A stretch of 32,250 nt of DNA from positions 1 through 32,250 of the forward strand of contig CAIXKE010000025.1 of the NCBI GenBank assembly GCA_903919975.1, given 5' to 3'. Each line of letters begins with the position of its first letter. Position 1 is the first letter of the stretch. Both the position numbers and the translations under genes were made by a program. Below the pieces are notes generated by a model. That model ran no database searches. It worked only from the letters and a program-made list of their open reading frames with translations, and was not told where the DNA came from. Shown in pieces: positions 1-32,250 of the stretch. The DNA comes from Akkermansiaceae bacterium (GTDB lineage: Bacteria; Verrucomicrobiota; Verrucomicrobiia; Verrucomicrobiales; Akkermansiaceae).

Positions 1-189
1 CGGTGCCGGGTGAGGTATTTCACAGATGGCGCGGTGATCGGCAGCAAAGAGTTTGTGAATGAGGCGTTTGCGAATGCGCGGGAGCGCTTCGGGCCGAAGC
101 GCAAGGACGGCGCGCGGGCGATGCGAGGGAGTGGCAGCGGTGCGAAGGGGCAGCTGTGGAGTATGCGAGACCTGCGGGTGAGGGTTTGA
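1..189 (+). CDS. REP-associated tyrosine transposase (TnpA_REP/IS200-like), C-terminal tail only
   Basis: An open frame enters from the left edge and ends at TGA 187-189, giving 62 residues. It contains the stretches RYFTDGAVIGSKEFVNEAF and FGPKRKDGARAM and ends in LRDLRV. This pattern resembles the C-terminal end of the Y1-type transposases that accompany repetitive extragenic palindromes in PVC bacteria. The family acts on single-stranded palindromic DNA with a HUH/tyrosine nuclease, but that catalytic domain lies outside the window, so intactness cannot be judged. The assignment rests on recalled family resemblance. The palindromic elements elsewhere in the window fit a genome with such a transposase. 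Confidence 0.6.
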   Translation, partial: RCRVRYFTDGAVIGSKEFVNEAFANARERFGPKRKDGARAMRGSGSGAKGQLWSMRDLRVRV

Positions 190-214
190 CTTGAGTTAGA
201 CTTCTAATCTGCTT

Positions 215-225
215 CCGCTAAGCGG
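215..225. repeat. Short palindrome next to the REP-type transposase
   Basis: CCGCT (215-219), A, AGCGG (221-225) is a perfect 5-bp inverted repeat with a one-base centre, 26 bases after the transposase stop. It could be part of a REP unit linked to that gene, but it is short enough to be chance. The rest of 190-373 holds no convincing gene. Confidence 0.25.
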
Positions 226-373
226 GGTTTGAAGCGCCTTGCATAGATCGTTGCTACGGCGAGTTCATAGGCGTCATAGTTTTCCGATCTATGACAGCTA
301 TGAATCAATCCATTATGAAGACCGAGCGGCGCGGAGTGAGGCTTGTGCGGAGATATCATGGATTTGCTGTCAT

Positions 374-409
374 AAAAAAATCCCTGCCACACGAGGTGAC
401 AGGGATTTT
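374..409 (-). terminator. Rho-independent terminator of mdh
   Basis: Read on the minus strand, AAAATCCCTG is followed by a loop and then CAGGGATTTTTTT, a GC-centred stem ending in a run of seven T. It lies 22 bases after the mdh stop codon in the right orientation. It is the clearest intrinsic terminator in the window. Confidence 0.85.
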
Positions 410-430
410 CGAGCGCGAACTCAACAAAAA

Positions 431-1420
431 TCAACCGGGGAGCAAGTCCTTGACGGCATCACGCTCTTCTTTGAGCTCGTTGATGGTGGCGTCGATTTTG
501 GACTGGCTGAAGGCATCGATCGGCAAGCCTTGCACGACTTCCCATTTGCCGTTTTCGGTCACGCGAATCGGCATGGAAGCCATGAGGCCTTTTTCGATGC
601 CGTAGGAACCGTCCGAACAAACCGCGACGGAAGTCCAGTCACCGGCCGGAGTCGGGGTGATGAGACTGCGCACGGTGTCCATGGCGGCATTCGCGGCGGA
701 GGCGGCGGAGGAGGCGCCGCGGGCCTTGATGATGGCGGCACCGCGTTGTTGAACGGTGCTGATGAAGTCGCCCTTGAGCCATTCCACATGGGAGATCACG
801 TCGGTGACGGGACGGCCTTGGATTTTCGCGTTGGTGAAATCCGGGTATTGGGTGGCGGAGTGATTGCCCCAGATGCACATGTTGGTGACTTGGGAAACAT
901 GGACGCTGGCCTTCTTGGCGAGTTGGCTCTTGGCGCGGTTCTCGTCGAGGCGGGTCATGGCGAAGAAACGTTCTTTCGGCACGCCATCGGCATTGTTCAT
1001 GGCGATGAGGGCGTTGGTGTTGCAAGGATTGCCTACCACTAGTACGCGGACGTCCTTGGCGGCATTGCGGGCGATGGCTTTGCCTTGGCCGGTGAAAATC
1101 TTGCCGTTGATGCCGAGCAGGTCGCCACGTTCCATTCCGGCCTTACGAGGCACGGAACCGACGAGCAAGGCCCAGTTGGTGTCCTTGAAGCCTTCGTTGA
1201 GATCCGAGGTGCCGACCACGTTGTTGAGCAGTGGGAATGCGCAGTCATCCAACTCCATTATTACGCCTTCTAGGGCTGCCATACCGGGTTCGATTTCAAT
1301 CAAGCGGAGATTGACCGGTTGGTCAGGGCCGAAGACGAAGCCGGAAGCGATGCGGAAAAGGAGGGCGTAGCCAATCTGGCCAGCGGCTCCGGTGACGGAA
1401 ACAGTAATTGGTGCTTTCAT
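431..1420 (-). CDS. mdh: Malate dehydrogenase
   Basis: Cytosolic enzyme interconverting malate and oxaloacetate, for the TCA cycle and redox shuttling. The 329-residue protein has the usual length of the bacterial/cytosolic MDH group. The Rossmann motif GAAGQIG is at residues 11-17. An acidic IEIE stretch after the second beta strand (about 41-44) favours NAD over NADP. Other marks are NPCNTNAL (131-138), the catalytic Asp in TRLDENRA (D159) and the catalytic His in GNHSATQYP (H187). ATG at 1420 places the Rossmann strand at the very N-terminus as expected. It stands alone, divergent from the TetR gene, and is followed by its own terminator. Nothing odd was seen. Confidence 0.97.
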
Positions 1421-1583
1421 AGGATTGATACGGGAGGCGCAAAGGCTATGGGAGGTTCTGGGGCGAGGTCAACCGTCAAGCTGCAGTTGGCAATTCCTGC
1501 GCTGGTTTTATGGATTGATGCGGGGCATTCATTCCCAGTCCTTGCCGGGATATTTTGAACGGTTAATTTAAAACATGCGTTTG

Positions 1584-1593
1584 ACATTAATGT
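1584..1593. promoter_or_regulatory. Palindrome overlapping a possible -35 box in the mdh/tetR gap
   Basis: ACATTAATGT is a perfect 10-bp palindrome and overlaps TTGACA (1581-1586), a consensus -35 for the rightward TetR gene. A looser outer pair, AACAT (1572-1576) and ATGTT (1590-1594), surrounds it. TetR proteins commonly bind palindromes in their own promoter, so it is a reasonable autoregulatory operator. No good -10 was found at the right distance. Confidence 0.35.
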
Positions 1594-1620
1594 TGGGTTA
1601 GGTTGACTCGGACTTTTCCG

Positions 1621-2316
1621 ATGCGCGATATCAAACTTTCCGAGTCCCAGCCCAAGCAGCGTCTATTGGCCGCCGCCGAACAGTTGTTTGCCGAAAAAGG
1701 CTTTGAATCTGTGGCGGTGCGCGATGTGACGCAGCTCGCCAAGGCGAATGTGGCGGCGGTGAATTACCACTTTGGCAGTCGCGACAGACTGGTGGCGTTG
1801 GTGGTCGCTCGTTACCTTGCTCCATTCAATCAGGAGCGACTCGATCGACTCGATGTCCTGGAGCGGAGAGCTCCGAGCAAAGTGGTGCCGATCGAGGAAA
1901 TTATCCACGCCTTGATTCGCCCGTTGGTGGGCATGGTGGGCAAAACTGAGCTTTCGGAGGCATTGTTCTGCAAGTTGCTGGGTCGGATCCTGGCCTTGCC
2001 GGAAGAGGCTTTGTCGGCGGAGGTGGTGGAACAAATGAAAGTTTCAAACAATCGTTTCATGCGAGCGATTGGTAAAGTCCTGCCGACCGTTCCGCAGGAG
2101 GATTTGCAATGGCGGATGCATTTTCTAGTGGGTTCGCTAGTTCACTTGCTGACGCATCAGGATTGGCTGAGGAGTTTGAGTAATGGCACCTCCGGGAGTC
2201 CGGCGCTGGAGGTCATGCTCGGGCGTTTCGTTCGTTTTGCCGCCGCAGGATTGCGCGAAGGGGTGGAAATCGAGGTGTCGGCGCCCACGGGTCCGCAGGC
2301 TTTATTTGATTTTTGA
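1621..2316 (+). CDS. TetR/AcrR-family transcriptional regulator
   Basis: One-component repressor. The N-terminal DNA-binding domain is clear: QRLLAAAEQLFAEKGFESVAVRDVTQLA followed by the recognition segment VAAVNYHFGSRDRLV. The C-terminal ligand domain is helical and not assignable to an inducer. From ATG 1621 the protein has 231 residues, normal for the family. A TTG at 1603 would add six residues, but it would start inside the likely promoter, so ATG 1621 is preferred. It is divergent from mdh, and a palindrome in the shared gap could be its operator. The HAD gene follows after 64 bases and may be cotranscribed. Its target genes cannot be told from sequence. Confidence 0.85.
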   Translation: MRDIKLSESQPKQRLLAAAEQLFAEKGFESVAVRDVTQLAKANVAAVNYHFGSRDRLVALVVARYLAPFNQERLDRLDVLERRAPSKVVPIEEIIHALIRPLVGMVGKTELSEALFCKLLGRILALPEEALSAEVVEQMKVSNNRFMRAIGKVLPTVPQEDLQWRMHFLVGSLVHLLTHQDWLRSLSNGTSGSPALEVMLGRFVRFAAAGLREGVEIEVSAPTGPQALFDF

Positions 2317-2380
2317 GACTGCGAGCGGGGAAATTGCCGCTGGTCTGCAAGGCCGAGTTGTGGTTTAAACAAGGCAGCTC

Positions 2381-3016
2381 ATGATTCACCGGAGTTTAAT
2401 TTTTGATTTTGACGGCACCATTGCCGACACGCTCGGCGAGACGCGACGGATCTTCAACCAGATTGCCCCGGACTACAAGTTGCGACAGGTGGGCGAGCAT
2501 GAAATGGATGGTCTACGCCACCTTTCGCTCAAGCAGCTATTGGATCATTTGGAGATTCCGAAGCGGCGGGTACCGGCATTGATTGCGCGCGGGACCGGCT
2601 TGATGCGCGGCAATATCACTCGTCTGCAGCTCATTCCGGGGATGCGCGAGGTGCTGGTGGAAATGCGCCGCCATGTGGACAGTTTCGGCATTCTCACGTC
2701 CAATACCACCGCCAACGTCGATCTATTTTTAGAAAGCCACGGGCTGCGCGAGACCTTCGATTTTGTTTCCTCCACCTCCAAGCTCACCGGCAAGGCGAAG
2801 CATCTCAAGGCGATCCGCAAAACGTTTTCCCTGAGGCACGAGCAGATGCTCTACATAGGCGACGAGCTGCGGGATGTGAAGGCATCGCAAAAGGCCGGCA
2901 TTCCGATCGCCGCGGTGACTTGGGGTTTTAATTCGCGCGAGGCGCTGGCGGCCGCCGAGCCGGATTATCTGTTCGACCGCCCCGCGGATTTCCTGCGCCT
3001 GCTTGCCGCCCCGTAA
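2381..3016 (+). CDS. HAD-superfamily hydrolase (phosphoglycolate phosphatase-like)
   Basis: Predicted cytosolic Mg-dependent phosphatase of 211 residues. Motif I is DFDGTIADT (nucleophile D9, acid D11). Motif II is the Thr/Ser in GILTSNTT (about 104-110). The motif III lysine lies in KLTGKAKHLKAI (about 135-145), and motif IV is GDELRDVKAS with the metal-binding Asp pair. The helical cap between motifs I and II marks subclass I. The last residues (GFNSREALAAAEPDYLFDRPADF) match the conserved end of Gph-like enzymes. Its substrate is unknown; 2-phosphoglycolate and similar small phosphoesters are typical. ATG 2381 has a weak AAGG upstream. Confidence 0.88.
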   Translation: MIHRSLIFDFDGTIADTLGETRRIFNQIAPDYKLRQVGEHEMDGLRHLSLKQLLDHLEIPKRRVPALIARGTGLMRGNITRLQLIPGMREVLVEMRRHVDSFGILTSNTTANVDLFLESHGLRETFDFVSSTSKLTGKAKHLKAIRKTFSLRHEQMLYIGDELRDVKASQKAGIPIAAVTWGFNSREALAAAEPDYLFDRPADFLRLLAAP

Positions 3017-3090
3017 TCCTTGGTCGGAAATCCGGGTTTCTTATTTCCGGCGCATTGACACCAGAGGGGTCCGGCGGGCAACCTCCGCCC

Positions 3091-4251
3091 ATGCCGGAGG
3101 ATCATACACCTATAGAAAACCCACCCGACGCCCCGAATCCGGAAATCGTGAGAAATTCTCTGATGCCACCGGCGGTGGTGCTGGCGTTTATCATCATCGC
3201 CTTACTCGGCGTGTTGATCGTGCTTGGGTTGCGATCCGGCATGGGGAAATCCGGCGGTGGTTTTCCCGAGTTAACCGAACTTCAAGCGGAGTCCAACGCG
3301 CTCCGTGATCAATTGAACCGCGAGCGCATGGCGATGGGATTGCGTCCGCTAGAAGGAAACTCCGAGTCGGTCGACGACGTGGCGGCACGCTTGAAAAAGG
3401 ATGCCGAGACCATGGTCGCGCTTGCCACCAGCCTGCAATCGATGATCGCCGGAAAAGACGCCGACCTCAGCGCAAAAAGCTCCGAGCTCATCCGCTCCGA
3501 ACAGCTCCGCCAGAGTCTAGGCGCTGAGGCTTTGCGTTTGCAGGGCGAGCTCCAGCGCTCGCTGGTGAATGGCTCCGATGCGGATCTTCTCCGTCGCGAC
3601 ATGAATACGCTGAAAGCCCAGCGGGATGCGTTGACCGAAGAGTTGGCCGCCGTGCGTCAGGAGTTGGCTGCTAAGGGAGGAGGGGTGGCCAAAGAGGATT
3701 ACGCCGATCTTCAACGCCGCTTGGAAGAAACTCTGCGAGCCAAGGATTTCTTCGAGGCCCGGGTGAATGAATTGCAGGGCGAGGTTTCCAAGGTCCGATT
3801 GTTCGCTAGATCCGAGAATGAATTGCTGCCCGCCGCTGTCGAGTTGGTCCGCAGTCTCCGGAAATTGGAAAATCTGCCGGATTCGGAGATCTCCACGGCA
3901 TATAGCAATCTAGGCGTGGATCTCGGAGCCAGCGTGCTGCAAACCCTCAGCTTTCCGACCGGATCGAGCGCGCTAGCTCCGGCCGATGAAGTGAAGATCC
4001 GCAATCTCGTTGCGGAAATCCCGGAAGGCGATCTTGTGCTTTGCATCGGCTACGCTTCGGAAACCGGCAACGTCGATAGCAACCAGACCTTGTCCTCGGA
4101 TCGCTCCACCGCTGCCGCCCTGTTGTATTCTTCTATCAAAACCCCGAATCAACTCGTCCAAGCCGTCTATCTCGGACAAACGGATCGTTTCAGCAGTCGC
4201 ACCCCGGAACGCAACCAGTTAGTGGAGATTTGGCGGATTCGGAAGAAGTGA
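3091..4251 (+). CDS. Membrane-anchored coiled-coil protein with C-terminal OmpA-like domain
   Basis: From ATG 3091 the protein has 386 residues. The N-terminus is short and Pro/Asp-rich. One hydrophobic helix (about 26-47, VVLAFIIIALLGVLIVLGL) follows, then a long region rich in Leu, Glu, Arg and Ala with coiled-coil character (about 60-240). The C-terminal part (about 280-385) resembles the peptidoglycan-binding OmpA/MotB fold: LSFPTGSSALAP, then ASETGN, and LSSDRSTAAALLYSS. This suggests an inner-membrane protein reaching into the periplasm, in the general style of MotB or TolR partners, but no such partner is adjacent. A TTG at 3055 would extend it by 12 residues. No function is established. 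Confidence 0.7.
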   Translation: MPEDHTPIENPPDAPNPEIVRNSLMPPAVVLAFIIIALLGVLIVLGLRSGMGKSGGGFPELTELQAESNALRDQLNRERMAMGLRPLEGNSESVDDVAARLKKDAETMVALATSLQSMIAGKDADLSAKSSELIRSEQLRQSLGAEALRLQGELQRSLVNGSDADLLRRDMNTLKAQRDALTEELAAVRQELAAKGGGVAKEDYADLQRRLEETLRAKDFFEARVNELQGEVSKVRLFARSENELLPAAVELVRSLRKLENLPDSEISTAYSNLGVDLGASVLQTLSFPTGSSALAPADEVKIRNLVAEIPEGDLVLCIGYASETGNVDSNQTLSSDRSTAAALLYSSIKTPNQLVQAVYLGQTDRFSSRTPERNQLVEIWRIRKK

Positions 4252-4280
4252 GATTTCCGACACCTTTTTAAACCGCCGCC

Positions 4281-5156
4281 ATGCCACCGCCGCCACGTCG
4301 TCCATTTCCGCCTTCCAATGGTCGGAATTCCGGGCCAACGCCCTCGAAAAAACCCGCCGCAGAAGCAAGCAGCCGCGGCTGGGATCCTGTGGCGGCTTGG
4401 TATGATAAACTCGTCGGCGAATCAGGATCGGATTACCATCAAAACGTCATTCTTCCGGCGGCTGTCCGTATACTTGCTCCGCAAGCTGGCGAGTCGATTG
4501 TTGACGTGTGCTGCGGTCAGGGCGTGCTCGCCAAGTCGTTGTTAGAATTCAAGATCGGTCGCTTCCTAGGTGTGGATGCCAGCCCGCGTTTGATCGAAGC
4601 CGCCAAGACACGTCATGGCAAAGATCCGCGGGTTTCGTGGATGGTGGCCGATGTTTGTAAGTCCGGTGCTTGGGCGGATGGCAGTCATGATGCCGCGGCA
4701 TGTCTGATGGCCGTGCACGACGTCGAGGATGCCGTAGCGATGTTTTCCAACGTGTCCCGAGCGCTCAAACCCGGTGGCCGCGCGGTGTTTGTCATGATGC
4801 ACCCGTGTTTCCGCATTCCCAAGCAGACGCATTGGGGGTGGGATCCTGATCAAAAAATCCAGTTTCGTCGGGTCGATCGTTATGCCACTCCGTTGGAAAT
4901 TCCGATCATCACTCATCCGGGGAAGAGCACCGGTGAACAGACAGCTTTCCATCACCGGCCACTATCAGAATTACTGACTTCGTTAGGCAAAAGTGGACTG
5001 GCAGTCGTCGCCTGCGACGAGCTTTACAGTCACCGCCGCTCCCAGGGAACGGGCCCGTTCAGCAAGGCCGAGCATCTTGCCGCTGCGGAGTTTCCCCTGT
5101 TTCTTGCGCTGAAAGCCCTCAAAGTCCAATTGCCATCCTTGATCACCATTCCATGA
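4281..5156 (+). CDS. Class I SAM-dependent methyltransferase
   Basis: 291 residues. The first 35 are Pro/Ser-rich and probably disordered. Motif I is IVDVCCGQGVLAKSL (73-87), followed by the acidic end of strand 2 in FLGVDASPRLIEAA (D99). WMVADVCKSG and ALKPGGRAVFVMMHP are motifs II and III of the UbiE/Methyltransf_11 type. The substrate is unknown. The last four bases overlap the start of the exonuclease gene (ATGA), so the two are very likely translated together. Confidence 0.85.
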   Translation: MPPPPRRPFPPSNGRNSGPTPSKKPAAEASSRGWDPVAAWYDKLVGESGSDYHQNVILPAAVRILAPQAGESIVDVCCGQGVLAKSLLEFKIGRFLGVDASPRLIEAAKTRHGKDPRVSWMVADVCKSGAWADGSHDAAACLMAVHDVEDAVAMFSNVSRALKPGGRAVFVMMHPCFRIPKQTHWGWDPDQKIQFRRVDRYATPLEIPIITHPGKSTGEQTAFHHRPLSELLTSLGKSGLAVVACDELYSHRRSQGTGPFSKAEHLAAAEFPLFLALKALKVQLPSLITIP

Positions 5157-5773
5157 ATTCCTCAAAAACACCTCCTCATAAAGATGCGATCGCCGAAATG
5201 GAACTCTTCGACGGACTCGAAATGGAGCAAGTTTTTGTGGTGACTAACCAACGGCAAGCCGGACTTGCCTTGGACGAACTCATGAGCGCGGGTGTTGTGG
5301 GCTTTGATACGGAATCTAAGCCCACGTTTAGAAAAGGTGAAATCTCCGAGGGCCCGCACGTCCTGCAATTTGCGACGATGGAAAAGGCATTTGTATTCCA
5401 ATCCCACCTGATCGAGAGCCATCCGATGATCATCGATGTGTTGAAATCTCCCGCTCTCACCAAAATCGGGTTTGGCCTTGGCGGTGATCTTCATCAGATA
5501 TCCCAGCGCTTTGGCATCCGCCCGGCCGCCATCGTGGATCTGGACCGCACATTCCGAAAACTCGGCTATCGAAATTCCATCGGAGCCAAGTCCGCTGTCG
5601 CCATGCTTTTCCAGCGCAAGCTCATCAAATCCAAGTCGATCACCACTTCAAACTGGGCGCTCCGCGAATTGTCCGATCGCCAATTGCTCTACGCCGCCAA
5701 CGATGCCTACGCCGCTATCCGGATTTTTCACGCACTCCAAAAAGAGCAAGCGGACGCGCTGGAAGTCGAGTGA
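5153..5773 (+). CDS. RNase D-like 3'-5' exonuclease (DEDDy, HRDC-less)
   Basis: 206-residue single-domain nuclease that should remove nucleotides from RNA or DNA 3' ends with two metal ions. ExoI is GFDTESKP (D52, E54), ExoII is IGFGLGGDLHQI (D112), and ExoIII is YAANDAYAA (Y180, D184), the DEDDy arrangement. RNase D itself is about 370 residues and carries HRDC domains. This protein ends after the catalytic domain and is closer to WRN-type stand-alone exonucleases. The ATG overlaps the methyltransferase stop by four bases. Three hairpins begin eight bases after the stop. Confidence 0.88.
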   Translation: MNSSKTPPHKDAIAEMELFDGLEMEQVFVVTNQRQAGLALDELMSAGVVGFDTESKPTFRKGEISEGPHVLQFATMEKAFVFQSHLIESHPMIIDVLKSPALTKIGFGLGGDLHQISQRFGIRPAAIVDLDRTFRKLGYRNSIGAKSAVAMLFQRKLIKSKSITTSNWALRELSDRQLLYAANDAYAAIRIFHALQKEQADALEVE

Positions 5774-5780
5774 AGCATGA

Positions 5781-5836
5781 GCTCCCGACGGAGCGCCGGC
5801 TTCAGCCTGCTAGTCGATCTTCCGTTCTAAAACGGA
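5781..5836. repeat. Three consecutive hairpins (REP-like cluster)
   Basis: GCTCC-CGAC-GGAGC (5781-5794), GCCGGC-TTCA-GCCTGC (5795-5810, one mismatch) and TCCGTT-CTAA-AACGGA (5821-5836) follow one another right after the exonuclease stop. The layout is like REP elements and may also stop or protect the upstream transcript. There is no T-run, so it is not a classical terminator. Confidence 0.5.
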
Positions 5837-6076
5837 GTGGATTCCGGATAATCATGGCGAGCTGTCTGTGATTCGGGCGATTCTCACCGCAGAGGCACAA
5901 TGGAGCGGAGCGACATGGACAGGAGCTATTCGCGACTTGCCCCGAAGGGGGGGGGCAGCCGACGGAGACGCCCGGGCTACTGTGGGGCGGGCGCTGGGCG
6001 CTTGGTTTTTTCGCGGGTGGTTCTTAGTTCAGTTTTTCGTGGCAGAACTGAATTCATCGCGTCAGAATTTTCCTGC
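5837..6076. other. Non-coding leader before the HupE-like gene
   Basis: No convincing gene. The stretch contains a run of nine G (5947-5955) and a 7-bp inverted repeat, TTCAGTT (6028-6034) and AACTGAA (6046-6052), 24 bases before the HupE start. The reading frame of the downstream gene stays open back to 5900, but its conserved signal peptide starts at 6077, so the extension is judged non-coding. Confidence 0.4.
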
Positions 6077-7198
6077 ATGAAACTTTTCCGATTCATCACA
6101 TTTCTGCTGGTTTTGCTCGGCCTTGCGCCGTTGGTGCGCGCGCATCAGGTGGAGACGGTGGAGTTTGAGTTTCAGGTGTTGGAACATCAGTGGCGTTTGG
6201 TCGGTGAGATGGATATCGCTTATATGCTGCCGGAAACGCGCAAGCAGCCGGGAGGACAGCCGTTGAGCCGGGAGGGCGTGATGAAGGCAGCGCCGGAAGA
6301 ATTAGCGCGCATCCGCCGTGAGACTGAAAACACGCTGCGTCAGTTGCTGCGTTTGACGATGGCAGGTGAAGAGTTGCCGTGGCGGATTGAGTTTCCGGAT
6401 TTCGAGAAACAACCTTTCGCCTTGCCTCAGGAAATGGCGGACTGGGCGTTGCTCACGGTCCGCATCGTCGTGGATGCGCGCCCCGGTCCCGGCGATCTGC
6501 GCATTCATTGGAGCGGCGAGGAGGAGTCCGAACTCATCATTTTGACGAGCGATAGCGAGGATGGGCAAATTGTTAGCATTCAGCCTGGCGGAGAGTTGGT
6601 TTTATTACAGATTGCGGCGACGGGGGAGAGCGCCAGTGTCTCGCAATCGACTTTTGGTGGCTGGGTTCTGTCGGGTTTTCGCCACGTTCTGCCGCTGGGG
6701 CTCGACCACATGTTGTTCATTTTCGGGCTGTTTTTAATGGTTCTAAAGTGGCGGCCGTTGATGTGGCAATCACTGTTGTTCACGTTGTCCCACTCGATCA
6801 CGCTCGCGCTCTGTGTGTTAGGCTGGGTGCATCTGGATTCGAAGCTCGTGGAAATCCTCATCGCGTTCAGCATTGCCTTCATCGGGGTGGAAAATCTGTT
6901 GTCCCGCAAAGTGGGTAAACTACGCTTCTTTCTGGTGTTTGCTTTCGGCCTCATCCACGGCATGGGCTTCGCCAGTGTGATGGCGGATAAGGTGAAGGGC
7001 ATCCCGCACGCTCAGTTGGCACGACCATTGTTAGGATTCAATATCGGTGTGGAGCTCGCGCAAATCACCGTTCTGGCGGCGGCCTTCCTCCTGTTCCTGC
7101 CGCTCAAGAAACACACCCGTAAGGTGCAGACCGTGGGTTCGGCCATCGTCGCTTTAGCCGGTATCGGCTGGATGATCGAGCGGATTTGGTTCTCGTGA
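6077..7198 (+). CDS. HupE/UreJ-family membrane protein, putative metal permease
   Basis: 373 residues from ATG 6077. That start gives a clean signal peptide (MKLFRFITFLLVLLGLAPL, cleavage near ARA-H, residue 22). A soluble, mostly beta periplasmic part (about 23-190) precedes a membrane domain of about six helices (200-373). The membrane domain holds HVLPLGLDHMLFIFGLF (H203, D210, H211) and LFTLSHSITLAL (H239). These match the HupE/UreJ pattern, linked in other bacteria to nickel or cobalt uptake. The long N-terminal domain marks the HupE/UreJ_2 subgroup. No hydrogenase or urease genes are in the window, so the metal is open. Confidence 0.82.
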   Translation: MKLFRFITFLLVLLGLAPLVRAHQVETVEFEFQVLEHQWRLVGEMDIAYMLPETRKQPGGQPLSREGVMKAAPEELARIRRETENTLRQLLRLTMAGEELPWRIEFPDFEKQPFALPQEMADWALLTVRIVVDARPGPGDLRIHWSGEEESELIILTSDSEDGQIVSIQPGGELVLLQIAATGESASVSQSTFGGWVLSGFRHVLPLGLDHMLFIFGLFLMVLKWRPLMWQSLLFTLSHSITLALCVLGWVHLDSKLVEILIAFSIAFIGVENLLSRKVGKLRFFLVFAFGLIHGMGFASVMADKVKGIPHAQLARPLLGFNIGVELAQITVLAAAFLLFLPLKKHTRKVQTVGSAIVALAGIGWMIERIWFS

Positions 7199-7265
7199 GA
7201 AGTCGCATTTTCGGGCGGGATGAGGATTTTCTGCGAGCTATGCTCGACTCCGCGGCGGCGATGGT

Positions 7266-8480
7266 ATGGATTTGCCCGCCATGAGTGTGAGCCCGCCGAA
7301 ACCCGCAACCCAATCTGTTGACCTTGAAATCAAGGACGCCCAATTGATTTTCAACCGCGTCTGGAGGGATCTTGAACAGGAATTTGGACGCTCAGCGCTC
7401 CAGTTTCCCAAAGAACTCATCCTCCTCGGCGGCGCGCCGGGGGCGGGGAAGGGGACCAACACCGAGTTCATCCGTAAAATCCGCGATATTTCCGCGGAAC
7501 CGATCGTGATCAGCCAATTATTGGATTCGCCGGAAGCCCGGAAAATCAAGGCCGGCGGCGGCATGGTGGGGGATGAGGAGGTGCTCCGCTTGTTGCTCCA
7601 CGAGCTTCTTGAGCCGCAGTTTCGCGATAGTGCGGTGCTGGACGGGTTTCCGCGGACCAAGGTCCAGGTGGAATGTCTCAAGATGTTCTACGATCAGATG
7701 ATTCAGTTGCGGCGGGAGTTTTCCCACACTCCGGAAGCCCATCATTTCCGGCAGCCGACCTTCCACATCATGGTGCTCTTCGTCGATGAGGCGGAAAGCA
7801 TCGCCCGCCAGCTCAAGCGCGGTCAGGAAACCCTCGCCCACAATGCGGAAGTCACACAGTCCGGCATCGGCGAGTTATGGGAAGTGCGCAATACCGACTT
7901 CGACGAGAATCTCGCGCGCAACCGATATCGGACGTTCAAGGAGAAAACCTACGACGCGCTGGTCTCCCTCAAACAGATTTTCCATTACCATTTTATCAAC
8001 GCGCAGGCGCGGATTGAGGTTGTTCAGGAAAACATCATCCGCGAGCTGGAGTATCAGAGTTCGCTCGAACTGGACCCCCGCACCTATGACTTATTGCGCC
8101 ATATCCCCTTGGCCGACGATATCGTCCTGCACGCCCGCCAGGAACTCGTCAATCGCCTGGATGAATATCAGGTCGAAAATCCCGAACTGCTCGTGGCGGT
8201 CGTTGATTTCATCCAGGATAAAACGATGCCCATCATCAAGCGGTACGCCGTCAGCGGACGTGCGATGATCAACACCGAGGACGGGCTATTCGAAAACCCG
8301 GTCGCCCTTGCGATCCTGATCGACATCTTCTCCGAGCGCGGCTTCCGCGCCAGCGTGGACATCCACCTTCAAGAGATCCCCGAACGTTTTGACCTGATCA
8401 CCGGCCGGATCGAAATCCGTAAAAAACGGGTCTATCGCATCACCGTGCTCTTTGGCGGATCTCAAATCCGTCGCGGCTGA
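7266..8480 (+). CDS. Adenylate kinase-like nucleoside monophosphate kinase with long C-terminal extension
   Basis: 404 residues, about twice the length of adenylate kinase. The Walker A motif GAPGAGKGT is at 56-64. The NMP-binding part includes AGGGMVGDEEVLRLL, and DGFPRTKVQVE is the conserved DGFPRT signature. Together these indicate phosphoryl transfer from ATP to a nucleoside monophosphate. The canonical region ends near residue 240. The remaining 160-plus residues (LEYQSSLELDPRTYDLL to the end) match no family I recognise. ATG 7266 is chosen; ATG 7281 would remove five residues. It ends four bases from the convergent small gene. The true substrate is uncertain. Confidence 0.8.
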   Translation: MDLPAMSVSPPKPATQSVDLEIKDAQLIFNRVWRDLEQEFGRSALQFPKELILLGGAPGAGKGTNTEFIRKIRDISAEPIVISQLLDSPEARKIKAGGGMVGDEEVLRLLLHELLEPQFRDSAVLDGFPRTKVQVECLKMFYDQMIQLRREFSHTPEAHHFRQPTFHIMVLFVDEAESIARQLKRGQETLAHNAEVTQSGIGELWEVRNTDFDENLARNRYRTFKEKTYDALVSLKQIFHYHFINAQARIEVVQENIIRELEYQSSLELDPRTYDLLRHIPLADDIVLHARQELVNRLDEYQVENPELLVAVVDFIQDKTMPIIKRYAVSGRAMINTEDGLFENPVALAILIDIFSERGFRASVDIHLQEIPERFDLITGRIEIRKKRVYRITVLFGGSQIRRG

Positions 8481-8483
8481 GCT

Positions 8484-8732
8484 TCAGCTTGCGGGTGGGC
8501 CTTCCGGCACTTGCAGGACTGCGCCTTTGATTAGGCGGCAGAATTCCTTTTTGGTGACTTGGTGCAGCGTTCCTTCCTTGGAATCGAGGTCCTTCATCGA
8601 CTTGTATTCGATGGCCAATCGCTCCCAGGTCACGATGCGAAAATAGTCATCTCCCTTTTTCCAAACTTGCCCTTGCTCCAAATGCATGCCGCTTGAATAG
8701 AGCCGATTACCGGCATTGGCCATGGAAATCAT
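8484..8732 (-). CDS. Small conserved-looking hypothetical protein
   Basis: 82 residues, convergent with the kinase gene and ending only three bases from its stop. The central part (LEQGQVWKKGDDYFRIVTWERLAIEYKS) looks like a small beta-rich fold, and the end (TKKEFCRLIKG) is basic. ATG 8732 and ATG 8723 are both possible starts. No signal peptide or membrane segment is seen. I do not recognise the family. Confidence 0.6.
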   Translation of the reverse strand: MISMANAGNRLYSSGMHLEQGQVWKKGDDYFRIVTWERLAIEYKSMKDLDSKEGTLHQVTKKEFCRLIKGAVLQVPEGPPAS

Positions 8733-8831
8733 GCGGGGCTGGGACAGGACCCTCCTTTGTCCCCCGGATTTTTCGGCTAGCTGGATTTACGGCTTGGAAG
8801 TGGACTGGTCACGGGTTGTCATAGCTGCGCG

Positions 8832-10235
8832 ATGGCCTATCTTAACGAAAATTTCCTTCTGCACTCACCCACGTCATGCCGCCTCTTCCATGAGGTGGCG
8901 AAAGACCAGCCGATCATCGATTATCACTGCCATCTCTCTCCTCGGGAGATCGCCACCAATCACCGGTGGGGCAACCTCGCTGAAATCTGGCTTGGTGGAG
9001 ATCACTACAAATGGCGCCTGATGCGGGCGAATGGCGTGACTGAAGACCTAATCACCGGCGACTCCACCCCGCGTGAGAAATTCCAAGCATGGGCGGAAAC
9101 CGTGCCCTTTACCTTGCGCAACCCGATTCATCACTGGACCCACATGGAACTCCAGCGCTACTTCGGGATCGATCTGATCCTCAGCCCGGACACCGCCGAT
9201 GAGATTTGGGAACGCGCCAATGCGAAACTCGCCGAACCTGATTTCTGCGTGCATGGATTGTTGAAAAAATTCGATGTACGCGTGGTTGGCACCACCGATG
9301 ATCCTGCGGATGCGCTGGATGATCACGCCGCCATCGCCGCATCCGATCTCACCACGTTGGTGGTTCCTACCTTCCGGCCGGACAAGGCATTGCTGGTCGA
9401 TCGGCCCGATCTCTTGAATCCTTGGTTGAAGAAACTCGAAGCCACGGCGGACATCGATATAGTTCATCTATCCGATCTGTTGGCCGCCCTGCAAAAGCGT
9501 CATGACGATTTCCACGCCGCAGGCGGACGTTTGTCCGACCATGGACTCGACCGCGTTCCGGCGCTGCCTTGTTCCGATGAGGAGGCCGCTCTGATTTTTG
9601 ACAACGCACGTGCGGGCAAAGCCGCGACTCAGGAGGAAAAGGAGAAATTCTCGTTCTATCTGATGGTGTTTTTCGGCCAGCTCGACGCCGCGAAAGGCTG
9701 GACCAAGCAACTCCACCTCGGAACCTTCCGAAATGCGAACTCCCACATGTTTGCCAAGCTTGGTCCTGATTCCGGATTCGATACCATCGGCGATACCACT
9801 CAAGGTGCCGCTCTGGTGACTTACCTCGACACACTCGCCCGCCAGGAAGCACTGCCAAAAATGGTGCTGTATAACCTCAATCCGCGCGATAACTACCTCT
9901 TCGCCTGCCTCACCGGCGCGTTCCAGGACGGCACATTCCCCGGCAAGATCCAGTTCGGCTCCGGTTGGTGGTTCCTCGATCAGAAAAATGGCATGGAACT
10001 TCAACTTGATGCGCTCTCGGCCACCGGCCTGCTCTCGCGATTCGTCGGCATGCTCACCGATTCCCGCTCGTTTCTTTCATTCCCGCGCCACGAATACTTC
10101 CGGCGGATTCTGTGCAATCTGATCGGCACCGAAACCGACCGCGGTGAGTTGCCCGATGACTTTCCCGCACTCTCCGACCTGATCCGTGCGGTTTGTTTCA
10201 AAAACGCGAAACGTCACTTCGGATTCAATGTTTGA
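8832..10235 (+). CDS. uxaC: Glucuronate isomerase
   Basis: Cytosolic uronate isomerase, converting D-glucuronate to D-fructuronate and D-galacturonate to D-tagaturonate. It is the first step of hexuronate breakdown. 467 residues, the normal length. The N-terminal stretch NENFLLHS and the metal site IIDYHCHLSPREIA (H32, H34) are conserved. NHRWGNLAEIWLGGDHYKWRLMR and GDTTQGAALVTYLDTLA are further family signatures. The end RRILCNLIGTETDRGELP is also typical. No uxuA/uxuB-type gene is adjacent. The sugar-acid cluster at 19943-26131 may be metabolically linked but is a separate unit. Confidence 0.96.
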   Translation: MAYLNENFLLHSPTSCRLFHEVAKDQPIIDYHCHLSPREIATNHRWGNLAEIWLGGDHYKWRLMRANGVTEDLITGDSTPREKFQAWAETVPFTLRNPIHHWTHMELQRYFGIDLILSPDTADEIWERANAKLAEPDFCVHGLLKKFDVRVVGTTDDPADALDDHAAIAASDLTTLVVPTFRPDKALLVDRPDLLNPWLKKLEATADIDIVHLSDLLAALQKRHDDFHAAGGRLSDHGLDRVPALPCSDEEAALIFDNARAGKAATQEEKEKFSFYLMVFFGQLDAAKGWTKQLHLGTFRNANSHMFAKLGPDSGFDTIGDTTQGAALVTYLDTLARQEALPKMVLYNLNPRDNYLFACLTGAFQDGTFPGKIQFGSGWWFLDQKNGMELQLDALSATGLLSRFVGMLTDSRSFLSFPRHEYFRRILCNLIGTETDRGELPDDFPALSDLIRAVCFKNAKRHFGFNV

Positions 10236-10268
10236 TTGAAAATACAAAGTCGCAATTCGTCAGCTCGG

Positions 10269-10296
10269 TTTACTCCACTTGAATCGCGCTTATACT
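10269..10296 (+). promoter_or_regulatory. Possible sigma-70-like promoter of the phosphofructokinase gene
   Basis: TTTACT (10269-10274) and TATACT (10291-10296) are separated by 16 bases, 13 bases before the ATG at 10310. Transcription would start only a few bases before translation, implying a very short leader. This is motif matching only. Confidence 0.35.
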
Positions 10297-10309
10297 AAAA
10301 TGAACGCTC

Positions 10310-11644
10310 ATGAACTCGGTTGCCGTAACGGTCGATGATCTGAATATCCCCAATCTCGGCCCACGCGAGATTCCATCGCCAGGTTGCGCTCGCGACTTTG
10401 CCGCGGAGGGTTCGTCCTGGCATTCGGATGGCGATCGCATCGTGCTCGATGACCACATGGACTCGATTCGCGTGGCCATGAAAAATGACATCGATCCGCC
10501 GTCGATCGAACTCGCCGGCCCTCGCCGTGAAATTTTTTTCAACCCAGCGGAAACCTGCATCGCCATCGTTACCTGCGGTGGCCTGTGCCCGGGTATCAAT
10601 GACGTCATCCGCTCGCTCGTCATGCAGGCCTATCACACCTATGGAGTTCGGCAGATTTTGGGAATTCAGTATGGTTTTGAAGGGTTGGATCCTAGTTGCG
10701 GACACAAGCCGATCGAACTCACGCCGGACAGCGTGGACAATATTCCCACCTTCGGCGGATCGATCCTCGGAACTTCCCGCGGGAAACGCGAAGTCAAGGT
10801 GATGGTCAACCGGCTTGAGTCGCTCGGCGTGAACATGCTTTTCGTCATCGGTGGTGACGGATCCCAAAAGGGCGCTCAGGCGATTTACGAAGAAACCCAG
10901 CGCCGTGGTGGTCGCATGGCTATTCTCGGGGTGCCGAAGACCATCGATAATGACATCATGTTCATGGATCGCAGTTTCGGCTATCAGACTGCATTTGCCG
11001 CTGCTTTTCATGCCGTCATTTCTGCGCACACCGAAGCACGCGGCGCTCGCAACGGGCTGGGTCTCGTGAAATTAATGGGCCGCGATTCCGGTTTCATCGC
11101 TTGCTCCGCCGCGCTCGCAACGGGTGAAGCCAATGCGGTGCTGATTCCGGAAGTGCCATTCAAACTCGAAGGACCGGGTGGCCTGCTGCATTTTCTAGAG
11201 CAGCGCATCACCAGTCGCGGTCACGCCGTCATAATCACCGCTGAGGGCGCGGGCCAGGATCTCATTCCCGATGCCGAAGCCGTCACCGATAAATCAGGAA
11301 ACCGACTGCACTCGGACATCGGATTGTTTCTCAAAGAAAAAATCACCGAGCATTTCAAGGCCCGGAATATCGAACTCAACCTGAAATACATCGATCCGAG
11401 TTATCTCATCCGCAGCATTCCCGCCGCGCCGGAAGACCGGATATTCTGCCTGAATCTAGGACGTCACGCCGTGCACGCCGGCATGGCTGGCAAGACCGGA
11501 ATGGTCGTCGCGCGCTGGCATCAAAGCTATGTCCATCTGCCGATGAGTCTCGTCACCCGCGGCCGCCGTAAGGTCGATCCTACTGGCGATCTCTGGCGCT
11601 CGGTGGTCGAAGCCACCGGCCAACCAGCGAGAATGGGAGTTTGA
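10310..11644 (+). CDS. pfkA: ATP-dependent 6-phosphofructokinase (long, group-X/plant-like type)
   Basis: Phosphorylates fructose 6-phosphate in glycolysis. 444 residues, longer than E. coli PfkA (320) because of an N-terminal extension of about 80 residues. Motifs are TCGGLCPGIND (88-98), IGGDGSQKGA (180-189), the catalytic segment PKTIDND (209-215, D213 and D215) and MGRDSGFIA. GGDG, not GGDD, at the nucleotide loop points to ATP rather than pyrophosphate. The Lys of PKTIDND is the version seen in group-X and plant ATP enzymes. It begins 75 bases after uxaC. Confidence 0.93.
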   Translation: MNSVAVTVDDLNIPNLGPREIPSPGCARDFAAEGSSWHSDGDRIVLDDHMDSIRVAMKNDIDPPSIELAGPRREIFFNPAETCIAIVTCGGLCPGINDVIRSLVMQAYHTYGVRQILGIQYGFEGLDPSCGHKPIELTPDSVDNIPTFGGSILGTSRGKREVKVMVNRLESLGVNMLFVIGGDGSQKGAQAIYEETQRRGGRMAILGVPKTIDNDIMFMDRSFGYQTAFAAAFHAVISAHTEARGARNGLGLVKLMGRDSGFIACSAALATGEANAVLIPEVPFKLEGPGGLLHFLEQRITSRGHAVIITAEGAGQDLIPDAEAVTDKSGNRLHSDIGLFLKEKITEHFKARNIELNLKYIDPSYLIRSIPAAPEDRIFCLNLGRHAVHAGMAGKTGMVVARWHQSYVHLPMSLVTRGRRKVDPTGDLWRSVVEATGQPARMGV

Positions 11645-11680
11645 CCCGAATCCCCACTGCGCAAAATGCGCAGCATCGGG
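11645..11680 (+). other. Strong hairpin between pfkA and the radical SAM genes
   Basis: CTGCGCA (11657-11663), AAA, TGCGCAG (11667-11673) is a perfect 7-bp stem. An outer pair, CCCGA (11645-11649) and TCGGG (11676-11680), extends it. It starts right after the pfkA stop codon. No T-run follows, so it may be an RNA 3'-end structure or a protein site rather than a classical terminator. Confidence 0.5.
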
Positions 11681-11762
11681 CAAACTAGGCGGAGCCAATT
11701 AGGACCTCGTGGTCTTAATTACCATCGTGAGCGAGACAGCAACCCTACAACGGCCCGTCGGA

Positions 11763-12830
11763 ATGCCAACGATGGAAGGATATGACTTCGATGATCGCCC
11801 TTTCCTAGTCTTCTGGGAAATCACCCGGGCCTGCGCCTTGGCGTGCAGTCACTGCCGGGCGGAGGCTCAACCCAAACGTCATCCGGACGAACTCGATCCC
11901 GCCCAATCCCTCAAACTCATCAACCAACTTGCTGAGTGGAAACCGCCGATGCTCATCCTGACCGGAGGAGATCCGCTAATGCGCCGCGACGTGCTCGACC
12001 TCGTCCGCGCCGCGACCGACGCCGGCCTGCACGTCGGACTCAGCCCATCCGCCACCGAGCGTTTGTTGCATACGGATTTTGCGGAAATCAAAGCCGCCGG
12101 GGTGAAACGCATGTCGTTGAGTCTCGATGGAGCCACCCGCGAGACCCACGATTCATTCCGCGGCGTGAATGGCACATTTGATCGGACGATCGAAGCCGTG
12201 CGCCGCGCTCACGAAGTCGGCTTGGAACTCCAAATCAACACCACCCTCACACGTGGCAATATGAACGAATATGAGGCTTTCAAAAACCTCATGTTCCAAC
12301 TTAAGCCCGCCATGTGGAGCGTTTTCCTGCTGGTTCCCACCGGTCGCGCCGGTTTGGAGGATTTGCCCGACCCGGAAGACATCGAACGCGTTTTCGAAGA
12401 TATGGCCGGTCTGGTCGGCAAGGCTCCATTCGCCGTGAAAACCACCGAGGGCCACCACTTCCGCCGCGTCGTCATGCAGAAAATGGGCGGCGGCGCATCC
12501 CGCCCGCGTCCGGGCATGCGCTCGCCTCTCGGCATCCGCGATGGCCGCGGCGTCATGTTCATCTCCCACATCGGGGAGGTTTCTCCCAGCGGCTTCCTGC
12601 CGATGGTTTGCGGCAACGTGAAAGATACCAACCCTTCGGAAATCTATCGGAATCACCCGCTCTTCGTCTCCTTGCGCGACAATGACGCCCTCGGCGGAAA
12701 ATGCGGTGAGTGCGAATACCGGTCGGTCTGCGGTGGCTCCCGCTCCCGCGCTTATGGCGTGTGTGGCGATCCTTTCGCTGCCGATCCAGCCTGCGTCTAT
12801 CAACCCCAAAAGCGTCTAACCCCTAATTAA
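11763..12830 (+). CDS. Radical SAM/SPASM protein (TIGR04053/AhbD-like)
   Basis: Radical enzyme cleaving S-adenosylmethionine at a [4Fe-4S] cluster. WEITRACALACSHCRAE carries CxxxCxxC (C24, C28, C31 from ATG 11763). LILTGGDPLMR is the GGE-like SAM motif, here GGD. The C-terminal SPASM region has Cys at CGNVKD, CGECEYRSVCGGSRSRAYG and ADPACVY, binding auxiliary clusters. The protein resembles the family next to AhbD and PqqE in sequence. GTG 11709 would add 18 residues with no conserved features. It is followed eleven bases later by a second radical SAM gene in the same direction, so the two should form one operon. The substrate is unknown; a tetrapyrrole or a peptide is possible. Confidence 0.85.
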   Translation: MPTMEGYDFDDRPFLVFWEITRACALACSHCRAEAQPKRHPDELDPAQSLKLINQLAEWKPPMLILTGGDPLMRRDVLDLVRAATDAGLHVGLSPSATERLLHTDFAEIKAAGVKRMSLSLDGATRETHDSFRGVNGTFDRTIEAVRRAHEVGLELQINTTLTRGNMNEYEAFKNLMFQLKPAMWSVFLLVPTGRAGLEDLPDPEDIERVFEDMAGLVGKAPFAVKTTEGHHFRRVVMQKMGGGASRPRPGMRSPLGIRDGRGVMFISHIGEVSPSGFLPMVCGNVKDTNPSEIYRNHPLFVSLRDNDALGGKCGECEYRSVCGGSRSRAYGVCGDPFAADPACVYQPQKRLTPN

Positions 12831-12841
12831 CCACCCCGATC

Positions 12842-14071
12842 ATGATCAATCTCACTAAACTCTGGACTGGCGTCGCTCAACCCGCTGACTCGCTTCGCTA
12901 CGGCGGCGGAAATGGCCATGGCAGCTGCATGCCCACCGAGGCGAGGGCCCGTAAACCCATCACCGTCTGGAACATCACCCGCACCTGTAACCTACGCTGC
13001 GTTCATTGTTATTCGGATTCGAACGCCATGCAATATCCCGGCGAGCTGACCTGGGAACAAATGGAAAAAGTCGTTGCGGATCTCTCCGCCTATGAGGTGC
13101 CCGCCCTACTGCTTTCCGGCGGTGAACCGATGATTCATCCACGGTTTTTCGATCTCGTGGATCTCGCGACCGAAGCGGGATTGAAACTAACCATTTCCAC
13201 CAACGGCACACTCATCACGCCTGAAAAAGCCGCATTGCTCAAGGCTGCGAATGTTGCCTACGTCGGCATCTCGCTCGATGGCATCGGCAAGATTCACGAC
13301 GAATTCCGCCGCAAGGAAGGCGCCTTCGACGGTGCCGTGCGCGGATTTAAAAATTGCCACGACGTCGATCAGAAAACCGGTCTCCGCCTCACGCTCACCC
13401 GCCACAACGTCGAGAACATCAACCAGATTCTCGACTTCATCGAAGACAAGGAAATCAAGCGCGTCTGTTTCTATCACCTCGTGCCTGCCGGCCGCGGTAG
13501 TGAAATGCAAGTCCTCGGTGCCGATGAGGCCCGTGGTGCCATCGACACCATGCTTGCCCGCGTCGAGAGTTGGCACAAACAAGGCATCGACCGCGAATTG
13601 CTCACGGTCACTCAACCCGCCGATGGCGCCCATTTGCTCGTGCGGATGGAAAACGAAAATCATCCGAATCTCGACGAAGCCCGCCGCTTACTCACATGGA
13701 ACGGCGGCGGTGCAAACAGCTCCGGCCGCGGCATCGCCAACATCGATACCCAAGGCGACGTCCATCCCGATCAGTTCTGGCAGGACATTGTGCTCGGCAA
13801 TGTGAAAAAATTGCCGTTCTCCCAAATCTGGGAGGGGAAAAATCAGGAGTCCGCCGAAGTGCTCTCCACCATTCGCTCGGTCGGCCTGCTTTCGCTCGAA
13901 GAACGCCAAGCTCGTATGACCGGACCCTGCGCTGATTGCAAATGGTTCAATATCTGCGGCGGCGGATTCCGCACCCGCTCCTATTTTGCCAACAATGGCG
14001 ACCTCTGGGGCTCCGATCCCGGATGTTACCTCCGCGCTGAAGAACGCCTCGCCACCTGCGAAGTCGCCTGA
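12842..14071 (+). CDS. ahbC: Radical SAM/SPASM protein, AhbC/NirJ-like (12,18-didecarboxysiroheme deacetylase type)
   Basis: 409 residues. The N-terminal MINLTKLWTG...DSLRYGGG matches the characteristic start of AhbC. The radical SAM motif is TRTCNLRCVHCYSD (C49, C53, C56), then LLLSGGEPMIHP and ISTNGTLI. The SPASM end is CADCKWFNICGGGFRTRSY and GSDPGCYL. AhbC removes acetate side chains from didecarboxysiroheme in the siroheme-dependent heme route; NirJ does a related step for heme d1. No AhbA/AhbB decarboxylase or nir genes are in the window, so the activity is inferred by family only. It follows the first radical SAM gene by eleven bases. Confidence 0.8.
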   Translation: MINLTKLWTGVAQPADSLRYGGGNGHGSCMPTEARARKPITVWNITRTCNLRCVHCYSDSNAMQYPGELTWEQMEKVVADLSAYEVPALLLSGGEPMIHPRFFDLVDLATEAGLKLTISTNGTLITPEKAALLKAANVAYVGISLDGIGKIHDEFRRKEGAFDGAVRGFKNCHDVDQKTGLRLTLTRHNVENINQILDFIEDKEIKRVCFYHLVPAGRGSEMQVLGADEARGAIDTMLARVESWHKQGIDRELLTVTQPADGAHLLVRMENENHPNLDEARRLLTWNGGGANSSGRGIANIDTQGDVHPDQFWQDIVLGNVKKLPFSQIWEGKNQESAEVLSTIRSVGLLSLEERQARMTGPCADCKWFNICGGGFRTRSYFANNGDLWGSDPGCYLRAEERLATCEVA

Positions 14072-14100
14072 TCCGCCAACCACAATAAGCCCGCCTCACG

Positions 14101-14225
14101 TTGAGCTCACGGCTTGGTAGAGGTGGTGGTGACGACGGCAAGCGCATGATCCTCGGAGTCAGTTGCGCCCTCTCCGAGGCGGAAGTCCACTGGCGCGGGT
14201 TCCTCGCCGGCCTCAAGGAGCGCGG
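14101..14225 (+). pseudogene. IS256 (Mutator-type) transposase remnant
   Basis: The frame encodes GDDGKRMILGVSCALSEAEVHWRGFLAGLKERGI, closely matching the conserved central block of IS256-family transposases (GKR-LGVS-ALSEAEVHWR-FL--L--RG). Neither the upstream part nor the following DDE-containing part is present, and the open frame continues to 14304 with unrelated sequence. This is a fragment of roughly 40 codons, a scar of an old insertion. No terminal inverted repeats were found. Confidence 0.65.
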
Positions 14226-14307
14226 TATCGGCATCCCGGATCGCACCCTGCCATTTTTTCAATACCCGCAAAGCGGGACCAAGCATTGTGTGGTCGACCT
14301 TTAGACT

Positions 14308-14706
14308 CTAACCCAATTCTTCCTCGATGAACTCAAGCACGAGGTCGATGAGTTCGTCTAGGCTGGCGGGGAGATCTTCTTCGATTGTGGCGAGGTATTC
14401 CGCTTCGGTTTCGCTGTAGTCGTTGCGGTCCTCGCTGCGGGTTTCGCACCAACGGCTGGCGTTGAGAGGGTCGACCATGCTGGTGGCGCCGACCAACTCG
14501 AACGAGTTGATCACCCGCTGGTGATTCACTCCGCTGTGCCAAAATCCATGCAAGCCGTCGTCGCTTTCAAGCACCGGAACAGTCTCATACACGTCCATCA
14601 GCGCACGTTCTTCGCGGCTGAGAACCCGCTCGGCCGATTCGCTTTCAAGGCGATCTACGAGAATCTCAACTTTTTCGGGCCATTCAATCGGATCTTGGGA
14701 AAACAT
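14308..14706 (-). CDS. DUF4375/DMP19-like hypothetical protein
   Basis: 132 residues from ATG 14706; an upstream ATG at 14757 would give 149. It is acidic, especially the last 40 residues. The middle segment (VYETVPVLESDDGLHGFWHSGVNHQRVINSFELVGATSM) resembles the DUF4375/DMP19 pattern, in which a short helical domain contains a GF-QFF-like core and a later GA. The function of that family is not established. It lies between the IS256 scar and the RhuM module, on the opposite strand to both. Confidence 0.6.
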   Translation of the reverse strand: MFSQDPIEWPEKVEILVDRLESESAERVLSREERALMDVYETVPVLESDDGLHGFWHSGVNHQRVINSFELVGATSMVDPLNASRWCETRSEDRNDYSETEAEYLATIEEDLPASLDELIDLVLEFIEEELG

Positions 14707-14776
14707 ATCGCGCGGATCTAGGATAGGGGAGCAGCCCTTGCAAAGGCAATTTATCAAAGGGTGGATGAGTTGTTAG

Positions 14777-14819
14777 TTTTCAGTGTTCATTTTTCAGGGA
14801 AGAGAAGAGGAAGAAGATG
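14777..14819. repeat. Low-complexity block left of the RhuM module
   Basis: Degenerate TTTTCAG repeats (14777-14797) run into a purine-only tract, GGGAAGAGAAGAGGAAGAAG (14797-14816), ending in ATG at 14819. A similar purine tract ending in AAGATG lies at 16960-16986, on the other side of the two-gene module. Remaining bases 14820-14960 hold no gene. Confidence 0.5.
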
Positions 14820-14960
14820 CTACGAGAAGGAATGGGAGGGCGAAATCACTTCGTTTAGTGAGCAATGAGCAGGCGGAGTTGCTTGGCGCGGAGTGGGTGT
14901 GAGTATGAACAGTTACTGGCTTGCCTTTGTCGGGGGATTGAGTCCAAACTCCGTCGCCCG

Positions 14961-15989
14961 ATGAGTGACGAAACCTTGCCCAATTCAGAAATCATCCTCT
15001 ACCAGACTGAGGATGGCCGCACGCGCGTGCAATGTCGGTTTGAGAATGAAACGGTTTGGCTGACACAGGCGCAGATGGCGGACTTGTTCCAGACGACGAA
15101 GCAGAATGTCGGGCAGCACCTGAAAAGTCTCTTTGCCGAGGGCGAGCTAGTGCAGAATTCAGTTGTAAAGGATTCCTTTACAACTGCCGGTGACGGGAAG
15201 AACTACGCGACAAAGTTCTACAATCTGGATGTCATCATCTCGGTGGGTTACCGGGTGAAATCGCTGCGGGGCACGCAATTTCGGATTTGGGCTACGCAAC
15301 GTCTGCGGGAATACATCGTGAAGGGCTTCACAATGGACGATGAGCGGCTGAAGGAATCCGGCGGCGGCGCGTATTTTGACGAGTTGCTGGAGCGCATCCG
15401 CGACATCCGGTCGTCGGAAAAGGCTTTTTGGCGCAAGGTGCTCGATATTTACGCCATGAGCGCGGACTATGACCCGCATACGGAGGCGTCTCAGCTTTTC
15501 TTTGCCACCGTGCAGAACAAGATGCACTGGGCGGCGCATGGGCAGACGGCGGCGGAAGTCATCGCGGCCCGCGCGGACGCGGCGAAACCGAACATGGGGC
15601 TGATGACCTGGCCTGGCAGCCACCTGCGGAAAACCGATGTGGCAGTGGCCAAAAATTACCTGAACGAGCAGGAACTCGGTGATTTGAATCTGATTGTATC
15701 TCTCTACCTCGATTTCGCCGAACTTCAGGCCCGTAGTCGCCGGGTGATGACCATGCGTGACTGGATCGCGAAGTTGGATGATTTCATGCGGATCAGCGAA
15801 CGTGAAATTCTCACCCACGCGGGGAAGGTGAGCCACGAAGGGGCGCTCGCGCGAGCGGAAGAGGAGTTTGAAAAGTTTCGACGCATTGAGGATGCGAAAC
15901 CTTCGCTGGTGGAACAGCATTTCATCGAAGCCATCGAGCAGGTGAAGCAGCTGGAGAATGGCAAACGCGCGAAGAAGAAAAAGCCATGA
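14961..15989 (+). CDS. rhuM: RhuM-family protein
   Basis: 342 residues from ATG 14961. The frame is open back to 14865, but family similarity starts at EIILYQTEDGRTRVQ. An N-terminal segment, VWLTQAQMADLFQTTKQNVGQHLKSLFAEGEL (32-63), looks like a winged-helix or antirepressor-type DNA-binding unit. GKNYATKFYNLDVIISVGYRVKS is the central RhuM signature, followed by FRIWATQRLREYIVKGF and a helical C-terminal half. RhuM was named from a Salmonella pathogenicity island. Homologues are scattered on genomic islands and their biochemical role is not known. The last four bases overlap the acyltransferase start, so the two genes form one unit. Confidence 0.88.
   Translation: MSDETLPNSEIILYQTEDGRTRVQCRFENETVWLTQAQMADLFQTTKQNVGQHLKSLFAEGELVQNSVVKDSFTTAGDGKNYATKFYNLDVIISVGYRVKSLRGTQFRIWATQRLREYIVKGFTMDDERLKESGGGAYFDELLERIRDIRSSEKAFWRKVLDIYAMSADYDPHTEASQLFFATVQNKMHWAAHGQTAAEVIAARADAAKPNMGLMTWPGSHLRKTDVAVAKNYLNEQELGDLNLIVSLYLDFAELQARSRRVMTMRDWIAKLDDFMRISEREILTHAGKVSHEGALARAEEEFEKFRRIEDAKPSLVEQHFIEAIEQVKQLENGKRAKKKKP
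15161..15185. repeat. Perfect 12-bp inverted repeat inside rhuM
   Basis: AGTTGTAAAGGA, T, TCCTTTACAACT is a perfect 12-bp inverted repeat with a one-base centre. It lies within codons 67-75 of rhuM (SVVKDSFTT). It could be a binding site, an RNA hairpin or chance under coding constraint. Confidence 0.85.
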
Positions 15990-16939
15990 GCATCGCATCC
16001 CACTGGTTTCAGGCATCGGAGGGGATGGGTGATTTCATGGGGATCCGCTATGGACGGGTTTCGCAGGGGTCTGACGAGGTGGAGTGGGTGTTCGTGTCTC
16101 ACTGCGATTGCGACGGGATCGGCGGCTTGGTTAGGCTGTTGCGGGAACGAGGGGCGGAGATTGGGAATCTCCCGGAAACGAAGCATCCGTGCCGTGGCGT
16201 GATCGGTCCGTTGTGGAGGCTCTGGCGTGCGAGCCGAAAGGAGCCGGAGTGTGCCAACCGCAGGGATTGGCAGCTCACGGGCCCGGCGGAAATGGGAGTC
16301 GGCACGGCGGTGGCGTGGCATCTTTTCACGGAAGAGGAAACGCAGGCAATCCGCGAGCGCTGCCAGCGGGAGCAAGTGACGGTGAACAGCCTGCTACTGA
16401 AACACCTGGATCAGGCCGTTCGGCCGGAGATCCGGAGGCCACAGGCGAAGATTCCATGGATGATCCCGGTCAACCTGCGGGGAGACATCCATCACGCGGA
16501 CGCTACGGAAAATCATGTGAGCTGTGTGGATGTTCGGATTGCAGCGGACGATTCAGTGGGAGCGGTTCAAGAGCAAGTGCGCCAACGCTTGGAGCGCGGT
16601 GAGCATCGGGCCAATGCCTTGTTGCTGGAACTCGGGAGGCTTCTGTCTCACGGGGCGAAAGTGAAATTTCTGGAGAAAGATCGCGGTAAGCCGGCGGGAA
16701 ACATCGGGGCGTTTTCGAATCTCGGCGTTTGGGATTCAGAGAAGAAGATCGACACCCACGACTCCTGGCTGTTTTGCCCGCCCGTGGTGAAGGGTCAGCT
16801 TTTGGGCGCCGGTTGCGTGACGTTTCAGAATCGGTTAGGACTGGCGGTTCAGGGGCATCCCAACTTGTCGGGTGCTGGGGGGCTCACGAGCATCTGGATA
16901 AAGCGGTGGGTTGGGGGGATGGCGAATGGCGAATGTTGA
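15986..16939 (+). CDS. CAT/condensation-domain-like acyltransferase
   Basis: 317 residues. VFVSHCDCDGIGG (H39, D43) is an HxxxDG motif, the catalytic signature of the chloramphenicol acetyltransferase/condensation superfamily. Later VNSLLLKHLDQAV, IPWMIPVNLRGD and GNIGAFSNLGVW fit the second half of that fold. The motif comes very early compared with about residue 130 in full condensation domains, so the N-terminal lobe seems shortened. It overlaps rhuM by four bases. The stop codon lies in a tandem repeat, so the last few residues (MANGEC) come from repeat sequence and the native end may have been altered. The acyl donor and acceptor are unknown. No NRPS or PKS genes are nearby. Confidence 0.65.
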   Translation: MSIASHWFQASEGMGDFMGIRYGRVSQGSDEVEWVFVSHCDCDGIGGLVRLLRERGAEIGNLPETKHPCRGVIGPLWRLWRASRKEPECANRRDWQLTGPAEMGVGTAVAWHLFTEEETQAIRERCQREQVTVNSLLLKHLDQAVRPEIRRPQAKIPWMIPVNLRGDIHHADATENHVSCVDVRIAADDSVGAVQEQVRQRLERGEHRANALLLELGRLLSHGAKVKFLEKDRGKPAGNIGAFSNLGVWDSEKKIDTHDSWLFCPPVVKGQLLGAGCVTFQNRLGLAVQGHPNLSGAGGLTSIWIKRWVGGMANGEC

Positions 16940-16981
16940 ATGTTGAATGTTGAATGTTGAAGAGAAGAGAAGAGAAGAGAA
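16934..16981. repeat. Tandem repeats: four TGTTGAA then four GAGAA
   Basis: Four exact copies of the heptamer TGTTGAA (16934-16961) are followed directly by four exact copies of the pentamer GAGAA (16962-16981). The acyltransferase stop codon is the TGA in the first heptamer. Such arrays can change length by slippage. Bases 16982-17057 hold nothing else recognisable. Confidence 0.9.
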
Positions 16982-17057
16982 AGATGTGATAGGTGAATTT
17001 CTTTGCGCTCCTTGCGTTCTTTTGCGGCCAATCATCTTCGTTTGAAGAAGTTGAAGT

Positions 17058-17081
17058 GGGTGCGCCCGGCGAAGCGCACCC
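17058..17081 (-). terminator. Hairpin downstream of purH, terminator candidate or dispersed palindrome
   Basis: GGGTGCGC (17058-17065) and GCGCACCC (17074-17081) form an 8-bp GC-rich stem, 43 bases after the purH stop on the minus strand. A pyrimidine-rich run follows on that strand, but no clean T-run. It may instead be a dispersed genomic palindrome. A 15-base palindrome, GCGATCA-A-TGATCGC, lies at 17100-17114. Confidence 0.4.
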
Positions 17082-17123
17082 TAACTGGGAATAGCTGCTG
17101 CGATCAATGATCGCCGCTGCGGG

Positions 17124-18665
17124 TCAATGTCTGAAGTGGCGGTGGCCGGTGAAGACCATGGCCATGCCGGCGGCGTCGGCGGCGGCGATGACTTCTTCAT
17201 CGCGCATGGAGCCGCCGGGTTGGATGCAGGCGGTGGCTCCGGCGTCGATGGCGGATTGTAGGCCGTCGGCGAAGGGGAACATGGCGTCTGAGGCGACGAT
17301 ACTGCCTTTGAGGTCGAGCCCGGCTTCCTTGGCTTTCCAGATGGCGATGCGTGAGGAATCAACACGGCTCATTTGACCGGCACCGATGCCGAGGGTGCGG
17401 TCGGTGGTGGCGTAAACGATGGCGTTTGATTTGACGTGTTTGACGATGCGCCAACCGAAGCGCATGGCGCGCATTTCTTCTTGGGTGGGTGGGCGTTTGG
17501 TGACGACTTTCGATTCCAGGTTATCGAGTCCGAGAGCGGTGTGATCGCGGTCCATGACCATGACGCCACCGGGGCAGGAGCGGATGACGGCGGATTTTTT
17601 CTCTACCAGATAGGCGTCGTTCATTTTCATGAGGCGCAGGTTTTTCTTTTTCTGGAGCAGCGCGCGGGCATCGGCTTCGAATTCCGGGGCGATGATGACA
17701 TCGGTGAAGATTTCCGAGATCACGCGGGCGAGTTCGAGGGTGAGAGGGCGGTTGCAGACAATGACGCCGCCGAACGGGGCTTGGCGGTCGGTTTCGAATG
17801 CCTTCTGCCAAGCGACGCGGAGATCCTCGTCATCCTGGCCGACGCCACAGGGGTTGGTGTGTTTGAGGATGGCGACGGTGGGCCGGACGAAATCGAGGAT
17901 GATATCGGCGGCGGCTTCGATATCGAGGATGTTGGTATAACTCAGTTCCTTGCCTTGAACTTGGGTGAAAAACTCGCGGAAATTGCCGTAGAGCGAGCAT
18001 TTTTGATGTGGATTGTCACCGTAGCGGAGTTCCTGTTCGAGCGGCAGGCTGAGGGTGAAATTGCAGCAAGTGCCGGTGCGGCATTGGCCGAGGTAGTTGG
18101 TGATGGCAGCGTCGTATTGCGAGGTGCGGAGGAAGACTTTGACGGCGAGTTGTTCGCGGAAGCCCTTGGTGGTCTCGCCATTGTTCTCCTTCATCTCCTC
18201 GATGACTTTGGCATAGTCCGCGGGATCGACGATCACGGTGACATGCGAATGGTTTTTTGCGGCGCTGCGGAGCATCGATGGACCGCCGATGTCGATGTTT
18301 TCGATGGCTTCATCGAGCGTGACACCGGGTTTCTTGATCGTTTCCTCAAACGGATAGAGATTCACCACGACAAGATCGATGGGCGGGATGTTGTTCTTCT
18401 TCGCTTGGGCGAGGTGCTCTTGGTCGTCGCGGCGATGGAGGAGGCCGCCGTGGACTTTCGGGTGGAGGGTTTTGACGCGGCCGTCGAAAAGTTCGGGGGC
18501 GCCGGTGTATTCTGAAACATCGATGACCGGCAGGCCTGCATCGCGCAGGGCTTTGGCGGTGCCGCCGGTGGAGAGCAATTCGACTCCGAGGTCGTGGAGT
18601 TCCTTGGCGAATTCGGCGAGGCCGGATTTGTCCGAGACGGAGAGCAGGGCGCGGGTGATGGGCAT
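17124..18665 (-). CDS. purH: Bifunctional AICAR formyltransferase/IMP cyclohydrolase
   Basis: Catalyses the last two steps of IMP synthesis. 513 residues from ATG 18665, the usual length. The N-terminal cyclohydrolase domain begins [12 protein letters not shown] and holds [13 protein letters not shown] and [15 protein letters not shown] (60-74). The formyltransferase domain has LRYGDNPHQ (213-221), [11 protein letters not shown] (266-276; catalytic K268, H269) and the C-terminal GHRHFRH. The frame is open a further 85 codons upstream to 18920, but that part has no family similarity and overlaps the divergent gene at 18825. It needs 10-formyl-tetrahydrofolate, which PurU (29440-30300) hydrolyses. 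Confidence 0.97.
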
Positions 18666-18824
18666 GGCGGTTGGTCTTTCGCGGGTTTGGATGGCTGGAC
18701 GGCAGGTACCGAACAGCGGGCACCCCGTAACCAAGCGCGGGGTTCGGAGCAAGCGGAATAGGGTGGGGATAATCCCGCGTTCTTCCCGATTGACCGATGC
18801 GCCTGAAGCGCCGAACGTCCATCC

Positions 18825-19097
18825 ATGCCGAGCAAGTCCGATCTTCTCGATCTCCAGTTCATCGATGCCCGCCACAAGTTCATTGATCTTGCGGCGTTTC
18901 TTGATCGCATCGACCGCCACCCCGGCGATAGCGATTTCCGCATCGAGGCGATGAAAAACGCGCTTTCCATTCTGCTCTCGGACCGCCCGGACCGCGCCCG
19001 CGCCGTTCTGGAGGCGCTATCGGATCAAACCATGGAGCCGATTCCGCAAGCGACGATCCAAGGGGCATTCGGAGCGCCCATTCCCGCCGCCCGTTGA
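18825..19097 (+). CDS. Small hypothetical protein
   Basis: 90 residues, divergent from purH and 28 bases before the TatD-like gene. Predicted mostly helical and charged (LQFIDARHKFIDLAAFLDRID, then MKNALSILLSDRP), with a flexible Pro/Ala-rich end. No signal peptide or membrane segment. I do not recognise the family. Codon use and position support a real gene that may be cotranscribed with the hydrolase. Confidence 0.65.
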   Translation: MPSKSDLLDLQFIDARHKFIDLAAFLDRIDRHPGDSDFRIEAMKNALSILLSDRPDRARAVLEALSDQTMEPIPQATIQGAFGAPIPAAR

Positions 19098-19125
19098 ATT
19101 TCCCGGCATTCAGCTATTTTTTCTC

Positions 19126-19926
19126 ATGCGCTACATCGAACCCCACGCCCACATGGTCAGCCGGACGACGGATGACTATGAAAAACTTGCGCTCACCGGG
19201 TGTGAGGCGGTCTGCGAGCCGGCATTCTGGGCCGGCTTCGATCGCTCGTCAGCCGAGGGGTTTCACGATTACTTCCGCCAACTCACCGAGTATGAACCGC
19301 GGCGCGCCGCGAAATTCGGCATCAAACATTTCTCTTGGCTCTGCATCAATCCGAAGGAAGCGGATGATCCCGGATTCGCTCGCGAAGTGATGAGCCTGTT
19401 TCCGGAATTCCTGAAATCGCCGACCGTGCTCGGCATCGGTGAGATCGGGCTCAACAAAAACACCCGGAACGAAATCATGATCTTTGAGGAGCATGTGCAA
19501 ATCGCGCTCGATCACGATCTGCCCATCCTCATCCACACACCGCATCTGGAGGACAAACTCAAAGGCACCCGTCTCACTCTCGAAGCACTGGCGAATTTCT
19601 CGAAACTCGATCGCGGCAAGGTGATAATCGATCACGTCGAAGAGCACACCGTGTCCCAAGTGCTCGATGCGGGTTACTGGGCGGGCATGACGCTTTATCC
19701 GCATAGCAAATGCTCGTTAGACCGCGCGATCGATATCTTGGAAATCCACGGACCGGAGAGGCTTTGGATGAATTCCGCGTGCGATTGGGGGATCTCCGAT
19801 CCTCTCGCTATCCCCAAGTGCGCTCTGCAGATGAAGGCTCGCAGCCATGATCGCGCCGCTATCGAGCGCGTCATCTACCAGAATCCGCAGACCTTCCTCA
19901 GTCAATCGCCGAGGTTTGTGCTCTGA
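19126..19926 (+). CDS. TatD-family metal-dependent hydrolase, EboB-like
   Basis: 266-residue TIM-barrel hydrolase. Metal ligands are in YIEPHAHM (H7, H9), GIGEIGLN (Glu), LPILIHTPH (His), VIIDHVEE (His) and NSACDWGISDP (Asp). The full pattern MVSRTTDDYE at the start and the DWGISDPLAIPKCA block match, from memory, the TatD-like protein of ebo clusters (EboB) better than TatD nuclease itself. Ebo clusters act in export of secondary-metabolite precursors. Their other members (UbiA-type prenyltransferase, sugar-phosphate isomerase-like EboE) are absent here, so the gene is isolated. It ends 16 bases from the convergent gnd. Confidence 0.82.
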   Translation: MRYIEPHAHMVSRTTDDYEKLALTGCEAVCEPAFWAGFDRSSAEGFHDYFRQLTEYEPRRAAKFGIKHFSWLCINPKEADDPGFAREVMSLFPEFLKSPTVLGIGEIGLNKNTRNEIMIFEEHVQIALDHDLPILIHTPHLEDKLKGTRLTLEALANFSKLDRGKVIIDHVEEHTVSQVLDAGYWAGMTLYPHSKCSLDRAIDILEIHGPERLWMNSACDWGISDPLAIPKCALQMKARSHDRAAIERVIYQNPQTFLSQSPRFVL

Positions 19927-19942
19927 TGGTGGATGTTGCCTA

Positions 19943-21445
19943 TTACATTTCAAGCTGCGGGCGATCGGCCTCGGGCCAGTCGATGTGGAAGAACTTGCCG
20001 CGTGGTTGGTCGGTGCGTTCGTAGGTGTGGGCACCGAAGAAATCACGTTGGCCTTGCAGAAGGTTGGCGGGGAGTTTTTCCGAGCGATAGCCATCGTAGT
20101 AGGAGAGCGCGCTGCCCATGCAGGGAGCGGGCACACCTTGGAGGGCGGCGGTGGCGATGACTTTGCGCCATTGCGGTTGGAGCTTGGCGACCTCGCCTTG
20201 GAAATACGGGTCTAGCAGAAGGTTGGCGAGTTTGCCATCGCGTTCGAAGGCTTCGGTGATCTTCTGCAGGAAGACGGCACGGATGATGCAACCGCCTCGG
20301 AAAATCTGCGCGATTTTCCCGAAGTCGAGTTTCCAGTCGTATTCGGTTTGCGCCTCACGCATGAGCTGGAAGCCTTGGGCGTAGGAACAAATTTTCGAGC
20401 AATACAGCGCGGCGTGGATGGCCTCGATGAGTTCTTCCTTGTCGCCGGTGTAGCGGCTGTCAGGACCTGTTAGTATCTTGCTGGCGGCGACGCGTTCGTC
20501 CTTCACGGCGGAAACGCAGCGGGCGAACACGGCTTCGGCGACGGTGGGAGCGGGCACGCCCATGTCGAGCGCGCTGGTGCTGGTCCATTTGCCGGTGCCT
20601 TTTTGGCCGGCGGTATCGAGGATCATGTCCACAAGATCGCCACCGGTCATCGGGTCTTTTTGGGCGAGCACCTCGCCGGTAATTTCGATGAGGAAGCTAT
20701 CGAGCACACCGGTGTTCCACTTGCGGAACACGGCGGCGATTTCCGGCGCGGACATGCCGAGCAGTTTGCGCATGAGGTCATAGGCTTCGCAGATCATCTG
20801 CATGTCGCCGTATTCGATGCCGTTGTGGACCATCTTGACGTAGTGGCCTGCGCCGTTTTCGCCGATGTAAGTGGCGCATGGCACGCCGCCGACGATCGGT
20901 TTGCCGGGAGCGGCACCCTTGAGTTCTTTGCCGGTGACGGGATCGACTTTCGCCGCGATGGCATTCCAAACCGGTTCGATGTGCGAATAGGCATCGCGAT
21001 CGCCGCCGGGCATCACAGCCGGGCCGAAACGTGCGCCTTCTTCACCGCCGGAAACTCCGCTGCCGATGAACAGGAAACCTTTTTCCTTGAGTTCTTTTTC
21101 GCGGCGGATGGTGTCGGTCCACTTGGCGTTGCCGCCATCGATGATGATGTCACCGGGTTCGAAAACCTGGGTGAGCGCGTTGATCACGGCATCGGTGGCA
21201 TTGCCGGCTTGCACCATGATCACGGCGCGGCGCGGACGCTTCAGGCTGGCGGCGAATTCCTCCATGGTTGGGAATCCAACCAGGCCACCGGGAGTATCCG
21301 GATTTTCCGCCACGAATTTCTCCATGGTGGAGGTGGTGCGGTTATACACGGAGATCTTGAATCCGTGGTCGGCGATGTTGAGGGCAAGGTTCTGCCCCAT
21401 GACGGCGAGGCCGATGAGTCCGATATCTGAGAGTTGGTCTGACAT
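19943..21445 (-). CDS. gnd: 6-phosphogluconate dehydrogenase, decarboxylating
   Basis: Oxidises 6-phosphogluconate to ribulose 5-phosphate and CO2. 500 residues, slightly longer than the usual 470 because of a C-terminal tail. The Rossmann motif is [16 protein letters not shown] (9-24). YNRTTS after the second strand is typical for [24 protein letters not shown] and [15 protein letters not shown] carry the substrate-binding and catalytic Lys, His and Asn. It is the last gene of the same-strand sugar-acid cluster. An inverted repeat fills the gap to the kinase gene upstream. In that setting it would drain the product of the kinase and reductase into the pentose phosphate pool. Confidence 0.96.
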
Positions 21446-21495
21446 GATGATGTTTGGTTGAATTGAAAGTTTGTTGGTGGAGTGAAATTTTGAAG

Positions 21496-21566
21496 CACAG
21501 ATTACTCAGATTGAATTCAGAGAAAATTCATCATCTTCATAATCTGTGTTCTCTGTGAAATCTGTG
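21496..21566. repeat. Inverted repeat in the kinase-gnd gap
   Basis: CACAGATT (21496-21503) is inverted to AATCTGTG at 21541-21548 and again at 21559-21566. The AT-rich block resembles the dispersed TCTGTG(T/A)-type intergenic repeats of PVC genomes, by recollection. Gap 21446-21588 holds no gene. Confidence 0.6.
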
Positions 21567-21588
21567 ATTAATTTTTTGAATTTAAGAT

Positions 21589-22686
21589 TTATCGAACGAC
21601 GCGGGCGCCGCCGCCGCCGATGACTTTTTCGACTTCCTTGCGGGTGACCATCGAGGTGTCGCCGGGAGTGGTGGAGGCGAGCGCGCCGTGGGCGGCTCCG
21701 TATTCGACGGCTTTCTGGGCGTCGTTGAATTCGAGGAATCCGAACTGGACACCGGATGCGAAGCTATCGCCGCCGCCAACGCGGTCCAGGATTTCGAGGT
21801 CGGGGTATTTGCGGGATTCGTGGAATTGTCCGCCGTGCCAGAGGATGGCGGACCAGTCATTGACCGTTGCGGTTTTCACGCCACGCAGGGTGGTGGCGGC
21901 GACTTTGAAGTTCGGAAACGCTTTCACAGCGGTTTCGATCATCGTTTTGAAAGCATCGAGTTCGATGTTGGAAATGTTGTGATCCACACCTTCGACTTCG
22001 AAGCCGAGCGAAGCGGTGAAGTCTTCTTCGTTGCCGATCATGACATCGACGTATTTCGCGATTTCACGGTTCACTTCCTGCGCCTTGCCGAGGCCGCCGA
22101 TGGTTTTCCAGAGCGACGGGCGGTAGTTGAGGTCGTAGGAAACGACGGTGCCGTATTTGTTAGCGGATTTGACGGCTTCAACGGTGAGTTCGGCGGTGGT
22201 TTCGGATAGAGCGGCGAAGATTCCGCCGGTGTGGAACCAGCGCACGCCGAGCTTGCCGAAGATGTGGTCCCAATCGATGTCGCCGGGTTTGAGTTGGGAG
22301 GCGGCGGTATTGCCACGGTCCGGATTTCCAACCGCGCCGCGGATGCCGAATCCACGTTCTGTGAAGTTGAGTCCGTTTCTAACCGATCGGCCGATGCCGT
22401 CGTCTTCGCGCCATTGGATGAAGTCGGTGGCGACGCCGCCCTGCATGATGAAATCCTCGACGAGGTGTCCGATCTCGTTATCCACGAAGGCGGTGACGAC
22501 GGCGGTTTTGCAACCGAAGCATTTCCGCAAGCCGCGGGACGTGTTGTATTCTCCGCCGCCTTCCCAGACTTGGAAGTTGCGGGCGGTGCGGATCCGGCCT
22601 TCACCGGGATCGAGACGGAGCATGACTTCGCCGAGAGAGATCTGGTCGAAGGTGCATTCGGATTTTGGTTTGATGGTTAGGGGCAT
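21589..22686 (-). CDS. PfkB-family sugar-acid kinase (kdgK- or kguK-like)
   Basis: 365-residue ribokinase-fold kinase. FDQISLGEVMLRLDPGEG begins the domain, WEGGGEYNTSRGLRKCFG is the N-terminal PfkB signature, and DRVGGGDSFASG (301-312) is the second signature, with catalytic base D307. The sequence fits 2-keto-3-deoxygluconate kinases. 2-ketogluconate kinases belong to the same family, and the neighbours (a KguD-like reductase, gnd, LacI) make that alternative attractive. Specificity cannot be settled from sequence alone. ATG 22686 is the only good start. The C-terminus is Gly-rich. Confidence 0.88.
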   Translation of the reverse strand: MPLTIKPKSECTFDQISLGEVMLRLDPGEGRIRTARNFQVWEGGGEYNTSRGLRKCFGCKTAVVTAFVDNEIGHLVEDFIMQGGVATDFIQWREDDGIGRSVRNGLNFTERGFGIRGAVGNPDRGNTAASQLKPGDIDWDHIFGKLGVRWFHTGGIFAALSETTAELTVEAVKSANKYGTVVSYDLNYRPSLWKTIGGLGKAQEVNREIAKYVDVMIGNEEDFTASLGFEVEGVDHNISNIELDAFKTMIETAVKAFPNFKVAATTLRGVKTATVNDWSAILWHGGQFHESRKYPDLEILDRVGGGDSFASGVQFGFLEFNDAQKAVEYGAAHGALASTTPGDTSMVTRKEVEKVIGGGGARVVR

Positions 22687-22710
22687 GATTTTTTGGATTC
22701 AGATTTATTT

Positions 22711-22807
22711 AACCGCAGATGGACTCAGATGAACTCAGATAAGATTGGATGAAAGAATTTATGGATCAAATTTCTTCATTAACGTTTATCTGCGTTCATC
22801 TGCGGTT
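22711..22807. repeat. Inverted repeat in the LDH2-kinase gap
   Basis: AACCGCAGATG (22711-22721) is inverted as CATCTGCGGTT (22797-22807), 11 bp perfect. Just inside, GATGAACTCAGATAA (22729-22743) pairs at 14 of 15 positions with TTATCTGCGTTCATC (22786-22800). The two pairings compete, so alternative structures are possible. Confidence 0.75.
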
Positions 22808-22822
22808 TATGTTTTCTTTGAT

Positions 22823-23920
22823 CTATTCTGCTACTTTAAAACCGGAGATTTTCCAGCGGGGCTTGCGGGCTTCGGCGGCGAGTTCGTTGAAGGCTTGGAT
22901 TTCGGCTTCGGAGAAGAGTAGTCCACCGTTTTTCGCGGAGCGGGCGGCGGCTTGGGCTTCGATCTGGCCGGGGAGCATGCAGTTTTCATTGCCATGGCCG
23001 AGGATGTCTTGGACGACAGCCTTGACGTTTTCAGATTGCGAGCGGCCTTTGGCGAATGAGCCGGAGCTCATGGCGTCGGGATGCCAGACTTGGAAGAAGA
23101 AACAGCAGGTGCCTTTTTCGCCTTCGGGAACACTGTCCCAACGGTTGCGGATGGTGGGGAGCGAACCACCGATGAAGCCGCCGATGATTTCATTGAGGAG
23201 GGCGAGGCCGTAGCCTTTGTGCGCGCCGAAGGGCACAAGGTATTTCGCGGCGTTCGGTTCGGTGGTGGGTTGGCCGTTTGCATCGACGGCGGCACCTGGT
23301 GGCAATTGTTTGCCTTCGCGGGCGAGTTGTTGGACGCGGCCCATGGCGACCACGGAGGTGGCCCAATCGATGACGATCGGATAACCGAGGGAATCGGCGG
23401 TGGGGAAACCCCAGCTGTGCGGATTGGTGCCGAGGGTGGGATATTTGCCGCCGAAGGGAACGACTTCCGCGAGTGCGGCGGTGCAATTCGTGTAAGCGAT
23501 GTAGCCACGGCGCGCGGCTTCCATCACATAGCCGCCGCCCCAGAGGTAGTGGAAGGCGTTGTCCACGGAAACCATGCCGACGCCATATTTATCGGCGAGT
23601 TTGATGGCGGCTTCGATGGCGGCGTAGCCGGTGGCTTGGCCTAACTTTTTGTTAGCATTCCAAACTTCCGAACCACGGAAGCGGGTTTTTACTTTTTCGA
23701 TCTTTGCCTTGGGCACGCAACCACCGGCGGCCGAGCCGAACAGGTGGTCGAGGTGAAGTGCTTTGAGCGCGTTGTGGGTGCGGATGCCATTGCGGGTGGC
23801 CTCGGCGCAGAATCGCGCGCCATCGGCGGCTTCAGTGGCGCTGTAACCCCGCTTGCGGTAAGCGGCGGCGACGAGCGCGTTGTGTTGCTCTTCGGGGACG
23901 ACGTAGAAGATTTCGGACAT
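22823..23920 (-). CDS. LDH2-family NAD(P)-dependent dehydrogenase (malate/lactate/ureidoglycolate/sugar-acid type)
   Basis: 365 residues of the Ldh_2 fold, distinct from Rossmann lactate dehydrogenases. Signatures are ATRNGIRTHNALKALHLDHL (the SHG-like catalytic region, H49 predicted), LGQATGYAAIEAAI, NSxxHY-like DNAFHYLWGGGYVMEAA, and PTLGTNPHSWGFPTAD, GAHKGYGLALLNEIIGG. Members reduce or oxidise 2-hydroxy acids, including sugar acids (YiaK) and sulfolactate (ComC). In this cluster a ketogluconate-type substrate is most likely. The flanking gaps carry palindromes. Substrate stereochemistry is not readable. Confidence 0.88.
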   Translation of the reverse strand: MSEIFYVVPEEQHNALVAAAYRKRGYSATEAADGARFCAEATRNGIRTHNALKALHLDHLFGSAAGGCVPKAKIEKVKTRFRGSEVWNANKKLGQATGYAAIEAAIKLADKYGVGMVSVDNAFHYLWGGGYVMEAARRGYIAYTNCTAALAEVVPFGGKYPTLGTNPHSWGFPTADSLGYPIVIDWATSVVAMGRVQQLAREGKQLPPGAAVDANGQPTTEPNAAKYLVPFGAHKGYGLALLNEIIGGFIGGSLPTIRNRWDSVPEGEKGTCCFFFQVWHPDAMSSGSFAKGRSQSENVKAVVQDILGHGNENCMLPGQIEAQAAARSAKNGGLLFSEAEIQAFNELAAEARKPRWKISGFKVAE

Positions 23921-23944
23921 GGTGGTGATAAGTTAGGTGGTAGG

Positions 23945-24011
23945 AAAGTGGCGCGGGCATCCTGCCCGTCGCCTCTATTTTTGGCAGCGGGCAGGATACC
24001 CGCGCCACTTT
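23945..24011. repeat. Long near-perfect hairpin between the two dehydrogenase genes
   Basis: Bases 23945-23968 pair with 23988-24011 over 24 positions with one mismatch. The arms are AAAGTGGCGCGGG and ATCCTGCCCG against CGGGCAGGAT and CCCGCGCCACTTT, with a 19-base loop. It occupies most of the 94-base gap, three bases from the end of the upstream gene. It would fold as one strong RNA stem in the transcript. Confidence 0.9.
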
Positions 24012-24014
24012 TCA

Positions 24015-25001
24015 TTAGAGAAGTGCGTCGGGCGGGGCAACGGCGTTGACTTGCGCCAGCGGTTTTTCGCCACGGAGCAGGTGGAGGAGGTTTTGAGCGG
24101 CCATCATCGCCTGGCGTTGGACGCTTTCGTAGGTGCGCGATCCGATGTGCGGGGTGATGATCGAGTTCTTCACGGTGAGCAGCGGGTGATCGGGGCGGGG
24201 TGGTTCTTCATCGAGCACGTCGCCGCCGTAGCCGCCGACTTTTCCGCTTTCGAGGGCGGCTGCGAGATCCTCGTTGTTGACGACTTCGCCGCGGCTGCAG
24301 TTGAGGATGATTACGCCTTCTTTCATGGTGGCGATGGTTTCCGCGCGGACCATCTCGCGGGTTTCATCGGTTAGATTGGTGTGCAGGGAAATGACGTCTG
24401 ATTTTTCAAACACTTCTGCCACGCTGGCCGCGCGGGTGATTCCGTGGGCTGCGGTGAAGGCCTCGTCCCAATAAACATCGTAGCCGATCACGTTCATGCC
24501 GAAGGCTTTCGCGCGGGTGGCGACTTCCTTGCCAATCCGGCCGAGTCCGACGATGCCGATGGTTTTGCCCATGATTTCGTGACCGGTCAGGCGTTTCCAG
24601 CATCCGGCACGGGTGAAATTGACTTCTTCGACGAGGTGGCGGTTCAGGGCGAGTAGCAGGGCGAAGGTGTGCTCGGCGACGGTGGTGTGGTTCACGCCCG
24701 GGCAGAAGGCGAGGGGAATGCCCATTTCTGTGGCGGCGGTGACATCGATTTTGTCCACGCCGATGCCGTATTTGCTGAGGATTTTCAGGCGCGGCGCGGC
24801 TTTTTCCAGCACTGCGCGAGTGATTTGGTCGTCGCCGCACAGGATGGCGTCGAAGTCGCCGACGAGTTCGAGCATTTTCGCCTCACCGAGTGGGCCGCGC
24901 TCGCGGACAATTTCGATGCCGGTGGATTCGAGAAGCTCGTGGTGAGCGCCGGGAATGTCCTGATAGGACGTGGTGGTCAGAAGGATGCGGACTTGGCTCA
25001 T
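24015..25001 (-). CDS. D-isomer-specific 2-hydroxyacid dehydrogenase (PGDH/KguD-like)
   Basis: 328 residues. The NAD(P)-binding motif is GIVGLGRIGKEVATRA (GLGRIG at 152-157). The catalytic triad is NCSRGEVVN (R237), DVLDEEPP (E266) and TPHIGSRT (H285). It is shorter than full phosphoglycerate dehydrogenase and lacks an ACT domain, so a sugar-acid or glyoxylate-type reductase is more likely than serine synthesis. It is the first gene after lacI and has its own promoter with an embedded operator-like motif. A 2-ketogluconate 6-phosphate reductase role is a hypothesis from context. Confidence 0.88.
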   Translation of the reverse strand: MSQVRILLTTTSYQDIPGAHHELLESTGIEIVRERGPLGEAKMLELVGDFDAILCGDDQITRAVLEKAAPRLKILSKYGIGVDKIDVTAATEMGIPLAFCPGVNHTTVAEHTFALLLALNRHLVEEVNFTRAGCWKRLTGHEIMGKTIGIVGLGRIGKEVATRAKAFGMNVIGYDVYWDEAFTAAHGITRAASVAEVFEKSDVISLHTNLTDETREMVRAETIATMKEGVIILNCSRGEVVNNEDLAAALESGKVGGYGGDVLDEEPPRPDHPLLTVKNSIITPHIGSRTYESVQRQAMMAAQNLLHLLRGEKPLAQVNAVAPPDALL

Positions 25002-25029
25002 AATGGAGATGGTTTGGGGTTGGCGGTGT

Positions 25030-25056
25030 AATCTTACACGTGTTGGTTTATGTCAA
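25030..25056 (-). promoter_or_regulatory. Promoter with embedded LacI-type operator, dehydrogenase cluster
   Basis: On the minus strand, TTGACA (25056-25051) is a consensus -35. About 17 bases on is a weak -10 (GATTAC). Between them lies CCAACACGTGTAAG (25046-25033), with the palindromic core ACACGTGT (25036-25043). A CG-centred palindrome between -35 and -10 is the usual LacI-family repressor position. The same left half occurs upstream of lacI itself (26188-26200). Confidence 0.6.
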
Positions 25057-25069
25057 TCGGGAAAGCCGG

Positions 25070-26131
25070 TCATTTTGATCTTGGGGTGGGGGCGGGGCCG
25101 GTTGAGTGTCGGATGACGAGCTTCGGGTGGACGTGCAATTCGCGGGGTGGCAGATTGGCGTTTTTTGGTTCGAGGCGTTCGAGTAAGCCGCGCACGGCGA
25201 GGTCCATCAGGCGGCTGGTTTGGTGATCGACGGTGGTGAGTGAGGGGAAAAAGTGTTCGGCGACGGCGATATTGTCGTAGCCGATTACCGAGATATCCTC
25301 GGGGACGCGTATATGATCTTCGCGCAGGCGGTTGATTGTGCCGATGGCGATGCGGTCGTTGAGAGCGATGATGGCGGTGGGGAGATTTCCGCTGTATTGA
25401 TCGATGAGTTCGGCGGCGAGTTCGTAGCCGTATTCGAAGGTGTGTTTGGTTTCGCCGGGATGGAACAGCGAGATGAAGTCTTGGTCGAAATCCAAGCCGC
25501 ACTGGGGTGCGTATTTTTTCAAACCGGGCATGCGCAGGGTGCCGAAGCGGTTTTGCGGATCGATGCCGAGCAAGGCGATTTTGCGGTGGCCGAGACCGGT
25601 GAGATGTTCCAAAACCAGCTTCATCGAGCGGGTGCGGTCGAGCAGGATGCGGTCGCCGGGGACGGGGTTTTCGGGGTCGACCCAAAAGCAGGGTGTCTTG
25701 GTGCGGTCGAGCATGCGGATGGCGGAATCATCGGCGGTTAGGCGGGAAAAGATTAGCACGATGCCGTCGACATGTTGGCCTACAAATCGGCGGATGGCAC
25801 CGCGTTCGAGTTCCACGTTGTCGCCGGCGAGTTCGATGACGGTTTGGTATCCTTCCTCGCGGAGGCGCTGCTGGAGGGAGGCGGCGCGCATGGCGAGAAC
25901 CGGTGATTCCAGGTCTTGGAAGCAAACGCCGACGGTGGCGGTTTGGCCGCCGCGGAGGCCGCGGGCGAGGGCGCTGGGCTCGAAATCCAGATCATGGATG
26001 GCCTGTTTGACTTTGCGCACGGTTTCCTCCTTCACGCCGCTGTGGCCATTCAGCACGCGTGAGACCGTCCAGCGCGAGATGCCCAGATGTCTTGCGAGAG
26101 CGGCGGTGGTGGTGAGTGGGGTGCTTGGCAT
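25070..26131 (-). CDS. LacI-family transcriptional regulator
   Basis: 353 residues from ATG 26131. The HTH is TTTAALARHLGISRWTVSRVLNGHSGVKEETVRKV, followed by the hinge FEPSALARGLRGG. The C-terminal part is the periplasmic-binding-protein-like sensor: VGVCFQD, HVDGIVLIFSRL, GHRKIALLGID, ALNDRIAIGTINRL, DISVIGYDNIAVAEHFFPSLTTVDHQ. The frame is open upstream to 26224, but the family begins near 26131. It sits directly upstream of the dehydrogenase, same strand, with 68 bases between. Operator-like motifs in both promoters suggest it controls the cluster and itself. The ligand is probably a sugar acid. Confidence 0.93.
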   Translation of the reverse strand: MPSTPLTTTAALARHLGISRWTVSRVLNGHSGVKEETVRKVKQAIHDLDFEPSALARGLRGGQTATVGVCFQDLESPVLAMRAASLQQRLREEGYQTVIELAGDNVELERGAIRRFVGQHVDGIVLIFSRLTADDSAIRMLDRTKTPCFWVDPENPVPGDRILLDRTRSMKLVLEHLTGLGHRKIALLGIDPQNRFGTLRMPGLKKYAPQCGLDFDQDFISLFHPGETKHTFEYGYELAAELIDQYSGNLPTAIIALNDRIAIGTINRLREDHIRVPEDISVIGYDNIAVAEHFFPSLTTVDHQTSRLMDLAVRGLLERLEPKNANLPPRELHVHPKLVIRHSTGPAPTPRSK

Positions 26132-26187
26132 AGTCGGGTCAGGAGCGGTAAGGCGTGGGGTTTGCTTAGCACAACAACTCGGGTTTG

Positions 26188-26200
26188 CCAACACGCGTAT
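26188..26200. promoter_or_regulatory. Second operator-like motif in the lacI-pntAA gap
   Basis: CCAACACGCGTAT shares CCAACACG.GTA with the site at 25033-25046. On the minus strand it abuts a lacI promoter candidate (TTGGCA, 17 bases, TAAGCA). On the plus strand it would fall in the spacer of a weak pntAA promoter (TTGCCA then AATTCA). Autoregulation and control of pnt are both possible. Confidence 0.5.
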
Positions 26201-26349
26201 GATTTTGAATTCATGACGGGTCATGGCCGGACCCCGCGCCGCTTCTCGATTGCCGTGCTTTGATTCTTAAATCGCGGATTGGTCTTGGAATGCTCGGGGT
26301 TTTCGATCTAATATCCGCATGTGATTTCCGGGATACTCCGGCTGATACT

Positions 26350-27480
26350 ATGTTATTCTTTGTTCCCAAGGAAATCCGTCCGCTTGAGACCCGCGTCGCA
26401 CTGGTTCCCGCAGCTGTAACCAAGTTGGTCAAGCTCGGTGCCCAAGTGGCTATCGAATCCGGTGCCGGAGTCGCCGCCGGTCATCTCGATGCCGACTACG
26501 CCGCCGCCGGTGCGTCTCTCATCACCGACCGCGCTGCCGCTCTTGGTGAGGCGGATTTCGTCCTGCGTGTATTGCCCGCTGAGATCGATGAAATCCGACT
26601 TCAGAAACCCGGTTCGTTTGCGACCGGCCTGATGGATCCTTTCGGATCGCGCGAGCGGATCGCCGCCTACGCCGCCGCCCATGTGACCGCTTTGTGTAGC
26701 GAACTCATTCCGCGCTCGACGCTCGCCCAGAAAATGGACGTGCTGAGCAGTCAGGCAAACCTCGCGGGCTACATGGCGGTCATTGCGGCGGCCGAGCAAT
26801 TGGACTCGATCCTGCCGATGATGATGACTCCGGCAGGCACGATTTCCCCGGCGAGGGTATTCATTATCGGTGTTGGAGTCGCGGGATTGCAAGCCATCGC
26901 TACCGGACGCCGACTTGGCGCGCGTGTCGAGGCGTTTGATACCCGCCCGGTCGTCGAAGAGCAGGTGAGATCGCTTGGTGCCAAGTTTGTGAAAATAGAC
27001 ATCGGCGAGATCGGTCAGACCGAGCAGGGATATGCCAAAGAACTCACTCAGGATCAGGTGAAAAAACAACGGGATGGCATGGCGAAAGTCTGTGCGTCAT
27101 CGGATATCGTCATCACGACGGCCAAGGTTTTCGGCCGCAAATCTCCGATTCTTCTCACGCGGGAGATGATATCGGGAATGCGCCACGGCAGCATCATTGT
27201 CGATCTGGCCGCCGAGGGTGGCGGCAATGTCGAGGGCACGGTTTGTGACCGGGAAGTGGTCACGGATAATGGTGTTAGAATCATCGGTTGGAGCGCGCTT
27301 GAGCGCAAGGTTCCACGCCATGCCAGTCAGATGTTTGCCGCCAACATGGCCAACCTGATCGAGCACTTTTGGAATTCTGAAACCAAAACCTTTCCGCTCA
27401 AAACCGACGACGAAATCACCAAGGGCTGCATGCTCACGCATCAAGGTGAAATCGTCCACGATCTCTTCAAGAATCTTTAA
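26350..27480 (+). CDS. pntAA: Re/Si-specific NAD(P) transhydrogenase subunit alpha 1 (NAD-binding)
   Basis: 376 residues from ATG 26350. It is the soluble NAD(H)-binding domain I of the proton-translocating transhydrogenase. KEIRPLETRVALVPAAVTKL opens the AlaDh/PNT N-terminal domain. VLSSQANLAGY (131-141) and FIIGVGVAGLQAIATGRRLG (171-190) with D197 (EAFDTRP) form the NAD site. EGGGNVEGT and VPRHASQMFAANMANL are further signatures. Domain I is a separate chain, as in Rhodospirillum. The frame extends back to 26260 without family similarity. It starts the operon pntAA-pntAB-pntB, divergent from lacI. Confidence 0.95.
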   Translation: MLFFVPKEIRPLETRVALVPAAVTKLVKLGAQVAIESGAGVAAGHLDADYAAAGASLITDRAAALGEADFVLRVLPAEIDEIRLQKPGSFATGLMDPFGSRERIAAYAAAHVTALCSELIPRSTLAQKMDVLSSQANLAGYMAVIAAAEQLDSILPMMMTPAGTISPARVFIIGVGVAGLQAIATGRRLGARVEAFDTRPVVEEQVRSLGAKFVKIDIGEIGQTEQGYAKELTQDQVKKQRDGMAKVCASSDIVITTAKVFGRKSPILLTREMISGMRHGSIIVDLAAEGGGNVEGTVCDREVVTDNGVRIIGWSALERKVPRHASQMFAANMANLIEHFWNSETKTFPLKTDDEITKGCMLTHQGEIVHDLFKNL

Positions 27481-27495
27481 CTCTGAAAAATCCTC

Positions 27496-27810
27496 ATGGA
27501 ACTCGCCCCGCTGTTGCTGCTGCTTTTTGCCTTCACTCTCGCGATTTTTCTCGGTTTCGAGTTGATCGCCAAGGTTCCGTCCCAATTGCACACGCCGCTA
27601 ATGAGTGGCTCCAATGCGATCTCCGGCATCACCATTGTCGGCGCGCTACTCGCTCTCAATGTCGGTGAATCTCCCGCGGCCAAATGGCTGGGTTTTGCCG
27701 CCGTGGTCTTGGCTACGATCAATGTCGTCGGCGGCTACTTGGTCACGGATCGGATGCTCGCCATGTTTAAGAAAAAGGATCACTCCGGGAAAGGAGAACC
27801 GAAGGCATGA
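27496..27810 (+). CDS. pntAB: NAD(P) transhydrogenase subunit alpha 2 (membrane)
   Basis: 104 residues with three predicted membrane helices (LLLLLFAFTLAIFLGFELI; ISGITIVGALLALNV; WLGFAAVVLATINVVGGYLV). VPSQLHTPLMSGSNAISGITIVGAL is the hallmark of this subunit, part of the proton channel. The basic C-terminal tail is soluble. It lies 15 bases after pntAA, and its stop overlaps the pntB start by four bases (ATGA). Confidence 0.95.
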   Translation: MELAPLLLLLFAFTLAIFLGFELIAKVPSQLHTPLMSGSNAISGITIVGALLALNVGESPAAKWLGFAAVVLATINVVGGYLVTDRMLAMFKKKDHSGKGEPKA

Positions 27811-29231
27811 GCGCGGTCCTCATCAATCTCCTTTATATCATCTCATCGATTCTTTTTATCCTGGGAATCAAGATGCTCGGCGCTGCGGATACCGCCCGCC
27901 GTGGCAACCGTCTGTCTTCGGTCGGGATGTTGCTCGCAGTCGTCGCCACCCTGTTGTATCTCGGCCTCGATTGGCGCATGGTTGCTGGTGGAATCGCGCT
28001 GGGCACGATCATCGGGGGCATCGCTGCGATGCGAGTGCAGATGACCGGCATGCCGGAAATGGTGGCCTTGTTCAATGGCTTCGGCGGACTCGCCTCATTG
28101 CTCGTGGGCGTGGCGGAATATATCAAACTCCGCGATGGCGGTATGAGCCATTATCTTGAGCAATTGGAGAAACAAAGCGGTGTCACGGTGCCGGATTGGT
28201 TTGTGATGGTGGCCATTGGTCTAACCGTTCTCATTGGTGGCATCACCTTTACTGGCAGCATGATTGCCTATGGGAAACTGGCCGCGAAAATTTCCGGAAA
28301 AGCCATACTTTTTCCCGGTCAGAAGTTGATCAATATCATCCTGATCGTCGCCTCGTTTGTTGGAATGGGTCTGATGACCATCGGTGTGGATAGCCCAACT
28401 GCGGTGATCGCCGGACTCGCGCTGGTGGTTCTATCGCTGGTTCTCGGCGTGCTGATGACCTTGCCAATCGGCGGAGGTGATATGCCGGTGGTGATTTCCC
28501 TGCTCAACTCGTTGTCAGGCATCGCCGCATCGATGGCCGGGTTTATCATTCTCAACAGCGTGTTGGTGGTCGCCGGTTGTCTGGTCGGGGCCTCCGGGAT
28601 CATCCTTAGTATGATCATGTGTAAGGCCATGAACCGGAGTATTGGCAATGTGCTCTTCAGCGGATTCGGTGCCACCACCCAGGCCGCCGGTGCGGTGCAG
28701 GGTGAAATGAAAGCGTCTTCCACCGAAGATGCTTATTATGTGCTCGAAGCTGCCCAAAGCGTCGTTTTTATTCCTGGCTATGGCATGGCCGTCGCGCAGG
28801 CCCAGCATGCGGTCAAAGAACTTGCCTCGCTCTTGGAAGCTAATGGTGCGGAAGTCCGGTTCGCCATCCATCCGGTCGCCGGACGGATGCCCGGTCACAT
28901 GAATGTTCTGCTCGCCGAGGCCGATGTTCCTTATGAGCAACTCTGTGAGATGGATCAGGTCAATCCGATCATGAACACCGTCGATGTCGCCATCGTTATC
29001 GGGGCCAACGACGTGGTGAATCCGGCCGCGCTCAATGATCCCGGCAGCCCTATCTACGGAATGCCCATCATCAACGCTCACGAAGCGAAGACCGTGTATT
29101 GCCTCAAACGCGGTAAAGGCACCGGTTTCTCGGGGCTCGAAAACGCTCTCTTTTTCGGCGAAAACACCCGCATGCTCTACGGCGACGCCAAGGCCACCGT
29201 TTCCGCTTTGGTCTCGGAGTTCGGGAAATGA
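27807..29231 (+). CDS. pntB: NAD(P) transhydrogenase subunit beta (NADP-binding)
   Basis: 474 residues, with about nine membrane helices in the first 270. GFGGLASLLVGVAEY and SLLNSLSGIAASMAGFIL are conserved channel segments. The NADP-binding domain III follows, with VVFIPGYGMAVAQAQHAV, IHPVAGRMPGHMNVLLAEADVPY and IGANDVVNPAA. With PntAA and PntAB it forms the complete enzyme, which uses proton motive force to reduce NADP with NADH. The gene set is complete and intact. Confidence 0.97.
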   Translation: MSAVLINLLYIISSILFILGIKMLGAADTARRGNRLSSVGMLLAVVATLLYLGLDWRMVAGGIALGTIIGGIAAMRVQMTGMPEMVALFNGFGGLASLLVGVAEYIKLRDGGMSHYLEQLEKQSGVTVPDWFVMVAIGLTVLIGGITFTGSMIAYGKLAAKISGKAILFPGQKLINIILIVASFVGMGLMTIGVDSPTAVIAGLALVVLSLVLGVLMTLPIGGGDMPVVISLLNSLSGIAASMAGFIILNSVLVVAGCLVGASGIILSMIMCKAMNRSIGNVLFSGFGATTQAAGAVQGEMKASSTEDAYYVLEAAQSVVFIPGYGMAVAQAQHAVKELASLLEANGAEVRFAIHPVAGRMPGHMNVLLAEADVPYEQLCEMDQVNPIMNTVDVAIVIGANDVVNPAALNDPGSPIYGMPIINAHEAKTVYCLKRGKGTGFSGLENALFFGENTRMLYGDAKATVSALVSEFGK

Positions 29232-29250
29232 GAGGGGCGCGTGGTTAGCT

Positions 29251-29373
29251 CGCCTGACAAGGGGCGAAACATGTTCGCCCTGACCATGATGTGACAATGG
29301 AAAGCGCTTCGCTCACCTCATTGGCTTCTCATGGGCATCGGCGGACACATTCCGCCGCTCCTTGTTGTCAGGC
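29251..29373. repeat. BIME-like inverted pair of palindromic units
   Basis: CGCCTGACAA (29251-29260) is perfectly inverted as TTGTCAGGCG (29364-29373). Each arm continues into its own inner hairpin: GGGCGAA-ACATG-TTCGCCC (29262-29280) on the left and GGCGGA-CACAT-TCCGCC on the right (about 29340-29355). Read inward, both arms give CGCCTGACAA, then AGG.GCG, then the hairpin. That is two copies of one unit facing each other, like a BIME. It follows pntB by 19 bases. Confidence 0.75.
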
Positions 29374-29439
29374 GCTTTCAGTTCGCTCCTCGTATGGCTG
29401 AGGATTGACGGCGGCCCGTGTAGCCCCCACTCTCCGCAG

Positions 29440-30300
29440 ATGTCTCGTGCGGGATTAATCCTCAAACTCAGTTGTCCGGACCAACCCGGAATCGTCGCTA
29501 AAATTGCCAACTACGTCGCAGGGCATCGCGGCAACCTCGTGGAATTCAACCAATTTTCCGACCAACTCGGCAGCCAGTTTTTCGCCCGCTTGGAAATCAT
29601 GACCGGCGATCTCGACGTCGATGTGCAGGATTTTATCGATGGTTTCGGCACGCTCGGCCGTTCGCTTCAAGCCGACTGGCACTTCCGCCGACTGCCTTAT
29701 CGCATGCGCACGGCGGTTCTGGTCACCAAAACCGACCACTGCCTCAACGAGATTTTATGGCGCACCGAGCTGGGTGAGCTACCGATCGAAATCACCTCGA
29801 TCATCGGCAACCGTCCGAATTGTGAGTCCGTGGCCGATCACGCCGGGATTCCGTTTCATCTCATCGATATGGATGGGGCCAATCGCGCGCCGGGTTTTGA
29901 GGGAATCCGCCGCCTTATCGAGGTCCAGAACGTCGAATTGATCGTGCTTGCCCGCTTCATGCAAATCCTGCCTGACGATTTCTGCCGGGACTTTGCCGGG
30001 CGCATCATCAACATCCATCACAGTTTTCTGCCCGCATTCATCGGCGCAAATCCCTACAAACAAGCCTACGAGCGGGGCGTCAAACTCATCGGGGCCACCT
30101 GCCATTACGTCACGGCCGATCTCGATGCCGGGCCGATCATCGAGCAGGAGGTCGAGCGGGTGCAGCATTTCCACACCCCGAACGATCTCGTCCGACTCGG
30201 CCGGAATTGCGAGCGAATCGCCATCGCCAAGGGCATCCGCTTCCACGTCCATGATCGCACGATCATCGATGGCCACCGCGCGATTGTTTTCCCGGATTGA
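29440..30300 (+). CDS. purU: Formyltetrahydrofolate deformylase
   Basis: 286 residues from ATG 29440. Hydrolyses 10-formyl-tetrahydrofolate to formate and tetrahydrofolate. The N-terminal ACT domain starts LILKLSCPDQPGIVAKIANYVA (6-27). The C-terminal formyltransferase-fold domain contains RIINIHHSFLPAFIGANPY (N191, H193) and TADLDAGPIIEQ (D229), the Asn-His-Asp catalytic set, and ends RTIIDGHRAIVF. The frame is open back to 29362, but those residues lie in the palindromic element. It is 58 bases upstream of tRNA-Ser. Confidence 0.96.
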   Translation: MSRAGLILKLSCPDQPGIVAKIANYVAGHRGNLVEFNQFSDQLGSQFFARLEIMTGDLDVDVQDFIDGFGTLGRSLQADWHFRRLPYRMRTAVLVTKTDHCLNEILWRTELGELPIEITSIIGNRPNCESVADHAGIPFHLIDMDGANRAPGFEGIRRLIEVQNVELIVLARFMQILPDDFCRDFAGRIINIHHSFLPAFIGANPYKQAYERGVKLIGATCHYVTADLDAGPIIEQEVERVQHFHTPNDLVRLGRNCERIAIAKGIRFHVHDRTIIDGHRAIVFPD

Positions 30301-30358
30301 GCGAAATTGCAGGCTTTACAAACCCCAATCGCCCGCCCATTTTTCGCCACGCCAACTA

Positions 30359-30448
30359 GGAGAGGTGGTCGAGTGGTCTATGGCACCTGATTCGAAATCA
30401 GACGTAGTGTAACAGCTACCGTGGGTTCAAATCCCACCCTCTCCGCCA
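30359..30448 (+). tRNA. tRNA-Ser (anticodon CGA)
   Basis: A class II tRNA with long variable arm. The acceptor stem is GGAGAGG (30359-30365) paired with CCTCTCC (30438-30444), discriminator G, and an encoded CCA (30446-30448). The anticodon loop TTCGAAA gives CGA at 30393-30395. The T arm is GTGGG-TTCAAAT-CCCAC. The variable arm contains GTAG/CTAC. Reads UCG codons. Confidence 0.97.
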
Positions 30449-30935
30449 TCTGGTCCGTCGCGAACGATTTTGTATCTTTATTCGTAATCATGGGGTATTC
30501 TGGGCTAGTAGTTTTCTGGTGTTTCGCATGTTGACGCACCGTTGACGGTCAAAAAGTTGGAAATTCGTTGGAAATCGGAACATTTTCTGTCGCGGATTGG
30601 GGGTTTGAGTCCTAACCTCCTCCCGGCAATGGCATGGCCGCTGGCGGATCTCACGTTCTGACTGACTTTCAGTGGCATTCGTCCAAAATCTGGCAAGGTA
30701 GTGCCGGATTTCCAGATCCAATTTTACATACGTAAAGCCTTAAAATGCAGGGGAAACCCTATAAAATAAGGGATTTTTACAGATTTCGAAGCTCGCCAAG
30801 AAGTTGTCCGAGTCGCATCCGGAGGCACAAAATGGCATCAAAACACTTTGAAATCTGCTACCTTATGTCACCTAAGTGCAAACAGATTGCATTAAAACTT
30901 AAGCTCTGGCGCAATGTCGCTGGTTCCTTCGGCTA
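30449..30935. other. AT-richer gap after tRNA-Ser, no gene recognised
   Basis: 487 bases with lower GC than the neighbours. Short frames are present on both strands, the longest 75 codons at 30745-30972, which overlaps the end of the AraC gene. None looks like a protein family. Tandem GTTGACG repeats (30532-30553) and short AGGG/CCCT pairings (30755-30780) are visible. A tRNA 3' end is a common integration site, but no integrase or att copy was seen. Confidence 0.4.
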
Positions 30936-31820
30936 TCATCCCTTACAGGAGGCTCTGAATTCCTTCCGGTAGCGTGCCGGCGGAGTGCCGTTGAGTTTCT
31001 GGAAAAAGCGGCTGAAGTAATACTCGTCGCTGAAGCGCAGTTTCTCGGCGATCTCCTTCATCTGGAGGTTCGTGTTGATCACGCATTGCAGCGCTTCTTG
31101 GTTGAGGCGTCGCGTCATGTAGTCCTTCGGGCTCATGCCGGTGCTGCGTTTGAAGGCCATGGAAAAGGCGTCCTGCGAGATCCCGTAAACCGAGGCGAGC
31201 GAGGCGATGCGCAAGTCGGCCCCCAAATTCGATTCGATGAACTTGAAAACCTCGGAGAACTGGGTGTGGGTCTCCAAATGGCGGGCGATCACCTCACCGA
31301 TTTCCGGCAAGGCACGGGTCAGCCATAGCAGCAGTTGACCGCGAAGCTGGAGAAGGTCCGCGACGGTGGTTTTATTTCCCAATTCCACCCATCCGCGCCA
31401 GTCCGCCGGGTCAAACCCGCCGATCAGGCGTGGCTCGCGGTCGGGCCAATCGAGCAGTGGATCGACGCCGGGAAGCCACTCGCAGTTCAATTTGAAAAAC
31501 AGGATTTCACACCAATCGTCACAGCGCCTCTCGACCGGGGTATTGCCCGGCAGGAACCAGATTTGACCGGGATCAAGGTCATAGACCTTTTGATTGTGAA
31601 CCACCTGCCGTTTGCCTGACAGGACGATCTCGATGTGGTGGAGAAAGTCCGCCTGTTGGTCGCCATCAGACCCCCATTCGAGACCCACTGCGGCGAAATA
31701 CATTCCCACCAGATGAATCCGGAATTTCTCCGCCAGCCAGAACTCTCTCGCTCCGTCGCTGCTAGTGAGATTGCGCATGCTGGCATGTGCTCTGGCGTCA
31801 GTGGTGTCGATCAACTTCAT
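30936..31820 (-). CDS. AraC-family transcriptional regulator
   Basis: 294 residues. The N-terminal half is a cupin-like sensor (ADFLHHIEIVLSGKRQVVHNQ, YDLDPGQIWFLPGNTPVERR). The C-terminal half (about 195-294) is the double HTH: FIESNLGADLRIASLASVYGISQDAFSMAFKRSTGMSPKDYM and MKEIAEKLRFSDEYYFSRFFQKLNGTPPARYR. It is divergent from the secreted-protein gene at 32076, with 255 bases between. Such regulators often control sugar or polysaccharide use in PVC bacteria, so regulation of that neighbour is plausible. Confidence 0.92.
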   Translation of the reverse strand: MKLIDTTDARAHASMRNLTSSDGAREFWLAEKFRIHLVGMYFAAVGLEWGSDGDQQADFLHHIEIVLSGKRQVVHNQKVYDLDPGQIWFLPGNTPVERRCDDWCEILFFKLNCEWLPGVDPLLDWPDREPRLIGGFDPADWRGWVELGNKTTVADLLQLRGQLLLWLTRALPEIGEVIARHLETHTQFSEVFKFIESNLGADLRIASLASVYGISQDAFSMAFKRSTGMSPKDYMTRRLNQEALQCVINTNLQMKEIAEKLRFSDEYYFSRFFQKLNGTPPARYRKEFRASCKG

Positions 31821-31871
31821 GGGGAGGCGTCAAAAGTCGTCGGCTGTTGAGAAAAAGCAAGACCCTTCTCG

Positions 31872-31901
31872 TTGACGCGTGTTGTGAAAATCTAAGAATA
31901 A
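31872..31901 (+). promoter_or_regulatory. Possible promoter of the secreted-protein gene, with an operator-like motif
   Basis: TTGACG (31872-31877) and GAATAA (31896-31901) are 18 bases apart. The stretch ACGCGTGTTGT (31875-31885), read on the other strand as ACAACACGCGT, shares CAACACGCGT with the site upstream of lacI. The match may be coincidence. Confidence 0.4.
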
Positions 31902-32075
31902 ACCGGATTTCTCCATGGCGAATCGGAGCGGATTGATGCAATGTTTCCAAGTGTTGTGGTTCCTGTCTTCCGAAAAGCCAAGGAACCGTGTGAGCCTCAA
32001 TTAGAAATCAATTACCAAGACGGAAGATACCGCTTTCGCGGTTTTTCCCAAATTCAACCCGAAAAATCCACCCCC
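31902..32075 (+). promoter_or_regulatory. Long structured 5' leader with a possible short uORF
   Basis: If the promoter at 31872 is right, the leader is about 170 bases. It holds a 29-codon frame (31915-32004, ATG to TAG), a 7-bp stem GGTTCCT (31958-31964)/AGGAACC (31981-31987), a second pairing TCTTCCG (31966-31972)/CGGAAGA (32021-32027), and a terminator-like hairpin. No known riboswitch consensus was recognised. Confidence 0.35.
32029..32046 (+). terminator. Terminator-like hairpin in the leader of the secreted-protein gene
   Basis: ACCGC-TTTC-GCGGT followed by T (32042-32046), 30 bases before the ATG at 32076. The stem is only 5 bp but GC-rich with five T. It would be an attenuator if active. 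Confidence 0.45.
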
Positions 32076-32250
32076 ATGAAACCTGCCTCCAACAACCGCT
32101 TCGCGAGCATCGCGCTCGCCTTCGCCTCATTCACCGCCACCGTCTCTGCGAATACCTATACTTGGACCGATACTACCGGGAATACCAGTGTTGCGGGCAG
32201 CTGGGCTGGGGCCATCTCGCCGAATGGCATCGGTCTGGCGGGTGACATTC
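32076..32250 (+). CDS. Secreted protein, autotransporter-associated beta-strand/PEP-CTERM-like (partial)
   Basis: The gene starts at ATG 32076 and runs off the right edge after 58 codons. A signal peptide is clear: basic MKPASNNRFAS, hydrophobic IALAFASFTATVSA, cleavage near residue 25. The mature start TYTWTDTTGNTSVAGSWAG resembles the first strands of beta-strand repeat proteins common in Verrucomicrobia, usually large secreted or surface proteins. The C-terminus, where a sorting signal would lie, is not visible. The AraC gene is divergent. Confidence 0.7.
   Translation, partial: MKPASNNRFASIALAFASFTATVSANTYTWTDTTGNTSVAGSWAGAISPNGIGLAGDI

Follow-up and report, generated by a model that had tools for sequence, protein, structure and literature searches.

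A cluster of five genes on the minus strand of a 32,250-nucleotide stretch of an Akkermansiaceae genome (assembly GCA_903919975.1, contig CAIXKE010000025.1; "the window" denotes this whole stretch) may encode an undescribed branch of uronic acid catabolism. Our best explanation, which we hold tentatively and with somewhat less than even confidence, is that two dehydrogenases of opposite families convert mannonate, by way of 2-ketogluconate, into its C2 epimer gluconate or the 6-phosphate of the latter. The product would feed the 6-phosphogluconate dehydrogenase (Gnd) of the same cluster, and mannonate dehydratase would be bypassed. As part of this explanation, we infer that the cluster encodes the lower steps of a module for hexuronates and aldonates; families, gene order, co-occurrence, and neighbours were read from sequence, and the reaction steps are proposed from them. 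A preliminary description of this DNA had recognised a LacI-linked sugar-acid cluster including Gnd, which our results support, and had raised the option that the paired dehydrogenases epimerise a 2-hydroxy acid via the keto acid—the idea that co-occurrence and the short-chain dehydrogenase (SDR), UxaC, gluconokinase, and Gnd neighbours of relatives now lead us to favour.

Open reading frames and family profiles bore out the order given there, all on one strand: lacI, a LacI-family regulator (25070..26224; LacI 41 bits, Peripla_BP_3 116 bits); d2hdh, a D-2-hydroxyacid dehydrogenase (D2HDH; 24015..25001; 2-Hacid_dh_C 203 bits, plus motifs); ldh2, an LDH2-family dehydrogenase of the malate/L-lactate type, placed by alignment in a distinct subfamily (22823..23920; Ldh_2 233 bits); a PfkB sugar kinase (21589..22686; PfkB 59 bits, GGGD at 304-307); and gnd, encoding the decarboxylating 6-phosphogluconate dehydrogenase (19943..21445; 6PGD 445 bits). 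The span first proposed, 19943-26131, holds for the genes with the exception of the lacI start, which lies at 26224, position 26131 being the second in-frame ATG and internal to the gene. Intergenic gaps from lacI to gnd measure 68, 94, 136, and 143 bp, the second of them containing an inverted repeat between d2hdh and ldh2 (23945..24011; 29 nt, 90% complementary, 9-nt loop). The Gnd product scores 715.4 bits against an NCBIfam equivalog cut-off of 413, and its gene is the only 6-phosphogluconate dehydrogenase gene found in the genome. A gene for uronate isomerase, uxaC, lies on the plus strand of the same contig (8832..10235), not adjoining the cluster. The D2HDH-LDH2-kinase-gnd order is kept in all five close same-genus loci (L059-L063, with gnd of L063 truncated by the contig end), and the D2HDH/LDH2 pair adjoins in other families too, which excludes a chance neighbourhood. 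In one of these relatives (G014, locus L061), gnd contains one in-frame TAG.

Both dehydrogenases retain their catalytic residues. D2HDH carries Arg237, Glu265/266, and His285 at the catalytic motifs of its family, and a GLGRIG motif followed by Asp175, as in NAD(H)-type members; we take the roles of these residues from family knowledge. LDH2 has a FHYLWGGG motif and reads THN at 48-50 where three aligned solved relatives have SHG, with His49 and Asp185, which we presume to be catalytic, invariant in 12 of 12 aligned sequences. Members of the LDH2 family act on (S)-2-hydroxy acids and those of the D2HDH family on (R)-2-hydroxy acids. Such a combination is known from SlcC/ComC, sulfolactate-racemising dehydrogenases of opposite handedness, one of LDH2 type, acting on a C3 sulfonate. 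The top NCBIfam match of LDH2 is indeed L-sulfolactate dehydrogenase, but at 134 bits it falls far under the cut-off of 500, and we therefore demoted a sulfolactate pair from first choice.

The two enzymes tend to occur together. Among 145 genomes searched (LDH2 at E<=0.001, D2HDH at E<=1e-60; counts uncorrected for relatedness), 112 encode both, 11 only LDH2, 3 only D2HDH, and 19 neither, and the three with D2HDH only are all <=81% complete. Physical linkage is looser: of 17 same-genus loci, 11 lack D2HDH in the vicinity of LDH2, 10 of those 11 genomes encoding it elsewhere, and in 6 of 20 loci the kinase directly follows D2HDH while LDH2 lies elsewhere, an arrangement that a strict pair would not predict. 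Same-strand neighbours within 8 kb of 134 distinct LDH2 loci were D2HDH (100), the kinase (50), SDR (22), UxaC (14), Eda (8), Gnd and LacI (7 each), GntK (4), and UxuA (2). In Verrucomicrobiota relatives, the D2HDH-LDH2-kinase run may extend into an SDR resembling mannonate oxidoreductase (top match PRK08277, D-mannonate oxidoreductase, at 256 and 245 bits, under the cut-off of 281), UxaC, Gnd, Eda, or gluconokinase. Three same-strand arrangements bring Gnd into the module (the clade of the window, L082, and L092), and in L064 it stands divergently; GntK over its cut-off adjoins LDH2 at three loci (L040, L042, and L057); and UxaE is divergent to lacI at three others (L090, L091, and L098). Judged from these gene neighbours, the context of the run is hexuronate metabolism in part of the loci, namely the 28 of 134 with SDR, UxaC, or UxuA within 8 kb.

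Mannonate has the 2S and gluconate the 2R configuration, matching the specificities of the two families. In the favoured scheme, UxaC and the SDR would convert glucuronate to fructuronate and then mannonate, LDH2 would oxidise mannonate to 2-ketogluconate, and D2HDH would reduce this to gluconate, the two together standing in for a mannonate/gluconate 2-epimerase and bypassing mannonate dehydratase. The 6-phosphogluconate that Gnd decarboxylates would arise either from gluconate or, with the PfkB kinase acting ahead of the reductase, from phosphorylated 2-ketogluconate, and the kinase would serve primarily as a 2-keto-3-deoxygluconate (KDG) kinase for a parallel UxuA-KdgK-Eda branch, also present in the genome of the window. 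A case in favour is G244 (99% complete, 8 contigs), where the operon includes UxaC and SDR, Gnd and GntK are also present, and no UxuA, Eda, or Edd over cut-off was found. Of a chosen set of 31 LDH2 genomes, 19 encode UxuA and 28 encode Eda (27 of these over cut-off), which weighs against the scheme; none has Edd over cut-off, compared with 2 of 14 controls, which speaks against an ordinary Edd route. ManD as a hidden mannonate dehydratase was likewise rejected: in the five genomes examined out of 12 without UxuA, no score exceeded 161 (cut-off 550). The MR_MLE proteins checked there were 3 of 4 in G244 (none of them ManD), 2 of 4 in G300 and in G467, 1 of 4 in G314, and 6 of 9 in G414. In G414, one MR_MLE protein shows similarity to gluconate/galactonate dehydratase (250 of 750 bits), and gluconate might therefore also leave the route by conversion to KDG.

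We regard it as conceivable, with less assurance than for the inversion itself, that Verrucomicrobiota possess an undescribed route by which hexuronates reach the pentose phosphate pathway: LDH2 and D2HDH invert C2 of mannonate through 2-ketogluconate, some lineages phosphorylate the keto intermediate with a KDG-type kinase, and the product is the substrate of the operon's Gnd. We recognised no description of an LDH2/D2HDH pair acting on mannonate in the open-licence literature, and the two-dehydrogenase solution would be new, the net reaction being already known from GntE and, in phosphorylated form, from Lactobacillus extracts. GntE, a D-gluconate 2-epimerase of the LarA family with a nickel-pincer cofactor, performs the same net conversion of mannonate to gluconate as a single nickel enzyme, from a family unrelated to LDH2 or D2HDH (PMC7583248). 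The route described for Lactobacillus suebicus comprises uronate isomerase, tagaturonate epimerase, fructuronate reductase, conversion of mannonate to 6-phosphogluconate, and Gnd, and resembles ours in being redox-neutral to ribulose-5-phosphate; there, however, mannonate kinase acts first, followed by a 6-phosphomannonate 2-epimerase, with genes unassigned in that account, in place of the two dehydrogenases proposed here (Valk 2020, PMC6978723). Other uronate or gulonate routes are treated in PMC5673643 and PMC5788505. If true, our proposal would provide a redox-neutral path from uronic acids to ribulose-5-phosphate, with bearing on pectin and alginate turnover and on engineering; it would give a function to two widespread unnamed enzymes, and another basis for a conversion so far known from nickel enzymes and from activity without genes.

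Among the alternatives, an ordinary KDG branch—the kinase acting as KdgK, the dehydrogenases on side reactions of related acids, and gnd as a housekeeping neighbour—is unlikely overall, although the kinase itself fits it well. By sequence this protein is of the KDG-kinase type, closest to KDG kinases: it scores 190.8 bits with 2afb, named 2-keto-3-deoxygluconate kinase and presumably from Thermotoga maritima, and 59.3 bits with the KDG kinase 1v19, presumably from Thermus thermophilus, and its best NCBIfam model is a KHG/KDPG aldolase-kinase fusion (NF041633, 273.9 bits, cut-off 700). Five of 31 genomes have its orthologue next to Eda, the KDPG aldolase. The Thermus KDG kinase shares 35.9% identity with a 2-ketogluconate kinase of established function (PMC6651773); from this and from its KDG-kinase scores, the window kinase seems to belong to another group. 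A characterised Luteolibacter LG18 enzyme, LguH, phosphorylates KDG (PMC12632266) and is probably its orthologue, going by description rather than alignment, and an alginate-grown Verrucomicrobiota isolate was assigned UxaC, UxuB, UxuA, KdgK, and KdgA (PMC13274419). The genome of the window encodes UxuA, beside an SDR, and, outside the cluster, Eda, so that the ordinary route looks complete and the pair would not be needed for growth on uronates. UxaC, SDR, a KDG-type kinase, and Eda of the canonical UxaC-UxuB-UxuA-KdgK-Eda pathway also adjoin the module in some relatives. Compared with that pathway, however, UxuA lies beside the module at just the two loci counted above and two extra dehydrogenases and Gnd are present; an ordinary KDG branch leaves unexplained the co-occurrence of D2HDH and LDH2, the GntK beside LDH2, and the repeated joining of gnd.

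Somewhat more doubtful is that the pair inverts another 2-hydroxy acid, either L-gulonate to L-idonate via 2-keto-L-gulonate, whose stereochemistry would suit the pair equally, or a small acid like lactate, glycerate, or sulfolactate. That 106 of 134 LDH2 loci have none of SDR, UxaC, or UxuA nearby, that LDH2 stands alone in 26, and that a divergent GlcD-type oxidase accompanies it at 48 possibly indicates such a substrate, and the top LDH2 match, sulfolactate dehydrogenase, points the same way in spite of its low score. On the other hand, SDR, UxaC, UxaE, and GntK, where found, indicate mannonate and gluconate, and the product of UxaC is fructuronate, not gulonate, which counts against it. 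A precedent for inversion of a hexonate C2 via the 2-keto acid exists in the fungal glucuronate pathway, where GluC reduces 2-keto-L-gulonate to L-idonate; it differs in substrate (L-gulonate/L-idonate) and host (Aspergillus), and its authors suggest an exit via gluconate and 6-phosphogluconate (PMC4870679).

Improbable, finally, is the Pseudomonas-like route put forward in the preliminary description, in which external 2-ketogluconate would pass through a PfkB kinase (KguK) and D2HDH (KguD) to 6-phosphogluconate and Gnd, with LacI as an analogue of PtxS. In the Pseudomonas kgu operon the kinase is of PfkB and the reductase of D-2-hydroxyacid type, so the window offers suitable families together with Gnd in one cluster. 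GntK over cut-off is lacking from its genome. This counts against the favoured scheme as well, since gluconate would lead nowhere there without activity of the kinase on 2-ketogluconate or a gluconokinase of another kind. Kinase specificities overlap, since the Cupriavidus 2-ketogluconate kinase accepts KDG as well (PMC6651773), and in 4 of 31 genomes (G127, G139, G314, and G359) the neighbour of Eda is another kinase, of 33-36% identity, with the window-type kinase apart and so freed for another role. The kgu operon likewise unites kinase, reductase, and LacI regulator, with 6-phosphogluconate as product (PMC11678583); here, by contrast, the kinase is of KDG type, all five genes belong to families other than KguT or KguE, an LDH2 is added and left unexplained by this route, and catabolic neighbours in relatives, where seen, are uronate genes. 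The PtxS operator TGAAACCGGTTTCA has no match with <3 mismatches within the window, the nearest being a single site with 3 mismatches at 11083, outside the cluster. The preliminary description had named a kinase restricted to KDG, with Eda co-regulated elsewhere, as evidence against its route, and the genomes come close to this, given the kinase orthologues that adjoin Eda and the Eda of this genome located elsewhere, with the four different-kinase genomes as the part that departs from it. What may survive is 2-ketogluconate as an internal intermediate formed from mannonate.

Searches of plasmids with LDH2 and D2HDH returned matches that were all <60% identical. A Streptomyces mirabilis plasmid encodes a kinase 53% identical to that of the window, with no LDH2 or D2HDH match in its 21 kb.

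The regulator is the least constant member of the cluster. Its product scores below all NCBIfam equivalog cut-offs (top model RbsR, 186 versus 382 bits), and, compared with the D2HDH-LDH2-kinase-gnd run, lacI is present at L059 and L060, reduced to a 32-residue remnant at L062, and absent from L061 and L063; at L059 it lies 2.3 kb upstream, with two other ORFs in between. We infer a putative promoter/operator for d2hdh at 25026..25056 on the minus strand (TTGACA-N14-TAAGAT, ACACGTGT core), which includes a 14-nt palindrome at 25026-25039, and this site, immediately upstream of d2hdh, may be where the LacI protein acts as repressor of the operon. It went unreported in a consensus promoter scan, promoter and terminator scans of this kind giving background level only. 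The block TTGAC(A/G)-N14-TA(A/G)GA is missing upstream of d2hdh in L062 and in the more distant L064; it recurs in the window and four of five close relatives (L059, L060, L061, and L063), and among the window and L059-L064 the perfect palindrome CCTACACGTGTAGG occurs in L059 only.

The five genes lie on the minus strand in the order that the preliminary description stated—lacI, D-2-hydroxyacid dehydrogenase (D2HDH), malate/L-lactate-type dehydrogenase (LDH2), PfkB kinase, and gnd—and their families were confirmed with Pfam and NCBIfam. The host genome is 3.8 Mb and 97.6% complete, with the window as contig 25, and a Luteolibacter MAG contig (JAUYNL010000102.1) encodes an LDH2 92% identical to the window's copy. 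Unlike the Pseudomonas kgu operon to which it had been likened (PMC11678583), the cluster has no KguT or KguE among its genes and carries a 2-keto-3-deoxygluconate (KDG)-type kinase and an extra LDH2.

We propose, as a yet unproven reaction, that the two dehydrogenases together convert mannonate to gluconate by inverting C2 through 2-ketogluconate. The substrates of LDH2 enzymes are (S)-2-hydroxy acids and those of D2HDH enzymes the (R) forms; C2 has the S configuration in D-mannonate and R in D-gluconate. At loci that have catabolic neighbours, UxaC and a mannonate-oxidoreductase-like protein (SDR), acting before the pair, would supply mannonate, and GntK/Gnd, acting after it, would consume gluconate or 6-phosphogluconate. 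One relative's genome (G244; 99% complete, 8 contigs) has the operon together with SDR and UxaC, and also encodes Gnd and GntK. Profile searches of this draft recovered no UxuA, no Eda, and no route from mannonate to KDPG, absences that do not amount to proof; three of its four MR_MLE proteins were examined, with no ManD among them and one glucarate-dehydratase-like, just under the cut-off.

The net conversion is already known, and the proposed, unproven novelty is the two-dehydrogenase means. The nickel-dependent GntE achieves the same net conversion, mannonate to gluconate (PMC7583248), Lactobacillus suebicus extracts convert mannonate to 6-phosphogluconate, with the genes unassigned there (PMC6978723), a C2 inversion via a keto acid is proposed as part of glucuronate use in Aspergillus (PMC4870679), and the authors of PMC13274419 assign a Verrucomicrobiota isolate to the canonical UxuA route.

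Among 145 relatives, LDH2 was found in 123 (E≤0.001) and D2HDH in 115 (E≤1e-60)—112 genomes encode both, 11 LDH2 without D2HDH, 3 D2HDH without LDH2, and 19 neither (Fisher P 2e-13, relatedness ignored)—and across a phylum sample LDH2 occurred in 65/387 genomes (E≤1e-60). In a tree of 61 LDH2 proteins, the window's protein and five close same-genus copies formed a supported set with four copies from another family of relatives (f9), and 11 other same-genus copies formed a separate supported group; the former grouping suggests transfer of LDH2 between orders.

We compared 134 distinct LDH2 loci (window excluded, identical LDH2 sequences removed), which are not independent, 80 being the best 80 of one search and the others hand-picked; some span <8 kb on one side, making neighbour counts minima. 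On the same strand within 8 kb we found D2HDH at ≥100 loci, kinase at ≥50, SDR at ≥22, UxaC at ≥14, Eda at ≥8, Gnd and LacI at ≥7 each, GntK at ≥4, and UxuA at ≥2. The fullest operon, L092, reads D2HDH-LDH2-kinase-SDR-Gnd-Eda-UxaC. Of the seven same-strand Gnd loci, five belong to the window's own clade, probably reflecting a single joining event, and L082 and L092 represent two further ones; gnd is divergent in L064, and UxaE is divergent to lacI in L090, L091, and L098.

Several observations count against the pair reading. SDR, UxaC, or UxuA was seen on either strand at ≥28/134 loci and none within 8 kb at 106, so that most loci show no uronate gene near LDH2, which stands alone in 26 (within 8 kb, some loci being shorter). 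A GlcD-type FAD oxidase divergent to d2hdh at ≥48/134 loci (L080, L081, L083, L086-L088, and others) falls outside this reading. In 6/20 loci (L211, L214, L217, L218, L220, L222), D2HDH is followed by a KDG-type kinase with LDH2 elsewhere; in one of these, Eda precedes D2HDH-kinase. Of 31 hand-picked LDH2 genomes, 19 encode UxuA and 28 Eda (27 over the cut-off). The window's own genome encodes both, and its kinase can therefore simply serve the KDG route; GntK exceeded the cut-off in 30 of 41 genomes searched, the window's own genome not being one of the 30.

The kinase's closest solved structure is 2afb (190.8 bits), its chain named KDG kinase. Matches occurred in 31/31 genomes searched; in five (G233, G264, G276, G402, G405) the orthologue lies ≤200 bp from Eda, and in G127, G139, G314, and G359 that place is taken by a different kinase, 33-36% identical. 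LguH, the sole annotated KDG kinase of Luteolibacter LG18, accepts PPi in addition to ATP when it phosphorylates KDG (PMC12632266). LguH is probably the orthologue of the window's kinase, because the window type is the only kinase match in each of the seven same-genus genomes searched (7/7).

Upstream of d2hdh, a TTGAC(A/G)-N14-TA(A/G)GA block occurs in the window's genome and 4/5 close relatives, one of which carries with it the perfect palindrome CCTACACGTGTAGG; judged by sequence, the block may be a putative promoter and LacI site, and a consensus promoter scan, itself at background level, did not report it. Between d2hdh and ldh2 lies a 29-nt inverted repeat with a 9-nt loop (23945-24011), perhaps a REP-type element, with no further copy in the window at ≤1 mismatch.

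Adjoining lacI divergently is a transhydrogenase alpha subunit gene (371 bits against a cut-off of 383), followed by a putative beta subunit gene, so assigned by appearance (26260-29231 together); neither subunit was matched in the two sets of relatives' loci compared. Elsewhere in the window, a protein at 14865-15989, presumably RhuM-like, scores 493 bits to PDC-S05, a PADLOC candidate defence family, and two neighbouring proteins at 11709-14071, radical-SAM-like by appearance, sit beside phosphofructokinase and uxaC.
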